Assembly (NCBI GenBank): GCA_027068415.1 | Contig: JAMOTD010000015.1 | Coordinates: forward strand, 62,001-126,000 | From: Desulfurobacteriaceae bacterium | GTDB taxonomy: Bacteria; Aquificota; Aquificia; Desulfurobacteriales; Desulfurobacteriaceae | Direction: 5' to 3' | Length of the DNA: 64,000 nt | Part shown: positions 1-64,000 of the stretch, one piece after another | How the letters are laid out: the number at the start of each line of letters is the position of its first letter | How positions within the stretch are numbered: the stretch's first letter is position 1 | Translations under genes and position numbers: made by a program | The notes under the pieces: model-generated | Told to the model about the DNA's origin: nothing | The model's input: the letters and a program-made list of their open reading frames with translations, nothing else | The model's database searches: none

Positions 1-227
1 CAACCCATCGGGTGAAGTACGTTGTAGCCGGCCATTCTCTTAAACCTTGCTATAACGTCCCCTATTGAGTAGTTCCTTACGTGTCCCATGTGAATCTTTC
101 CAGAAGGGTAGGGGAACATCTCAAGGACGTAGTACTTTTTCCTACCGTCGGGTTTACTCTCAAAGACCTTCTCCTCTTCCCACCTCTTCTGCCACTTCTC
201 CTCTATCTCTTTAGGCGAAAATTTCAT
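1..227 (-). CDS. leuS: Leucyl-tRNA synthetase, N-terminal fragment (truncated by window edge)
   Basis: Reverse-strand translation [76 protein letters not shown]; class I HMGH motif. Confidence 0.93.
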
Positions 228-303
228 CTCTCTTCTCCTCCGTAGCCCTTGTACTTCAGACGGATAATATAATTAGGCTCAATTTTAGCCGGGAGGTTTT
301 CCC

Positions 304-732
304 ATGTCCATTCCCGAGCCCCTTTTAAAGGTTGCGGCAGTCTTCTTTGACGTCATCTTTGTTTTGATTGTCTTCTCTTTTCTCTTTATTTTCGGCCTCA
401 GGCTTTACTGGAGGTGGAAGGCAAGGAGGCTCAGCGGTAAGCCCCTTCCCGAAAGCCTTCTCACTCCGAAGTTAAAGAAGGGTAAGGGCTTAATCTACTT
501 CTACGCCCCCAACTGCCGTCCCTGTCAGATGGTTGAGCCGGTTTACAGAAAGCTCTCCAAGGAGCTTAAGGGAGTTCACTTTGTAAAGGTAAACGTTGCC
601 GAAAACCCTCAGGCTGCAAGGGAAATCGGAATTCTCGCAACCCCTTCAATGGTTGTAGTTGAGAGTGGTAGGATTAAGGAGGTACTGCTCGGCCCAGTAA
701 GTGAGGGTACTTTAAGGGAGAAGCTGAAGTGA
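304..732 (+). CDS. Membrane-anchored thioredoxin-family protein
   Basis: N-terminal TM segment then FYAPNCRPCQMVEPVYRKLSKEL and ATPSMVVVESG thioredoxin fold; CxxC motif. Confidence 0.88.
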   Translation: MSIPEPLLKVAAVFFDVIFVLIVFSFLFIFGLRLYWRWKARRLSGKPLPESLLTPKLKKGKGLIYFYAPNCRPCQMVEPVYRKLSKELKGVHFVKVNVAENPQAAREIGILATPSMVVVESGRIKEVLLGPVSEGTLREKLK

Positions 733-2102
733 GGATAACCTTTAACGGAGCGGCCGGCGTTGTAACCGGCAGCTGCCACCTCTTTGAGGCGGGAGGGGTT
801 AAGTTCCTCCTTGACTGCGGACTCTTTCAGGGAAGCGAGGAGCTTGAGGAGTTAAACCCCAAGTTTACCTTTGAGCCTTCGGAGATTGACTTCGTAATCC
901 TCTCCCACGGCCACCTTGACCACTGCGGAAGGCTTCCTTACTTAATTAAAAGGGGATTCAGGGGGAAGATTTACGCAACTGCCGGAACCATTGACATATC
1001 AAGGCTAATCCTTATGGACGCCGCCCAAGTTCAGGAGGAGAACCTTAAAACCGAGAACAGGCGGCGGCTGAGGGAGGGTAAAAAGCCTAAAGAACTCCTC
1101 TACACCATAGATGACGTTTTTGACACCTTCGGCCACTTTAAGGCCTGCGACTTTAAGAGGTGGTATCAGGTGGGAGGAGTTAAGTTCCGGTTCCACGATG
1201 CGGGCCACATCCTCTGCTCGGAGTTTGTTGAGCTTGTGGTTGAGGGGAGAAGGGTGGTTTTCAGCGGGGATATCGGAAACAGCGGGAAACCCTTAATCAG
1301 AGACCCGGAGCTCCCTCCCAAGGCCGACCTTGTTTTAATAGAGACGACCTACGGAAACAGGAAGCACAAGAGCTTTAAAGAGTCGGTTGAGGAGTTTAAG
1401 GAGGCCGTCCTCTCAACCTTTAAGAGGGGCGGGGTCGTTTTAATCCCTACCTTCGCCCTTGAGAGGGCTCAGGATATCCTCTACATACTTAAGGAGATGT
1501 ACGAGAGGGGGGAGCTCCCTCCCTGCAAGGTTTTCCTTGACTCCCCCCTTGCAATCTCAATTACGAAGACCTTTAACCGCCACCCAGAGTGCCTTGAGGA
1601 GAGGGTTCTTGAGGAGCTAAGGAGGAGGGGAGACCTCTTTTCCTTTCCCTACCTCCGGTTTACTCGGAGCGTTGAGGAGTCAAAGAAGATTAACGACTAC
1701 AGGGGAAGGGCGATAATAATTGCCGGAAACGGCATGTGTACGGGCGGAAGAATCCTCCACCACATAAAGCACAGGATTTGGGATGAGAGGAACTCAATAA
1801 TCTTTGTGGGCTATCAGGCCGAGGGGACTTTGGGAAGGAAGATTGTTGAGGGGACAAGGAAGGTAAAGGTCTTTAACGAGATTGTTAAGGTAAACGCTAA
1901 AGTCTATACGATTAACGGCTTCTCCTCCCACGCCGATAAGCCCCAGCTCCTTTCGTGGCTCAAGGAGGCGGTCGGCCACAACACAAAAGTGGTTCTCGTT
2001 CACGGAGAGAGGAAGGTTCAGGAGGTTTTTAAGGAGGAGGTTGAGAGGGAGCTCTCAATCACTCCTTTTATGCCCTCACTCTACGAGAGCCTCTCCTTTT
2101 GA
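729..2102 (+). CDS. MBL-fold / beta-CASP ribonuclease-like hydrolase
   Basis: LSHGHLDHCGRLPYL metallo-beta-lactamase motif, beta-CASP region (SPLAISITKTFNRHPE), C-terminal GFSSHADKPQLL; 4-bp overlap with upstream gene. Confidence 0.9.
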   Translation: MRITFNGAAGVVTGSCHLFEAGGVKFLLDCGLFQGSEELEELNPKFTFEPSEIDFVILSHGHLDHCGRLPYLIKRGFRGKIYATAGTIDISRLILMDAAQVQEENLKTENRRRLREGKKPKELLYTIDDVFDTFGHFKACDFKRWYQVGGVKFRFHDAGHILCSEFVELVVEGRRVVFSGDIGNSGKPLIRDPELPPKADLVLIETTYGNRKHKSFKESVEEFKEAVLSTFKRGGVVLIPTFALERAQDILYILKEMYERGELPPCKVFLDSPLAISITKTFNRHPECLEERVLEELRRRGDLFSFPYLRFTRSVEESKKINDYRGRAIIIAGNGMCTGGRILHHIKHRIWDERNSIIFVGYQAEGTLGRKIVEGTRKVKVFNEIVKVNAKVYTINGFSSHADKPQLLSWLKEAVGHNTKVVLVHGERKVQEVFKEEVERELSITPFMPSLYESLSF

Positions 2103-2136
2103 CAAAAATTGTCACCCCTTCCGGACAAAATTTGTC
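2100..2136. promoter_or_regulatory. Two palindromic elements (GACAAAAATTGTC, GACAAAATTTGTC), candidate enhancer-binding-protein sites
   Basis: 2101-2113 and 2124-2136 are 13-nt palindromes differing at one base, 23 bp apart centre to centre. Confidence 0.6.
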
Positions 2137-2176
2137 AATATTTAGTTTAAAACCCCTCTTTTTCTTCCTCTGAAGA

Positions 2177-2194
2177 TTGGCATCTTACCTGCTT
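2177..2194 (+). promoter_or_regulatory. Sigma-54-type -24/-12 promoter upstream of pilin
   Basis: TTGGCATCTTACCTGCTT: GG-N10-GC spacing matches TGGCAC-N5-TTGC architecture. Confidence 0.65.
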
Positions 2195-2233
2195 ATAAAA
2201 AGGGTGAACAAAAAACTTTATCAGGAGGTAAAC

Positions 2234-2797
2234 ATGAGGAAGCTGTCAGACTTCCGTAAAGGTTTCACTCTCATTGAGCTGATGGTGGTTGTCGCGATTA
2301 TCGCCATCCTTGCGGCAATCGCCATTCCTCAGTACAAAAACTACCAGTTAAAGGCTAAAACTGCCGAGGCGAAGATGAATATCGGTGCAATCAGAACTTC
2401 TGAAGAGGCCTATGCGGCCGAAAACGATTATTATGTGCTTACTAAGTGGGAACCTTCTACCATTCCGGGTACCTCTCCAGCAGATTTTTCCGCAACCACT
2501 ACAAATGGTTTTTCCTATCTTGGCTTTGAGCCTGCAGGGAAGGTTTACTTTAGCTATGCAGTTACTGACACCAGTGAAAAGACAGCTGCTGATGCAACAG
2601 ATGCTAATGACAGTTTAGACGGAGTTCAGGTTGCTGTTTCTACCAATGATGATATTCATATTTGGGCTGTAGGAGACCTTGATGGGGATGGTGATGCAGG
2701 AGATTCTCCTGACCCATCAAGCCTTGGCAATAATAGTGCCTTTATGGCTACAGATGAGAATCCCAAAATTCTTGATAAAAATCCGGGACATTTCTAA
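2234..2797 (+). CDS. Type IV pilin major-subunit-like protein
   Basis: Prepilin signal [31 protein letters not shown]; start set at ATG 2234 with AGGAGG upstream (track start 2177 judged too far upstream). Confidence 0.93.
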
Positions 2798-2821
2798 GAA
2801 GAACTTTATTTTCTCTTCTTA

Positions 2822-2848
2822 AAGGGGCGGCGATTGCCGCCCTTTTTG
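2822..2848 (+). terminator. Rho-independent terminator downstream of pilin
   Basis: GGGCGGC-GATT-GCCGCCC followed by TTTTTG. Confidence 0.9.
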
Positions 2849-2887
2849 TTTAAAATAACTCATTAAGATGATGTGTAGAGGTTAGGA

Positions 2888-3391
2888 GTGAAAAGAAGAA
2901 AGGGGGTTACCTTACTGGAGCTATTGATAGTATTGGGGATAGTTACTATTTTAGTTGCGCTTGCTCTTCCGGGTTATAAGAGATTTATGCTCACTGCCAG
3001 AACTACCGAGGCGAAAGTGAATATAGGAGCAATAATTATCTGTGAGGATAGCTACGCTGCGGATGCAGATAAGTATTTGACAGAAAGATATTATCCTGAT
3101 GGTAGTCCAGGTACATCTGCGCGAATCTGGAATCCTGATAACTCAGGGAATTTTAAAGAAATTGGTTTTCAACCTTCTGGGCGGGTTTACTATAGCTACG
3201 GTGTGGCTGCAGGTGACCAATCTTCTAATCCTGCTGGGGCAAACCCCTCTCATGGTGAAGTTGCGGTAACTAAAAATGCTGATATAACTGTAATAGCGAA
3301 AGGTGACCTTGATGGTGATGGAAGATTGGGTTATTTTTGCACTACAGATTTGAGGTATCCAAAAATTAAAGGAAGTATAGGAGATATTTAA
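2888..3391 (+). CDS. Second type IV pilin-like protein
   Basis: KKRRKG/VTLLELLIVLGIVTILVALALPGYKRF-type prepilin N-terminus; paralogous to preceding pilin; GTG start. Confidence 0.88.
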   Translation: MKRRKGVTLLELLIVLGIVTILVALALPGYKRFMLTARTTEAKVNIGAIIICEDSYAADADKYLTERYYPDGSPGTSARIWNPDNSGNFKEIGFQPSGRVYYSYGVAAGDQSSNPAGANPSHGEVAVTKNADITVIAKGDLDGDGRLGYFCTTDLRYPKIKGSIGDI

Positions 3392-3399
3392 GTCTTATA

Positions 3400-4287
3400 A
3401 TGGGAAAGGTACTTGAAGTATCAAAGCTAAGAAAGGCGTATTCTTTAGGTTTTTTAGTAAAGAGAAAGAAAGAGATTCTAAAGTCTGTTTCTTTTAGCGT
3501 TTTTAATGAAATTTTTGGGTTTATAGGCCCCAATGGTGCGGGTAAGACGACCACAATAAAAGCAATTATGGGCTTTATCTTCCCCGACCATGGGGAGATT
3601 AGAGTTTTCGGAAAGTTAAATACGGACGTTTCTGTAAAGAGAAAAGTAGGTTTCCTTCCCGAAAGGCCTTACGTCCCCCTCTCAATAACCGGAAAGGAGT
3701 ACCTTGACTTCTGTGCCGACGTTTACGGCATTCCCTACTACGAAAGGAGGAAGAAGTACTTAAAACTCCTTGAGCTCGTTGAGCTCGTCGGCGTTGAGGA
3801 GAGGAAGCTCTCCTCTTACTCTAAAGGTATGGTTCAGCGCCTACTCTTTGCGGCAACCCTTTTAAATGAGCCCGAGCTCCTGATTCTTGACGAGCCCATG
3901 AGCGGTTTAGACCCCGTCGGGCGGAGCATAATCGCTTCTGTTATAAGGAAGCTGAAGGAGGAGGGTAAAGCCGTCTTCTACAGCTCCCACATAATTCAGG
4001 ACGTTGAGAGGCTTTCTGATAGGGTTGCCATTATAGTCGGCGGAGAGATAAAGCTGGTTGACTCGGTCTCCTCTCTTATAAGTAAGTTCATCACCGGTTA
4101 TACGGTGGTTTACAGGAAGGTCGGTGAGAGCTCCCTCCTCTCAAAGGAAGTAAACAGGCAGGAGCTCTGGCCTTTCCTTGAGAAGTTGAGAAAAGAGGGC
4201 TACGAAATAGTGGAGGTTGAGCCAAAGAGCCTCTCCCTTGAGGACATTCTCGTCTCCTTTATTAAAGGCTCCGGAGGGACGGTGTGA
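3400..4287 (+). CDS. ABC transporter ATP-binding protein
   Basis: Walker A GPNGAGKTT, signature SYSKGMVQR, Walker B LLILDEP. Confidence 0.95.
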   Translation: MGKVLEVSKLRKAYSLGFLVKRKKEILKSVSFSVFNEIFGFIGPNGAGKTTTIKAIMGFIFPDHGEIRVFGKLNTDVSVKRKVGFLPERPYVPLSITGKEYLDFCADVYGIPYYERRKKYLKLLELVELVGVEERKLSSYSKGMVQRLLFAATLLNEPELLILDEPMSGLDPVGRSIIASVIRKLKEEGKAVFYSSHIIQDVERLSDRVAIIVGGEIKLVDSVSSLISKFITGYTVVYRKVGESSLLSKEVNRQELWPFLEKLRKEGYEIVEVEPKSLSLEDILVSFIKGSGGTV

Positions 4288-5084
4288 GTTTCTGGCCGGT
4301 TGCAAAGCTCACCTTTAAGGAGAGCGTTAAAGAGCGTTTCTTTATCGGGATGCTCCTTGTTGAGGTTCTCCTCCTCTTCCTCAGCTACTACCTCTCCGAG
4401 CTTGCCGCCGGAGACAGCGTGAAGGTGGGCATGGACTTTGCCCTTGTCTTCTACTTCTTCCTTACAGCCCTCTTTGCCGTTATGGTTCCCGTCTCAACCC
4501 TATTTCGTGATATCTCCGATAAGTTCGTTTACCTGATACTCTCCAAACCCATTAAGAGGGAAAGCTACCTTGCTGGCAAGTACTTCGGCTCCCTTATGGC
4601 CCTTGCCCTCTTCCTCTTTGCATCCTTCTTCATAGTTTCTGTGGGAGTTTTAGGCATAAGCCACTTTGCAAGGTTGTACGTTCCTCATGTTATTGTGGTT
4701 GAGAGAATTTTTCTCCTAACTCTCTCCCTCTTTCTTATGGGGGCTCTCCTGTCGGCCTTTTCAACCTTTTTCTCAATTCTCTTTACGAGCCAGACCCTCG
4801 CCACCGTTGTCGGCTTTCTCCTCTTCCTCTCGGGTCTTGAGCTTGCCTCTGTTAAGGAGCTTGCCCTTTCTTCTGATTACGTAAGTCCCTTTAACAAGCT
4901 TTTAATAAAAGTCCTCTACTACTTCTTCCCCAACTTCTCCCTCTACGACCTCAAGGCCTATGCCGTCCACCTTCAGCTCTCCGTTTCATCCCTCTACTTC
5001 GCCCTGATTGTCCTCTATACACTTCTCTACTCCTGTGCGGTACTTTTAATCTCCACTTGGCTCTTTAACAGGAGAGAGCTGTAG
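4284..5084 (+). CDS. ABC-2 type transporter permease
   Basis: Multi-TM protein; overlaps the ATPase stop by 4 bp; GTG start. Confidence 0.85.
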   Translation: MSFWPVAKLTFKESVKERFFIGMLLVEVLLLFLSYYLSELAAGDSVKVGMDFALVFYFFLTALFAVMVPVSTLFRDISDKFVYLILSKPIKRESYLAGKYFGSLMALALFLFASFFIVSVGVLGISHFARLYVPHVIVVERIFLLTLSLFLMGALLSAFSTFFSILFTSQTLATVVGFLLFLSGLELASVKELALSSDYVSPFNKLLIKVLYYFFPNFSLYDLKAYAVHLQLSVSSLYFALIVLYTLLYSCAVLLISTWLFNRREL

Positions 5085-5950
5085 TGAAGAGGCTGATTTT
5101 GGCGCTTTTCCTTATAGCCCTTTCCTACCCGGTTATGGAAAAGGCAACTTCCCTTAAACCTAAGGCTGAAGGGAACTCTGAGGTCTATCCTTACTCTTAC
5201 GAGCGGTTGATTTTGACCTTCCCTACCCTCAAGCCTCTTATTTCCGACCTCCTCTACATGCAGACCTGCTACCTGACCGGAAATGACGTCTTTAACCGGT
5301 GGAAGGAGAGGAAGTTCAGCAGAAAAGAGTGGAAGACTATCCTCCACAACGTTAAGGTTATGACGAGGCTTGACCCCTACTACTTTGACCCCTACTACTT
5401 TGTTGGTTCCTACATTCCCTGGAAGGTTAAGGACGACAGGGAGTTCTTAGAGGAAATTAACAACGTTTTAAAGAGCGGGATGAATTACGTTGAAGACTGG
5501 AGGCTTCCCTTCTTCATAGGGTTTAACTACTTCTACTTTATGGACGATAAGGTGAAGGGAGCTCGCTATCTTAAGAAGGCCGCCGACATGGAGGGAGCTC
5601 CTTACTACCTTAAACTCCTCGTCCCCCGCCTCTACGCTCAGTCGGGTAAGTACCAGCTTGCGGTTATTGAGACGGCACAGGAGCTAAAGAGGGCAAAGAA
5701 CGAGGTCTTGAAGAAGCAGCTTGAGAAGAGGTTAAAGGCGCTGATAGCTTTAAGGGATTTAAACTTTGCCCTTGAAAGGTACAGGAAGGTTTACGGCAGG
5801 TGTCCGGCCTCCTTGAGGGAGCTCGTTGAGAGGGGCTTTATCTCAGAAATTCCCCAAGACCCCTACGGTGGGGAATTTTTCGTTGATAAGAAGAGCTGTA
5901 CAGTCTGGACTACCAGCAATTTAAGGCCGGTTAATACTTCTTCCCGGTGA
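5084..5950 (+). CDS. Hypothetical TPR-like exported/membrane protein coupled to ABC transporter
   Basis: N-terminal hydrophobic segment, helical-repeat-like middle, RKVYGRCPASLRELVERGFISEIPQDPYGGEF C-terminus; translationally coupled. Confidence 0.65.
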   Translation: MKRLILALFLIALSYPVMEKATSLKPKAEGNSEVYPYSYERLILTFPTLKPLISDLLYMQTCYLTGNDVFNRWKERKFSRKEWKTILHNVKVMTRLDPYYFDPYYFVGSYIPWKVKDDREFLEEINNVLKSGMNYVEDWRLPFFIGFNYFYFMDDKVKGARYLKKAADMEGAPYYLKLLVPRLYAQSGKYQLAVIETAQELKRAKNEVLKKQLEKRLKALIALRDLNFALERYRKVYGRCPASLRELVERGFISEIPQDPYGGEFFVDKKSCTVWTTSNLRPVNTSSR

Positions 5951-7862
5951 GCTTGTAGCCGTAGCTCCCTAACTTCACGAGGTTAACCGTCAGGATAATC
6001 TGGTAGTCTATCGTGTTGTCGTAGTTCTTTACCCACCTGTAGGAGAGCTCCCCGCTCCAGCAACCCCTGTTTGCCGTCAAAGTATACCCTCTCTCCCTGT
6101 CTGTTGAGCTCTTAAGGTCGTACCTCTGAAAGTACCTGAGGGATAGAAAGGGGGATAGGGGAAGTGTAAAGCCCCACTTTAGGTACTCAATGTCCATCTC
6201 TTTGCCGTCGTAGTGATTTAGCCACAGGTCAACTCCCTTCAGCCTTACCTGAGCGTAAGAGTTTAGGAAGTTGAGCCCTCCCTTTTGAGGAGAGAAGTCG
6301 GCAGTTTCCTTCAGTGTAATCCACTCTGCAGGAGTGAGCTCAAGGTCTCCCTTTACCTCTTTCCACTCGTCCCGGCCGAAGAGGTAGTCGGCCTCTGCCG
6401 AGAGCCTTGCAACTCTGCCCTCCTTCCCGTAGAGGTAGAGCTCCACCGCTGGAGTCAGCCTCCTCTCCCCCTTCACGCGGTCGGTTATGTCGTAGAAGGG
6501 GTACTCTTCCTGCTCCTTACTCTCAACGTATCGGAACGTAAGCTCCGGGTTAACGGAGAGGCCGTACTTCCCTAAGGGGTAGAACTTGTTTACCTTCGTT
6601 GAGTTCTTGAAGCTCCAGAGTTTCCTCGCCCCTGCCGTTTGGTAGTAGGTGTAGAGGTAGGTAAGCTCGCTTGTGTTCTTAACCCTCCCCAGCCACCTGC
6701 TCAGCTTTACCGAGGGCTCAAGGTTAACCCTGTAGGAGCTCCCCCCAGCCTTCCTGTAGAAGTAGGTGGCCTTTGAGTAGAGGTTAAAGGTGAGAGGGCT
6801 TTGGGGAATGGGGGTGTCAAGGAGGTAGAACGAGAGTGAGGGGAGCTTCTGGTAAATCGTATCTGCCCTTCCGTCAAGGTACCTAAGGTAAACGGCGTTT
6901 GCGTTTAAAACGGCGTGCTCCCACAGTTTGCTTGCGGTTATGTCAGATTTAGTATAGACCTGAGACTGCTCAACGGTATCAAGGTTTGAGGAGCTTTTGT
7001 AGTATTCTCTGCTACTTACGATTTCGGCCTTTGCCTTTCCGTAGAGGTACTCTGATGGCTCGTAAGTGTGCTCAAAGTTAAATTTCCAATCCTTCCTCTC
7101 TTTCTTGTTTAGCTGGTAGTAGTTGAGCTCCCCTCTGTTCCTCTCTCCGAGAACGTACCTCAGCTGAGCCTGTCCGCCCTCTCCGTTAATGCTCCTCTTT
7201 TCGTAAGTTAGGGTTAGGTCTGCGCTCCTTCCCAGTACTATGTAGAGGGGCTGCCGGTAGATGAGGCCGTCCTCACTTATGTAGCCGAACCTTGGAAAGA
7301 GAAGCCCGCTCTTTCTCTCCCTTTGAATGGGGCCGGAGAGGTAGGGAGAAACGAGAACCGGAATCTCCTTCACCCTGAAGGCTACCCACTTTCCGGAGAA
7401 AGATTCCCCCAAGAGGATTTTGAACCTCTTTGCCGAAACCGACCAGTCGGGGCAGGTGTGGGAGCAGGGGGTATACTCCCCGTCGTAGGCTATCCACTCC
7501 TTTTCCGAGATTCTTTCAATTCTGTCTGCCTTTATCCTGTCGGTTTTTGAGAGCCAACCTTCAACCTTTTCAAGTAGTGCCCTTTTTGTGTTTAAGTTGT
7601 AAATGAGGTTTTGGCAGTGGAGCTCTGCCTCTCCCTCCTTTATAACAACGTTCCCCCAAACCCTTATTACTTCCCTTTCCCTGTCGTAGAGGCCGTTGTC
7701 CCCTTCAATTATCACGTTCTCGTACTTTATTAAAACCCTTCCCCTGGCTTTTACTACCGAGTTGACGTCTCCCTCAACTACTTTTGCCGTAATGACTACG
7801 GGAACTTTCCCTCCGTAGACCGGGGCACTCAGGAGGAGCAGAGCAAGAAGGAGTTTTCTCAA
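5931..7862 (-). CDS. lptD: LPS-assembly protein LptD-like
   Basis: OstA-like N-terminus (VNSVVKARGRVLIKYENVIIEGDNGLYDRE...), beta-rich C-terminal barrel. Confidence 0.85.
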   Translation of the reverse strand: MRKLLLALLLLSAPVYGGKVPVVITAKVVEGDVNSVVKARGRVLIKYENVIIEGDNGLYDREREVIRVWGNVVIKEGEAELHCQNLIYNLNTKRALLEKVEGWLSKTDRIKADRIERISEKEWIAYDGEYTPCSHTCPDWSVSAKRFKILLGESFSGKWVAFRVKEIPVLVSPYLSGPIQRERKSGLLFPRFGYISEDGLIYRQPLYIVLGRSADLTLTYEKRSINGEGGQAQLRYVLGERNRGELNYYQLNKKERKDWKFNFEHTYEPSEYLYGKAKAEIVSSREYYKSSSNLDTVEQSQVYTKSDITASKLWEHAVLNANAVYLRYLDGRADTIYQKLPSLSFYLLDTPIPQSPLTFNLYSKATYFYRKAGGSSYRVNLEPSVKLSRWLGRVKNTSELTYLYTYYQTAGARKLWSFKNSTKVNKFYPLGKYGLSVNPELTFRYVESKEQEEYPFYDITDRVKGERRLTPAVELYLYGKEGRVARLSAEADYLFGRDEWKEVKGDLELTPAEWITLKETADFSPQKGGLNFLNSYAQVRLKGVDLWLNHYDGKEMDIEYLKWGFTLPLSPFLSLRYFQRYDLKSSTDRERGYTLTANRGCWSGELSYRWVKNYDNTIDYQIILTVNLVKLGSYGYKLTGKKY

Positions 7863-7930
7863 ATTCCTTTACCCCTTTTCAGTTTTGTAGATTAATTTTA
7901 AACTGGAAAACCAATTGGAGGAGAGTTTAG

Positions 7931-8266
7931 ATGAAAGGGCCGACGGAAATCGTGAAGAAGTTAGCGTTGCTCCAGATAGGGTTTATCTCCCTGGTTTCGG
8001 AGAAGGTTGAGGAGCTCATAAGGGAGCTTGAGGAGAGAGGAAAGCTCTCTGAAGAAGAGGGGAGAAGGTTCCTTGAGGAGCTCAAGGATAACCTTACGAG
8101 GAAAAAGGAGGAGGTTGCGAAAGAGGTTGAGCGGATTTTAAAGGAGATGAACTTTGTTACGAGGGAGGAGTTTGAGGAGCTCAAGAAGGAGGTAGAGAGC
8201 TTAAGGGCCGAGATTGAAACCCTCAGAGCTCTCATCAAGTCCAAAGGCGAAGATGAAGGGCCTTAA
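7931..8266 (+). CDS. Phasin-like coiled-coil protein
   Basis: Charged coiled coil (EELIRELEERGKLSEEEGRRFLEELKDNL...) resembling polyhydroxyalkanoate-granule-associated/phasin-like family. Confidence 0.65.
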   Translation: MKGPTEIVKKLALLQIGFISLVSEKVEELIRELEERGKLSEEEGRRFLEELKDNLTRKKEEVAKEVERILKEMNFVTREEFEELKKEVESLRAEIETLRALIKSKGEDEGP

Positions 8267-9752
8267 AAGGCTCTGGGAGGTTATAGCCTCCTTCTACTTC
8301 TGCTTTTACGAGGAGCTCTCCCGCTACCTTACCCCTCCGGTTGTCTTTCTCCTGTCTATTCCTTTTTGGGGTAGGAGGGAGCTCCTATCCTACCCTCCGC
8401 CCGTGAGGCTTAGGGTTGCCCTTGAGAGTCTCGGAGGGGCTTTCGTCAAGATTGGCCAGCTTCTCTCAACAAGGGTTGACATTCTCCCTTCCGACTTTGT
8501 CAGGGAGCTTGAGAAGCTTCAGGATAGAGTTCCTCCCCAACCTTTGGAGGAGCTCCTTAAGAGCTACCCTCAGCTGAAAAATTTCTTCTCCTACGTAGAG
8601 CCCGAACCTATTGGCTCGGGCTCGGTTGCTCAGGTTCACAGGGCTATACTTAAAAGCGGCAGGGAGGTCGCCCTTAAGGTTATAAGGCCTCAGGCAGAGA
8701 GGTTGATAAGGCAGGATATTTCAATTCTGAAATTCCTCGTTGCCCTCTCCTCTCTCTTATACCCTCCATTAAAGGATTTTCGCCTCCCTCAGGTCGTTGA
8801 GGAGATTGAAAGAATGCTCCTTGACGAGCTTGACTTAAGCAGGGAGGCTGCCTACATGGAGCTCTTCAGGAAGTTCTCTGAGAAAGAGCCCTCCTTTTAC
8901 GTTCCTGAGGTCTTCTGGGAGTTCACCTCAACCCGCTATCTCGTCTCGGAGTTTATCAGGGGAGAGAAGATAAGTAAGCTGAGGGCTCCCCTTGAGAAGA
9001 GGAAGGAGCTTGCGGAGAGGTTCGTCCACATAGTCCACAGGACGATTTTTGAGCTCGGGGTCTTCCACGGCGACCTTCATCCGGGAAACATCTTCCTTCT
9101 TGAGGACGGCCGTTTTGCCTTCGTTGACTTCGGGATAGTGGGAAGGCTCTCTCCCGACACCCTCCACGAGTTCTTTCTCTTCTCCCTCGGCGTTATGAAT
9201 AGGGACGTTGAGCTGATTGTTGACTCCTTGAGGAGAATAGGAGCTCTCCCGGAGGGGGTAAACGAGAAGCTCCTAAAGAGGGAAATCCTGATTTTCCTTG
9301 ACAAATACTACAACAAGCCTCTCTCTCAGATAGATGCAGAGAAACTCTTTTACGAGGAACTTTCAACGGCGAGGAAGTTTAAAATCGTCCTCCCCGAAGA
9401 GCTCGTGGTTCTCATGAAGACTATAGCCCACACCGAGTCAATAGCCCGACTGATTTACCCAGACTTCCGCCTCCCTCCCCTCCTAAAGCCCTACCTGAGG
9501 AAAATGGCCCCGAAGTTTGCCCTCTCCTTTGCAAAGAGGAAGACAATCTCCCTTTCAATGGACTACGCCCAGCTGGTTGAGGAGATTCCCTCCCTTTTAA
9601 GGAGCTCCGTTAAGTACGAGAAGCAGAGCTACAGGGAGCTCTTTTGGGGAATGGCCCTTTTGGGCTTTTCCGTCGTTCTCGTTTTTGCCCCCAAACTGAT
9701 GCCCTTCTACCTTCCCGCCGTACTGGTTGCAGAAAGACTTTCCCGCCGGTAG
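8253..9752 (+). CDS. ABC1/UbiB family atypical kinase
   Basis: KIGQLLSTRVDILP, GSGSVAQVHRA, FHGDLHPGNIF, FVDFGIVG motifs; ATG at 8253 preferred to the track TTG start. Confidence 0.9.
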   Translation: MKGLKRLWEVIASFYFCFYEELSRYLTPPVVFLLSIPFWGRRELLSYPPPVRLRVALESLGGAFVKIGQLLSTRVDILPSDFVRELEKLQDRVPPQPLEELLKSYPQLKNFFSYVEPEPIGSGSVAQVHRAILKSGREVALKVIRPQAERLIRQDISILKFLVALSSLLYPPLKDFRLPQVVEEIERMLLDELDLSREAAYMELFRKFSEKEPSFYVPEVFWEFTSTRYLVSEFIRGEKISKLRAPLEKRKELAERFVHIVHRTIFELGVFHGDLHPGNIFLLEDGRFAFVDFGIVGRLSPDTLHEFFLFSLGVMNRDVELIVDSLRRIGALPEGVNEKLLKREILIFLDKYYNKPLSQIDAEKLFYEELSTARKFKIVLPEELVVLMKTIAHTESIARLIYPDFRLPPLLKPYLRKMAPKFALSFAKRKTISLSMDYAQLVEEIPSLLRSSVKYEKQSYRELFWGMALLGFSVVLVFAPKLMPFYLPAVLVAERLSRR

Positions 9753-9787
9753 CTATATAATTTCCCAAAACCTTCGGAGAGAAAGTA

Positions 9788-10339
9788 ATGGCCGTTTACA
9801 CAGCAATTCTTCACTACCCGGTTTACAACAAGAGCGGCAAAGTAGTTGCAACCTCACTTACCACCCTTGACATTCACGATATAGCAAGGGCTTCGCGGAC
9901 TTACGGGGTAAAGCGCTACTACATCGTTCAGCCCATTGAGAACCACCTGTGGCTTGCCAACAAACTCCTCTCCTTCTGGCAGGGAGGCCACGGCAGGGAG
10001 TACAACCCCAAAAGGTGGGAGGCTTTAAGGATAGTTAAGGCCGTTCCCTACTTTGAAGATGTCCTAAAGGACATTGAGGAGAGGGACGGGGTAAAGCCTA
10101 AAATTGTCGTAACCTCGGCAAAGATGAGAGAAGGGGCGGTCTCTTACAACGAGCTCCGCCGTAAAATTGAAGAGGGTGAGGATTTAATAATCTGCTTCGG
10201 AACCGGCTGGGGATTGACCGAGGAGTTTATGGAGAGTGCAGACTACGTCTTGGAGCCGATTTTCGGACCTACCGACTACAACCACCTCTCTGTACGCTCG
10301 GCCGCTGCAATAATTCTTGATAGGCTCTTAGGAAGATAA
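9788..10339 (+). CDS. SPOUT-like RNA methyltransferase family protein
   Basis: AILHYPVYNKSGKVVATSLTTLDIHDIARASRTYGVKRYYIVQP and LIICFGTGWGLTEE. Confidence 0.75.
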   Translation: MAVYTAILHYPVYNKSGKVVATSLTTLDIHDIARASRTYGVKRYYIVQPIENHLWLANKLLSFWQGGHGREYNPKRWEALRIVKAVPYFEDVLKDIEERDGVKPKIVVTSAKMREGAVSYNELRRKIEEGEDLIICFGTGWGLTEEFMESADYVLEPIFGPTDYNHLSVRSAAAIILDRLLGR

Positions 10340-10361
10340 GGGGGCAAAGACCCCGAAAGGA

Positions 10362-11804
10362 TTACTCCTCTTTACCCTTGTACTCCCACTTTCCCGTTGT
10401 AAGGTACTTGTGGATTGACTTTGCAGCAATCTGGGCGTGCTTAATCGCGGTTACGACGAGGTCTCCGCCGTTAACGACGTCTCCGCCTGCCCAGACTCCC
10501 TCTACATTTGTCCTGAACTCCTCGTCAACGGTTGAGAGGTTGTTCCACTTGTCAATCTTGAGGCCTTCAAGGTCTTTGTAGGCAACGGGGTTGTCGCCCT
10601 GACCTACGGCGAAGATTACGACGTCACAGAGGATTTCAAACTCGCTTCCCTCAATGGGCTCAACCTTTGGTCTTTTGCCCTCCTGAGGAATTAACTTCAT
10701 CTTGATGCACTTAATCGCCTTAACCCTGCCCTCCTCGTTTCCGATTACCTCAACGGGTTGAGTAAGCCAGTTCATCTTAACTCCTTCCTCTTCAAGCATT
10801 TCCCACTCGTCTTCCCTTGCAGAGGAGGAGTCCTTTGTTCTCCTGTAGACCACCTCAACTTCGTTTCCGAGCCTTACTGCAACGAGGGCGCAGTCAACTG
10901 CGGTAAAGCCTCCTCCTACTACGACTACCCTTTTGTTCTGGGGGAGCTCTATCTCCCTTTCGGGTGCAAGGAGCGGGTGAATCTCTCCGGTGTTAACCTT
11001 CATTAAAAAGCCGATTGCAGAGTAGCACCCTTTTAGGTCGGCCCCGGGAATGTTCATCTTCTTACCCCTTCCCGAACCTACGGCTATGAAGACCGCGTCA
11101 AACTCCTTTCTGATTTCCTCTGAGGTGATGTCCTCTCCAACGACAGTATTCGTCTTTACTTCAACTCCGAGGTTAAGAATCAAATTTATGTCCCAATCAA
11201 GGGCTTCCCTTGGGAGCCTCGGCTCGGGAATTCCGTACCTCATAACTCCGCCCAGGTAAGGCAGAGCTTCAAAAATCGTTACCCTGTGCCCCTTCTTTGC
11301 GAGGAAGTAGGCCGCCGAAAGGCCTGCAGGACCTCCTCCGATAATTGCGACCTTCTTCCCCGTATCCTCCTTCTCCTTCTCGTCAACCCACTGGACTCCG
11401 CACATCCTGACGTTGTCGGCTATAAACCTTTCAAGGCCTCCGATTGCAACCGACTCCCCGTCTCTCCTCCTTAAAAGAATACAGGTGCTCTCGCAGAGCC
11501 TCTCCTGTGGGCAGACCCTTCCACAAACAGAGCTGAAGGGGTTCCTCTCTCTGAGAATTTTGTAACCTTCCCTTACCCCCTCCTTCTGAATCGTCTCAAT
11601 CCAGTCGGGAATCCTGCTGTTTACCGGGCAGGAGTCCATACAGGTGGGGGTTTTACACAGCAGACACCTTAAAGACTCATCCTTTGCCGCCGTGTGGCCG
11701 TAACCTAAGACGTACTCGTTAAAGACCCTCTTCCTAACGTCCGGAGGGAGAACCGGCATTGGCATTCTATCCATCCACCTGTCAAGCTTCTTCTTCATTA
11801 CCAT
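10362..11804 (-). CDS. Glutamate synthase small-subunit-like NAD(P)H oxidoreductase (GltD/SudA/NfnB family)
   Basis: [70 protein letters not shown]; start may be 11798. Confidence 0.9.
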   Translation of the reverse strand: MVMKKKLDRWMDRMPMPVLPPDVRKRVFNEYVLGYGHTAAKDESLRCLLCKTPTCMDSCPVNSRIPDWIETIQKEGVREGYKILRERNPFSSVCGRVCPQERLCESTCILLRRRDGESVAIGGLERFIADNVRMCGVQWVDEKEKEDTGKKVAIIGGGPAGLSAAYFLAKKGHRVTIFEALPYLGGVMRYGIPEPRLPREALDWDINLILNLGVEVKTNTVVGEDITSEEIRKEFDAVFIAVGSGRGKKMNIPGADLKGCYSAIGFLMKVNTGEIHPLLAPEREIELPQNKRVVVVGGGFTAVDCALVAVRLGNEVEVVYRRTKDSSSAREDEWEMLEEEGVKMNWLTQPVEVIGNEEGRVKAIKCIKMKLIPQEGKRPKVEPIEGSEFEILCDVVIFAVGQGDNPVAYKDLEGLKIDKWNNLSTVDEEFRTNVEGVWAGGDVVNGGDLVVTAIKHAQIAAKSIHKYLTTGKWEYKGKEE

Positions 11805-11828
11805 CCTCCCTTGGGTTTGTTAGTGAAA

Positions 11829-11876
11829 TTTTACAAATTTGTTAAAAACTTGTAAAAAACCCGTTAAAAACTCGTA
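11829..11876. repeat. Direct repeat GTTAAAAACT(T/C)GTA and embedded inverted repeat TTTTACAA...TTGTAAAA in a divergent promoter
   Basis: 11841-11854 vs 11863-11876 13/14 identical; 11829-11836 vs 11850-11857 inverted. Confidence 0.55.
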
Positions 11877-11917
11877 TTTTTAGAATTAAACCAATTGAAT
11901 GTTAAAATAACTGAAAA

Positions 11918-14178
<2,261 letters not shown>

Positions 14179-14210
14179 TTCCCTCTCCAGAAAATTAAAG
14201 GAGAGGTGAG

Positions 14211-14858
14211 ATGCCCAAGGTGATTCTCGTAAGGCACGGTAAGACAGTCTGGAACGCCGAAGGCCGCTATCAGGGTAAGATGGACATTCCCCTTAACGAG
14301 GAGGGGAGAGAGCAGGCAAGGAAAGTTGGAGAGGCTTTAAAGGGTTTCCCCGTTAAGGCGGTTTACTCAAGCCCCCTTTCAAGGTGCAGGGATACTGCTC
14401 AGGAAATTGCGAAGCATCACGGTTTAGAGGTTCAGGTTAAGGAGGGCTTTAAGGAGATTGACCACGGCCGCTGGGAAGGAATGCTTGCAAGTGAGGTTGA
14501 GAGGGAGTACCCGGAGCTCCTTAAGCTCTGGAGAGAGAAGCCCAGTCAGGTAAAGATGCCCGAGGGTGAGAGCCTGAAGGACGTTTACGACAGGGCGGTA
14601 AAGGCCTTTGAGGATGTTGTAAGAAGCCACTCCGACGAAGACCTAATTGTAATCGTCGGCCACGACGCAACAAATAAAGTTCTAATGTGTCACCTCCTCG
14701 GAACAGACCTTGACAAGTTCTGGGCATTCAAACAGGCAAACTGCGGAATTACTGTTCTTGAGTACGAGCCCGAGAGCGGGAAGGTTATTGTTCACGTTGC
14801 AAACGCAACGGGGCACTTAGGAAAAGAGATAGATTTTGAAGTTCAAAGGTCTCTTTAA
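14211..14858 (+). CDS. Histidine phosphatase (phosphoglycerate mutase) family
   Basis: LVRHGKTVWNAEGRYQGKMDIPLNEEG; VGHDATNKVL. Confidence 0.93.
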   Translation: MPKVILVRHGKTVWNAEGRYQGKMDIPLNEEGREQARKVGEALKGFPVKAVYSSPLSRCRDTAQEIAKHHGLEVQVKEGFKEIDHGRWEGMLASEVEREYPELLKLWREKPSQVKMPEGESLKDVYDRAVKAFEDVVRSHSDEDLIVIVGHDATNKVLMCHLLGTDLDKFWAFKQANCGITVLEYEPESGKVIVHVANATGHLGKEIDFEVQRSL

Positions 14859-15567
14859 CCTGAAGGAGTACTTCGGCCGCCTCGTACCGGCTCAGTTTAT
14901 TGATAGGGTAAACCGCTTCGTCGTTCTTGCCCGGGTTGAGGGGGAGATTAGGAGAGCCCACCTTTCCGATACCGGAAGGTTAAAAGAGCTCCTAACCCCC
15001 TCTTCTCCCCTTCTCCTTGCTCCCAATCCCCATGGGAAACTTGACTACAAGGTTGTTGCCGTTAAGAAGGGGAGCGAGTGGGTTCTTATAAACACTCAGG
15101 TTCACTCAAGGGTTGCTCAGAGTTTGATAGAAAAGGGGTATTTGGGCTTTAGGCCTGAGTCGGTTTTAAGGGAAGTGAAGGTAGGGGGAAGTAGGATAGA
15201 CTTCTTAATTGACGGAAACTTCTACCTTGAAGTGAAAGGGTGCAACTTGGCGGTTAACGGTACCTGCCTCTTCCCCGACGCCCCGACCGAAAGGGGCAGG
15301 AAGCACCTTGAGGAGCTCCTTGAGCTTAATAAGAGGGGCTACAGGGCCGGGGTTCTCTTCTTGGCCTTTAGGGACTGCTCCTGCTTTCTTCCCAACTTTA
15401 AGACAGACCCGGAGTTCGGAAGGACTTTTAGGAGAGCCCTCTCTGAGGGGGTAGAGTTTTTCGGCTTCAGGCTTTCTCTTAATTTAGAGAGGGGGGAGCT
15501 CCTCATTAAATCTCCTTTAGAGCTCTGTGAGAGTTTAAAAAATTTTAATGAAAGACTTGCCACCTGA
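14836..15567 (+). CDS. sfsA: SfsA family DNA/RNA nuclease-like protein
   Basis: FVVLARVEGEIRRAHLSDTGRLKELL; FYLEVKGCNLAVNGTCLFPDAPTERGRKHLEEL. Confidence 0.92.
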   Translation: MKFKGLFNLKEYFGRLVPAQFIDRVNRFVVLARVEGEIRRAHLSDTGRLKELLTPSSPLLLAPNPHGKLDYKVVAVKKGSEWVLINTQVHSRVAQSLIEKGYLGFRPESVLREVKVGGSRIDFLIDGNFYLEVKGCNLAVNGTCLFPDAPTERGRKHLEELLELNKRGYRAGVLFLAFRDCSCFLPNFKTDPEFGRTFRRALSEGVEFFGFRLSLNLERGELLIKSPLELCESLKNFNERLAT

Positions 15568-15628
15568 GGGTTGCTGGTATATTATTCCCTACCCAGATGC
15601 TCCATCTCTCCCTCCTCTAAACTTGGGC

Positions 15629-15655
15629 TGCCCCCGAGCGTGGGGGCTTTTTTTA
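15629..15655 (+). terminator. Rho-independent terminator
   Basis: GCCCCC-GAGCGT-GGGGGC followed by T-rich tract. Confidence 0.9.
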
Positions 15656-16030
15656 TTGGTGTTCGTGCTCATCCTCGTTGGGTTCAAGGAGCTCTGTTAG
15701 TTTCCCCTCTTTAAAGAGCTCTACAGCCTCATCAAGGAACTTAACTCTTGTCGGAATCAGGTAAACTTTAATTCCCAGAGCGTTTCTTATCTTATCAAAG
15801 GCTCCCGGCCCCATCTCCTTAACTAAAACAGCTTCAACTCCTTTCTCTTTAAACATCTGAGCTATGTAAATTCCTCTCCCCCTCTGAAGGTGGAGTGCCG
15901 GGTTTTCAGCCAGTTCAACCTTCCCCGTTTCGGTGTCAACGATTGCGAAGAGGTTTGACTTTCCGAAGTGGGCGTTTACCAGTTTCCTGCCGTTTACTTC
16001 GGTCTCAAGGACGGGTACCGCTACTCTCAT
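15653..16030 (-). CDS. NifX/NifB-associated (dinitrogenase FeMo cofactor) family protein
   Basis: MRVAVPVLE...LVNAHFGKSNLFAIVDTETGKVE...VEAVLVKEMGPGAFDKI. Confidence 0.82.
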   Translation of the reverse strand: MRVAVPVLETEVNGRKLVNAHFGKSNLFAIVDTETGKVELAENPALHLQRGRGIYIAQMFKEKGVEAVLVKEMGPGAFDKIRNALGIKVYLIPTRVKFLDEAVELFKEGKLTELLEPNEDEHEHQ

Positions 16031-16092
16031 CTTTACCTCCTGATTTAATTCTTAAATTCCAATTTAGTCCTTATTCAAATATTGCTCCTTCT

Positions 16093-16106
16093 TTGATTTA
16101 GGTCAA
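16093..16106. promoter_or_regulatory. Candidate Crp/Fnr-family operator TTGATTTAGGTCAA
   Basis: TTGAT-N4-GTCAA; centre 41.5 bp upstream of the TSS predicted from TAAACT at 16129-16134. Confidence 0.55.
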
Positions 16107-16167
16107 GGATGTTCTGGCTACCTTTAGCTAAACTAAAAGTACAAATAGAAAATTTAAGGAGGTAAGA

Positions 16168-18114
16168 ATGTTTGGGTTCTTCAAAAAGGGCGGGGGCAAC
16201 GAAAAACACCCCGAAAGCTTGGACCTTTCAAAGGGTGTAGATATTAAAATGCCTTCATTCCACGAGAGCGTCAACTACATGTATAAGAAAGTTAAAGAGG
16301 CGGGCCTTTCAAACGTTGCAGACCGCTACAAGGCAATGGAGCAGGTAAGGTGTAAGTTCTGTAAGGAGGGAGTCTCCTGTCAGCTCTGTTCAATGGGTCC
16401 CTGCCGTATAACCTCAAAGACTCCCAGGGGGGTCTGCGGAATTGACGCCCACGGAATCGTGATGAGGAATATGCTCATAAAGGCCAACATGGGACTTGCG
16501 GCCTATACCTACCACTGTAGGGAAGCTGCCCTTACCCTCCTTGAGACTGCGAAGGGGAACACGGTTTACGAGATTAAAGACCCTTCAAAGATAGACGCCC
16601 TTGCTCAGGTTCTCGGAGTTGACACCTCCCTTCCCCTTGACAAGAAGGCCGAGGCTGTTGCAGAGGGAGTTTTAAGGAGCCTCTCCGAGAACAACACTTC
16701 CGTCTTCGTTGAAAAGCTTGCTCCCGAGAGCAGGAAAGAGGTCTTCAGGAAGCTCGGAATAATGCCCAAGGGGCCTATGAATGAACTTGTTGATTCCGTT
16801 GCCCGTTCAATGACCAACATTGACGGAGATTACATTACTCTTGCTCTTGCAGCACTGAGGAACGGCGTTGCCTCTGCTTTCGGAGCTCTCGTTCCCCTTG
16901 AGACGATTCAGGACGCCCTCTACGGAACTCCTACTCCTCACGAGTGTACCGTTGACTTCGGAGTTCTTGACCCCGACTACGTAAACATTCTCCCTAACGG
17001 CCACGAGCCCTTCGTCGGAATGGCACTTGTTAAGCTCGCTCAGGACGAGAAGTTCCAGCAGATGGCAAGGGAGGCCGGAGCGAAGGGTTTAAGGATTGTC
17101 GGCTCAATTGAGACCGGTCAGGAGATGATGGCACGCCTCAACTGTGATGAGGTCTTTGCCGGCCTTACCTCAAACTGGATTTCAATTGAGTACTTCCTCT
17201 CAACCGGTGCCGTTGATGCTTTTGTTATGGACATGAACTGCTCCCTTGCAAACCTTAAGGAGTACGCAGACAAGTACACCTTTAAGCTCATTGCCGTTTC
17301 AAACATAATAGGAGTCCCCGGCTCAATAAGGCTTGAGTACGAGCCCGGAAATGAAACAAAGGTTGCCGAGGAGATTATTAAGCTGGCCGTTGAGAACTTT
17401 AAAGAGAGGAGAAACAAGCAGAAGGAGGACGTCAGCAGGTTTAAGCAGAAGGCAATTGTCGGCTTCTCTGCTGAGGCGATTGTGAACGCCCTCGGCGGAA
17501 GTTTAGACCCCCTCCTTGAGGTAATTAAGAGCGGGGACATTAAGGGAGTTGTTGCCCTCGTTAACTGTACCTCCCTCGGAAACGGTCCTCAGGACAGCAT
17601 GACCGTTCAGATTGCCAAGGAGCTCATTAAGAGGGATATCCTCGTTATCGGTGCAGGTTGCGGAAACGCAGGTCTTCAGAAGGCGGGCCTTGAGACCCTT
17701 GAGGCGGTTGACAAGTACGCAGGTCCCAAGCTTGCGGGAGTCTGTAAGGCACTCGGAATTCCTCCCGTCCTCTCCTTCGGTACCTGTACCGACACCGGAA
17801 GGATTATTATGACCGTTGTTGCAATAGCCAACGCTCTCGGCGTTGACCCATCACAGCTTCCCGTTGCTGTTACTGCTCCCGAGTACATGGAGCAGAAGGC
17901 CGTTATTGACGGTTTCTCCGCCGTTGCAATGGGTCTTTACACCCACATCTCACCCGTTCCTCCGGTCACCGGTTCAGACAAGGTAGTTAAGCTTTTAACC
18001 GAAGAGGTTGAGGGGCTCACAGGCGGAAAGATTGCAGTAGGCGACGACCCCGTTCAGGCCGCCGACGGAATTGAAGAGCACATAGTGAAGAAGAGAGAAC
18101 TCCTCGGAATATAG
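16168..18114 (+). CDS. CooS-like anaerobic carbon monoxide dehydrogenase scaffold protein (atypical C-cluster motifs)
   Basis: CKFCKEGVSCQLCSMGPCRI N-terminal cluster motif, NILPNGHEP, GAGCGNAGLQKAG, EYMEQKAVIDGFSAVAMG; GSIETGQE where GICCTGNE is expected. Confidence 0.9.
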   Translation: MFGFFKKGGGNEKHPESLDLSKGVDIKMPSFHESVNYMYKKVKEAGLSNVADRYKAMEQVRCKFCKEGVSCQLCSMGPCRITSKTPRGVCGIDAHGIVMRNMLIKANMGLAAYTYHCREAALTLLETAKGNTVYEIKDPSKIDALAQVLGVDTSLPLDKKAEAVAEGVLRSLSENNTSVFVEKLAPESRKEVFRKLGIMPKGPMNELVDSVARSMTNIDGDYITLALAALRNGVASAFGALVPLETIQDALYGTPTPHECTVDFGVLDPDYVNILPNGHEPFVGMALVKLAQDEKFQQMAREAGAKGLRIVGSIETGQEMMARLNCDEVFAGLTSNWISIEYFLSTGAVDAFVMDMNCSLANLKEYADKYTFKLIAVSNIIGVPGSIRLEYEPGNETKVAEEIIKLAVENFKERRNKQKEDVSRFKQKAIVGFSAEAIVNALGGSLDPLLEVIKSGDIKGVVALVNCTSLGNGPQDSMTVQIAKELIKRDILVIGAGCGNAGLQKAGLETLEAVDKYAGPKLAGVCKALGIPPVLSFGTCTDTGRIIMTVVAIANALGVDPSQLPVAVTAPEYMEQKAVIDGFSAVAMGLYTHISPVPPVTGSDKVVKLLTEEVEGLTGGKIAVGDDPVQAADGIEEHIVKKRELLGI

Positions 18115-18148
18115 CCCGTTTCTTCATCTCCTCCCTCCCAGTGAGTGT

Positions 18149-18177
18149 ACCCCTCCCCCGGTGGGAGGGGTTTTTTA
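18149..18177 (+). terminator. Rho-independent terminator
   Basis: CCCCTCCC-CCGGT-GGGAGGGG-TTTTTT. Confidence 0.92.
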
Positions 18178-18200
18178 TATTTGAACTAACAGGAGGTGGC

Positions 18201-18521
18201 GTGTCTGCCGTAGAGAGGGAGAAAGAGACGATAAGGAGAATGGTTGAGATTTACTGCTGGAAGAGGCACGGCAGAAGAAAGGGGGAGCTCTGCTCCGAGT
18301 GCCAATCCCTCTTAAACTACGCCTATAGACGGCTTGAACTGTGCCCTTTCGGTGAGGAGAAGCCGACCTGTAAGAAGTGCCCCGTTCACTGCTACGCCCC
18401 CTCAATGAGGGAAAAGGTAAAGGAAGTTATGAGGTTCAGCGGCCCGCGCCTTTTAATCTACGACCCCTTTGGCTGGCTTTTCCACGAGCTTAAAGATAAG
18501 CTCGCCTTCTTAAGAAGATAG
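18201..18521 (+). CDS. Nitrous oxide-stimulated promoter (YgbA_NO) family protein
   Basis: Cys-rich MVEIYCWKRHGR...LCSECQSLLNYAYRRLELCPFGEEKPTCKKCPVHCYAPSMREKVKEVMRFSGPRLL; GTG at 18201 with AGGAGG; track start lies in the terminator. Confidence 0.8.
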   Translation: MSAVEREKETIRRMVEIYCWKRHGRRKGELCSECQSLLNYAYRRLELCPFGEEKPTCKKCPVHCYAPSMREKVKEVMRFSGPRLLIYDPFGWLFHELKDKLAFLRR

Positions 18522-19154
18522 CTCTCTTAGAGCTTGCGGGTTCTTTACCTTCACCTTATTTCTGCTCTTCTCAATAATCCCCAGCTCCTTTAACTTCCCG
18601 AGCATTCTTGAGACTGTCTCTTTCGTAAGCCCCAGCTCCATGGCCGCAATGTTTGTGCTAAACTCTACCTCATCTCTTCCCTCCTCAAATTTCCTTAGGA
18701 TGTAGGAGGCAATCTTTGAAAGGGCGCTCTTTAAGGAGAGGCTCTCTATTACGCTCGTCAGGTACATTAACCTCTGTGCCATAACAGACATAAACTTCAT
18801 TCCAATTTCCGGGTCTCTCTTCATAAGTTCAATGAATCCTTTTCTCGGGATTAAGACAATTTCCGACTCCTCTATTGCCTCTGCCCAGGCGGGGAAGTTC
18901 TTCCCGGTGAAGCTTGCTGCCTCTCCGAAGAGGGTAGGCTTATCAAAAATCCTTATTATCTGCTCTTTCCCTTTTGAGGTTTTATAGACTTTGACTTTTC
19001 CCCGTTTTAGTATGAAGAAGTACTCTCCCTTTTGAGATGGTGTAAAGATTATGTTGTTTTTGGAGTACCTCTTTACTACCGAGATTAAAGCAATCTCCTC
19101 AAGTTGTTTCTGATTGAGCTCCGAGAATAGGGGAATTTCCCTTAGGAATTCCAT
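18510..19154 (-). CDS. Crp/Fnr family transcriptional regulator
   Basis: cNMP-binding-like N-terminus and HTH (NIAAMELGLTKETVSRMLGKLKELGIIE); start may be 19175. Confidence 0.93.
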   Translation of the reverse strand: MEFLREIPLFSELNQKQLEEIALISVVKRYSKNNIIFTPSQKGEYFFILKRGKVKVYKTSKGKEQIIRIFDKPTLFGEAASFTGKNFPAWAEAIEESEIVLIPRKGFIELMKRDPEIGMKFMSVMAQRLMYLTSVIESLSLKSALSKIASYILRKFEEGRDEVEFSTNIAAMELGLTKETVSRMLGKLKELGIIEKSRNKVKVKNPQALRELSS

Positions 19155-19199
19155 TTTCCCTCCTTTTTCTTTCAATTCTCGGGGGTTTTGAGGGAATTT

Positions 19200-19910
19200 T
19201 TAAGGCTCGGGGAGGGTTCCGATTTCCTTTAGAAAGAGCTCCGCAACTTTCAGGTCTTCGGGGGTAGTTATCTTTACGTTCCTGTAGTCTCCCGGAATTG
19301 AGACCACGGTGTAGCCGTACCTTTCAAGAAGTGCCGAGTCGTCGGTTACAAAGAGCTCCTCCCTTAAAGCTCTCTCGTGGCACTCAAGCAAGACTTCAAA
19401 CTTGAAGAGCTGAGGAGTCTGGACGAGAATGAGCTTATCCCTGTTGAGAGTTCTCTCTACGAAGAAGTCCCCCGGCTCTAAGGGGGCTCCCACCTCCTTA
19501 ACGGTCTCCTTTGGCTTTACCCCTAAGATTACCCCGTCTGCTCCGTAGTCGGAAAGGGCTATGACCATGTCGTTGACTGTTGCCAGCTCTACTACCGGCC
19601 TTACCCCGTCGTGGACTATTACCTCTTTTGGGGAGAGCTCTTTGGCCGCTGTTAACCCTTTATAAACCGAGCTCTGTCTCTCTTTTCCTCCGGGAACTAC
19701 CTTCAAGAGCTTGGGGAACTTCCCCTTTAACTCCTCTCCCCTCCTTAAGTCCTCTTCGGGCAGGACGAGGACTATCCCGTCAATAAGCTCGCTCTTGTTA
19801 AAAACCCTTAAGGGGAACTCAATAATTTCCCTTCCGCCTATCTTGAAAAACTGCTTCTTTCCTCCGAAGCGCCTTCCTATTCCGGCGGCCGGAATTACGG
19901 CAACCCTCAC
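19200..19910 (-). CDS. ispD: 2-C-methyl-D-erythritol 4-phosphate cytidylyltransferase
   Basis: VIPAAGIGRRFGGKKQF, VHDGVRPVV, TDDSALLERYGY. Confidence 0.93.
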   Translation of the reverse strand: MRVAVIPAAGIGRRFGGKKQFFKIGGREIIEFPLRVFNKSELIDGIVLVLPEEDLRRGEELKGKFPKLLKVVPGGKERQSSVYKGLTAAKELSPKEVIVHDGVRPVVELATVNDMVIALSDYGADGVILGVKPKETVKEVGAPLEPGDFFVERTLNRDKLILVQTPQLFKFEVLLECHERALREELFVTDDSALLERYGYTVVSIPGDYRNVKITTPEDLKVAELFLKEIGTLPEP

Positions 19911-20884
19911 TTTACTACCTCTTTTAACCTTCCGAAGATTATCTTCCCCGCCGAGGTCTGGAGAATGTTGTTTACCGCCACCTTAACCTTGTGGCCTATG
20001 AGGTGTTTGGCGTTGTCAACTACCACCATCGTTCCGTCGTCAAGGTAGCCTACCGCCTGATTTTTCTCTTTACCCTCTTTCACCAAGAAGATTACCAGCT
20101 CCTCCCCTACTGCTACTACCGGTTTAAGGGCGTTTGCAAGGTCGTTTATGTTGAGGATTTCAACTCCCTTAATTGTTGCAACCCTGTTGAGGTTGTAGTC
20201 GGTAGTTATCAGCTTTGCCTTTAACTTCCTGCACAGCTCAACCAACTTTGCGTCAACCTCTTTAATCCAGGGGAAGTCCCTTTCGTATATCTCAACCGGA
20301 GGCCTTTCAAGGGTTCTGATTTTTGCAACTATCTCAAGGCCTTTCTTTCCCTTCGTTCTGGTCAGGGGGTCTGTTGAGTCGGCAAGGTTCTGGAGTTCCT
20401 CAAGGACGAACCTCGGAATTATGATTTTTCCCTCAATAAAGCCCAGCTTCGCAATCTCGTAGATCCTTCCGTCAATTATTGCGCTGGTGTCAACTACTTT
20501 GGAAGTGCAGTAGAGGGAGCTCTCCTCCTTTAAGATTTCGGTTAAGGGCTTTTTCCTGCCTATCTCAACGGCGAGGAAGCCGAAGAGGTAGGGGAGCGTT
20601 ATGAAGAGGATTTCCTGAAGGTAAGGAAAGTTTGTAAAGAGGGAGTAGAATGAAAGGGTAATTCCCTTTGCGAGCCACAGCCCTAAGAAGAAGCCGGCTG
20701 AAAATAGAAGTATCAACTTAACGGTAATTTTTTTCCTGAGGATGAACTGATAGAAAAGGAAGGCAGCAGCGGTTATGAAGATTCCCAAAATCAGCGATTG
20801 GGTTAGGGTGAAGCCGTAGTTCTTGAAGATAATCAGGGAGATAACTATGAGGGCGAGGAAAAAGCCCCCCAAGAGCTTACTCAC
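19907..20884 (-). CDS. PIN/TRAM domain membrane protein (YacL-like)
   Basis: TM segments, VVDTSAIIDGRIYEIAKLGF PIN motif, LITTDYNLNRVA, C-terminal TRAM. Confidence 0.92.
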   Translation of the reverse strand: MSKLLGGFFLALIVISLIIFKNYGFTLTQSLILGIFITAAAFLFYQFILRKKITVKLILLFSAGFFLGLWLAKGITLSFYSLFTNFPYLQEILFITLPYLFGFLAVEIGRKKPLTEILKEESSLYCTSKVVDTSAIIDGRIYEIAKLGFIEGKIIIPRFVLEELQNLADSTDPLTRTKGKKGLEIVAKIRTLERPPVEIYERDFPWIKEVDAKLVELCRKLKAKLITTDYNLNRVATIKGVEILNINDLANALKPVVAVGEELVIFLVKEGKEKNQAVGYLDDGTMVVVDNAKHLIGHKVKVAVNNILQTSAGKIIFGRLKEVVK

Positions 20885-21372
20885 GACTTCTTAACCTCTC
20901 TGAGGATTTTCCTGATTTTCTGCTTAACTTTCTTTACCGGTTCCCCGAGGGAGAGTGCAATCTCCTCAGAGAGTTTGTTGAAGGCCTCCTCTAACATTCT
21001 CTTTTCTGAATATGAGAGCTCCTTATCCTTAGAGCGGTAGGAGAGGTTCCTCACTACCGTTGCCAGCTCTTTAATGTCTCCGGTCTTTAGCCTGTCAACG
21101 TTAAGCCTGTGCCTTACAGTCCACTTCTCACTTATGTTTTTGGGAACTTCCGATAGATACTTGAAGATTTCTTCAATCTCCTCCTCTGAGAGGACGGGCC
21201 TTATTCCGGAGCCCTCAATTCCCATCTCGGGAACGAGAATTGACATGTTCTTCCCGATTAGGTTAATTCTGTAGTAAACGACCTTCTTTCCCCCTATTTC
21301 CCTCTCCTCCTTCCCCTCTATCACTCCTACTCCGTGGGGCGGATAGGCTACCTTATCTCCTATCTTGAACAT
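20881..21372 (-). CDS. CarD/CdnL family transcriptional regulator
   Basis: FKIGDKVAYPPHGVGVIEGKEEREIGGKKVVYYRINL. Confidence 0.92.
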   Translation of the reverse strand: MFKIGDKVAYPPHGVGVIEGKEEREIGGKKVVYYRINLIGKNMSILVPEMGIEGSGIRPVLSEEEIEEIFKYLSEVPKNISEKWTVRHRLNVDRLKTGDIKELATVVRNLSYRSKDKELSYSEKRMLEEAFNKLSEEIALSLGEPVKKVKQKIRKILREVKKS

Positions 21373-21380
21373 TACAACTC

Positions 21381-22265
21381 CTAATGGGGTTTTCTGACTG
21401 GCACCTCCCCTTTCTTGGGCTCACCGTAGGGGATTGGAATGTACTGGACAGAGGTCTGACCCGAGGGCTGGTAGTAGAGCTCCATCAGGTCGTAAACCTC
21501 TTTGGGAACTTCCGTTGAGACCTTTAACCCCAGCTCCTTTATAATGTCAACCGTGAGGGGGTAGTCGTGGGTCCAGTAGCCTGAAGTAAGGAGCTCGGCC
21601 ACCCTTTCGGCCTTTTCCCTCTCGTGGCCTTTTTGGATAAGAATCTTGACTATCGTATTCTTCATCTGTGCAAGGGCTTTCTCTGCAACGTCTGCCAGAA
21701 TAAGGGTTTCGTCCTTTACGCTACCCTTATCCTCCTGAAACTTCTCCTTAACTGCCTTTATTATTGAGGGTGCCGGGAACTGTCCCAGCTGAGGGTCAAG
21801 GGGTCCCAAAACGGCGTTTTCGTCCATTACTATCTCGTCTGCCGCAAGGGCAATCAGCGTTCCCCCGCTCATTGCGTAGTGGGGGACTATTACCCTTACC
21901 GGGGCTTTGTGTTTTGCCAGTGCCGAAGCTATCTGGGTCGCCGCAAGGGCGAGCCCTCCAGGGGTGTGAATTATGAAGTCGATGGGCATGTTGTCAGGGG
22001 TCATTCTGATTGCTCTTAAAACTCTTTCTGAGTCCTCAATCGTTATAAACCTTACTAAGGGGAAGCCCATGAAGGCAAGGCGCTCCTGCCGGTGAATCAT
22101 CGTTATTACTCTTGATTTCCTCTTCTTTTCAATCTCCCTGATTAACCTTAGTCTTGCCCACTCAAGGTTCTTCTGCTGGAAGAGGGGCCAGAGGGAGAAG
22201 AAGATTATGAGAAGCCAGAAGATGTCAAAGAAGCTGATTCCCGGTGCAGGTGCAGGTTGGGCCAT
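21381..22265 (-). CDS. Membrane-anchored ClpP/SppA-like serine protease family (SDH family)
   Basis: DFIIHTPGGLALAATQIASALAKHKAPVRVIVPHYAMSGGTLIALAADEIVMDENAVLGPLDPQLG. Confidence 0.88.
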   Translation of the reverse strand: MAQPAPAPGISFFDIFWLLIIFFSLWPLFQQKNLEWARLRLIREIEKKRKSRVITMIHRQERLAFMGFPLVRFITIEDSERVLRAIRMTPDNMPIDFIIHTPGGLALAATQIASALAKHKAPVRVIVPHYAMSGGTLIALAADEIVMDENAVLGPLDPQLGQFPAPSIIKAVKEKFQEDKGSVKDETLILADVAEKALAQMKNTIVKILIQKGHEREKAERVAELLTSGYWTHDYPLTVDIIKELGLKVSTEVPKEVYDLMELYYQPSGQTSVQYIPIPYGEPKKGEVPVRKPH

Positions 22266-22277
22266 ATACAGCTCCAG

Positions 22278-23555
22278 TTAGGATTTATAAACAATTTTAC
22301 CATTGTAAATTGTGAATTTCACTCTCCCCTGGAGTTTTCGGCCGAGAAAGGGGGTGTTCTTGCTCTTTGAGAGGATTAGCTCGGGAGTTAGGGTGTACTC
22401 CTCGTCGGGGTCAAAGAGGGTTATGTTTGCCCTTGCTCCCTCTTTTAGAGTTCCAATATCTCTTTTTCCGATTATCCTCGCCGGGTTGGTGCTCAGCTTT
22501 TCTACCATCTGGGAGAGGGTTAAGTAGCCATCCCTGACTAAGTTGAGGGAAAGGGGAAGGAGGGTCTGGAAGCCTATTATTCCGAAGGGAGCTCCGCAGA
22601 ACTCAACGCTCTTTTCATCCTCCGAGTGGGGAGCGTGGTCTGTTGCGATTGCGTCGGCAAGGCCGCTTTTTAAAGCTTCTTTGCAGGCCTTCAGGTCCTC
22701 CTCGTCTCTCAGGGGAGGGCACATCTTTGCATTCGTGTTAAAGTCCCTTACCGCCTCCTCTGTGAGGGTGAAGTGGTGGGGGGTAATCTCGCAAGTTGCT
22801 CTTACTCCGGCCCTTTTGGCCTCCTCAATCGCCTTTAGAGCTCCCTTCGTTGAGACGTGGCAGACGTGAATGTGGGCTCCGGTTAGCTTGGCGATTACCA
22901 AATCCCTGATTGTTCCGATTTCTTCGGCCTCTTTCGGCATTCCGGGTATTCCCAAGAGGCTTGAGAGGTAGCCCTCGTTCATGTGGCCGCCGGCCGAGAG
23001 GGTTTTGTCCTCCGAGTGGGTAAAGACCGGAATCCCGAGGCTTCTTGCGTAGTCCATTGCATTTCTTAGGACTTTGCTGTCTTTGGGGGTCTCTCCGTCG
23101 TCGGAGATTGCAACTATCCCAGCCTTTACCATTAAGCCTATCTCGGCGAGCTCTTCCCCTTTTAGGCCTTTTGTAATTGCCCCGACGGGAAAGACATCAC
23201 ACAGCCCTACCTCTTGCGCCCTCTCAATTATGTAGCGGGTTATTGAGGGGTTATCGTTTACCGGCTCGGTGTTTGCCATACAGCAGACGGAGGTTATCCC
23301 TCCTGCAACCGCCGCGTTTGAGCCGCTCTCAATGTCCTCTTTCCACTCCTGACCGGGCTCCCTAAGGTGAGAGTGGAGGTCTATGAAGCCGGGAGTTAAG
23401 ACGAGGCCGTCGGCGTCAATTACCTCAGAGGCTTCGGTTTTGTCTATCCTCTCGGCGAGCTTAACTACTCTGCCGTTTTCAATCAGAACTTCCCTCTTTC
23501 CCTCTACTTTCTGAGAGGGGTCAACTACAAGAGCTCCCCTTATTAAGAGCCTCAT
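22278..23555 (-). CDS. pyrC: Dihydroorotase
   Basis: PGFIDLHSHLREPGQEWKEDI, IATDHAPHSEDEK. Confidence 0.96.
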   Translation of the reverse strand: MRLLIRGALVVDPSQKVEGKREVLIENGRVVKLAERIDKTEASEVIDADGLVLTPGFIDLHSHLREPGQEWKEDIESGSNAAVAGGITSVCCMANTEPVNDNPSITRYIIERAQEVGLCDVFPVGAITKGLKGEELAEIGLMVKAGIVAISDDGETPKDSKVLRNAMDYARSLGIPVFTHSEDKTLSAGGHMNEGYLSSLLGIPGMPKEAEEIGTIRDLVIAKLTGAHIHVCHVSTKGALKAIEEAKRAGVRATCEITPHHFTLTEEAVRDFNTNAKMCPPLRDEEDLKACKEALKSGLADAIATDHAPHSEDEKSVEFCGAPFGIIGFQTLLPLSLNLVRDGYLTLSQMVEKLSTNPARIIGKRDIGTLKEGARANITLFDPDEEYTLTPELILSKSKNTPFLGRKLQGRVKFTIYNGKIVYKS

Positions 23556-23884
23556 TTAGCCTCTCCGCTCTTTTGTTTGTGGCACCTTGAACAGTTCTTG
23601 GGGTCCTTTGCGCTGAATGCTTTGGTTCCGTTGTGGCACGCCCCGCAGTAATTACCTTCCCAGATATCCTTCATCGTAAACTTATCTGCTCCGAACTGCT
23701 TCTTAAAGAGCTTGGGGTGGCAGTAGGAGCAGTGTTGCTTTTTTGCCTTTACGTGGTAAACGTGGCTGAAGACCACGTCTCCCTGTTTATTCTTAAAGAC
23801 CAAGTCCCTGTTTAAAACACCTCCCTTAAAGCAGCCTACAAGGAGGGCGGTGGCCAGAGCCCCCAAAAGGGCTACCCTTTTCAT
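23552..23884 (-). CDS. Triheme c7-like cytochrome (lipoprotein)
   Basis: Three CxxCH motifs (CSYCH, CGACH, CSRCH), LLVGC lipobox-like; ATG at 23884 preferred. Confidence 0.87.
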   Translation of the reverse strand: MKRVALLGALATALLVGCFKGGVLNRDLVFKNKQGDVVFSHVYHVKAKKQHCSYCHPKLFKKQFGADKFTMKDIWEGNYCGACHNGTKAFSAKDPKNCSRCHKQKSGEAK

Positions 23885-24816
23885 TGTATCTCCTCCTTCA
23901 GTTTTTCCAGCCTTCCGCACAGGAGGGAGAGAACTACCATTCTAACCGCAAGCCCCATCTCAACCTGCGGGAAGATTAAAGACCTATCCCCGTAGGCCAC
24001 CTCCCCTGTTATCTCAACCCCTCTGTTGAAGGGGCCTGGGTGGAGAATTACTGTTTCGGGGCGGAGCTCCTTTAACCTCTTCCTGTTAATTCCGAAGAGC
24101 TCCGCATACTCCCTTATTGAGGGGAAAGTCTTCTTTGCGTTTTGCCTTTCAAGTTGAATTCTCAGGAGGATAACGGCGTCGGAAACCTCCCTTACCTCCT
24201 CAAAGGAGTTTAGCTTCTTTACGCCTAAGGCTTCCGGAACTCTGGGCATCATCGGTGAGGGGCCGTAGATGAAGACCTCAGCTCCCAGCTCCTTTAAGAG
24301 AATTGCGTCCGAACGGGCGACCCTGCTGTTTGCTATGTCCCCTAAAATCGTTATCCTCTTACCCTCTAAACTTCCGAAGTGCTCGGTTAAAGTTGCACAG
24401 TCAAGGAGTGCCTGAGTGGGGTGCTGGTGCCTTCCGTCTCCAGCGTTAACCACTGCCGCCCTTACGAACTTCTGGGCAAAGTGGGGAGCTCCCTCACAGG
24501 GGTGCCTCAGAACTATTACGTCGGGGTGCATCATGTCAAGGTTCTTTACAGTATCTACTAAGCTCTCTCCCTTCTTTACAGAGCTGACGGAAGTTGAGAT
24601 GTTTATTACGTCTGCAGAGAGGAACTTCCCCGCCTTTTCAAAGGATGAGCGGGTTCTCGTTGAGGGCTCAAAGAAGAGGTTTACTACGCACTTACCCCTC
24701 AGGGCTGAGAACTTTTTCCTTCCCTCCCTGAGAGCTTTCCTTACCGAGAGTGCTGAGGAGTAAATCTCTTTAAAGAGCTCCCTTGTAATCTGCCCTGCCG
24801 AGAGGAGATTTTTCAT
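23881..24816 (-). CDS. pyrB: Aspartate carbamoyltransferase
   Basis: FFEPSTRTRSSFEKAGKFL, VINAGDGRHQHPTQALLD-like motif. Confidence 0.96.
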   Translation of the reverse strand: MKNLLSAGQITRELFKEIYSSALSVRKALREGRKKFSALRGKCVVNLFFEPSTRTRSSFEKAGKFLSADVINISTSVSSVKKGESLVDTVKNLDMMHPDVIVLRHPCEGAPHFAQKFVRAAVVNAGDGRHQHPTQALLDCATLTEHFGSLEGKRITILGDIANSRVARSDAILLKELGAEVFIYGPSPMMPRVPEALGVKKLNSFEEVREVSDAVILLRIQLERQNAKKTFPSIREYAELFGINRKRLKELRPETVILHPGPFNRGVEITGEVAYGDRSLIFPQVEMGLAVRMVVLSLLCGRLEKLKEEIQ

Positions 24817-26142
24817 CTAAGCCCTCTCAAGGGTTTTTGCAACCAGCTTTATTGCTTCCCTTACTTCAACTGCGAGCCTATGGGCTTCAAGGCCTTCACA
24901 CTCTGCAAGCTCCCTTGCCGCCTTTGAAACTCCCTTAAACCCTTCGGGGCTTACGTAGAGGATTGAGGAGCGCTTTATAAAGTCGTAAACCCCTAAGGGG
25001 GAGAAGAACCTCGCACTTCCTCCGGTAGGTAGAACGTGGTTGGGGCCTAAAACGTAGTCTCCCAAACTCTCGCAGGTATGGTGGCCCAGAAAGATTGCCC
25101 CTGCGTGCTTTATGTGGTCAAGGAGGGCAAAGGGCTCCTTCGTCGCAACTTCAAGGTGCTCTGGAGCAATCTCGTTTGCAACCTGGCAGGAGTGGTAGAT
25201 GTCTCTCGTGAGGAAGACCGTTCCGAAGTTCTCAATGGACTTTTCGGCAATCTCTCTCCTTTTGAGTTTTGAGAGCTTTTCCTTTACGGCCTCTACCGTT
25301 TCCTGAGCTATCTTGTCGTCGTGGGTTACGAGGAAGGCCCCTGCAAGCTCGTCGTGCTCGGCCTGAGAGAGGAGGTCTGTTGCAACCCAGTCGGGGTTTG
25401 CAGTTTCGTCTGCTATTACGAGGATTTCGCTGGGGCCTGCAACCATGTCAATGTCAACGGTTCCGAAGAGGAACTTCTTTGCAAGAGCTACGAAGATGTT
25501 CCCCGGCCCCACAATCTTGTCAACTTTGGGCAGGCTCTCGGTTCCGAAGGCTATTGCTGCAACTCCGTGGGCTCCGCCTACCCTGTATATTTCGTCAACT
25601 CCTGAGAGTTTTGCGGCAACGAGGGTGTAGGGGTTAATCTCAAGGGTTCCAACTGCCGGGGTAATCATTACGATTTTCTCAACTCCGGCAACCTTTGCCG
25701 GAACGACGTTCATAACCACCGACGATGGGTAGGAGGCCTTACCTCCGGGAACGTAAACCCCAACTTTTTCAAGTGGAGTTACCTTCTGACCGAGAATTAT
25801 TCCCGGCTCGGTAGTAAAGTAAGAGTTCTCCTTCTGGTGCTCGTGAAACTTCTTAACCCTTTCTACGGCAAACTTTAAAGCTTCTAAAACTTCTGGAGGG
25901 ACTTTTTTGAAGGCCTCGCTAATTTCCTCTTCCGAGATCTTAACGTTTTCGGGGGTGAGCTCTACTCTATCAAACTTCTTTGCGTAGGAGAAGACTGCGC
26001 TGTCTCCGTACTTCCTTACGTTTTCAATTATTTCAAGGACTGACTGGGCAAACTTGCTCTCTAAGCCCTGACCTCTGTTTTTGATTCTGATGAGCTCCGG
26101 CTCCCTCTCCCATCCATCTTTCCTGAGGTTAACAATCTTCAT
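24817..26142 (-). CDS. hisD: Histidinol dehydrogenase
   Basis: [39 protein letters not shown]. Confidence 0.96.
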
Positions 26143-26192
26143 AACCCTGCTCCTGGTTAAAAGTTGAAGAAATTATAGCAGGGTTAGCAGGG

Positions 26193-26343
26193 TTATAGGT
26201 TGTTAATTATCTCCTCTGTGGTTTTCGGCTTTGAGATGAAGTAGCCCTGAAGGTAGTCTATTCCCTCCTACTTTAGGATTTTTGCCGCTTCCTGCTCCTC
26301 TATGAGAGTTGTTGGGCAATTTTTAAGATAAACTTTGCACTAA
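26193..26343 (-). pseudogene. EAL-domain (c-di-GMP phosphodiesterase) C-terminal remnant with in-frame stop
   Basis: Reverse strand: CKVYLKNCPTTLIEEQEAAKILK*EGIDYLQGYFISKPKTTEEIINNL*. Confidence 0.75.
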
Positions 26344-26414
26344 TCCTTCCCTACAGGCAGACAGAAGGAGTAGGTAATAGTTCTTGATTCCTCAGGACTA
26401 ACAGAGGGTTTCCT

Positions 26415-26510
26415 TATATGGTAGTTTTTGGGTCTTCTTTTGGTGACAGAGTTTGTCTTCTCCGGTGTATGTAGTTTTGTATGAGTTTGAGTACTTGTTG
26501 GAAGTTGATC
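26415..26510 (-). repeat. Degenerate repeat/mobile-element fragment, copy A
   Basis: AACTTCCAACAAGTACTCAAACTCATACAAAACTACAT... matches 58270-58365 in the other orientation. Confidence 0.7.
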
Positions 26511-26532
26511 GGAGAGAACCCTCCCGCTACCT

Positions 26533-26561
26533 TTGACACAGCCTTCTGAATACAATATTAT
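26533..26561 (+). promoter_or_regulatory. Sigma-70 promoter of leader-secA
   Basis: TTGACA (26533-26538), 17-bp spacer, TATTAT (26556-26561). Confidence 0.75.
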
Positions 26562-26570
26562 TAATGGGCT

Positions 26571-26825
26571 ATGAGGTTTAAGAAGCTAATCGTCGGTCTT
26601 GTTTTTTTAACGGTCTTTACTTGTGGCTACACGCCTGCGGGGTACTCCTTTTCCTTTGAGAGCTCCCCGAAGGTTGAGATTACTTTAAAGAAAGTTCATG
26701 AAGAATCACTTTCTGAGCAGGAGCTTGAGAGGAGAGGTGAGGGGAGCTCAACCCCCCTGATTTATTCATTTTTAGTAAAGATTGACCACCGCTTCTACTC
26801 ATCCCCTCCGAGGGCTTCACCCTAA
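26571..26825 (+). CDS. Putative SecM-like secretory leader peptide upstream of secA
   Basis: 84 aa; MRFKKLIVGLVFLTVFTCGYTPAGYSFS signal-like N-terminus; C-terminus FYSSPPRASP-stop. Confidence 0.65.
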   Translation: MRFKKLIVGLVFLTVFTCGYTPAGYSFSFESSPKVEITLKKVHEESLSEQELERRGEGSSTPLIYSFLVKIDHRFYSSPPRASP

Positions 26826-26826
26826 A

Positions 26827-26882
26827 CTCCTCCGGTTTTACTCCCGGTTCTTTTTCCTAACTAAAACTGTCTGCTGGAGGAG
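26827..26882 (+). promoter_or_regulatory. Stem-loop sequestering the secA Shine-Dalgarno
   Basis: CTCCTCCGGT (26827-26836) pairs with GCTGGAGGAG (26873-26882), 10 bp with two G-U pairs; loop 36 nt. Confidence 0.65.
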
Positions 26883-26886
26883 AAAG

Positions 26887-29493
26887 ATGATTAATGCCGT
26901 TTTAACCAAAATTTTTGGAAGCAGGAACGAAAGGATAATAAAGAAATTAAAGCCCATAGTTGAGAAGATTAACTCCCTTGAGAAGGAGTTTGAGAAGAAG
27001 AGCAAAGAAGAGCTCCAGTCTCTAACAGCAAAGTGGCGCTCCGAGATTGAAAAACTTCCAACAGCCGAGGAGAAGTTTAGCTACATGGACAAGATTCTCC
27101 CCGAGGCCTTTGCCGCTGTAAGGGAAGCCGCAAAGAGAACCCTCGGAATGCGCCACTACGACGTTCAGCTAATCGGCGGAATAGTCCTCCATCAGGGGAA
27201 AATTGCCGAGATGAAGACCGGTGAGGGTAAGACCTTAGTGGCAACCCTTCCTTCTTACCTTAACGCTCTTGCAGGTAAAGGCGTCCACGTAGTTACCGTT
27301 AACGACTACCTTGCAAAGAGGGACGCCGAGTGGATGAGGCCCGTTTACAACTACCTCGGCCTTACAGTTGGCTATCTCCAGAACCAGATGGAGAAGGAAG
27401 AGCGCAAGGAGATGTACTCAAGGGACATCACCTACGGAACAAACTCCGAGTTCGGCTTTGACTACCTGCGGGATAACATGGTTTTCTCTAAAGAGGATAA
27501 AGTCCAGAGGGAGCTTTTCTACGCAATAGTTGACGAGGCCGACTCAATCCTCATTGACGAGGCCAGAACCCCTCTGATTATTTCGGGGCCATCTGAGGAG
27601 AGCGTTGACGTCTACTACATTGCCGACGCGATAGTCCGCCAGCTCCAAAAGGAGAGGGACTTTAAGGTAGAGGAGAAGACAAAGACTGCCGTTCTAACTG
27701 ACGAGGGAATCAGGAGGGTTGAAGAGATAGTTAAAAAAATGACGGGAATGAAGGAGTTTAACCTCTACGACCCCAAGTTCTCCGATCTCCTCCATGCAAT
27801 AATCCAGTCCCTCCGGGCCCACCACCTCTTTAAGAGAGACGTTGACTACGTAGTTAAAGACGGAAAAGTAATAATCGTTGACGAGTTTACCGGAAGAATA
27901 ATGCCGGGAAGGCGCTGGAGCGACGGTCTTCATCAGGCAGTAGAGGCAAAAGAGGGGGTAAAGATTGAGGCCGAGAACCAGACCCTTGCAACGATAACCC
28001 TCCAGAACTACTTCAGGCTCTACAAAAAGCTTGCCGGTATGACAGGAACTGCCGAGACAGAAGTTGCTGAGCTCAAAGAGATTTACGGCCTTGACGTTGT
28101 CGTAATTCCGACAAATAAGCCCGTAATAAGGAAAGACCATCCTGACCTGATTTTTAAGACCAAGAAGGCCAAGTTTGAAGCCGTAATAAGGGAGATTGAG
28201 AAGAACTACAAAATCGGCCGCCCCGTTCTGGTCGGAACCAACTCAATTGAGGACTCGGAGTACCTCTCAAGGCTCTTAAAGAAGAGGGGAATTCCCCATC
28301 AAGTTCTAAACGCCAAGTACCACGAGAAGGAGGCCGAAATAGTTGCTCAGGCCGGAAGGCTCGGCGCAGTTACGATAGCTACCAACATGGCCGGTAGGGG
28401 AACCGATATTCTCCTGGGCGGAAACCCGGAGTTCCTTGCGAAAAGGGAGCTTAAGGAAAAAGGAATAACCCCTGAAAAGGTGGGACAGGAAAAGTACGAG
28501 GAGATTTACAGGGAGACTTTAAAAAAGTACAAGGAGATTACCGAAAAAGAGAAGGAGAAGGTTAAGGAGCTCGGCGGTCTTTACATAATCGGAACCGAGA
28601 GGAATGAGTCAAGGAGGATTGACAACCAGCTCAGGGGTCGTGCAGGAAGACAGGGAGACCCCGGAGAATCAAGATTCTTCCTCTCGTTAGAAGATAACCT
28701 CTTAAGGCTCTTTGGCTCAGACAGGATAAAGAAGATGATGGAGATAATGAACGTACCCGAAGATGAGCCCATAACCCATAAGATGGTTAGCAAGGCCCTT
28801 GAGAACGCCCAGAGGAGGGTTGAGGAGCAGAACTTCCAGATTAGGAAGAGGCTCCTTGAGTACGACGAGGTCTACAACGTTCAGAGAAAGGTTATCTACG
28901 AGCAGAGGAACAAGATCCTTGAGGGAGAGAACTTTAGGGAGGAAATCTTAGGCTTTTTTGAAGACATAGCCTGGGAGCTTGTTGACCTCTTTGCCCCCGA
29001 AAACGTCCTTCCCGACGAGTGGAACCTGAGAGACCTTAAAAAGACCCTTGAAGCCCGTTTCGGTTTTGAGTTCCCGATACCAGAAAACTACAACCAGCTT
29101 GTGAGCCTTCAAGTTGAGGGTGCCTTTGACGACAGGGAGAAACTTGCCAAACTCATCTACGATACTCTCGTTGAGAAGTATCAAGAGCTTGAGAAGTTAG
29201 TAGGAGAGGGACAGCTGAGGGAAATTGAGAGAATGGTGATGCTTGACCGCCTTGACCACTACTGGCGGGAGCACCTGAGGGCCCTTGACCACATCAAGGA
29301 GAGCATCGGTTGGAGGGGCTACGGCCAGAGAGACCCGGTTGTTGAGTTTAAGAAAGAGGCCTTCCTCCTCTTTGAAGACCTGATTTCCAACATAGAGAAC
29401 GGCGTTGTTGACTCCCTCTTTAACTACTACAGGTACGTAAAAGAGCAAGTTGAGGCTGAAAGGGAAGGGGCTTCTGCCCTCCATCAGGTATAA
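26887..29493 (+). CDS. secA: Preprotein translocase ATPase SecA
   Basis: MKTGEGKTLVATLPSYLNAL, VDEADSILIDEARTPLIISG, TNMAGRGTDILLGG; ATG 26887 with GGAGGAG SD. Confidence 0.97.
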   Translation: MINAVLTKIFGSRNERIIKKLKPIVEKINSLEKEFEKKSKEELQSLTAKWRSEIEKLPTAEEKFSYMDKILPEAFAAVREAAKRTLGMRHYDVQLIGGIVLHQGKIAEMKTGEGKTLVATLPSYLNALAGKGVHVVTVNDYLAKRDAEWMRPVYNYLGLTVGYLQNQMEKEERKEMYSRDITYGTNSEFGFDYLRDNMVFSKEDKVQRELFYAIVDEADSILIDEARTPLIISGPSEESVDVYYIADAIVRQLQKERDFKVEEKTKTAVLTDEGIRRVEEIVKKMTGMKEFNLYDPKFSDLLHAIIQSLRAHHLFKRDVDYVVKDGKVIIVDEFTGRIMPGRRWSDGLHQAVEAKEGVKIEAENQTLATITLQNYFRLYKKLAGMTGTAETEVAELKEIYGLDVVVIPTNKPVIRKDHPDLIFKTKKAKFEAVIREIEKNYKIGRPVLVGTNSIEDSEYLSRLLKKRGIPHQVLNAKYHEKEAEIVAQAGRLGAVTIATNMAGRGTDILLGGNPEFLAKRELKEKGITPEKVGQEKYEEIYRETLKKYKEITEKEKEKVKELGGLYIIGTERNESRRIDNQLRGRAGRQGDPGESRFFLSLEDNLLRLFGSDRIKKMMEIMNVPEDEPITHKMVSKALENAQRRVEEQNFQIRKRLLEYDEVYNVQRKVIYEQRNKILEGENFREEILGFFEDIAWELVDLFAPENVLPDEWNLRDLKKTLEARFGFEFPIPENYNQLVSLQVEGAFDDREKLAKLIYDTLVEKYQELEKLVGEGQLREIERMVMLDRLDHYWREHLRALDHIKESIGWRGYGQRDPVVEFKKEAFLLFEDLISNIENGVVDSLFNYYRYVKEQVEAEREGASALHQV

Positions 29494-29520
29494 TTAACGG
29501 GGGTACTGGAGGAGGAGAAC

Positions 29521-30384
29521 TTGAGGAGATTACTGGTTTCCCTTACGCTCGTCTTTGCTTTTGCTCTTCCCGCTCAGGCCGACGTTTACCGGGTAAGGCC
29601 CGGAGATTCCCTCTATAAGATTGCGAGGAAATTTCACACAACCGTTGCGAAAATAAAGAGGTTAAACGGTTTAAGGAGCAACAGGATAAGGGTCGGTCAG
29701 AAATTGATTATCCCCGGCACGAGACACACTCCCTCCTGGTACAGGAAGTTTAAGCCGAGGAAGAGTAGTGAGACGATTGCTTTCCTTGAGAGAAAGTCGG
29801 AGCAGGTTCTGAGCTCCCAGATTGTTGAGAGCGAGATTAACCCCTTAACCGAGATTGTCTATAGGGAGGCGGAGGAGCTTGCTCAGGTTCTTTCAACTCC
29901 TTTGAACGTTAAGTACGACAACTGGAGCCTCTCTATCCTCAACGACCCTGAGTATAAGGGAGCTCTCTTCAAACTCCTTGCAGAAATCTTTAAGAACTTA
30001 AAGAACACCCCTTATGTTTTCGGCGGGAACAACCCTCGTTTCGGCCTTGACTGTTCTTCATTTACCATGTACGTCTACAGGAAGTTAGGAATTAACCTTC
30101 CCAGAACGGCAAGAGCTCAGTTTAACATAGGAGTTCCCGTTGACATCAAGAACCTGAAAGTGGGAGATTTGGTTTTCTTCAGGACTTATGCCCGCTATCC
30201 CTCCCATGTGGGTATCTACATAGGGAACGGAAAGTTTATCCACTTCTCCTCAATGTTCCACGGTCTCGCCATTTCCTCCTTGAGCGACAAATACTTCAGG
30301 AGAAGGTTCATCGGTGCAAAAAGGGTCTTAAGCGAAAAGAGGGTAAAGAAAATACTCTACGCAATGGGTAGCAAGACCGAATAA
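29521..30384 (+). CDS. LysM + NlpC/P60 peptidoglycan endopeptidase
   Basis: YRVRPGDSLYKIARKFHTT...; FGLDCSSFTMYVYRKLGINLPRTAR, PSHVGIYIGNGKFIHF; TTG start. Confidence 0.92.
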   Translation: MRRLLVSLTLVFAFALPAQADVYRVRPGDSLYKIARKFHTTVAKIKRLNGLRSNRIRVGQKLIIPGTRHTPSWYRKFKPRKSSETIAFLERKSEQVLSSQIVESEINPLTEIVYREAEELAQVLSTPLNVKYDNWSLSILNDPEYKGALFKLLAEIFKNLKNTPYVFGGNNPRFGLDCSSFTMYVYRKLGINLPRTARAQFNIGVPVDIKNLKVGDLVFFRTYARYPSHVGIYIGNGKFIHFSSMFHGLAISSLSDKYFRRRFIGAKRVLSEKRVKKILYAMGSKTE

Positions 30385-30400
30385 GAACGGAGGTAGTGCG

Positions 30401-31840
30401 ATGAACACCAGACAGCTTCTAAGGAGTGCAGCCGCTGTAATTTTTACTGCAGGGCTCTTTACCTCTCAGTCCGCCCTTTCTCAGGAGGCTACTCCTCAGG
30501 ACTACAGAGTTGCAGAGTCCCTTCAGAGGGTATTTGAGGCCGTTGCTGAGAAAGTTAAACCTGCCGTTGTCAACATCAGTACCGTTTCGGAGATTAAGTT
30601 TAGCCACCCTCCGATTCCTCCTCAGTTTAAGGACTTCTTCCACGACTTCGGCTTTCCTTTTCCTGATTTCCCCCGGGAGTTTAAAACCCGCTCCCTTGGT
30701 TCGGGTTTCATTGTTAAAGTTGAGGACGGCTGGGCTTACATCCTTACCAACAACCACGTAGTTGCGAAGGCCAAGAAAATAAAGGTCAAACTGAGCGACG
30801 GCTCAGTTTACAGGGCCGAGGTAGTGGGAAAGGACCCTAAGACCGATGTTGCTCTAATCAAGATTAAAGTGGGGAACAAAAAAGTTCCTACAGTTGAGCT
30901 GGGAGATTCAAGCAAAATCAAAGTAGGGGAGTTCGTTATAGCAATCGGGAACCCTTACGGTCTTAACTGGACCGTGACTCACGGGATTGTCTCAGCCAAG
31001 GGCAGGCACGGTTTGGGTCTCAATCCGATTGAGAACTTTATCCAGACCGATGCTGCAATCAACCCCGGAAACAGCGGCGGTCCCCTGTGTGATATCTACG
31101 GAAGGGTTATCGGCATAAATACGGCTATTGTCAGGAATGCTCAGGGTCTCGGTTTTGCAGTTCCCATAAACATTGCCAAAAAGGTTATGAACGACCTTCT
31201 CAAGTACGGTAAGGTCGTAAGGGGCTGGTTGGGAGTTTACATTGAGGATATCTCTCCCTCTTTGGCCAAGAAGTTCGGAGTTAAAGAGGGAGTGTTGATT
31301 ACTAAGGTTATGCCCGGCAGCCCTGCCGAGAAAGGAGGACTAAAGAGCGGAGACATTATTGTTGAGTTTAACGGTGAACCCATTAAGAACGTTGCAGACC
31401 TTCAGCTTAAGGTTATAAACACCAAGCCCGGTGAGAAAGTAAGGATTACCGTTATCAGGGACGGTGAGAGGAAGACTTTAACCGTTAAAATCGGTCAGAT
31501 GCCCGGCAGTGAAAACCTTGCTTCTATTGATTTAATGTCTAAATTTGGTTTTTCCGTTCAGCCCCTGACCCCAGAGCTAAAGAGCAAGCTCGGAGCTCCC
31601 AAGTGGATTAAACACGGCCTCGTGGTTACCGAGGTTAAGCCCGGCTCTGTAGCCGACGATGCCGGCCTCAGGGAGGGCGACATTATCGTCCATGCAGGTA
31701 TAACTCCGAAGGATTTGAAACCTGTGAAAGATGTTGACGACCTCCTTGAGGTGGTTAGAAAGGCCGGAGACTCGGGAGTTCTCTTAAAGGTTGTTAGGGG
31801 TGAAGGAGTCTTCTATGCAGTTTTAAATCCTGAAGAGTAG
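30401..31840 (+). CDS. Do/DegP-family serine protease with two PDZ domains
   Basis: TNNHVV, DPKTDVALIKI, TDAAINPGNSGGPL; two PDZ-like repeats. Confidence 0.94.
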   Translation: MNTRQLLRSAAAVIFTAGLFTSQSALSQEATPQDYRVAESLQRVFEAVAEKVKPAVVNISTVSEIKFSHPPIPPQFKDFFHDFGFPFPDFPREFKTRSLGSGFIVKVEDGWAYILTNNHVVAKAKKIKVKLSDGSVYRAEVVGKDPKTDVALIKIKVGNKKVPTVELGDSSKIKVGEFVIAIGNPYGLNWTVTHGIVSAKGRHGLGLNPIENFIQTDAAINPGNSGGPLCDIYGRVIGINTAIVRNAQGLGFAVPINIAKKVMNDLLKYGKVVRGWLGVYIEDISPSLAKKFGVKEGVLITKVMPGSPAEKGGLKSGDIIVEFNGEPIKNVADLQLKVINTKPGEKVRITVIRDGERKTLTVKIGQMPGSENLASIDLMSKFGFSVQPLTPELKSKLGAPKWIKHGLVVTEVKPGSVADDAGLREGDIIVHAGITPKDLKPVKDVDDLLEVVRKAGDSGVLLKVVRGEGVFYAVLNPEE

Positions 31841-31850
31841 GAGAGGTAGA

Positions 31851-32810
31851 ATGGAAGAGAAAGAGTTCCTCTTTGAAGATGAGGAGAACATAGACATTGA
31901 CAATATTGACGTTCAGGGGGAGGAGTCTTCCCTCTCCCTCTTTGAGCAGGAGATAGACCCTTCCTTAATTGAGTCCTTTGTTCCTGATAAGGACTCCCTT
32001 GATGCCTTTTTAAAGTCTATCTCCAAGATTCCTCTCCTCACCAGGGAAGAGGAGATAGAGCTTGCCAAAAGGGCAAAGGCCGGTGATAAGGAGGCTTTAA
32101 AGAAGCTTGTTGAGTCAAACCTAAGGTTTGTCGTAAGCGTTGCGAAGAAGTACCTCGGTTGCGGCCTTCCTCTTCACGACCTCATAGCGGAGGGGATTTT
32201 AGGCTTAATTGAGGCCGCAAGGAGGTTTGACCCGGATAAAGGGGTTAAGTTTATCTCCTACGCCGTTTGGTGGATTAGACAGTCTATAATGCAGGCACTT
32301 GCCCAGCAGACGGGAGCCGTAAAGATACCGGTAAAGCAGGCGGTTTTAGTAAATAAGATTACCCGCTCCTACGGGGAGCTCCTGAAAAAGCTCGGCAGGG
32401 AGCCGACCATTGAGGAGCTTGCAGAGCACGTAGGAATGGAGCCCAAGGAGGTTGAGAGGCTCCTCTCAATTTGCCAGGTTCCTCTCTCCCTTGATACTCC
32501 GATAGGAGACGAAGAAGATACTACTTTTAAGGACTTCTTAAAGGGTGAGGGAACGGCAGAAGTTGAAGAGAAAGTAGTTCAGGAGGAACTCAAGCAGAGT
32601 ATTCAGGAGATGCTTGAGCAGTTAACCCCTCAAGAGAAGAAAATAATCATTATGCGTTTCGGCCTTGACGGAAACGAGCCGAAAACCCTGAGGGAAATCG
32701 GCGAGAAGCTCGGCATAAGCCGTGAGAGGGTTCGCCAGCTTGAGACGAGGGCCAAGAAGAAGATGAGAGAGTACGCCATGAGGAAGAAACTTAACGTTTT
32801 TCTGAACTAA
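31851..32810 (+). CDS. Sigma-70 family RNA polymerase sigma factor (RpoD/RpoS-like, short N-terminus)
   Basis: Regions 1.2-4: LLTREEEIELAKRAKAGDKEAL, FISYAVWWIRQSI, LREIGEKLGISRERVRQLE. Confidence 0.93.
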   Translation: MEEKEFLFEDEENIDIDNIDVQGEESSLSLFEQEIDPSLIESFVPDKDSLDAFLKSISKIPLLTREEEIELAKRAKAGDKEALKKLVESNLRFVVSVAKKYLGCGLPLHDLIAEGILGLIEAARRFDPDKGVKFISYAVWWIRQSIMQALAQQTGAVKIPVKQAVLVNKITRSYGELLKKLGREPTIEELAEHVGMEPKEVERLLSICQVPLSLDTPIGDEEDTTFKDFLKGEGTAEVEEKVVQEELKQSIQEMLEQLTPQEKKIIIMRFGLDGNEPKTLREIGEKLGISRERVRQLETRAKKKMREYAMRKKLNVFLN

Positions 32811-33567
32811 CCCCTTTTTGCTCCTCCCCTCTTTCCTTCTTTCGGGAGGAGAGCTCCTCCCTCTTCTTTATTAAAACCTTCTCCTCTTTTTCCTCTTTGG
32901 GAACCGCAACCTCAAGGTAGATTTCAACCCTTCTGTTTCTTGCCTGAAGAATGGGGTTATTCCAAGTATAAAGAGGCCTTACCGCATCATACCCTACGGC
33001 TACAACCTTTCTCGGGTCAACCCCTTTAGAAATCAGGTACTTTGCAACCGTAGTCGCCCTTAGGATTGATAAGTCCCAACTGTCGTTTATCCCCTTAATA
33101 GGGACGGTCGGCTCGTCCTTACTGGTGTGTCCCTCAATCCTAACCCTGTAGTTCCCCTTTAACTCTTTTATAACTTGAGCAATTTGGTCAAGAGCTCTCT
33201 TTGCCTCGGGCGTAAGCTCTACCGAGTTCTTCTTGAAGAGAACCTTGTTAAAGAGCCTGACCATAACGTACTGTTGGGTGACAACTATCTGGTATCCGTA
33301 AACCGGAAGTAGTCTCTTAATCAGCTTCTTAATCTTCTTTGCAATGTCCTCAGTGTAGATTTGAATGGGCTTTACGATTGAAATCTGCTCAAAACTCTTC
33401 GCCTTCTCTCCTTGAAAATAGGAGAGGAACTTTATAGCCTTTGTTATGTCAAGGGTTGACATTGAGTAGAGGAGAATAAAGAAAGTGAGGAGAAGGGACA
33501 TCAGGTCGCTGAAGCTCGTCAGCCACGCCGGTGCCGTTTTACACTCTTCCTTCTTTCTCCTTGCCAT
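32791..33567 (-). CDS. MotB/OmpA-domain stator protein (second copy)
   Basis: WLTSFSDLMSLLLTFFILLYSMST plug/TM; VRIEGHTSKDEP OmpA. Confidence 0.9.
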   Translation of the reverse strand: MARRKKEECKTAPAWLTSFSDLMSLLLTFFILLYSMSTLDITKAIKFLSYFQGEKAKSFEQISIVKPIQIYTEDIAKKIKKLIKRLLPVYGYQIVVTQQYVMVRLFNKVLFKKNSVELTPEAKRALDQIAQVIKELKGNYRVRIEGHTSKDEPTVPIKGINDSWDLSILRATTVAKYLISKGVDPRKVVAVGYDAVRPLYTWNNPILQARNRRVEIYLEVAVPKEEKEEKVLIKKREELSSRKKERGEEQKGVSSEKR

Positions 33568-33574
33568 ACCTCTC

Positions 33575-34276
33575 CTACATGGGCAGGTGAATTACTATTT
33601 CAATCCGTCTGTTCTTTGCTCTTCCCTCCAGGGTTGTATTAGGAGCTATCGGGTGGTACTGACCGCAGCCTGCAGCCGAAAGTTTCTTCGGGTTGTAGCC
33701 GCACTGGAGAAAGAGCCTCAAAACTGCCGTTGCTCGTGCGGCCGAGAGCTCCCAGTTTGAGGGGAAACGGCCGCTCCTTATGGGGGTGTTATCCGTATGT
33801 CCCTCAATGGTTATCGGTAAATCAAACTCTTTTAACTTCTTGCACAGCTCCATAATCAGGGGAATTGTCTCGGGGTAAGGTTTATCGCTTCCGGGAGGAA
33901 AGAGTTTATCGGTATTAATTCTGAGTCTGATGCTCTGACCGTACTTTGCTATCTCTGATGGAACTCCCATTCTCCTCAAACTCTCCCTAATCTCGTGGAG
34001 CTTCTCCTCTATGGCCTTTCTGCTCCTCATCTTCGGGTACATGTTGGGCATCTGAACGGGAATATTTTTTCCCCTGATTACCCTCTCCTCGTAAACGACG
34101 TAGTGGCCTCCGAAGGCCTCAATTATTCCCTTAATCGCCTGATAGAACTTCTCTAAGGAAATCGTTGACATTGAGTAGAGGAGAATGAAGAAGGTGAGGA
34201 GGAGGGACATCAGGTCGCCGAAACTTGTAAGCCAGGCCGGAGGAGCTTTACACTCCTCCTTCTTCTTCCTTGCCAT
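33575..34276 (-). CDS. motB: MotB/OmpA-domain stator protein (first copy)
   Basis: WLTSFGDLMSLLLTFFILLYSMST; ITIEGHTDNTPIRSGRFPSNWELSAARA. Confidence 0.92.
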   Translation of the reverse strand: MARKKKEECKAPPAWLTSFGDLMSLLLTFFILLYSMSTISLEKFYQAIKGIIEAFGGHYVVYEERVIRGKNIPVQMPNMYPKMRSRKAIEEKLHEIRESLRRMGVPSEIAKYGQSIRLRINTDKLFPPGSDKPYPETIPLIMELCKKLKEFDLPITIEGHTDNTPIRSGRFPSNWELSAARATAVLRLFLQCGYNPKKLSAAGCGQYHPIAPNTTLEGRAKNRRIEIVIHLPM

Positions 34277-34280
34277 TTAC

Positions 34281-35042
34281 TTAACCCTCTTCCACTTCCA
34301 CTCCGAAAAGACCGGCAAGTTTCTGCCTCAGTATGTTGGGGTTTACCCCTTTCTCTATCGCTTCTGCCGTTAAGAGGTAAGCCTCAAGGAAGAGCATTCT
34401 TAAATCTTTGTAGTACTTGAGTTTCTTTGAAACGGGTATGCAGAGAGCGTTTGCCAGTATTGCTCCGTAGAGGGTTGTAATCATAGCTACAGCCATTCCA
34501 GGACCCAGTGCCGAGGGGTCGGAGAGGTTCTGAAGCATCTGAATCAGACCGATTAGCGTTCCAATCATTCCGAAGGCCGGGAAGAGGTCTCCCAAACTCT
34601 CCCAAACCGCAACCTCTGTTGAGAGCTTCTGCTCTATCTGTGCCATTGAGGCTTCGGCCGTACTCTTAATTTCCTCAATCTCAAGGCCGTCAATTAACAT
34701 TCTCATTATTCCGCCGAAGAAGGGGTCCCTGGCGTAAAAGTTATCAATATCTGCCTCAAGGGCCAAAATCCCCTCCTTCCTTGCCTTTTTGGCTATGTCT
34801 GTCAGGAAGTCAATTACCTCAATTGGGTTGGGAAGTCCGGGGTTTAGGGCTTTAAGAACTGCCTTCAGGCCGTTTATAAACTCCCCCATCGGGAAGCCGG
34901 CCATTCCGGCGGTAATTCCGCCTCCCACCGTAATAAGCAGAGAAGGAATGTTAATAAAGGCTCCCGGGCTGCCTCCGATGACTATAGAGGCAATAATGAG
35001 AAGGAACGCACCGCTTATACCTATCAGGGTGGCTATGTCCAT
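34281..35042 (-). CDS. motA: MotA/PomA stator protein
   Basis: ITVGGGITAGMAGFPMGEF; LGDLFPAFGMIGTLIGLIQML; MAVAMITTLYGAILAN. Confidence 0.94.
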   Translation of the reverse strand: MDIATLIGISGAFLLIIASIVIGGSPGAFINIPSLLITVGGGITAGMAGFPMGEFINGLKAVLKALNPGLPNPIEVIDFLTDIAKKARKEGILALEADIDNFYARDPFFGGIMRMLIDGLEIEEIKSTAEASMAQIEQKLSTEVAVWESLGDLFPAFGMIGTLIGLIQMLQNLSDPSALGPGMAVAMITTLYGAILANALCIPVSKKLKYYKDLRMLFLEAYLLTAEAIEKGVNPNILRQKLAGLFGVEVEEG

Positions 35043-35104
35043 ATCTTCACCACCTATGCTGTTGTATCAATGATTCACTGTTCAAATAGAGGGGAAGGAC
35101 GACC

Positions 35105-36481
35105 CTAAAGGTCAAAAACCTTCCCCGGGTTCAGTATGTTATTGGGGTCAAGAGCCCTCTTAACCGCCTTCATCTTCTCAAGGGCTTCTCCCACCTCCAG
35201 CGGTAGAAATTCCTTTTTCATCCAGCCTATCCCGTGCTCACCCGAAATTGAGCCCTCAAGGGAGAGGGTAAGCTCAAAAACTTCCCTTACGGCTTTCTCC
35301 ACCTTCTCCTCTTCGTTAGGCTCGTACATAAAGTTAACGTGTATGTTGCCGTCCCCGGCGTGGCCAAAGTTAACTACCATCAGGTTATACTTATCGGCTA
35401 TTTCGTAGACCTTTTTAATCAGCTCCGGGATTCTGTTTCTGGGTACTACCACGTCCTCATTTATCTTTTTAGGCTTCAGTTGAACAATTGCCGGTGAAAC
35501 CGCCCTCCTCGCCTGCCATATGGCTTCCCTTTCTTCGGGGGTGGTTGCTTTTCTTATCTCCTCTGCTCCGGCCTTTTTGCACACCTTAATTACCCTGTTT
35601 ATCAGCTCGTCAACTACGGCCTCATAGCCGTCAACCTCAATTACGAGTAATCCCTCGGCATAAGTCGGTAGCCCTATCTTTGCAAAGTTCTCAACTGCGA
35701 CTATTGAGTTCTTGTCAAGGAACTCACAAGCGGTGGGGATAACTTTGTTCCTGAACATGTCGGCGACGGCTTGGGCCGCCTGCTCTACTTTGGGGAAGAC
35801 GGCCATTGCCGTTCTTACCGCTTCCGGTGAGGGTATCAGCTTCAGGTATGCCTTTGTTATAAAGGCCAGTGTCCCTTCAGAACCGACAATTAGGTCTTTA
35901 AGGTTGTATCCTGCTACCGACTTAACCGCCTTTGAGCCGACCTTGGTAACTGTTCCGTCGGCGAAAACCACCTCAAGCTGCATTACGTAGTCTTTTGTTA
36001 CTCCGTACTTTACACATTTCGGCCCGCCGGCGTTCTCGGCAATATTCCCCCCGATTGTTGAGTACTTGTAGCTTGAAGGGTCGGGCGGGTAGAAGAGCCC
36101 CCTCTTCTCTACCTCCTTCTGAAGCTCGTAAGTTACCACTCCCGGCTCTGTCAGAACCGCAAGGTTATCCTCGTCAATTTCAATGATTCTGTTCATCTTC
36201 TCGGTAGAGATAACAATTCCCCCTTCCAGCGGAGCAGCCCCTCCCGTTAGCCCCGAGCCCGCTCCCCGGGGGTAAACCGGTATCCTCTCTTCATTTGCGA
36301 ACGAGAGGATTTTTGACACGTCTTCCGGCGTTTCCGGGAAAACTACTACGTCGGGGACTCCCTTATACCCCGTCGGCGTTCCGTCGTAAGCGTAAGAAAG
36401 CCTCCAGCCCGTGGAATCTTTGACTTTATCTTTTCCTATTAATTTGGATAGGTACTTTGAGACTTTGTCAGCTTTGAGCAT
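35105..36481 (-). CDS. FAD-linked oxidase, glycolate oxidase GlcD-like
   Basis: PRGAGSGLTGGAAPLEGGIVIS, GGNIAENAGGPKCVKYGVTKDYV, GEHGIGWMKKEFL. Confidence 0.92.
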   Translation of the reverse strand: MLKADKVSKYLSKLIGKDKVKDSTGWRLSYAYDGTPTGYKGVPDVVVFPETPEDVSKILSFANEERIPVYPRGAGSGLTGGAAPLEGGIVISTEKMNRIIEIDEDNLAVLTEPGVVTYELQKEVEKRGLFYPPDPSSYKYSTIGGNIAENAGGPKCVKYGVTKDYVMQLEVVFADGTVTKVGSKAVKSVAGYNLKDLIVGSEGTLAFITKAYLKLIPSPEAVRTAMAVFPKVEQAAQAVADMFRNKVIPTACEFLDKNSIVAVENFAKIGLPTYAEGLLVIEVDGYEAVVDELINRVIKVCKKAGAEEIRKATTPEEREAIWQARRAVSPAIVQLKPKKINEDVVVPRNRIPELIKKVYEIADKYNLMVVNFGHAGDGNIHVNFMYEPNEEEKVEKAVREVFELTLSLEGSISGEHGIGWMKKEFLPLEVGEALEKMKAVKRALDPNNILNPGKVFDL

Positions 36482-36516
36482 TGCTCCTCCTTAATAAGAG
36501 GGGATTAAGCTGAAAT

Positions 36517-38481
36517 TTATTCTTCTTCTTCTGCTTTGTCTTTTAGGTAGAAGGGCATTTTTGAAAGGAGGAATCTGTAAGCGTTAATAGGTCTTCCAGC
36601 AAGCTGGCCTACGTCTCTCGTCCACGGAGAGAGAGAGTAGTAGCCTACCTGTTTAGTATCCTTTGTGCTGAACATTCTCAGGGGAACGGCTACGAAGACG
36701 CCTTTGTCCCTGTAGTTTTTGTTAAATGAAGAGAAGTCTGACGTATCGGAGTAAGTGTACCAGAAGCCGACTTCAAACCCTTTAACAACTCTTGAGATTT
36801 GGAACCTTACTCCTTTATCGCCTGCTAAGAACCTTCCTGCCTTTACTGAGATGTGCATTTCCGGATATTTTGTTACGTAGTTTATCCCGGCGTAGAGGTC
36901 GTGAAAACCGTAGTTTCTTAGTTTAAACGGGTCTTCCGAGTCCCTCTTTCTTACCCAGTCTCCTCCGATTAGGAGTGCTGTTCTTCCGTCTCTCAAGAAG
37001 TGGATAATGTCTCCGCCTACCCCGGCGTACATTAGTTCGTTGTAGCCTGCCGATATACCTACGAAGGTTCTATCTGCAACGGGGCTGATGTAGGTAATTG
37101 CAAGGGTTGATATGTCCGGGTGTTTGTTGTTGAGGTATTTGTCTATGTCACTTCTGACCGGCTTTTCCATTAGGGGCGGAATTACCGAAGAGATGTTATT
37201 CCTTATGGGGAGTATTGCAGATGCCGAAAGGTAGAAGTTGTTAAAGAGGTATTCCTTGATTCCTACGTCGTAGCTGAGCTTGTATTTGAAGGCTCCTGAG
37301 GGGTCGTTAAGGAATGTCCTGAGCTTGATTGCTCCCCAGTATTTGGGTTTGGCAACCGTTATTTCTTCTCTCGGAGTAAAGGGAGGGGCTATTCTATATG
37401 TGGCGTTTGAAAGGAACTCTTCAAAGGTCAACTCTCCTTTTAGGTAGTCATTTATAACTTTGGCGGGAACGGTTATTTCAGTTACGGGAATGTTATCCTT
37501 TTTAAGGATAAACTTTACTCTGTAAACGCCGGGAATGTAGACTACCCTAAATATTGACAGGATTTTCTTCAGAGCTACTGATTCATAAAAGTAGGTATCG
37601 TTAGAGTACTCTATCACCAAGGTAGAGCCCGTCAGGTAAACCTCTGGATAACTGAAACCGAGTCTTTTTAAGGCCTTTTCAAAAAAGAGGGTCTGTTTAT
37701 TGGAACGTATTAACTTTAAGTCCTCTTTAGAGAGTATAAAGTACCTGGGCTTGTGGGGAAGCCAGAGCTTTCCCATGGGCATATTAAAGTTAACGTTGAG
37801 GGAAAGCTCCTCACCCCTCTGGAATGAGCCCACCAGTTGAAGCCAGGAGAGGGGTTGCCACTTTAATCCGAAGTTCCATTTACTTTTAACGCTGTCTATT
37901 CCCTTTAACTTCTCCGGCTTTATCGGTGAGTACTCGGTTATAAACGAAAGCTTCGGGTGTAGGAGCACCTCGGTTCCGAAGAAGAAGCCGTCAATTACTC
38001 CGTCTGCGTAGCCCACTGTGACGTTTTGGGGAAGCAGGGAGTCTATGTACTTGGTTATGACGAGGTACTTTGTTTCAAATAATTTCGTTCCGTGGAAGTC
38101 GTCCCACCCGACCGCTATTGCCGGAAACTTTTCGTTTTCCGGAAGAATTTGGTATTTGGCAAAAAAGGCTTTGTCCTTATAGGAGCCGTAGCCGGACCAG
38201 ATTCCTTTTGAAAGGTGTATGTTCCTTATTTCTGTAATTACTCCTCCCAGCTCAAGGCCGGGAAAGAAACCGACGTTTCCGTAAACCCTTAAGTAGGGGT
38301 AACTGTATGAAGAACCGAACTTTAAGTGGCCGTCTTGGACGGTGTAAGCAGTCGGGTTTATTAACAGGCCGGTTCTGCCGAAGTTTGAAGTAATTTCGTC
38401 AGGGAAGGCCTTATCAGATATTAAAAGGGTTGCTAAAATTGACGCTGTTAGTAAACCGAGAACTTTTTTCTTTACCCCCAA
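36517..38481 (-). CDS. YjbH-domain exopolysaccharide-associated outer membrane protein
   Basis: SNFGRTGLLINPTAYTVQDGHLKFGSSYSYPY...; repeated beta-rich YjbH-like domains. Confidence 0.75.
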   Translation of the reverse strand: MGVKKKVLGLLTASILATLLISDKAFPDEITSNFGRTGLLINPTAYTVQDGHLKFGSSYSYPYLRVYGNVGFFPGLELGGVITEIRNIHLSKGIWSGYGSYKDKAFFAKYQILPENEKFPAIAVGWDDFHGTKLFETKYLVITKYIDSLLPQNVTVGYADGVIDGFFFGTEVLLHPKLSFITEYSPIKPEKLKGIDSVKSKWNFGLKWQPLSWLQLVGSFQRGEELSLNVNFNMPMGKLWLPHKPRYFILSKEDLKLIRSNKQTLFFEKALKRLGFSYPEVYLTGSTLVIEYSNDTYFYESVALKKILSIFRVVYIPGVYRVKFILKKDNIPVTEITVPAKVINDYLKGELTFEEFLSNATYRIAPPFTPREEITVAKPKYWGAIKLRTFLNDPSGAFKYKLSYDVGIKEYLFNNFYLSASAILPIRNNISSVIPPLMEKPVRSDIDKYLNNKHPDISTLAITYISPVADRTFVGISAGYNELMYAGVGGDIIHFLRDGRTALLIGGDWVRKRDSEDPFKLRNYGFHDLYAGINYVTKYPEMHISVKAGRFLAGDKGVRFQISRVVKGFEVGFWYTYSDTSDFSSFNKNYRDKGVFVAVPLRMFSTKDTKQVGYYSLSPWTRDVGQLAGRPINAYRFLLSKMPFYLKDKAEEEE

Positions 38482-38525
38482 TCCTGTCTCCAGTTAAACC
38501 CCCCCCAGAAGGGGGAGGTACTTTG

Positions 38526-38849
38526 TTAGTGGTGGGCAGGCGTTGCGTGGGCAGGCGTAGTACCGTTGTCAGAATCAGAAGTGGCCGTTGCTGCCACAAC
38601 CGAAGCTGCCACTACAGCTCCTGCTGCAACAAGAGCTGCCGTTGTTGCGGCTCCTGCTGCGGCTGCTCCTACTGCAGCTCCTGCTGCGGCCGCCCCTGCT
38701 CCTACACCGGCTCCTGCGGCTCCAGCAGCAGCACCTGCACCAGCACTACTTCCTGCAGCACCCGCTCCTACAGCTGCTTCTGTTGCCGAAAAGGCTGCCG
38801 GTGAAAGGCAGAGGCTCATAGCTATGAGTGCTCCCAGTAGCTTTTTCAT
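38526..38849 (-). CDS. Ala/Gly-rich exported YjbE-like protein
   Basis: Signal peptide MKKLLGALIAMSLCLSPAAFSA then Ala/Gly low-complexity; adjacent to YjbH-like gene. Confidence 0.7.
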   Translation of the reverse strand: MKKLLGALIAMSLCLSPAAFSATEAAVGAGAAGSSAGAGAAAGAAGAGVGAGAAAAGAAVGAAAAGAATTAALVAAGAVVAASVVAATATSDSDNGTTPAHATPAHH

Positions 38850-38887
38850 CTCTCCTCCTCCATTGCTTTACGCGTTTAAATATATTA

Positions 38888-41719
38888 TCAGAGATTTGAA
38901 ATTGTGTAAATGGTCAATGCCGACTGGTAGATTATCTGTACTACGTCCTTTATCAACGGTCTCCACATTATCGGTACTTTTATCTCTGTCGGGACTATAA
39001 CCGCATCTCCCGGTTGAAGTTTGTAGTCAAGTATGGAGTTCTCGGAGTTGCCCCAGACAAACCGCTTCTTTTTACTATCCCACTTTATCAGGTGGCCACC
39101 TTCTCCCGAGGAAACGGTTGTTCCGTTTGCTTTAATTACAAATATGTTCTCCTTGTCGGCATCTCTTGTAAGGCCTCCTGCGAGGCTTATGGCCTCCCTA
39201 ACCGTTAGACCTTTCTGATGGACAAAGGCAGAGGGGTTGTAGACCTCTCCGAAGACGAGAATGCTTTGGGGTTTCTTAGGAATGTATATCCTGTCGCCGT
39301 CTTCAAGGAGTATGTTGTAGGGAGAGTTCTTGAGCTCTTCAAGGTTGTGAGGAACTATAACTCCGGCTATCCTTCCGGTAACTTGGCTCTTTTCAATCTC
39401 CTCAAGGAGTTTTCTCTTGGCCTCGTAGGCCGCCTGGCGGGCTCTGAGCTCTTCGCTTGTAAGGTCGGACTGCATTACTCCAGCCTCTTCCTTCTCAAGC
39501 TGTTGCCTCATGAGGTTGATTGCCTGGGCCAGCTTTTCTCTCTGCATCTCTTCAACGGACTTCCTCAGGATAACAATTCCCTCAGGGTAAGCATTGGGGA
39601 GGAAACCACCGGCTTGTTTGAGGATATCGTAAAGGGTTGTTTTGTCTCCTATCTTGTAAACTCCCGGGTGTTTTACATAGCCTGATATCTGAACCTTCTC
39701 TACGGCCTCTTCGGGTTTAACTTTTACTACTACCAGTCTGTCCCCCGGTTTGAGGGTAAACTGGGTTTCGGGAGTTTTCTTAACCAAGATGTCGTAAAGG
39801 AAAAAGCTGGCTTTTGTTTTCTCTTTTTTCTCCTTTGAAGAGAGAGGCTGAGAACTTTCCTTCTCCTTCCTGAGAACTATCACCTTCAAGTTCTTTATGC
39901 TATCAGTAAACTGTGCTGAGGTAAGGGCTTCCGCGAGGGTTATTTCCGGATGGTAAGGTACGTAGTAGGACCTTTTAACTTCTCCTGAAACGAGAATCGG
40001 TTTATAGAGGTATTTGGGATAGAACCTTACGGTATCAAGTTTATGGAGAGTTATGTCCTTTTTGCCCTTCACTATGTCAATAGGAGCAAACCTTATGATT
40101 TTCACTATGTCAAGGGTTTCTGGGTCTCTCCGCTCAATCTCTCCGTAGTAGAGGTTCGTGTTCTCCGTAATTCTGTCGGATGTTAAAATCTGGGAGAGCT
40201 TTAACCCTTTCCTGTAGGCGTAAACTCCCGGGTACTTAATTTTTCCTTCAAGGACTACCACGTCCTTTATGCTGTTGAAGTTAACCGCCTTTACGTTTCC
40301 TACCTTGAAGAAGGTTATCTTATCTGCCGGTTTGAGCTCAATGTCGTAAGTATTCTTAAAGACGTCTCTGGGAGCAAAGGTTATATACTGGGGAGGTGTT
40401 CCCGGGGGGAACTGTCTGGTTATCAGGGCAAAGTCCATGCTCGTGTCTATGAAGAAGAGGTCGGGGCTGAGGAGCTCTGAGAGTTTCATTCCGGGCTTAT
40501 ACTGATAGAGCCCCGGATATGCCGTGTAGCCCTCAACGAGGACAGCGTTCAGAGGTATAGAAAGTACCTGTTTTATGAGGAGTATGTCTCCGTCGTGAAC
40601 CTTTTGGTTTACGAACTTTTTATCGTCAAGATTCCCCTCTACGAGCTCAAGATATTGGTTTTTGTGGTACCGCTGAATTACTGCCTTATACTTGTAGCTT
40701 GAGGGGAGCAGGCCTCCGGCTATGTTAATTAAGTCTTTGACCGTCTCGTTTCCTTTTAATTCGTAGATGGCCGGCCTTTTAACCTTTCCTGCTATTCCGG
40801 CCACCTTTCTAATGGGTTTAACGAATATTACGTCTCCGTCTTGGAGCCTAAAGTCAACGGGTTTCCCGTAAAGGAGGAGCTGGTATAGGTCAACGTGAAT
40901 TTCTTTTGTACCTTTCGGGGTCTTCCTTGTAATAACTATGTCTCTGAGAGTTCCAGTCTTCTTTACCCCTCCTGCGAGGTTAAGGGCGTCTATAAGGGTG
41001 TTTACTCCCGTTACTACTATGGCTCCAGGCCTCTTAACCTCTCCCGAAACGTAAACGGGGAAAGTTCTCAGCCTTCCCACAGTAATTTTTACGGGGGCTC
41101 CGACCGCCTTTGAAACTACCCTCTCTGCCTCGCCGACGCTCATTCCCCAAACGTAAATTACACCGGCTCCGGGTATGAAGACTTTTCCCTCTCTATCTAC
41201 AGGGAGTTTAAGCACTCCGGGCGTTTTAACGGGAGAGCTCCCTATTATGTAGATTAAAATCTCATCACCCGGCCCGAGTATGTACTCTTTTCCTACCGGA
41301 ATTGCTGAGGGTAGCTTTTTATAACCCCTGAAGAAGTCGTACCCGAACTGGCGGAGCTTCGTTTTAACTCCTTTTAATCTAATGTTGAAGCTCTTTTCAA
41401 TGTAGGATGTTTGGGAGAAGGCTCCCTTCTGACTTAAAACCTTTTCTACTGCAACCTCCGATTCAACCTCTTTGAGGAGGTTTTCGCTGCCGCTTTCACT
41501 TTGAGCTTCCGTCCGGGTCTGGGAGCTTCCCTCACCGAAAAGGGAGGACGTATCGGTTTGAACTTCAACTTGGGTTTGTTGTGCGGCTTGTTGTTGAACT
41601 ACCGTGCCGGTCGCCGTCTGACTTTGGGCCTGAACTGGCACGCTCTGGGTTTGAGCGTTTGCTCCGGAAGTGATAAGTGATAAAACGAGAGCTATTTTAA
41701 GCTTGGAGCTCTTTACCAT
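38888..41719 (-). CDS. Multi-SLBB polysaccharide export protein
   Basis: GPGDEILIYIIGSSPVKTPGVLKLPVDREGKVFIPGAGVIYVWGMSVGEAE and repeated SLBB modules; start at MVKSSKLKIALVL (41719) preferred. Confidence 0.88.
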   Translation of the reverse strand: MVKSSKLKIALVLSLITSGANAQTQSVPVQAQSQTATGTVVQQQAAQQTQVEVQTDTSSLFGEGSSQTRTEAQSESGSENLLKEVESEVAVEKVLSQKGAFSQTSYIEKSFNIRLKGVKTKLRQFGYDFFRGYKKLPSAIPVGKEYILGPGDEILIYIIGSSPVKTPGVLKLPVDREGKVFIPGAGVIYVWGMSVGEAERVVSKAVGAPVKITVGRLRTFPVYVSGEVKRPGAIVVTGVNTLIDALNLAGGVKKTGTLRDIVITRKTPKGTKEIHVDLYQLLLYGKPVDFRLQDGDVIFVKPIRKVAGIAGKVKRPAIYELKGNETVKDLINIAGGLLPSSYKYKAVIQRYHKNQYLELVEGNLDDKKFVNQKVHDGDILLIKQVLSIPLNAVLVEGYTAYPGLYQYKPGMKLSELLSPDLFFIDTSMDFALITRQFPPGTPPQYITFAPRDVFKNTYDIELKPADKITFFKVGNVKAVNFNSIKDVVVLEGKIKYPGVYAYRKGLKLSQILTSDRITENTNLYYGEIERRDPETLDIVKIIRFAPIDIVKGKKDITLHKLDTVRFYPKYLYKPILVSGEVKRSYYVPYHPEITLAEALTSAQFTDSIKNLKVIVLRKEKESSQPLSSKEKKEKTKASFFLYDILVKKTPETQFTLKPGDRLVVVKVKPEEAVEKVQISGYVKHPGVYKIGDKTTLYDILKQAGGFLPNAYPEGIVILRKSVEEMQREKLAQAINLMRQQLEKEEAGVMQSDLTSEELRARQAAYEAKRKLLEEIEKSQVTGRIAGVIVPHNLEELKNSPYNILLEDGDRIYIPKKPQSILVFGEVYNPSAFVHQKGLTVREAISLAGGLTRDADKENIFVIKANGTTVSSGEGGHLIKWDSKKKRFVWGNSENSILDYKLQPGDAVIVPTEIKVPIMWRPLIKDVVQIIYQSALTIYTISNL

Positions 41720-42752
41720 TCCCCTCTCCTCTTTTCTTTGCGTTTTCAAGCCACTCCCTGAAGAATGCAAGGAAGATACCCATAAACAGACCTGAGACAA
41801 GGCCTACTGCCGCTATGAGTTTCTTTTTGGGTTTGTAGGGCTTGTCCGGGTCAGGAACGTAGGGAGGGTCTATAACCTGAAAGGAAACTTTCTCTTTCTG
41901 CTCCTGCGCTTTTGCTAACTCGTATTGCTGGGTTAGGGTCGCAAGGAGCTGTGAGGCTATCTCCATCTGTAGCTTTAGCTTCTCCATGTTAAACCTGTAC
42001 TGGGGAAGGTTTACAAAGGTTGAAGGAAGGTTTGTGTTCCCCTTAAACCTCTTTATCAGCTTGACATCTTCTTCGTCAAAGATGAAAGGAACTTCCTTAA
42101 TTTTTCCTTTCAGGAAGTCCTGGTAAACCCTTTCAAGGAGCTTGTACTTCTCCTTTGCCTTATCAAGCTGGCTTTTTACGTATAGAGTGTAGCTGTGGGC
42201 AAGTTTTGCGCTCTTTTCGTTTAGAATTTGTGAAGCTACTTTAAGGGATGTTTGGGCTATTTTGTAAGCAACTTCCGGTTTTTCGGGGAACGTAACTGAG
42301 AAAGTAATCACCCCAGTATTTTTGTTTTCCGAAGTAGAGATGAGCTTTTTCAATGCTTTTTCTCCGTCAAGTAGGGTCGGCTTTTTGGTTTCGGTATTGT
42401 TCCACCTATCGGGAAAGAGAATCGGCATCAGGTTGAGTTCGTTTATTACCCTTTCTCTCAGAGTTCTGCTTTCAAGGACTGCTTTAACGCTTAAACCCTC
42501 CTGTGTGGGCAGAGGAATCGGCAGTGCAGATAGGAGAGAGCTCATTCCGCCGCTCTTACCTCCCAAGGGGACGAGGGTTGCCTCTGTTTTGTAGACCGGT
42601 TTTGAGAGAAATGCGTAGGCTAAGGATGCTGTCAAAAATAAAAGTGTAGTAAGTATTACCGTTTTTTTCCTCTTTTTGAGCGTTAGCCAGAGCTCGTAAA
42701 GGTCTATCTCGTCGTCCTGATAAGGAGTAGAAAACTCTCTCTCTCTTTCCAA
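41697..42752 (-). CDS. Wzz-type chain-length determinant protein
   Basis: DDEIDLYELWLTLKKRKKTVILTTLLFLTASLAYAF; C-terminal TM with VIDPPYVPDPDKPYKPKK. Confidence 0.92.
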   Translation of the reverse strand: MEREREFSTPYQDDEIDLYELWLTLKKRKKTVILTTLLFLTASLAYAFLSKPVYKTEATLVPLGGKSGGMSSLLSALPIPLPTQEGLSVKAVLESRTLRERVINELNLMPILFPDRWNNTETKKPTLLDGEKALKKLISTSENKNTGVITFSVTFPEKPEVAYKIAQTSLKVASQILNEKSAKLAHSYTLYVKSQLDKAKEKYKLLERVYQDFLKGKIKEVPFIFDEEDVKLIKRFKGNTNLPSTFVNLPQYRFNMEKLKLQMEIASQLLATLTQQYELAKAQEQKEKVSFQVIDPPYVPDPDKPYKPKKKLIAAVGLVSGLFMGIFLAFFREWLENAKKRGEGNGKELQA

Positions 42753-42827
42753 ATTTCCTCCGGCTTTTCCCGCTTTTCTTGTTATTGGCTGAAGGTTTCG
42801 CTGATGGTTTCTAATTCTACACTGTTT

Positions 42828-44294
42828 TTAAATCTCTTTCCAGAACTCGGGTACTAAAAGTGCCAGTATGGGGAAGACTTCAAGTCTTCCCAGGAGCATC
42901 TCAACTGATAAGAGGAGTTTATCAAAACTTGAGAAGAAGCTGAAGTTGTCGGCAGGCCCTACCTTTCCGAGTCCGGGCCCCAAGCTGGTTATACAGGCTA
43001 TTGATGCCGAGAAGGATGTTATGAGGTCGTAGCCTGAGAGGGCTATTATCAGGCCGAAGAGGACTGCCGTTGAAAAGTAAATTGAAATAAAAGCCCAGAT
43101 TGTATTGAGGAGGGAGACGTCAAGGGCTCTGTTCCCTAAGGAGATGCGGTAAACCAGCCGCGGGTGGGCGGTCTTCTTGAGCTCCTTCAGGACAGTTTTG
43201 AGCATAACTAAAAACCTGAACTGTTTTATCCCTCCCGCCGTTGAGCCGGAAGAGGCCCCTATTAGGGCCAATATCATGAGGAGTGCCAGAATAAAGGGAG
43301 GCCAGTTTGAGTAGTCGGTTGAGGCAAAGCCGGTTGTTGAGGCCGCAGTTGCGATTTGAAAGAAGGCGTACCTGAATGCCGTAATGGGGTCGTGGTAGTA
43401 GTGCTCGGTGTAGAGGATTGCTGTAGTTATAAGGGTTGTTAAAAGGACTATCAGAAGAAAGCTTTTTACCTCGTAGTACGAAAAGAAGGTTTTAAGGCTC
43501 CTCTCCTTGAAGGCTCTGTAGTAGAGGGAGAGGTTGAGAGCTCCCAGCACCATAAAAACCGCTATTATCATCTCAACGGCAAAGGAGTGAAAGGCCGCAA
43601 CGCTACTGTTTTTGGTTGAAAAACCTCCCGTTGCGATTGTGGCAAAGGCGTGGTTTACTGCCTCGTAGAGTGGGAGGCCCGCAAGTTTCAGGAGAATAGT
43701 TTCTACAACTGTCAGGACGAGGTAAACGAGTAGGATTGCCTTTGCCACCTCCTTCACTCTGGGGAGAACTCTTTCCTCTACCGCCTTTGCCGCCTCTATC
43801 CTCATTAGCTGGGCTCCTCCCGTTCCCAAGAGGGGAAGGAGCGAGAGGGAAAAGACAACAAAGCCGATTCCTCCAATCCAGTGAGTAGTTGAGCGCCACA
43901 GGAGAACGCTTTTAGGAAGGATTTCTATGTCGGTTAGTATTGAAGCTCCGGTTGTTGTGAAGCCCGAGACCGACTCAAAGTAAGCGTCAGGAAAGCGGGG
44001 AATGGCTCCGGTCTCCATGTAGCACAGTGCCGAGAGTGCCGGGAAGAGAAACCAGACCAGAACAACCACCAAAAGTGCCTCTTTAACGTTTATGTCCGAG
44101 ACCTTCTCCTTTACCTGAAGGGCTATCAGGAGAAGAGCTCCCATCAAAATTGGCGGGAAGAGAAAATCTTCGGTAAGCCCGTCTTTAACAAAGAATGAGT
44201 AAACCGCCGGCAGCAGGAAGGAGGTTGATAGGAGGAATAGGATTATTACGACGTACTTAAAGACGAGGGAGAGTCTCATCTTACTTCCTTTCAA
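42828..44294 (-). CDS. trkH: Trk potassium uptake membrane subunit
   Basis: ESVSGFTTTGASIL, ATIATGGFSTKNSS, TAASTTGFASTDYSNWP selectivity-loop repeats. Confidence 0.94.
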   Translation of the reverse strand: MKGSKMRLSLVFKYVVIILFLLSTSFLLPAVYSFFVKDGLTEDFLFPPILMGALLLIALQVKEKVSDINVKEALLVVVLVWFLFPALSALCYMETGAIPRFPDAYFESVSGFTTTGASILTDIEILPKSVLLWRSTTHWIGGIGFVVFSLSLLPLLGTGGAQLMRIEAAKAVEERVLPRVKEVAKAILLVYLVLTVVETILLKLAGLPLYEAVNHAFATIATGGFSTKNSSVAAFHSFAVEMIIAVFMVLGALNLSLYYRAFKERSLKTFFSYYEVKSFLLIVLLTTLITTAILYTEHYYHDPITAFRYAFFQIATAASTTGFASTDYSNWPPFILALLMILALIGASSGSTAGGIKQFRFLVMLKTVLKELKKTAHPRLVYRISLGNRALDVSLLNTIWAFISIYFSTAVLFGLIIALSGYDLITSFSASIACITSLGPGLGKVGPADNFSFFSSFDKLLLSVEMLLGRLEVFPILALLVPEFWKEI

Positions 44295-45558
44295 CTACGC
44301 AGATTAGCCTGTCTCCCGGCTTTAAAAGGGTTGAGCCTGTTGCAATTTCCGTTTCCCCGTCTCTTTTCACTGCAATTATGAGTCCGCACTTGTTTGAGTC
44401 TTTAACGAGAGTTTGGCTTTCAACTACTGTCTCAACAACGTCAAGGTTTTCTGCAAGCTCAACGATTTCAAGGAACCTCTTCTTACTAAGCTGTCTGTAA
44501 ACCTTTGCCGCAAGTACTTTCCTCGGTGCTATTGGTATGTCAACTCCTATTGACTCAACGATTTCCTCGTACTCCGGGTGGGTTATCAGGGCACACGCCC
44601 TCTTGGCCCCCAACCTCTTTGAGAGGATTGCCGAGAGTATGTTGGCCTCTTCGTCCTCGGTTATTGAGACCACCAAGTCAGCCCTCTCTATTCCCTCTTC
44701 CTTTAGGAGCTCCGCATCTGTCGGCTCTCCGAAGAAGACATCTATTCCCGGGTACCTGCCCGAAATCTCCTCACACTTCTCTTTATTCCTTGAGACAAAC
44801 TTAACCTTTACCCCTTTCAGCTCAGAGAGTTTTGCAAGGAGCTCCTGGGTAAAGTTTGAGTAGCCGATTACAAAGACGAGCTTGACGGGGCTGTAGGGGA
44901 TTTTAAGGACCTCTGCCAGTTTTGTGGCGTTCTCCTCCTTAACGGCAACGTAGATTACGTCTCCCTGAAAGATGAAGTCTCCGCCCTTGGGGATTATTAC
45001 CCTCCCTTCCCTCTCAATTGCAACTATAGTAAAGGGGAGCTCCTTCCTGAAGGGGGAAAGCTCCGCAACCTGCCTACCCGCAAGGGGGCTTTCAACCTTT
45101 ACTTCAATTTTCAGAATCACTAAGTTCTCACCCTCAAGCCTTATGGCCTCCTTGGCAAAGGGGTACTTGACGGCAAGGAGTACCTTCTGAACCGTCTCCG
45201 ATAGGATGTTTACCGGCTCCGCCTTTAAAAACTTCTTAACCGGAGGGGAGGAGAAGGCATTGTTGCTTACTCTGAAGAGGACTTTCTCCTTTTTAAAAAG
45301 CCCCTTTAGGAGGGTCGTTACTGCAACGTTCTTCTCGTCGCTCTCGGTAACTACCACGAAGAGTTCAAAGTCGCTTAAGTTCTTTAAACAGTTTGCCTCA
45401 AGAGCGTTGCAGTTAACCGTTAAAACGTCGGCGCTTAGGGAGAGTTGCTCAAGTTTTGAGGGGTCGGTGTCAACTACGGCTATCTCGTATCCCTCCCGGC
45501 TCAATCTCTTGGCGAGGAAACTTCCGACGACCCCTGCACCTATAATGCACACTTTCAC
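44281..45558 (-). CDS. trkA: Trk potassium uptake regulatory subunit (two RCK/TrkA-N)
   Basis: MKVCIIGAGVVGSFLAKRLSREGYEIAVVDTDPSKLE; second NAD-binding half. Confidence 0.94.
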   Translation of the reverse strand: MKVCIIGAGVVGSFLAKRLSREGYEIAVVDTDPSKLEQLSLSADVLTVNCNALEANCLKNLSDFELFVVVTESDEKNVAVTTLLKGLFKKEKVLFRVSNNAFSSPPVKKFLKAEPVNILSETVQKVLLAVKYPFAKEAIRLEGENLVILKIEVKVESPLAGRQVAELSPFRKELPFTIVAIEREGRVIIPKGGDFIFQGDVIYVAVKEENATKLAEVLKIPYSPVKLVFVIGYSNFTQELLAKLSELKGVKVKFVSRNKEKCEEISGRYPGIDVFFGEPTDAELLKEEGIERADLVVSITEDEEANILSAILSKRLGAKRACALITHPEYEEIVESIGVDIPIAPRKVLAAKVYRQLSKKRFLEIVELAENLDVVETVVESQTLVKDSNKCGLIIAVKRDGETEIATGSTLLKPGDRLICVVERK

Positions 45559-45573
45559 TTATAATTCCCCACT

Positions 45574-47085
45574 ATGAAAGCTATATTGAAATCGGCAGCT
45601 ATTGTATCACTTTCAATTTTCTCAAGTAGGGTTTTAGGCCTTGCAAGAGATGTTGTTATAGCCGCCCTTTTCGGTGCAGGCTCTCTGACCGACATCTTCT
45701 TTGTCGCCTTTAGGATTCCCAATCTTTTGAGGAGAATTTTTGCCGAGGGGGCTTTCAGCTCCGCCTTCGTTCCTGCTTTTACTAAGAAGTTAAGGAGCTC
45801 CTTTAAGGAGGCCGTTGAGTTTGCCGGAAGTTTCTTTACCCTCCTTCTCGTACTTTTACTTTCTGTTCTCCTCGTCGGGGAGCTCCTTGCCCCTTTTGTG
45901 GTAAAGCTCATAGCCCCCGGCTTTAAAGGGGAGGACTTTAACCTTGCCGTTAAGCTTCTGAGGGAGCTCCTTCCCTACATCTTCTTCGTGAGTCTCGTCG
46001 CCTTTATGGGGGGGATATTAAACAGCTTGAACCACTTCTTTGCCCCGGCTTTCTCAACTACCCTCTTTAACCTTTCCCTCATTTTCTCCGCCCTTCTCCT
46101 CTCTCCCTACCTTTCAATAGAGAGCCTTTCTATTGGAGTCCTTATCGGAGGTTTTCTTCAACTTCTCCTGCAGCTCTACTTCTTAGAGAGGCTCTCATTT
46201 CCCCTGAAGCCCCTTCTGAAAATAACATCTGAAGTTATCAGAACCCTCAGGAATACCGTTCCTGGAGTCTTCGGCTTTGCCGTTAGGCAGGTATCAATGT
46301 TGATTGACACGGTTATTGCCTCCTTCCTCGTTAGCGGAGCAATCTCTTACCTCTACTACGCAAACCGCTTTGTTCAGCTACCCTTGGGAATGTTTGCAGT
46401 AGGGCTTTCTCAGGTTTTACTGCCGAGGTTCTCAAGGAGGGAAAAGGGAGATTTGAAGGGGGAGCTCTTAGACGGGATAACCTTGTGCTCTGCCGTTATA
46501 GTCCCTTCTGCAGTAGGCCTTCTCTTCTTCGGTAAGCCCATAATTGACGCAGTCTTTAACCACGGGAAGTTTACTACCGAGGCCTTACTGGGAACTTACT
46601 GGGTTCTCGTGGGCTACTCGGTCGGCCTTTTCTTCTTTGCCATTGAGAAAATCCTGACTAACGCCTTCTACTCCTTTGAAGAGTTTAAACTGCCGGTTAT
46701 CGTCTCCGCTTCAACCCTCCTGTTTAACTTGATTGCCGACCTGATTTTGTGCTTCCCTTTAGGGCTCGGGGCTGCCGGACTTGCCCTCGGGACGAGTCTT
46801 ACATCCCTTCTTAACTTCTCCTTTCTTGCCCTTTTCCTCTCAAGGCGTTTACGGTTCCCTCTCCTAAAGCCGATTTGGAGTTTGGGTTTTAAGTACCTAC
46901 TCCTCTCCCTTCCAGTCGGTGTTGTCGCTGCCCTGGGGAGCTCCCTCTACTTCCTTTACCCCTCTTTTATCTATAAACTTACCGTCTTAGTCGGTACCGT
47001 TTTTTCGGCCGCAGCAGTTTACTTCTTTACACTTTACCTTACCAAAGATAGGGTTCTTTCTGCCCTTTTAAATAAGGAGGTTTAG
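45574..47085 (+). CDS. murJ: Lipid II flippase MurJ/MviN
   Basis: SSRVLGLARDVVIAALFGAGSLTDIFFVAFRIPNLLRRIFAEGAFSSAFVP. Confidence 0.95.
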   Translation: MKAILKSAAIVSLSIFSSRVLGLARDVVIAALFGAGSLTDIFFVAFRIPNLLRRIFAEGAFSSAFVPAFTKKLRSSFKEAVEFAGSFFTLLLVLLLSVLLVGELLAPFVVKLIAPGFKGEDFNLAVKLLRELLPYIFFVSLVAFMGGILNSLNHFFAPAFSTTLFNLSLIFSALLLSPYLSIESLSIGVLIGGFLQLLLQLYFLERLSFPLKPLLKITSEVIRTLRNTVPGVFGFAVRQVSMLIDTVIASFLVSGAISYLYYANRFVQLPLGMFAVGLSQVLLPRFSRREKGDLKGELLDGITLCSAVIVPSAVGLLFFGKPIIDAVFNHGKFTTEALLGTYWVLVGYSVGLFFFAIEKILTNAFYSFEEFKLPVIVSASTLLFNLIADLILCFPLGLGAAGLALGTSLTSLLNFSFLALFLSRRLRFPLLKPIWSLGFKYLLLSLPVGVVAALGSSLYFLYPSFIYKLTVLVGTVFSAAAVYFFTLYLTKDRVLSALLNKEV

Positions 47086-47847
47086 ATGCACCCGATACTC
47101 TTCAAAATCGGCCCTTTTACGGTTTACACATACGGGGTTATGGTTGCGTTGGGGATTTTCTTCGGCTCTTTAATCCTCGTAAAGCTCGCAGAGAGGGAGG
47201 GAATAAGGAGGGAGGACGTAGTTGATACGGCCTTCTGGAGCGTAATCGCCGGTTTAGTCGGGGCAAGGCTCTTTTTCTTCCTCTATAACCCCCAGTACGC
47301 AAAGCCCCTTTACAGGGTTCTCTTTATCTGGGAAGGGGGGCTTGTCTGGTACGGAGGTGTTCTCTTCGGAGCTCTTACCGTCCTCTACTTTATAAGAAAG
47401 AGGCGAATCCCTATGTGGAAGTTTGCCGACATTACCTCAATAGCCCTCTCGGTGGGATTGGGGTTCGGAAGGATAGGGTGTACGATGGCCGGCTGCTGCT
47501 ACGGGAAGGTCTGTCACGCCCCCTTTGCGATTGTCTTTAAAGACCCCCACTCTGCAGCTCCCCTCGGGGTTCCCCTCTGCCCCACCCAGCCAATCTCTTC
47601 TGCGGCAAACTTTCTGATAGCCGCTATTCTCTACCTCGTTTACCGCAGGAGACGTTTCCCCGGCCAGGTCTTCGGCCTCTACCTCGTTCTCTACGGCCTC
47701 TTCAGGTTTTTTATTGAGTTCCTTAGGGCTACGCCTAAGGAGGTTTTTGGTTTCCTGAGCAACAATCAAGTTATTAGTATTATAATGCTCCTGGCAGGTT
47801 TAACTATTCTCTGGTACAGAAAGAGAAAAGAGTCGGAGGAAGTATGA
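47086..47847 (+). CDS. lgt: Prolipoprotein diacylglyceryl transferase
   Basis: ARLFFFLYN, IWEGGLVWYGG, GRIGCTMAGCCYGK. Confidence 0.93.
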   Translation: MHPILFKIGPFTVYTYGVMVALGIFFGSLILVKLAEREGIRREDVVDTAFWSVIAGLVGARLFFFLYNPQYAKPLYRVLFIWEGGLVWYGGVLFGALTVLYFIRKRRIPMWKFADITSIALSVGLGFGRIGCTMAGCCYGKVCHAPFAIVFKDPHSAAPLGVPLCPTQPISSAANFLIAAILYLVYRRRRFPGQVFGLYLVLYGLFRFFIEFLRATPKEVFGFLSNNQVISIIMLLAGLTILWYRKRKESEEV

Positions 47848-48758
47848 AGAGGTATGCCTACTTTGAGGGAAAGTTCGTTCCCATTGAGGAGGCGAACATA
47901 AATGTTCAGACAAACTCTTTCCACTACGGAACGGCGGTTTTTGAAGGGATAAGGGCTTACTGGAACGATGAGAAGGGGCAGCTCTTCGGCCTCTTCGTTA
48001 AGGAGCACTACGAGAGAATGCTTGCAAACTGTAAGATTCTCAACCTTAAGGTGGATAAGAGCGCCGAGGAGCTTACCGAGATTACTGTGGAGCTCCTCAA
48101 AAAGTGCGGCCATAAGGAGGACGTCTATATCCGCCCCATAGCCTACTTTGCAGACTTGAAAATTTCCCCCAAGCTAATAGGCTACAGGACGGAGATTGCA
48201 ATCTACACCGTTCCCCTGGGAGACTACCTTGACCTCTCAAGGGGCTTGAAGGCAAAAACTTCCTCGTGGCACAGGATTAACGACACAATGATACCCGCCC
48301 GCTGTAAGGTTGCGGGGGCTTACGTTAACAGCGCCTTTGCCAAGACCGAAGCCCTCTTAAACGGCTACGACGAGGCCATAATGCTCAACCCCGACGGAAC
48401 CGTTGCAGAGGGTAGCGGAGAGAACGTTTTTATAGTAAGGGGCGGTAAGCTCATTACTACGCCTCCCTCTGCAAACATCCTTGAGGGAATAACGAGGAAC
48501 GCCGTAATAACCCTCGCAAGGGAGGAGCTCGGCCTTACCGTTGAGGAGAGGCCGATTCTGAGGAGCGAGCTCTACGTTGCAGACGAGGTCTTCTACACCG
48601 GAACTGCAGCTCAGGTCGCTCCGGTTGTTCAGGTTGACCACGTTGTAATCGGAAACGGAGAGATTGGGGAGATTACGAGAGAGCTCCAGCAGGTCTACTT
48701 TAAGGTAGTTAAGGGTGAGAACGAGAAGTACTCCCACTGGCTTACTCCAATCTATTAG
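47844..48758 (+). CDS. ilvE: Branched-chain amino acid aminotransferase
   Basis: [47 protein letters not shown]-like region. Confidence 0.95.
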   Translation: [304 protein letters not shown]

Positions 48759-48765
48759 GGTATAG

Positions 48766-50196
48766 ATGAGGCTTTTCGTTGAAGTTCCTTCGGGAGAGAG
48801 CCTCTACCGGGTTTTAAGGGATAGAGGTTTAATCCGCTCTGCCTACTGCGGCGGAAGGGGAATATGCGGTAAGTGTGTAGTTAAGGTGGAGGGGAAAGAG
48901 GAGCTGGCCTGCCTCCTCTTCGGCCCCTTTAAGGGGGAGGTTGAGCTACCTGAGAGGGAGCTTGTTAGAAAAGGTGAGGAGCTCCCCCCCATACCGGTAG
49001 ATGAAGGCTTAAAAGGGTTCGGCGTAGCCCTTGACGTCGGGACTACCGGCGTTGAGGCCGCCCTCTTTGAGCTCTCAAGGGGCCTCTTCGTTGAGAGCTA
49101 TAAAACCGTTAACCTTCAGACCTCCTTTGGCGCCGACGTGGTTACGAGGATTGAGCAGGCCCGGGAGAATTACGGGAGGCTGAGGGAGCTCCTCCTTGAA
49201 ACCGTTGAGCTCCTTTTAAAGCAGTTTAAGGAGAAGCCCTCCTTGGTTGTTGCCGTCTCAAACCCGGTAATTCACCACTTCTTTCTGGGTCTGCCGGTTA
49301 AAGGGTTTGAGCGCTACCCCTTTAAACTTGAGGTTGATGAAGAGGTTTATGCCACCGGCAGGGAACTCTCCCTTGACTCCTTCTCCGATACCCTCTTCTA
49401 CTTCCCGCCTCCCCTGAAGAATTTTGTGGGCTCAGACTTCCTCTCAAACCTCCTCGTCCTTGAGAAGGAGAGTGAAGACTTTGTAGTTGCAGACCTCGGG
49501 ACAAACGCAGAAATCGGATATTACGGCAGGGATAGGAAAGTCGCTACCTCGGTGCCGGCAGGTCCGGCCTTTGAGGGGGTGGGTCTCTTCTCGGGAATGG
49601 CTGCCTCCCCCGGTGCAATCTACAAGGTCTTCTTTGACGGCAGGGCTTTTAGGTTTTTAACAATCGGAGGAGAAAAGCCCCGTGGGATGTGTGCAAGTGC
49701 CTACTTTGACCTGATTTACCTTCTAAAGAGCTTTAGGGTACTAAACAGAGAGGGGACTTTCACCGATAGCCCTCCTCCCCTGATTCTCCGCTACGTTAAA
49801 GAGATTAACGGAGAAAAGGCCTTCGTCCTCTACGACGACGGTGAGACGGTTGTTGCCCTGACCCAGAGCGACGTAAGGAAGTTCCTCCTTGCCAAGGGGG
49901 CCGTTTACGGTGCTCTTAAAGTTTTAGGAAGGGATAGGGAGCCCGGGGAGCTCTACTTCTCGGGAGCCTTCGGCAGCCACGTTGAGCCCAGAAGCGTTAA
50001 AGGAGTAAAGCTCATTCCCGAAGGCTTTCCCCCGCCTAAAGCTGTTGGGAACCTCGCTCTAAGGGGAGCTTCCCTTATGCTCGGTAAGAGAGGTGAGAGG
50101 GAGAGAATAGGGGAGATAAAGGGGGAAACCGAGGCTGTTGAGCTTGCTATGAATAAGGATTTTGAAAGAGCTTACATAGAGGGTATGGAGCTATGA
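48766..50196 (+). CDS. 2Fe-2S plus ASKHA-domain protein (RACo-like)
   Basis: CGGRGICGKCVVKV; GVALDVGTTGVEAALFELSRG; DVVTRIEQARENYGRL; DLGTNAEIGYYGR. Confidence 0.87.
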   Translation: MRLFVEVPSGESLYRVLRDRGLIRSAYCGGRGICGKCVVKVEGKEELACLLFGPFKGEVELPERELVRKGEELPPIPVDEGLKGFGVALDVGTTGVEAALFELSRGLFVESYKTVNLQTSFGADVVTRIEQARENYGRLRELLLETVELLLKQFKEKPSLVVAVSNPVIHHFFLGLPVKGFERYPFKLEVDEEVYATGRELSLDSFSDTLFYFPPPLKNFVGSDFLSNLLVLEKESEDFVVADLGTNAEIGYYGRDRKVATSVPAGPAFEGVGLFSGMAASPGAIYKVFFDGRAFRFLTIGGEKPRGMCASAYFDLIYLLKSFRVLNREGTFTDSPPPLILRYVKEINGEKAFVLYDDGETVVALTQSDVRKFLLAKGAVYGALKVLGRDREPGELYFSGAFGSHVEPRSVKGVKLIPEGFPPPKAVGNLALRGASLMLGKRGERERIGEIKGETEAVELAMNKDFERAYIEGMEL

Positions 50197-50453
50197 AAGA
50201 GCTCATAAAGGGGAGAAATCTGCTTTACAGGGTAAACCCGAAAGAGATAGCTTTTATTAACGCAGTATTTGAGTGGTACCACGAGATTGCCACGGTCAGA
50301 ACCAGGAGCTCCAAAGAGGGGCTGATAGAGCTCTGGGTGGCCCCCGACTTTTACGAGGAGGCCATGAAGGCCGTTGAGTACCTGAAGGAAGGCGGGTTTG
50401 TCAGTAAATTTGAATTTGTTAGAGAGGTAGGCGATGACTGGTGGAAAGAGTAG
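50193..50453 (+). CDS. Small DUF4911-like protein
   Basis: FEWYHEIATVRTRSSKEGLIELWVAPDFYEEAMKAVEYL; overlaps neighbours. Confidence 0.65.
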   Translation: MKELIKGRNLLYRVNPKEIAFINAVFEWYHEIATVRTRSSKEGLIELWVAPDFYEEAMKAVEYLKEGGFVSKFEFVREVGDDWWKE

Positions 50454-50847
50454 GAGAAGAGGTTTCACCCTCATTGAGCTTATGGTGGTCATAGTTATCC
50501 TCGGCCTCCTTGCGGCCCTTGTTGCCCCCAAGTTCTTAAAGAGCGGTGAGGAGGCGAAGGTAACGACTACAAAAGTCCAGATGAAAAACATTGAGCAGGC
50601 ACTTAAGCTTTATAAACTTCACAACTCTTTCTATCCTACAACAGAGCAAGGGTTAAAGGCGCTCGTTGAAAAGCCCGAGACCGAGCCCGTTCCCAAAAAC
50701 TGGAAGGGTCCCTACCTTGATAAAGTCCCCAAAGATGCCTGGGGCAACGACTTCATTTATGTTTCTGACGGGAAACACTTTACCCTCGTCTCCCCCGGCC
50801 CCGACGGAGAGGAGGGAACCGAAGACGACTTAAAGGTGAGCCAGTAA
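50434..50847 (+). CDS. gspG: Type II secretion major pseudopilin
   Basis: [64 protein letters not shown]. Confidence 0.95.
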   Translation: MTGGKSRRRGFTLIELMVVIVILGLLAALVAPKFLKSGEEAKVTTTKVQMKNIEQALKLYKLHNSFYPTTEQGLKALVEKPETEPVPKNWKGPYLDKVPKDAWGNDFIYVSDGKHFTLVSPGPDGEEGTEDDLKVSQ

Positions 50848-51581
50848 TGGTTATCTACGGCATAAATCCCGTAGCCGAGGCACTAAGGGCGGGCTACCCG
50901 ATTTTAAAGATTTACGTTGAGGAGAACTTCAGGGACAGGGAGAGAATATTACCCCTTGCGAAAAAGCTGGGCGTAAAGGTGGTTAAGGCCTCAAAGAAGA
51001 AGCTGGCCGAAATATCAAAAACTCAAAAACATCAAGGGATAGTAGCCCTCGTCTCTCCCGTTGAGCCTGTAGATTACGGTGAGCTCGTGGTTAAAACTAT
51101 TGAGGAGAACGGCTACCTTCTCTTTCTTGACAGAATTGAGGACCCCCACAACCTCGGGGCAATCTTCCGCTCTGCTGACGCCTTTAAAGTGAGCGGTATA
51201 GTTCTGCCGAAGGATAGAAGTGCAACCATAACCGAAACCGTCGTTAAGGCCTCTACCGGGGCCGTTTTCTACGTTCCCTTTGCCGTTGTTAACAGCTTCT
51301 CAACGGCCCTGAGGGAATTCAAGGAGGCCGGAGGTTGGCTCTTCGGCCTTGAGGCCGGAGGTAAATCCCTCTCAAAAGTCTCCTTTCCATTTCCGTTGGG
51401 GCTGGTTGCCGGCTCTGAAGGGAGGGGGCTTTCGCGCAGTACCCTCAAGCTCCTTGACCAGCTCGTTGAGATAGAGATGGGAGGGCACGTTAACTCCCTA
51501 AACGTCTCAAACGCCGTTGCAATTTCTCTCTACTCCCTTTTTAAGGAGAGGTATATATTAAATCCTCAAAAGTTAGATTAA
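50847..51581 (+). CDS. rlmB: 23S rRNA 2'-O-methyltransferase RlmB-like
   Basis: MVIYGINPVAEALRAG; LDRIEDPHNLGAIFRSADAF; GSEGRGLSRSTLKLLD; SLNVSNAVAISLY. Confidence 0.93.
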   Translation: MVIYGINPVAEALRAGYPILKIYVEENFRDRERILPLAKKLGVKVVKASKKKLAEISKTQKHQGIVALVSPVEPVDYGELVVKTIEENGYLLFLDRIEDPHNLGAIFRSADAFKVSGIVLPKDRSATITETVVKASTGAVFYVPFAVVNSFSTALREFKEAGGWLFGLEAGGKSLSKVSFPFPLGLVAGSEGRGLSRSTLKLLDQLVEIEMGGHVNSLNVSNAVAISLYSLFKERYILNPQKLD

Positions 51582-51594
51582 ACGGAGGAGAGAG

Positions 51595-51993
51595 ATGGAA
51601 GAGCTAAAGGGAAAGCTGGTCTTCGTTCAGACTGCAGGAGGAGAGGGAATCGTTCCCACTTCCGGAATTATCGGTATAGTTGAGGAGATAACTCCCGAAC
51701 ATCTAAAGCTCAAGGAGGCCGGAGTTTTTGCCCTACTTCCTACCACAAAAGGGGCTCAGGCAACCATAATGCCTCTTGACCCCACCGCAAACGAGCCGGT
51801 TGAGGCCTACATCCTGAAGAGCCAAATTGTTGCAGTTGTTCCCGTCGGAGAGCGCTCAAGGTTAAAGGAGTTTCACCAGCAGTTTAAGGCTGCGGCAGCA
51901 GGGATAGAGCTCCCCTCCACCGGCGCAATAGACGTCTCAAAGCTCAAAGAGTTCCCCAAGGGGGGTAATAAGGGAGGCGGACTTATAACTTAA
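51595..51993 (+). CDS. Hypothetical protein
   Basis: GGAGGAG SD, intact ORF in a co-directional run; no recognised family. Confidence 0.6.
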   Translation: MEELKGKLVFVQTAGGEGIVPTSGIIGIVEEITPEHLKLKEAGVFALLPTTKGAQATIMPLDPTANEPVEAYILKSQIVAVVPVGERSRLKEFHQQFKAAAAGIELPSTGAIDVSKLKEFPKGGNKGGGLIT

Positions 51994-52006
51994 TTGAGGG
52001 AGAGTT

Positions 52007-53005
52007 TTGGAGCTTGAAGACCTCCTCTTCTCCCACCCCTTCCCCCTCGTGATAGTTAACGAAAGGGGTGAGATTGAAAAGGTTAATCAGAAGTTTGAGC
52101 TCTTCCTTAACCGCTCGGAGAAGTTCTTAAAGGGTAAAAAGTTGAGCTCTCTCCTCTCCTCCCGGGAGATTGAGGGTCAGGTTGAGCGCTCCTTCCGGGA
52201 GGAGATGGAGATAATAGGCTACCGCTTCAGAGAGAGCTATGTCCACTTCTCCCCCTTCTTCGTCTCCTCGGTGAAGAAGGGGGTTCTCGTCATTTTTGAG
52301 CCTGTCCCTGAAAACCCCTTCACCGGAGACTTTCTCCTCTTCCTTAAAGGTCTTTCCCACGAAATCAGGAACCCGTTGGGCGGAATAAAAGGGGCGGCAA
52401 AGCTCTTTAAGGAGCTGAAAGTTTACGACGAGGAGCTCGTTGAAGTTATTATCTCCGAGGTAGAAAGGATTGAAAGGTTATTGAACGATGTAACCGGTAG
52501 CTACGATTTCTCTAAGCCCTCCTTTAGGTGTGAGAACATTCACAAAGTTATCCAGAAGACTGTAAACCTCTTTTCCCACAAAATCTCTGTGATGGGAGTT
52601 AAGGTAAACTACCTCTTTGACCCTTCTCTTCCGGAAATTCCCGTTGACCCCGATAAGCTTACTCAGGCCTTTGTAAACATCGTTAAGAACGCCCTTGAGG
52701 CTATGGAAGATGCTAAGTTAAAGGAGCTTACAGTTGAGACCGGCTACGCCATAAGGCCTGCTGACTTTGTCTTTATTAAGTTTAAGGATACGGGCGTCGG
52801 AATGGACGAAGAGGAGCTTAAGAACCTCTTCCTTCCCTTCTTCACTACCAAGGAGAAGGGGACGGGAATAGGCTCCTTTATAGTCAGGGAGATTGTTAAG
52901 GGGCACGGAGGGGAGATTAGGGTTAAGAGTAAGCCGGGAGAGGGAACTGAGATAACCCTACTGATTCCGATGAAGAGGAGAGATGGCAAAAATCCTTGTG
53001 GCTGA
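52007..53005 (+). CDS. NtrB-like sensor histidine kinase
   Basis: PAS-like N-terminus, LSHEIRNPLGGIKGAA H-box, DTGVGMDEEELKNLFLPFFTTKEKGTGIG. Confidence 0.92.
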   Translation: MELEDLLFSHPFPLVIVNERGEIEKVNQKFELFLNRSEKFLKGKKLSSLLSSREIEGQVERSFREEMEIIGYRFRESYVHFSPFFVSSVKKGVLVIFEPVPENPFTGDFLLFLKGLSHEIRNPLGGIKGAAKLFKELKVYDEELVEVIISEVERIERLLNDVTGSYDFSKPSFRCENIHKVIQKTVNLFSHKISVMGVKVNYLFDPSLPEIPVDPDKLTQAFVNIVKNALEAMEDAKLKELTVETGYAIRPADFVFIKFKDTGVGMDEEELKNLFLPFFTTKEKGTGIGSFIVREIVKGHGGEIRVKSKPGEGTEITLLIPMKRRDGKNPCG

Positions 53006-54347
53006 CGACGAAAGGAGCATAAGGCTGGTTTTAAAAAAGTACCTTCAGAGTAAGGGTCATCAGGTTGTTGAGGCCGAGAACGGGGAGGAGGCCCTCTCTA
53101 TCTTGAAGGAGGGGGATGTTGACCTTGCTTTTGTTGACATTAAGATGCCGAAGCTCTCGGGCCTTGAACTCCTTGAGAGGGTTGAAGGGGTTCCCGTAGT
53201 TATTCTGACCGCTTACGGTACCATGGATTACACCGTAAGGGCTATTGAGAGCGGCGCTGTTGACTACATCACTAAGCCCTTCTCCTTTGATGAGATTTCC
53301 TCCCTCCTTGAAAAGTTCCTGAAGAAGGAAAAGGGGGATGAGAGCTCCGCCGTTCCCGAAGGTGAGGTTATAGGGAGCTCCAAGAAGATGCAGGAGGTCT
53401 TTAAGCTAATAGGGAAAGTGGCAAGGAGCTCCATAACCGTTTTAATAACCGGAGAGAGCGGAACCGGAAAGGAAGTTGTTGCGAGGGCTATTCACAAGTA
53501 TTCCGATAGGAAAGATAGACCCTTTATAACGGTTAACTGTGCTGCCCTTCCGCCCAACCTCCTTGAGGCCGAGCTCTTCGGCTACGAGAAGGGAGCCTTT
53601 ACCGGGGCTGTCTCCTCAAAGAGAGGTCTTTTTGAGCAGGCCGACGGGGGAACGATTTTCCTTGACGAAATTGGGGAGCTCCCCTTAGAGCTCCAGGCAA
53701 AACTCCTCAGAGTCCTTCAGGATAAAGAGGTAAGGAGAATAGGCTCAGAAAAGAGCAGAAAAGTTGACGTGAGGATAATTGCTGCCACAAACAGGAACCT
53801 TGAGGAGGAGGTTAAAAGGGGTAGCTTCAGGGAAGACCTCTACTTCAGGCTGAACGTGGTAAAGATAGAACTCCCTCCTTTAAGGGAGAGGAGGGATGAT
53901 GTGATATCCCTTGCCCACCACTTTATAAGGAAGTTTGCGAGGGAGTTTAAGCTTCCCTTAAAGGAGCTCTCGGAAGATGCCGTTAATTTCCTTCTTTCTT
54001 ACTCCTTTCCCGGCAACGTGAGGGAGCTTGAGAACATGATTTTAAGGGCTATGGTTCTTTCCTCTACAGGTTGCATTACGGCCTCTGACCTTAAGCCCTC
54101 CATCTCTTCCGCACCAGGAGCTCCCACCTTTGAGGAGGCCATTCGCTCCTTTATCCAGAAGGTCTTTACCGTGGAGCAGAAGGAGGAGAACAACCTCTAC
54201 CAGCTCGTCGTTAGGAGTGCCGAGAGGATTCTGATAACAGAAGTTTTGAAGAGGTGTAACTTTAATCAGGTTAAAGCCGCCAAAATCCTCGGGATTCACA
54301 GGAACACTCTCAGAAGGAAGATAAGGGAGCTGGGGATAGAGCTCTGA
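52983..54347 (+). CDS. NtrC-family sigma-54 response regulator
   Basis: Receiver domain, GESGTGKEVVARAIH, ELFGYEKGAFTGA (GAFTGA loop), C-terminal Fis HTH. Confidence 0.95.
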   Translation: MAKILVADDERSIRLVLKKYLQSKGHQVVEAENGEEALSILKEGDVDLAFVDIKMPKLSGLELLERVEGVPVVILTAYGTMDYTVRAIESGAVDYITKPFSFDEISSLLEKFLKKEKGDESSAVPEGEVIGSSKKMQEVFKLIGKVARSSITVLITGESGTGKEVVARAIHKYSDRKDRPFITVNCAALPPNLLEAELFGYEKGAFTGAVSSKRGLFEQADGGTIFLDEIGELPLELQAKLLRVLQDKEVRRIGSEKSRKVDVRIIAATNRNLEEEVKRGSFREDLYFRLNVVKIELPPLRERRDDVISLAHHFIRKFAREFKLPLKELSEDAVNFLLSYSFPGNVRELENMILRAMVLSSTGCITASDLKPSISSAPGAPTFEEAIRSFIQKVFTVEQKEENNLYQLVVRSAERILITEVLKRCNFNQVKAAKILGIHRNTLRRKIRELGIEL

Positions 54348-54361
54348 TTGATAAAAGTCAA
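54348..54361. promoter_or_regulatory. Candidate Crp/Fnr-family operator TTGATAAAAGTCAA
   Basis: TTGAT-N4-GTCAA, same half-sites as 16093-16106; directly after the NtrC-like stop codon. Confidence 0.5.
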
Positions 54362-54434
54362 ACATAAATTGGTCTTCTGGAATTTATTTAAATACGATAA
54401 AATAGAATACACTATCTATTGTTAAGGTTTAATC

Positions 54435-55034
54435 ATGGGTGAACTTAAGAGTTTAAGGAAGCAAGTTATCCTGTGTCAGGACGGCTCGCCCTTCGTTCCC
54501 CAGTACCCGGGGGGGATTAACGTTGAAAAGTGTACCGGCTGCGGTGAGTGTGTTGAAATCTGCCCCCAGAAGTGTATAGAGCTGAAAGAGGTTAAAGGTA
54601 AAAAAGTAGCAGTAATAACGAAACCGGAGCTTTGCATAGGCGACGGCTTCTGCAAAATCGTCTGTCCCGAGGACGCCTTCCTCTGAGGTATTAACTGCTC
54701 CTCCAGTTCGGAGGAAATTGAGATTAACGAAGAGGAGCTCTTAAGTGACGAAAACGGAAACTACGCTTACCTCACCCTCGGAGGAATACTCTACACCCCA
54801 ACCTACCTTGAGTTTATAGACCACAGCAGGTGTGAGAACTGTGGGAGATGTTTAAACCTCTGTGAAACCCGGGGGGTTGACGAGGAAGGGAGGGTTATCA
54901 CCGAATTTCCCGAAATCTGCAGCGGCTGCGGCCACTGCGGGAATATATGCCCGGCAAAGAGCATAGTTGCAAAGCCGATACCCCTTGAAGAGATGAAGAT
55001 AAGAGTTAAGAAGTATAAGGCTTCAAGGGGTTAG
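54435..55034 (+). CDS. Polyferredoxin with in-frame UGA (candidate selenocysteine at codon 84)
   Basis: ORF 54435-54683 continues in frame after UGA 54684-54686 to TAG 55032-55034 with further CENCGRCLNLC and CSGCGHCGNICP motifs; SECIS-like hairpin. Confidence 0.75.
54687..54721 (+). promoter_or_regulatory. SECIS-like stem-loop downstream of UGA
   Basis: UCCUCC (54699-54704) / GGAGGA (54710-54715), loop AGUUC with G at position 2; lower pairing UUAA (54691-54694) / UUGA (54718-54721). Confidence 0.6.
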
Positions 55035-55924
55035 TGGCAGTTTTTAAGCTGCAGGTTTAACATCCTCAGGCTCTCCTCTATGTCGGGCTTTTCCGAGGCC
55101 CACTTAATTAGCTGTGAAATCTTTAGGGGCGGTTGAGGTTTAACCGTCAGCTTGAGGCAGTTTGGGTTGTCAATAAACTCAAGAAGAGGTAGGGCAAGCC
55201 TTTTGGCAACCTCTTTTCTCTCTTTCATTGCCTGATATACCGTTCTCTTCAACTCCTCCCTTACCTTTTCCGGGTTCTCCCCCTCCTGAGAGCTTATGAA
55301 GTTGAGGAACATCTTGAAGAGGCCGTAATCCTTGTAGGTTAAGAATAATTCCTTCAGCGTACCCCTTTTTTCAATAACTCTTACCGGAACTCTACCCTCA
55401 AAAATTTTCCGGGCAAGCTCTCTATCTATTTCTCCCAGTTCAACTTTTGTCTTAAGCCCTCCCAATCCTCTTGCAACTGCCGTCAGGAAAACCTCAAGGC
55501 CGCCCTCCTTAAAGGCGTAGCTTGAGGAGAAATCAACGGTTATGTAGGGTTTTCTATAGCCGGTGAACTTTAAGAGCTCCCCTAAGAAGGGGGCGTAGCT
55601 GGGAATTTCAACCTCCGTTGCCCTTACCGAGAAGTAAGGCGGGAATTCCTTCTTCCTGAGGGTGTAGGGTAGGTCTATGTAGAGCTCTCCCACTGTCAGG
55701 TAAAGCTCCCCCTTTTTAAAGGTGAGCCCTTTAATTTCAATATCGTTTTTAATGAGGTTGTAGTGAAAGCTCTTGTAGGCGGTAGAGAAAGGGAGTTTAG
55801 AGAGCCTCCTGTCAAACTTCTCTTTTAAGACGTGGTTTGCGTAAGCCTCCGCCGCAAAGTAGCTTGAAATAACGGCTCCCACAAAGAGGAGAGCCGCCAG
55901 AAGTGCTTTTCCTCTGGTTCCCAT
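55031..55924 (-). CDS. Hypothetical membrane-anchored protein (AsmA/DUF945-like topology)
   Basis: N-terminal TM, beta-rich IKNDIEIKGLTFKKGELYLTVGELYIDLPY; convergent with polyferredoxin. Confidence 0.65.
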   Translation of the reverse strand: MGTRGKALLAALLFVGAVISSYFAAEAYANHVLKEKFDRRLSKLPFSTAYKSFHYNLIKNDIEIKGLTFKKGELYLTVGELYIDLPYTLRKKEFPPYFSVRATEVEIPSYAPFLGELLKFTGYRKPYITVDFSSSYAFKEGGLEVFLTAVARGLGGLKTKVELGEIDRELARKIFEGRVPVRVIEKRGTLKELFLTYKDYGLFKMFLNFISSQEGENPEKVREELKRTVYQAMKERKEVAKRLALPLLEFIDNPNCLKLTVKPQPPLKISQLIKWASEKPDIEESLRMLNLQLKNCH

Positions 55925-55926
55925 CC

Positions 55927-56973
55927 TTAACTTCTCAGCTCCCTGCTTATCCTGTGGACGGTATCAACCAAGAACTTTGCCTTCTTCGGGTCGGTTGGAG
56001 GTAAGATTCCGTGTCCCAAGTTAAAGATGTGTCCCTTTGCTTTTATCCCCTCTTCCAAAATCTTCCTTACCTTCCTCTCAATGGTCTCTTCGTCGGCAAA
56101 AAGGGCTACGGGGTCAAGGTTTCCCTGAATTGACTTGTCAATTTTAGCAAGGGCTTGAGGGATTTCAGTCTTCCAGTCAAGGCCGATTACGTCAACGTTT
56201 AGGCGGTTGTTTACCTCTAAAAGGTGCTGGGCGTTTACTCCGAAGTGGATTATCGGAGTCTCGAGATGTCTCCTCTTTAACTCGTTAACGATTTTCTCGG
56301 TGTAGGGAAAGGCGTACCTTTCGTAGTCCTCTTTTGACAGAACCCCCATCCAGGAGTCAAAAATCTGAACTAAGTCCGCTCCGGCCTTAATTTGAGCCGA
56401 GAGGTACTCAATAACGGTTTGGGTGAGCTTTTCCATAAGGGTTTCCCAAAGCTCTGGCCTATTCCACATCGTTGACTTGGCGGCTATGTAGTTTTTGGAG
56501 CTCCCGCCCTCTAAGATGTAGCTTGCCAGGGTGAAGGGAGCTCCCGAAAAGCCGATTAGAGGCCTGTCTGTTAACCTCTCCTTAATCAGCCTTATCGTCT
56601 CAAGAACGTATGGTAAGTCCTCCTCCGGCTCCGGAACCCTTAGCCTTTGTGCGTCCTCAACCGTTTCAACCTTAGGCTCCAAAACGGGACCTTTACCCTC
56701 AACGAACTTTACCCCTATTCCCATCTTCTCAACGGGAACTAAGATGTCCGAGAAGAGAATTGCTGCGTCAACTCCGATTTCCTCAATCGGAATCAAAGTA
56801 ACCTCTGCCGCAAGCTCCGGATTTCTGCACAGGTCCATAAAGCTCCCGGCCTTTTCCCTTATTTTCCTGTACCTTTCGGAGTACCTTCCTGCCTGCCTCA
56901 TAATCCAGATTGGGGTGTAGGGAGTCTTCTCTCCCCTTGCCGCCTTCAAAATCGGGTGCTCTTTGATGTTCAT
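55927..56973 (-). CDS. hemE: Uroporphyrinogen decarboxylase
   Basis: PIWIMRQAGRYSERYRKIRE; GFSGAPFTLASYILEGG; FNLGHGILPPTDP. Confidence 0.96.
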   Translation of the reverse strand: MNIKEHPILKAARGEKTPYTPIWIMRQAGRYSERYRKIREKAGSFMDLCRNPELAAEVTLIPIEEIGVDAAILFSDILVPVEKMGIGVKFVEGKGPVLEPKVETVEDAQRLRVPEPEEDLPYVLETIRLIKERLTDRPLIGFSGAPFTLASYILEGGSSKNYIAAKSTMWNRPELWETLMEKLTQTVIEYLSAQIKAGADLVQIFDSWMGVLSKEDYERYAFPYTEKIVNELKRRHLETPIIHFGVNAQHLLEVNNRLNVDVIGLDWKTEIPQALAKIDKSIQGNLDPVALFADEETIERKVRKILEEGIKAKGHIFNLGHGILPPTDPKKAKFLVDTVHRISRELRS

Positions 56974-56999
56974 TTTCTCTTTACCTCTCCTTTAGTCTT

Positions 57000-58133
57000 T
57001 TAGTCTTTCTTTATTTCAGGTAAGAGATTCCTATTCTTGACCCCTACTCTCATTTTGACGGGGATATAGGTGCAAATCGGATCTTCGTGCATGTAGTCGC
57101 CGTGCTCCCAGTAGGCCCTAACTCTACAGCCGTTGCAGATTTTGACGTACTCACAGACGCCGCACCTTCCCTTGTACTCCTCAATCTTCCTCATGTCCTG
57201 CATGATTTTTGACTCAAACCACGCCCTGTGGAAGGGGATTTCAAAGACGTTTGCGTCTGAAATCGGGAAGTAGCTGCACGGCCTTAGCCACCCGTGGCAG
57301 TCTATGTAGGCAATTGACTGGCCTGCGACACAGCCCTTACCGCCGCCGGTTCCGAAGACAAGGTTTCTCCTCTTTAAATCAAGGCCGTCTCTTTTGGCGT
57401 TCTGGTAGAAGATGCGGTAGTAGTGGGGGGCGCAGGTAGGCCTTACAAGGATGGAGTTGTCTCCCTTTAAAATCAGCTCCTTCTCAAGCTCGTAGTGCCA
57501 GTTTAGCCAGTACTCGGCCTCTTTTGCATCAAGGAGCTCCGCATTTGCCTCCTCTCCCCTTCCTACCGGCAGAACGATAAACATGTACCAAGCCTTTGCC
57601 CCCAGCTCCCTCGCCTTTTTGTAAACGTTCGGAATGTCGTGGGCGTTCCTTTTAGTAAAGGATGAGTTTATAAGGAAGGGAATTCCGTGCTTGTTAAAGA
57701 GCTCCGCTGCCCTTATAACCCCCTCGTAGGCTCCCGGCTGCTTCCTGAAGTCGTCGTGGATTTCGGGGGTTGAGCCGTCAAGGGAGAGGGAGACCATCCT
57801 TATCCCCACTTCTTTCATCTTCTTACACACTTCGTCGTCAACCAGCGTTCCGTTTGTCGCTATACACATTCTGAAGCCGAGCTTTGTCCCGTACTCGGCA
57901 AGCTCCCAGATGTCCTCCCTTAAAAGGGGCTCCCCTCCGGTTAGGACTACGGTCGGTTTTGAGAGCTTTGCTATGTCGTCAAGGAGCTTTTTTCCGTCTT
58001 CCGTTGAGAAGTCTCCCTGCTCCGACTCTATTGTTGATGCCGAGCGGCAGTGGATACACTCAAGGTTGCAGCGCCTTGTAATCTCCCAAGCTATCCATTT
58101 GGGGAGGAACTCCTCTTTTTTTACCTGTGCCAT
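57000..58133 (-). CDS. Radical SAM/SPASM protein, heme-biosynthesis (AhbD/NirJ)-like
   Basis: [25 protein letters not shown]-terminal [31 protein letters not shown]; start at MAQVKKEE (58133) preferred. Confidence 0.85.
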
Positions 58134-58239
58134 GGGCAAACTCCTAAAAGGGGGATTTAAGAGGAAATTATAGATAAAAAGATTGGAATTCAAGGAACTT
58201 TTAAAAGAGAGGGTTTAAAAGTCGCTAACTCCATAAAAA

Positions 58240-58330
58240 AGCCTATCCTCTCCGTATGAAAGTGAAAAGACTAAACTTCCAACAAGTACTCAAACTCACA
58301 CAAAACTACATGTACCGGAGAGGACAGGCT
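58240..58330 (+). repeat. Inverted repeat AGCCTATCCTCTCCG / CGGAGAGGACAGGCT
   Basis: 58240-58254 and 58316-58330 complementary at 14/15 positions. Confidence 0.65.
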
Positions 58331-58365
58331 CTATTACCCTAAGGGAAAGACCAAAAACTACCGTG
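58270..58365 (+). repeat. Degenerate repeat/mobile-element fragment, copy B
   Basis: Near-identical to reverse complement of 26415-26510; residual reading MKVKRLNFQQVLKLTQNYMYRRGQALLP-stop. Confidence 0.7.
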
Positions 58366-58486
58366 AGGTTTATCCTGACTGCCTTTCCACAGCATAGTTA
58401 TGCTTCAGAAGTTAAGGCCGGAGAGAGGATAATCAGCCCTGAAGGTCTTACAGAATAAGCCTTTGCCGGAACTTTTAAGCCTCACA

Positions 58487-59269
58487 TCAAGGTGAGGGAA
58501 AGTTTGTGGTGGATTTTTCAAACAGCCTCAAGGTGGCGGAGCTCCCGGGATTAATCTCCTTAATTCTCTCCCTCACGCCGCAGACGAAACTGTAGGCAAG
58601 CAACCTTTCAAGTGCCTTTTCGCCTTTAGTGTAGTAGGGGATAACGTGCCAAGTTCCGTAGTGAATCGGAATCAGGTAGCGGGCTCTCAGAATCCTAAAG
58701 CCCTTTAAAGCCTCTTCGGGGGTCTGGTGAAGCTTCCTGAAAAAGGGCATAAAGCCCCCTATCGGAAGAAGGGCGAAGTCTATTCTCCCGAACTTTTCAG
58801 CCCAGAGGTGGTAGAGGCTCCCCGAAAAGGCAGTATCACCGGCAAAGAGGAACTTTAGCCCCTCAACTTCAAAGACAAAGCCCCCTACGCCGGTATCGGG
58901 GTAGAGGAGGTTTCTTCCCCGGTTGTGGAAGACCGGGATTTTCGTGATTTTTACCCCTTTATAGGTAAAGGTCTCAAAGTCCCTGAGCTCAACAACTCTA
59001 TCGCTCTTAATAACCTTCTTACAGTTCTCTGGGGTTATTACGGGAAAGTCCCCCTTCAGCCTCTTTAGGGTTTTAAGGTCAAGGTGGTCGTAGTGGCCGT
59101 GGGAAATGAGGACTATTGAAGGGGAGAGCTCCTCGGGCCTTTTAGCAGGGGGAATAACCCTCTTTATCCCGCCGGCGGAACTTGAAAGGAAAGGGTCTGT
59201 TAGGATTTCCAAACTCCCAATCTTTACCGAGAAAGTTGAATGACCTAAATTTTCTATTCGGAGTGTCAT
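58487..59269 (-). CDS. MBL-fold metal-dependent hydrolase (UPF0173-like)
   Basis: RIENLGHSTFSVKIGSLEILTDPFLS; ISHGHYDHLDLKTLKRL; FAGDTAFSGSL; ATG 59269 preferred. Confidence 0.9.
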   Translation of the reverse strand: MTLRIENLGHSTFSVKIGSLEILTDPFLSSSAGGIKRVIPPAKRPEELSPSIVLISHGHYDHLDLKTLKRLKGDFPVITPENCKKVIKSDRVVELRDFETFTYKGVKITKIPVFHNRGRNLLYPDTGVGGFVFEVEGLKFLFAGDTAFSGSLYHLWAEKFGRIDFALLPIGGFMPFFRKLHQTPEEALKGFRILRARYLIPIHYGTWHVIPYYTKGEKALERLLAYSFVCGVRERIKEINPGSSATLRLFEKSTTNFPSP

Positions 59270-59303
59270 GGAATTCAATTTATCAACTAAAGGGGAGATT
59301 ACA

Positions 59304-60056
59304 ATGGAAAAGGGATTTAAGGACATAGAAGAGTACTTCTTACAGGCCGAAAAGGAGATAAGAAAGAGTTCCTCCCTTCCCCCGAAAAAGAGGAGAGCCC
59401 CTAAGGGTGAGAGCAGAGAGGAGCTGATAACGAGGATAAAGAACCTCTCTGAGAAGCTAAAGGGGAAGGACAGAAAGATTAAGGAGCTCTTTAAGGAGAT
59501 TGCCGTTCTGCAGGAGAAGTTGGAGGGCTACAAAAAGAGGGAAAAGGAGATTAAAAGGAAAGAGGAAGAGCTAAAGCAGATTGACCAGTTTAAAGAGCGG
59601 ATAAAAGACCTTCAGAGCGAAGTAGCAAGGCTAAAGGGGGAGCTCAAGGAGAAGGAGACCCAGATAGAGAACCTCAAAGCTCAGGAAGTTCCCAAGGCCA
59701 AAGTGGAGCTCTTCATTGAAGTAGCCCTAAACTCGGTCTCTGAGCTTGCGGCGGGAAAGAGCAAGGTAAAGGTTCTCTTCTCAAAGAGGTTCAGGAAGGA
59801 TATGGTTAAGGAGGTAGCCACCCGACCCTTCCTCTTTAACAGCTTTATCTCGGCTCTTGAGAGGATTGACTCAACCTCAAAGCTCCTTAAGAGGGACGGA
59901 AAGCACGACGTCTACAGAATTAGGGTAACTTCTCCCTACGGGGAGTACAGGGCAATCTACCTCAAGCTTGAGGGAAATACTGTTAAGTTCGTAAGGTTCG
60001 GCCAGAGAGACTCCATTTACCAAGAGCTTGATGCCTGCGGGTGGAGTTTCAGTTGA
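59304..60056 (+). CDS. Hypothetical protein, coiled coil plus C-terminal globular domain
   Basis: Long heptad region (SEKLKGKDRKIKELFKEIAVLQEKLEGYKKREKEIKRKEEELKQ); ATG 59304 after AGGGGAG; overlaps next gene. Confidence 0.7.
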   Translation: MEKGFKDIEEYFLQAEKEIRKSSSLPPKKRRAPKGESREELITRIKNLSEKLKGKDRKIKELFKEIAVLQEKLEGYKKREKEIKRKEEELKQIDQFKERIKDLQSEVARLKGELKEKETQIENLKAQEVPKAKVELFIEVALNSVSELAAGKSKVKVLFSKRFRKDMVKEVATRPFLFNSFISALERIDSTSKLLKRDGKHDVYRIRVTSPYGEYRAIYLKLEGNTVKFVRFGQRDSIYQELDACGWSFS

Positions 60057-61081
60057 TTGTAAGGGAGCTTGAGAGGGTAAGGGAGCTCCTGCACCTAACT
60101 CCGGAGGAGGAGAAGGCCTTTAAAGAGGTCGTTCCCGTCTATCCCTTCTCCTCAACCCTCTACTACCTGAAGCTGGCCGTGGGGAGCTCTCCAGTCAGGA
60201 AGATGCTCCTCCCCTCCTTAAAAGAAATTGACGGAGAGGTTCAGAAAGGTGGGCTTGACGACCCCCTGAACGAAGAGGGGGATAAAAAAACCCCCTTCCT
60301 TACCCACCGATACCCCGACAGGGTCTTAATCGTAACGACAAACTACTGCCCAGTCCTGTGCCGCTACTGTATGAGGAAGAGGAACTGGAAGAAAGGGACC
60401 TTCGTTATACCCGACGAGGAGATAGAGAGCGCCCTCTCGTACATAAGGAATAACCCCCGAATAAGAGACGTCTTAATCTCGGGAGGAGAGCCCCTATTCC
60501 TTCCGCTCGAAAAACTTGAAAGGCTCTTAACGGGTTTAAAGAGAATTGAAACCGTTGAGGTGGTAAGAATAGGAACGAGGCTTCCCGTAGTTGAGCCCCA
60601 GAAGGTTTTAAGGAGGGAGCTCCTTGAGATTATTGAAAAGGCCGAGAAGGTCTGGATAAACACCCACTTCAATCACCCCGACGAGGTAACTGCCGAGGCG
60701 AGAGAGGCCTGTTTGGCGCTACTTAAAGCAGGAGCTCCCGTAAACAACCAGACGGTTCTCCTGAAAGGGGTAAACGACTCAGTTGAAACCTTAGAGGAGC
60801 TCTTCAGGAGCCTTCAGAAGATAAAGGTTCGCCCCTACTACCTTTTTCACTGCGACCCGGTTAGGGGGGTGATGCACTTCTCAACGCCGATAACAAAGGG
60901 ACTTGAGATTGTCAGGGAGCTCTTTAGGAGGATTTCCCCCCTTGCAATTCCCTACTACGCAGTTGACGGCCCCGGAGGCTACGGAAAAGTTCCGATGCTA
61001 CCTCAGAGGTTTAAAAAGGAGGGAGAGTACTACACCTTTGAGTCCTACGACGGAAGGACCTTCACAATGGCCGACAGGTAG
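60041..61081 (+). CDS. KamA-family radical SAM protein (lysine 2,3-aminomutase-like)
   Basis: TNYCPVLCRYCMRKR; LISGGEPLFLPLEKLERLL; YYLFHCDPVRGVMHFSTPITKGLEI. Confidence 0.9.
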   Translation: MEFQLIVRELERVRELLHLTPEEEKAFKEVVPVYPFSSTLYYLKLAVGSSPVRKMLLPSLKEIDGEVQKGGLDDPLNEEGDKKTPFLTHRYPDRVLIVTTNYCPVLCRYCMRKRNWKKGTFVIPDEEIESALSYIRNNPRIRDVLISGGEPLFLPLEKLERLLTGLKRIETVEVVRIGTRLPVVEPQKVLRRELLEIIEKAEKVWINTHFNHPDEVTAEAREACLALLKAGAPVNNQTVLLKGVNDSVETLEELFRSLQKIKVRPYYLFHCDPVRGVMHFSTPITKGLEIVRELFRRISPLAIPYYAVDGPGGYGKVPMLPQRFKKEGEYYTFESYDGRTFTMADR

Positions 61082-61100
61082 GATATATTAGGAAAAATTC

Positions 61101-61148
61101 CTATTTCAACCACACAAGCTCTCCCCTACCAGGAACATACCTACCACT
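61101..61148 (-). pseudogene. MazF/PemK toxin N-terminal remnant
   Basis: Reverse strand SGRYVPGRGELVWLK-stop. Confidence 0.6.
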
Positions 61149-61266
61149 CCTCTTTTCCTTCACTCCTTCCCCGGTCAACTTCAGAATGCAGATTTTCAGG
61201 AGTTATCTTCTCAAGAAGAGAATCTCTTTTTAGAACTACGATGAACCTGTTTCCCCAACTCTTAAC
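61141..61266 (-). pseudogene. MazE-like antitoxin remnant (internal deletion)
   Basis: Reverse strand VKSWGNRFIVVLKRDSLLEKITPENLHSEVDRGRSEGKEEW-stop. Confidence 0.65.
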
Positions 61267-61336
61267 TCAGCTGAGGTTTGAGAGAAAAATCTTAAAAAGT
61301 TGGTAGGTGTTATCCCTCTTTTGAAACTAAATATAG

Positions 61337-61365
61337 GAAAAACGGGGAAGGAGCTCCCCTCCCCG
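61337..61365 (-). terminator. Rho-independent terminator of metK
   Basis: Reverse strand CGGGGA...TCCCCG followed by TTTTT. Confidence 0.75.
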
Positions 61366-61374
61366 AAAACTCCA

Positions 61375-62571
61375 CTAATAAACGGTAATCTCTCCGCTGA
61401 CGAGCCTCTTCCAGGTGTTCTTCATGTCGGCGAGGCACTCCCTTACGACTACCTCAACTTTGGGCTGGAAGGCCTGAGGGTTCTCGTCAGTTCTGACCTT
61501 AACGTCAACGGCCAAAGGCTGATTAACCGGCTTACCAATCTGGCTCACCATGTAAACGTAAGCCTCCTCAACCTCCGGAATCTCTTTAACAACCCTCTTT
61601 GCAATCTCGTTTGAGGTGATGTTGTAGAGCTTTCCGACGTGGGTAATCGGGTTCTTTCCTGCAGCCGCCTCAAGGCTCATAGGCCTGTAAGGAGTAATCA
61701 GACCGTTAACCCTGTTGCCCCTTCCGACCTCTCCGTCGTCTCCGGCTTCGGCGCTCGTCCCGGTAACGGTGATGTAAACGTTTCCGCTCTCAAGGTCGTC
61801 GCCGGTATTTATCTCTATCTCAACTTCCCTATCTGTAAACTTCCTTGCCACCTCGTAGGCTATTTTCCTTACGTTCTCCCTTTTCTGTGCGTAGTCGTCA
61901 ACGTCTTTAACGAACCTGTCAACAAAGGCACAGGCTATCGTTATGGTTATCTTCTCCCCGACCCTTACGCCCATTACTTTTACGTCTTCGCCGATTTCGG
62001 GGTGGACCTTCTTGAGCTCCTTGTCGTTTAACCTCTTCTCAATGTGATAAACGACGTTCTCAAGGTCGTCAAAGGGGGCATAGCCTACGCCGAAGGAGGT
62101 ATCGTTTGAAAGGGGAACTCCCTCTTTAAGCTGCCTCATGTAGATGTCAACGAGGTCAACTGAGCCGGGCCTTATGTATGTATGAATCCTTACGTGTTTT
62201 TCGGGGTCTATCGCGTGGATGTTATCCCTGAGCCACTCCTTCGCGCTCTCAACGGCAATTTCGTCAACGGGGATTTTTACTCCCTTGTACTCCTTAATTG
62301 CCCTGCCGGAGAGGAAGATTTCTATGGGCTCAAGGACTTCTCCCCCGCCGAATTTGGGAACGGCACTTCCGCCTACAAGGAGATTTTTGTCAACGTTGTG
62401 GTGGAGGACAAAGCCGAACTTCTCGTAGTAGAACTTACACAGCTCTGCCGAAAGCTTTTCGGCAAGTGCGTCGCAGATCGTGTCGGGGTGACCGAGACCC
62501 TTTCTCTCAACGATTTCAATCTCCTGCCTGTAAACGGGGGTGGTGTCAAGGGGGGTGACCTTTATGTTCAT
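61375..62571 (-). CDS. S-adenosylmethionine synthetase, archaeal type
   Basis: IEIVERKGLGHPDTICDALAEKLS; HNVDKNLLVGGSAVPKFGGGEVLEPIEIFLSGRA; GDDGEVGRGNRVNGLITPYRPMSLEAAAGKNPITHVGKLYN. Confidence 0.95.
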   Translation of the reverse strand: MNIKVTPLDTTPVYRQEIEIVERKGLGHPDTICDALAEKLSAELCKFYYEKFGFVLHHNVDKNLLVGGSAVPKFGGGEVLEPIEIFLSGRAIKEYKGVKIPVDEIAVESAKEWLRDNIHAIDPEKHVRIHTYIRPGSVDLVDIYMRQLKEGVPLSNDTSFGVGYAPFDDLENVVYHIEKRLNDKELKKVHPEIGEDVKVMGVRVGEKITITIACAFVDRFVKDVDDYAQKRENVRKIAYEVARKFTDREVEIEINTGDDLESGNVYITVTGTSAEAGDDGEVGRGNRVNGLITPYRPMSLEAAAGKNPITHVGKLYNITSNEIAKRVVKEIPEVEEAYVYMVSQIGKPVNQPLAVDVKVRTDENPQAFQPKVEVVVRECLADMKNTWKRLVSGEITVY

Positions 62572-62617
62572 TTACCGGCCTCCTTCTACTAACGGGGTTT
62601 AGTGCACCTGAATATTA

Positions 62618-63616
62618 TCAGCAATTTAGGAGCTCCTCAACAACTTCAACCACTCTTTCGGGTTTGAGCTCAACCATACACTTGAAGTGGCCTTCGGGAC
62701 ATTTTTTACCTCCGTGGAGGCCGCAAGGGCGACACTTGAGCCCCTCAACCTCAACGAATTTCCCGGGCCCGTAGGGGAAGAAACCGAATCGGGGGACGGT
62801 TGCCCCGTAAACCTCAACAACCGGAGTCTTAAAGGCGGCGGCAACGTGAACGGGGGAGGAATCGTTTGAAACCAGAAGTCTTGCTCCTTTGATAACAGAG
62901 AAGAACTCTTTGAGAGAGGTTTTCCCGCAAAGGTTAACGGCATTTCCTTCCATGTAGCTGTAAACCTTATCACAGTAGGACTTATCGGCCTTTGAGCCGA
63001 CTATCACAACTTTAAACCCTCTGCCTGTAAGGAACTTCCCGACCTCGGCAAAGTACTCCGGAAGCCAAGCTTTCGTAGGCCATACGGAGCCGGGAGCTAT
63101 TACCGTATAGGCTCTCTCTTTGAGAGAGAAGCGGGAGAGGGTTTTACGGTAGAAGGGCTCTTCAAGGGGGAGCTCTACATCTCTATCGTAAACAATCCCG
63201 TACTCCTCAAGGGGCTTTAACAGGCTCAAGAGCCTCTCAACCTCGTGAAGCCCTTCCCTGAACTCGTGTCTAACCTTATCGGTATAGAAGAAAGAGAAAC
63301 CGGCCCTATCGTAGCCGATTCTCCTGGGAATTCCCGCAAGGAAGAGGATTAGACTTGTTCTGTGGGAGCGGTGGGGGGAGAGGACGAGGGAGTAGCCCTC
63401 TTTCCTTAACCTCTTTGCAAAACCCAAAAGGCCTTTCTTGTCAAATGGGATAACCTTGTCCAAGTAGCCAAAGCCCTCAAAAACCCCTTCAAGCCCTTTT
63501 CTGACGACGAGGTGAACCTTGCTACCGGGAAAGCTCTTTTTTACAGATTTTATGAGAGGAGAGGTAAGGATAAGGTCTCCGAGGAAAGCGGTCTGAAAAA
63601 TGAGGATTTTCTGCAA
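62618..63616 (-). CDS. ADP-heptose:LPS heptosyltransferase family
   Basis: ILIFQTAFLGDLILTSPLIKSVKKSFPGSKVHLVVR; APGSVWPTKAWLPEYFAEVG; SNDSSPVHVAAAFKTPVVEVYG. Confidence 0.92.
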   Translation of the reverse strand: MQKILIFQTAFLGDLILTSPLIKSVKKSFPGSKVHLVVRKGLEGVFEGFGYLDKVIPFDKKGLLGFAKRLRKEGYSLVLSPHRSHRTSLILFLAGIPRRIGYDRAGFSFFYTDKVRHEFREGLHEVERLLSLLKPLEEYGIVYDRDVELPLEEPFYRKTLSRFSLKERAYTVIAPGSVWPTKAWLPEYFAEVGKFLTGRGFKVVIVGSKADKSYCDKVYSYMEGNAVNLCGKTSLKEFFSVIKGARLLVSNDSSPVHVAAAFKTPVVEVYGATVPRFGFFPYGPGKFVEVEGLKCRPCGLHGGKKCPEGHFKCMVELKPERVVEVVEELLNC

Positions 63617-63695
63617 TTTTTCGCTCCGTGAAGGGAAATAGCGAGTTATTACAGAATAAGTTTACAGGAGGGAAAGCGACAGGAATTACCTGAAG

Positions 63696-63773
63696 TGGTC
63701 GGGGCGGGGGGATTTGAACCCCCGGCCTCTTGGTCCCGAACCAAGCGCGCTGACCAGGCTGCGCCACGCCCCG
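63696..63773 (-). tRNA. tRNA-Pro(CGG), CCA encoded
   Basis: Reverse strand CGGGGCGTGGCGCAGCCTGGTCAGCGCGCTTGGTTCGGGACCAAGAGGCCGGGGGTTCAAATCCCCCCGCCCCGACCA; anticodon loop TTCGGGA; 7-bp acceptor pairing. Confidence 0.96.
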
Positions 63774-63792
63774 TGCCATCTAAAAGATAGCC

Positions 63793-64000
63793 TTAAAAGA
63801 GCTCCTTTTCAAGTTTAGCAAGCAGAGTCTCCATTGCCTTTAGGTGAGAAGGAAGTCTTTCAAATATTTCCTCTGCAAGCTCCTCAAGGTAAACGTGAAC
63901 GCTTAAATTCCTATCATTTAGAATTGAAAGCCACTCATCTTGGTCGTCTATAAGCCCCAAGGAGAAGGCCTCTTTTAAACAGCCTCTCGGAGAGCGGCAG
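63793..64000 (-). CDS. HI0074/HEPN-type nucleotidyltransferase substrate-binding protein (partial)
   Basis: Reverse strand GCLKEAFSLGLIDDQDEWLSILNDRNLSVHVYLEELAEEIFERLPSHLKAMETLLAKLEKELF-stop; 5' end outside window. Confidence 0.82.
   Translation of the reverse strand, partial: CRSPRGCLKEAFSLGLIDDQDEWLSILNDRNLSVHVYLEELAEEIFERLPSHLKAMETLLAKLEKELF

Follow-up and report, generated by a model that had tools for sequence, protein, structure and literature searches.

The window, a stretch of 64,000 nucleotides from a Desulfurobacteriaceae genome, carries at 16168..18114 (+) an intact open reading frame for a 648-amino-acid protein built on the scaffold of CO dehydrogenase (CODH). The frame starts with ATG and is preceded by AAGGAGG within the ribosome-binding site AAGGAGGTAAGA (16156..16167 (+), as read from the sequence). 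We refer to the gene as cooS-V and assign its product, in which Glu315 replaces the C-cluster residue Cys295, to structural group D-1. The genome is 1.6 Mb in size and 99.98% complete, and cooS-V is its sole CODH-family gene. An FNR/HcpR-type palindrome, TTGATTTAGGTCAA (16093..16106, no strand assigned), lies upstream, its first base 75 bp before the cooS-V ATG. Divergent from cooS-V, a conserved neighbor encodes a NifX-like protein (15653..16030 (-); profile match to PF02579, Nitro_FeMo-Co), which is related to the C-terminal domain of MrpORP. On the other side follow ygbA (PF11756, YgbA_NO; 18201..18521 (+), with a likely GTG start at 18201 rather than the ORF start at 18141), whose product has seven cysteines and three histidines that are invariant across the family, and a gene on the opposite strand for a CRP/FNR-family regulator (18510..19175 (-)). 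An intrinsic-terminator-like hairpin was recognized by inspection in the gap between cooS-V and ygbA (18150..18176 (+)), and most genomes of the family have a similar GC-rich hairpin there. Cotranscription of the two genes is thus uncertain, and ygbA may be expressed by read-through or from its own promoter.

In the family to which the window belongs, cooS-V was present in 22 of 22 genomes, with ygbA directly 3' of it in every case and the CRP/FNR gene adjoining ygbA likewise in all 22 (20 neighborhoods, the window, and G011). The locus was kept in five genomes with differing outer flanks (G005, G006, G007, G010, and G015), and genus g7 has the regulator gene in inverted orientation, reading with cooS-V, so that the linkage does not merely reflect shared chromosome order. 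A contamination or frameshift artefact was ruled out, the reading frame being intact and conserved across the 22 genomes. Genus g7 additionally has a cupin gene (Cupin_2, about 110 amino acids) that abuts or overlaps the start of cooS-V (L017:1498-3414 (-), and L019). In Salmonella and E. coli, the nitrosative-stress gene ygbA is a member of the NsrR regulon together with hcp (PMC2884951, PMC5320621), the gene for the hybrid-cluster protein HCP, and in D. desulfuricans adjoining cupin and hcp genes are both NO induced (PMC5701242); the link of the cupin to hcp is based on a broad fold. An earlier note on this DNA had pointed out that no cooC or cooF is adjacent, and none was found from 8 to 27 kb of the window, the part covered around the gene. 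No linkage of ygbA to cooS-V exists in the related f5 genomes, where ygbA lies elsewhere.

Several further genes were recorded in the surroundings. On the divergent side of cooS-V, G011 has a DUF1847 gene (L093:1826-2401) after the NifX-like gene. The window has, 2 to 6 kb upstream of the locus, genes for two GltA-like NADPH-dependent glutamate synthase/SudA proteins (10362-11804 and 12781-14178), one of which follows a SudB-like FAD/NAD subunit; most close relatives have a single copy there. A small secreted multihaem c-type cytochrome with three CxxCH motifs is encoded at 23552-23920, beside pyrC and pyrB.

Cluster ligands and CO chemistry

By profile, the window protein matches the catalytic subunit of CODH (TIGR01702, 791 bits versus a cut-off of 478) and the Pfam Prismane family (496 bits). 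It is not a member of the HCPs, given a score of 55.3 bits with TIGR01703, for which the curated cut-off is 360.8. The best relative of solved structure, over the full length, is CooS-V Ch from Carboxydothermus hydrogenoformans (PDB 7b7q; 683 bits and 53% identity), and the best true CODH in this PDB comparison reached 421 bits. A single-sequence AlphaFold model with a pLDDT of 38 was discarded. Residues were mapped by aligning the protein with 7b7q and the two canonical CODHs 6t7j and 6elq.

Glu315, encoded by the codon at 17110..17112 (+) as computed from the ATG at 16168, aligns exactly with the C-cluster residue Cys295. The other C-cluster ligands (Cys358, Cys467, Cys498, Cys540, and His279) are retained, leaving the five cysteines and one histidine that ligate the [Ni4Fe4S] C-cluster of Ni,Fe-CODHs incomplete by one cysteine. 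The catalytic trio of CODHs is incomplete as well, with Lys563 kept as Lys577, His93 replaced by Tyr113, and Ile567 replaced by Asp581. In window/7b7q notation, the active-site pairs are H279/H259, E315/E295, N357/N337, C358/C338, C467/C449, C498/C480, C540/C521, and E575/E556, the last placing Glu575 at the position of the hybrid-cluster residue Glu556; the B-cluster pairs are C71/C47, C74/C50, C79/C55, and C90/C68, and those of the D-cluster are C62/C38 and C65/C41. All motifs quoted in the earlier note were recovered, namely, GSIETGQE (E315), VMDMNC (N357/C358), VNCTSLGNG (C467), and NGH (H279), and its claim that one C-cluster cysteine had been lost to glutamate agrees with the alignment; Tyr113, Asp581, and Glu575 extend its list of departures. 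It had also described the N-terminal cluster motifs as conserved, which holds for the B-cluster cysteines but not for the D-cluster, where C62-x2-C65 is CooS-V-like and 6t7j and 6elq have a cysteine and a glycine. This CxxC D-cluster (Gly41 to Cys41) is a feature of group D-1 and also occurs in some canonical CODHs. With Ni-CODH structural group D-1 (PMC6344411), the protein shares the exchange of the first C-cluster cysteine for glutamate, the type III D-cluster, and the tyrosine at the position of the acid-base residue His93, and no difference from the group was found in those features.

At 18 of 18 diagnostic positions, the window protein, 7b7q, and 19 other Glu-type proteins are identical. 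The diagnostic set is invariant across these 21 proteins and clearly distinct from canonical CODHs, nine of which were aligned and have Cys, His, or Ile where the Glu-type proteins differ. All 13 aligned proteins of the window's family show the same departures, which are thus due neither to sequencing error nor to chance. Glu295 was described as unique to the C. hydrogenoformans CODH-V among the sequences compared in that study (PMC10502027), whereas its equivalent is common to all Glu-type proteins examined here.

In CooS-V Ch, the same residues bind a Ni-free Fe/S/O hybrid cluster, and the enzyme catalyzes neither CO oxidation nor CO2 reduction (PMC9311411). Considering 53% identity and the conservation of the ligands, the window protein probably carries such a cluster as well and would be devoid of Ni and of CO activity. 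For a family member, the opposite has been published: Theam_1337 of Thermovibrio ammonificans, a type V CODH that very probably belongs to the same ortholog group as the window gene, was read as reducing CO2 to CO, and its NiFeS residues were reported as present (PMC5441870). A working Ni CODH with CO/CO2 chemistry would be in line with the CODH scaffold, the TIGR01702 match, and expression of the gene in the T. ammonificans proteome. It is at odds with the exchange of Cys295, His93, and Ile567 in every aligned protein of the family, with the properties of CooS-V Ch, and with the C295E variant of CODH-II, which, as cited in two papers, was Ni deficient and had lost CO oxidation (PMC9311411, PMC6344411). 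The acetyl-CoA synthase CdhC (PF03598), which monofunctional CODHs do not need as a partner, was found in none of the 22 family genomes, and a canonical CODH was found in just two, G005 and G011, with CooF-like and NuoEF-like neighbors in both and a CooC-like neighbor in G011. We therefore regard Ni-dependent CO chemistry of the window protein as highly improbable.

The residue set of the family contradicts intact NiFeS ligands and, together with the absence of acetyl-CoA synthase, argues against the CO2 reduction to CO that was proposed for Theam_1337. With a C-cluster ligand missing and no acetyl-CoA synthase, the type V CODH should not be taken to indicate that a reductive acetyl-CoA pathway operates here, a point of consequence for a published argument on early carbon fixation. 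Within the Aquificae, the type V gene was reported to be confined to Desulfurobacteriaceae, and only one of the species treated had a second, canonical CODH (PMC5441870), a trait in which G005 resembles that species.

Phylogeny and distribution of Glu-type proteins

Our tree unites 21 Glu-type rows, 7b7q among them, in a single clade with a support of 100/99, apart from the Cys-type CODHs, and the window protein lies inside this CooS-V clade. The view of the earlier note, that the protein is of the CODH-V/hybrid-cluster type and not a CODH, is borne out by this placement, by the 683 versus 421 bits, and by the conservation of all hybrid-cluster ligands; its warning that automatic annotation as CO dehydrogenase could mislead was justified, as TIGR01702 matches a protein with Glu315 from the CooS-V clade. 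The window protein is an ortholog of C. hydrogenoformans CooS-V, to which it is homologous over the full length, and belongs to an already known enzyme type; its structural identity as a CooS-V-type enzyme is near certain. The newer part is the genomic context, that is, the locus of cooS-V, ygbA, and the CRP gene with its promoter, and not the type of enzyme.

Outside the window's family, Glu-type proteins were found in four Aquificota genomes of f5 (70 to 73% identity) and in G261 (61%), G267 (50%), and G317 (48%), the spread beyond Aquificota being judged from three genomes. Viral contigs scanned with the protein gave no match, and its plasmid matches were all canonical CODHs or HCPs. CooS-V genes were stated to be restricted to genomes with multiple CODH genes (PMC9311411), whereas 20 of the 22 family genomes carry cooS-V without another CODH. 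A true HCP was detected in 0/22 family genomes and in 0/7 of the other Glu-type genomes.

Within this unrooted sample, the Glu-type clade is sister to a clade of Cys-type proteins from other Aquificota (L023-L026, L112, and L117, from f3 and f4). The proteins of the latter keep all C-cluster cysteines and the histidine (GSLCTGQE) and have Asp at the position of Lys563, Asn at that of Glu556, Tyr at that of His93, and Asp at that of Ile567. They are annotated as CODHs and may represent another non-CODH.

Promoter palindrome, regulator, and loci outside the family

The palindrome before cooS-V is one of just five TTGAYN4RTCAA palindromes in the window genome. A palindrome of this form stands 64 to 100 bp before the first gene in all 20 intact promoters of the family; in 18 of them its first base is 71 to 100 bp before the cooS-V ATG, and in G017 and G019, both of g7, it is located 64 to 68 bp before the cupin gene instead. 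Genome-wide densities of 2 to 12 palindromes per genome give an expectation of about 0.0004 per 100 bp, to be read with the relatedness of the 20 genomes, which do not represent 20 independent events. The bases surrounding the palindrome have diverged among the family genomes. The palindrome of the window agrees with the HcpR-type site TTGAC-N4-GTCAA in 9 of 10 half-site bases, and several relatives have TTGACN4GTCAA exactly. In the f5 genomes, one of four loci has a perfect palindrome. A search for a wider regulon of perfect palindromes established no second conserved target, as many of the 18 secondary sites inspected in relatives fall within accC or another coding region.

Three cNMP-domain proteins are encoded in the window genome, and the regulator at the locus is the only one with a helix-turn-helix; the other two, of about 156 amino acids, lie beside hydrogenase or NADH-dehydrogenase-type genes. 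Its recognition helix, LGLTKETVSR in the window and LGLTxETVSR across the family, would fit TTGA half-sites by published specificity rules (PMC1274295), and from this context the protein is the candidate for binding the palindrome. The best PDB matches were 3fx3/3h3z, followed by DNR. Since the regulator has no cysteine and no histidine, sensing by an FNR-type Fe-S cluster or a CooA-type His-heme is excluded. This makes sensing the weakest point of the mechanism proposed below, the second being that CooS-V Ch gave no NO reduction above background. Its identity as the CO sensor CooA was rejected for want of a histidine and because the palindrome is not of the CooA type. A second palindrome of the window, TTGATAAAAGTCAA (54348-54361), is placed 74 bp upstream of a gene for an 83-amino-acid 2[4Fe-4S] ferredoxin (54435-54686), with the same geometry as at cooS-V, and this gene possibly encodes the electron donor of CooS-V.

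The Glu-type loci outside the family include two with an FrdX-like ferredoxin gene. In G261, TTGACCTAAGTCAA precedes this gene by 86 bp, and the ferredoxin gene is followed by a frame of 802 amino acids (L109:2499-4907) in which an HD domain (PF01966) is in frame with CooS-V, possibly encoding a fusion protein. In G267, the order is Rrf2 regulator, FrdX-like ferredoxin, CooS-V, and in G317 no informative neighbor was seen. A homolog of this ferredoxin occurs in Roseburia in the order hcp, Crp/Fnr, ferredoxin. GTAACN4GTTAC sites, corresponding to the HcpR2 motif (PMC1274295), were found before hcp in Roseburia and before the ferredoxin gene in Acetoanaerobium. In C. difficile, NO induces frdX-hcp through HcpR, and cells become NO sensitive when either gene is knocked down (PMC12915319). 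The open-access literature searched yielded no link of CooS-V to ygbA or FrdX.

Possible function and comparison with known systems

As the best explanation, to which we give a probability of about two in three, we propose that the window gene encodes a CooS-V-type, Ni-free hybrid-cluster enzyme that acts under stress control as an HCP-like reductase of small molecules of the NO/NH2OH type and replaces HCP. The homodimer would keep the CODH fold and the clusters of the electron relay, with C62/C65 binding a [2Fe-2S] D-cluster and C71/74/79/90 a [4Fe-4S] B-cluster. Glu315 in place of Cys295, along with N357 and E575, would lead to a Ni-free Fe/S/O hybrid cluster liganded by H279, E315, C358, C467, C498, C540, and E575, at which interconversion of CO and CO2 would be impossible. 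Low-potential electrons, probably supplied by ferredoxin as judged from context, would reduce the cluster and, by homology to CooS-V Ch, open the site, which could then take up a small oxidized nitrogen compound of the NO or hydroxylamine type and reduce it; the gene neighborhood would also be consistent with a related oxidant as the substrate. The CRP/FNR-family activator from the same locus would switch cooS-V on via the upstream palindrome, the cysteine-rich YgbA would be the partner of CooS-V, and the system as a whole may take the place of the absent HCP in the window's family.

The earlier note expected a non-Ni cluster with hydroxylamine-reductase-like rather than CO activity. The first part is supported by CooS-V Ch, which has neither Ni nor CO activity; the second is only partly so, since its hydroxylamine reduction is slow (kcat of 0.13 s-1, measured with methyl viologen, and kcat/KM of 20 M-1 s-1) and NO reduction by the purified enzyme was not above background (PMC9311411). 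With hydroxylamine as a substrate of CooS-V Ch, full-length NapA-like proteins in 13 of the 22 genomes (and fragments in at least two more), and a nitrite reduction route that is unresolved in T. ammonificans, the enzyme could be pictured as a hydroxylamine reductase of dissimilatory nitrate ammonification (nitrite to hydroxylamine to ammonium, reverse-HURM-like) and not as a stress enzyme. However, the four genomes of g7 have no NapA-like match and G005 has weak ones, yet the whole locus is kept in all of them; the low catalytic efficiency with hydroxylamine likewise speaks against this pathway, and ygbA, FrdX, and the HcpR-type features belong to stress regulons. An ammonification enzyme thus appears unlikely to us.

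The cluster of CooS-V Ch morphs reversibly with the redox state at low potentials, and a redox-sensing role was proposed for clade D, the clade of these proteins in a 2026 genome-context survey of 1,376 CODHs (PMC13056359). Desulfurobacteriaceae are strictly anaerobic (PMC5441870). The hybrid cluster might accordingly serve general redox or oxidative defence (O2 or peroxide) or redox sensing, instead of nitrogen-oxide reduction. The recurrent partners, namely, ygbA, FrdX, the cupin, and the FNR/HcpR-type site, are nevertheless the ones associated with hcp, which is known to be induced by NO/nitrite, and we consider a general redox function doubtful. The conserved neighbors and the promoter rather suggest that these vent bacteria use CooS-V against toxic nitrogen oxides and not for carbon fixation, and a role in nitrosative stress would fit this context.

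We are slightly inclined to take the idea one step further. Glu-type CooS-V may represent a second, CODH-derived way of doing what HCP does and may have taken over the position of hcp (FrdX or cupin partner, CRP/FNR-type box, and YgbA) as the nitrogen-oxide reductase of an HCP-less family of vent chemolithoautotrophs. Considering that HCP and CooS-V coexist in C. hydrogenoformans and that clade D and HCP often co-occur (PMC13056359), such a replacement is not general but lineage bound. The structure of CooS-V has been published and its role has not; the conserved locus, the palindrome, and the FrdX-linked loci provide a specific, testable one. The family is useful for such tests, as the lack of HCP in 22/22 genomes and of any other CODH in 20/22 leaves neither to confuse the result.

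The genome of the window differs from that of C. hydrogenoformans, which has four true CODHs and HCP besides CooS-V. It also departs from the picture of clade D, for which no clear operon pattern was seen (PMC13056359), in that the window's family has a fixed locus and no HCP. A parallel is provided by the HCP operons under HcpR, which have similar partner genes (FrdX, cupin, and a CRP/FNR regulator), a similar promoter motif, and a similar predicted cluster chemistry; CooS-V is distinguished from HCP by the CODH fold with a cluster at the dimer interface.
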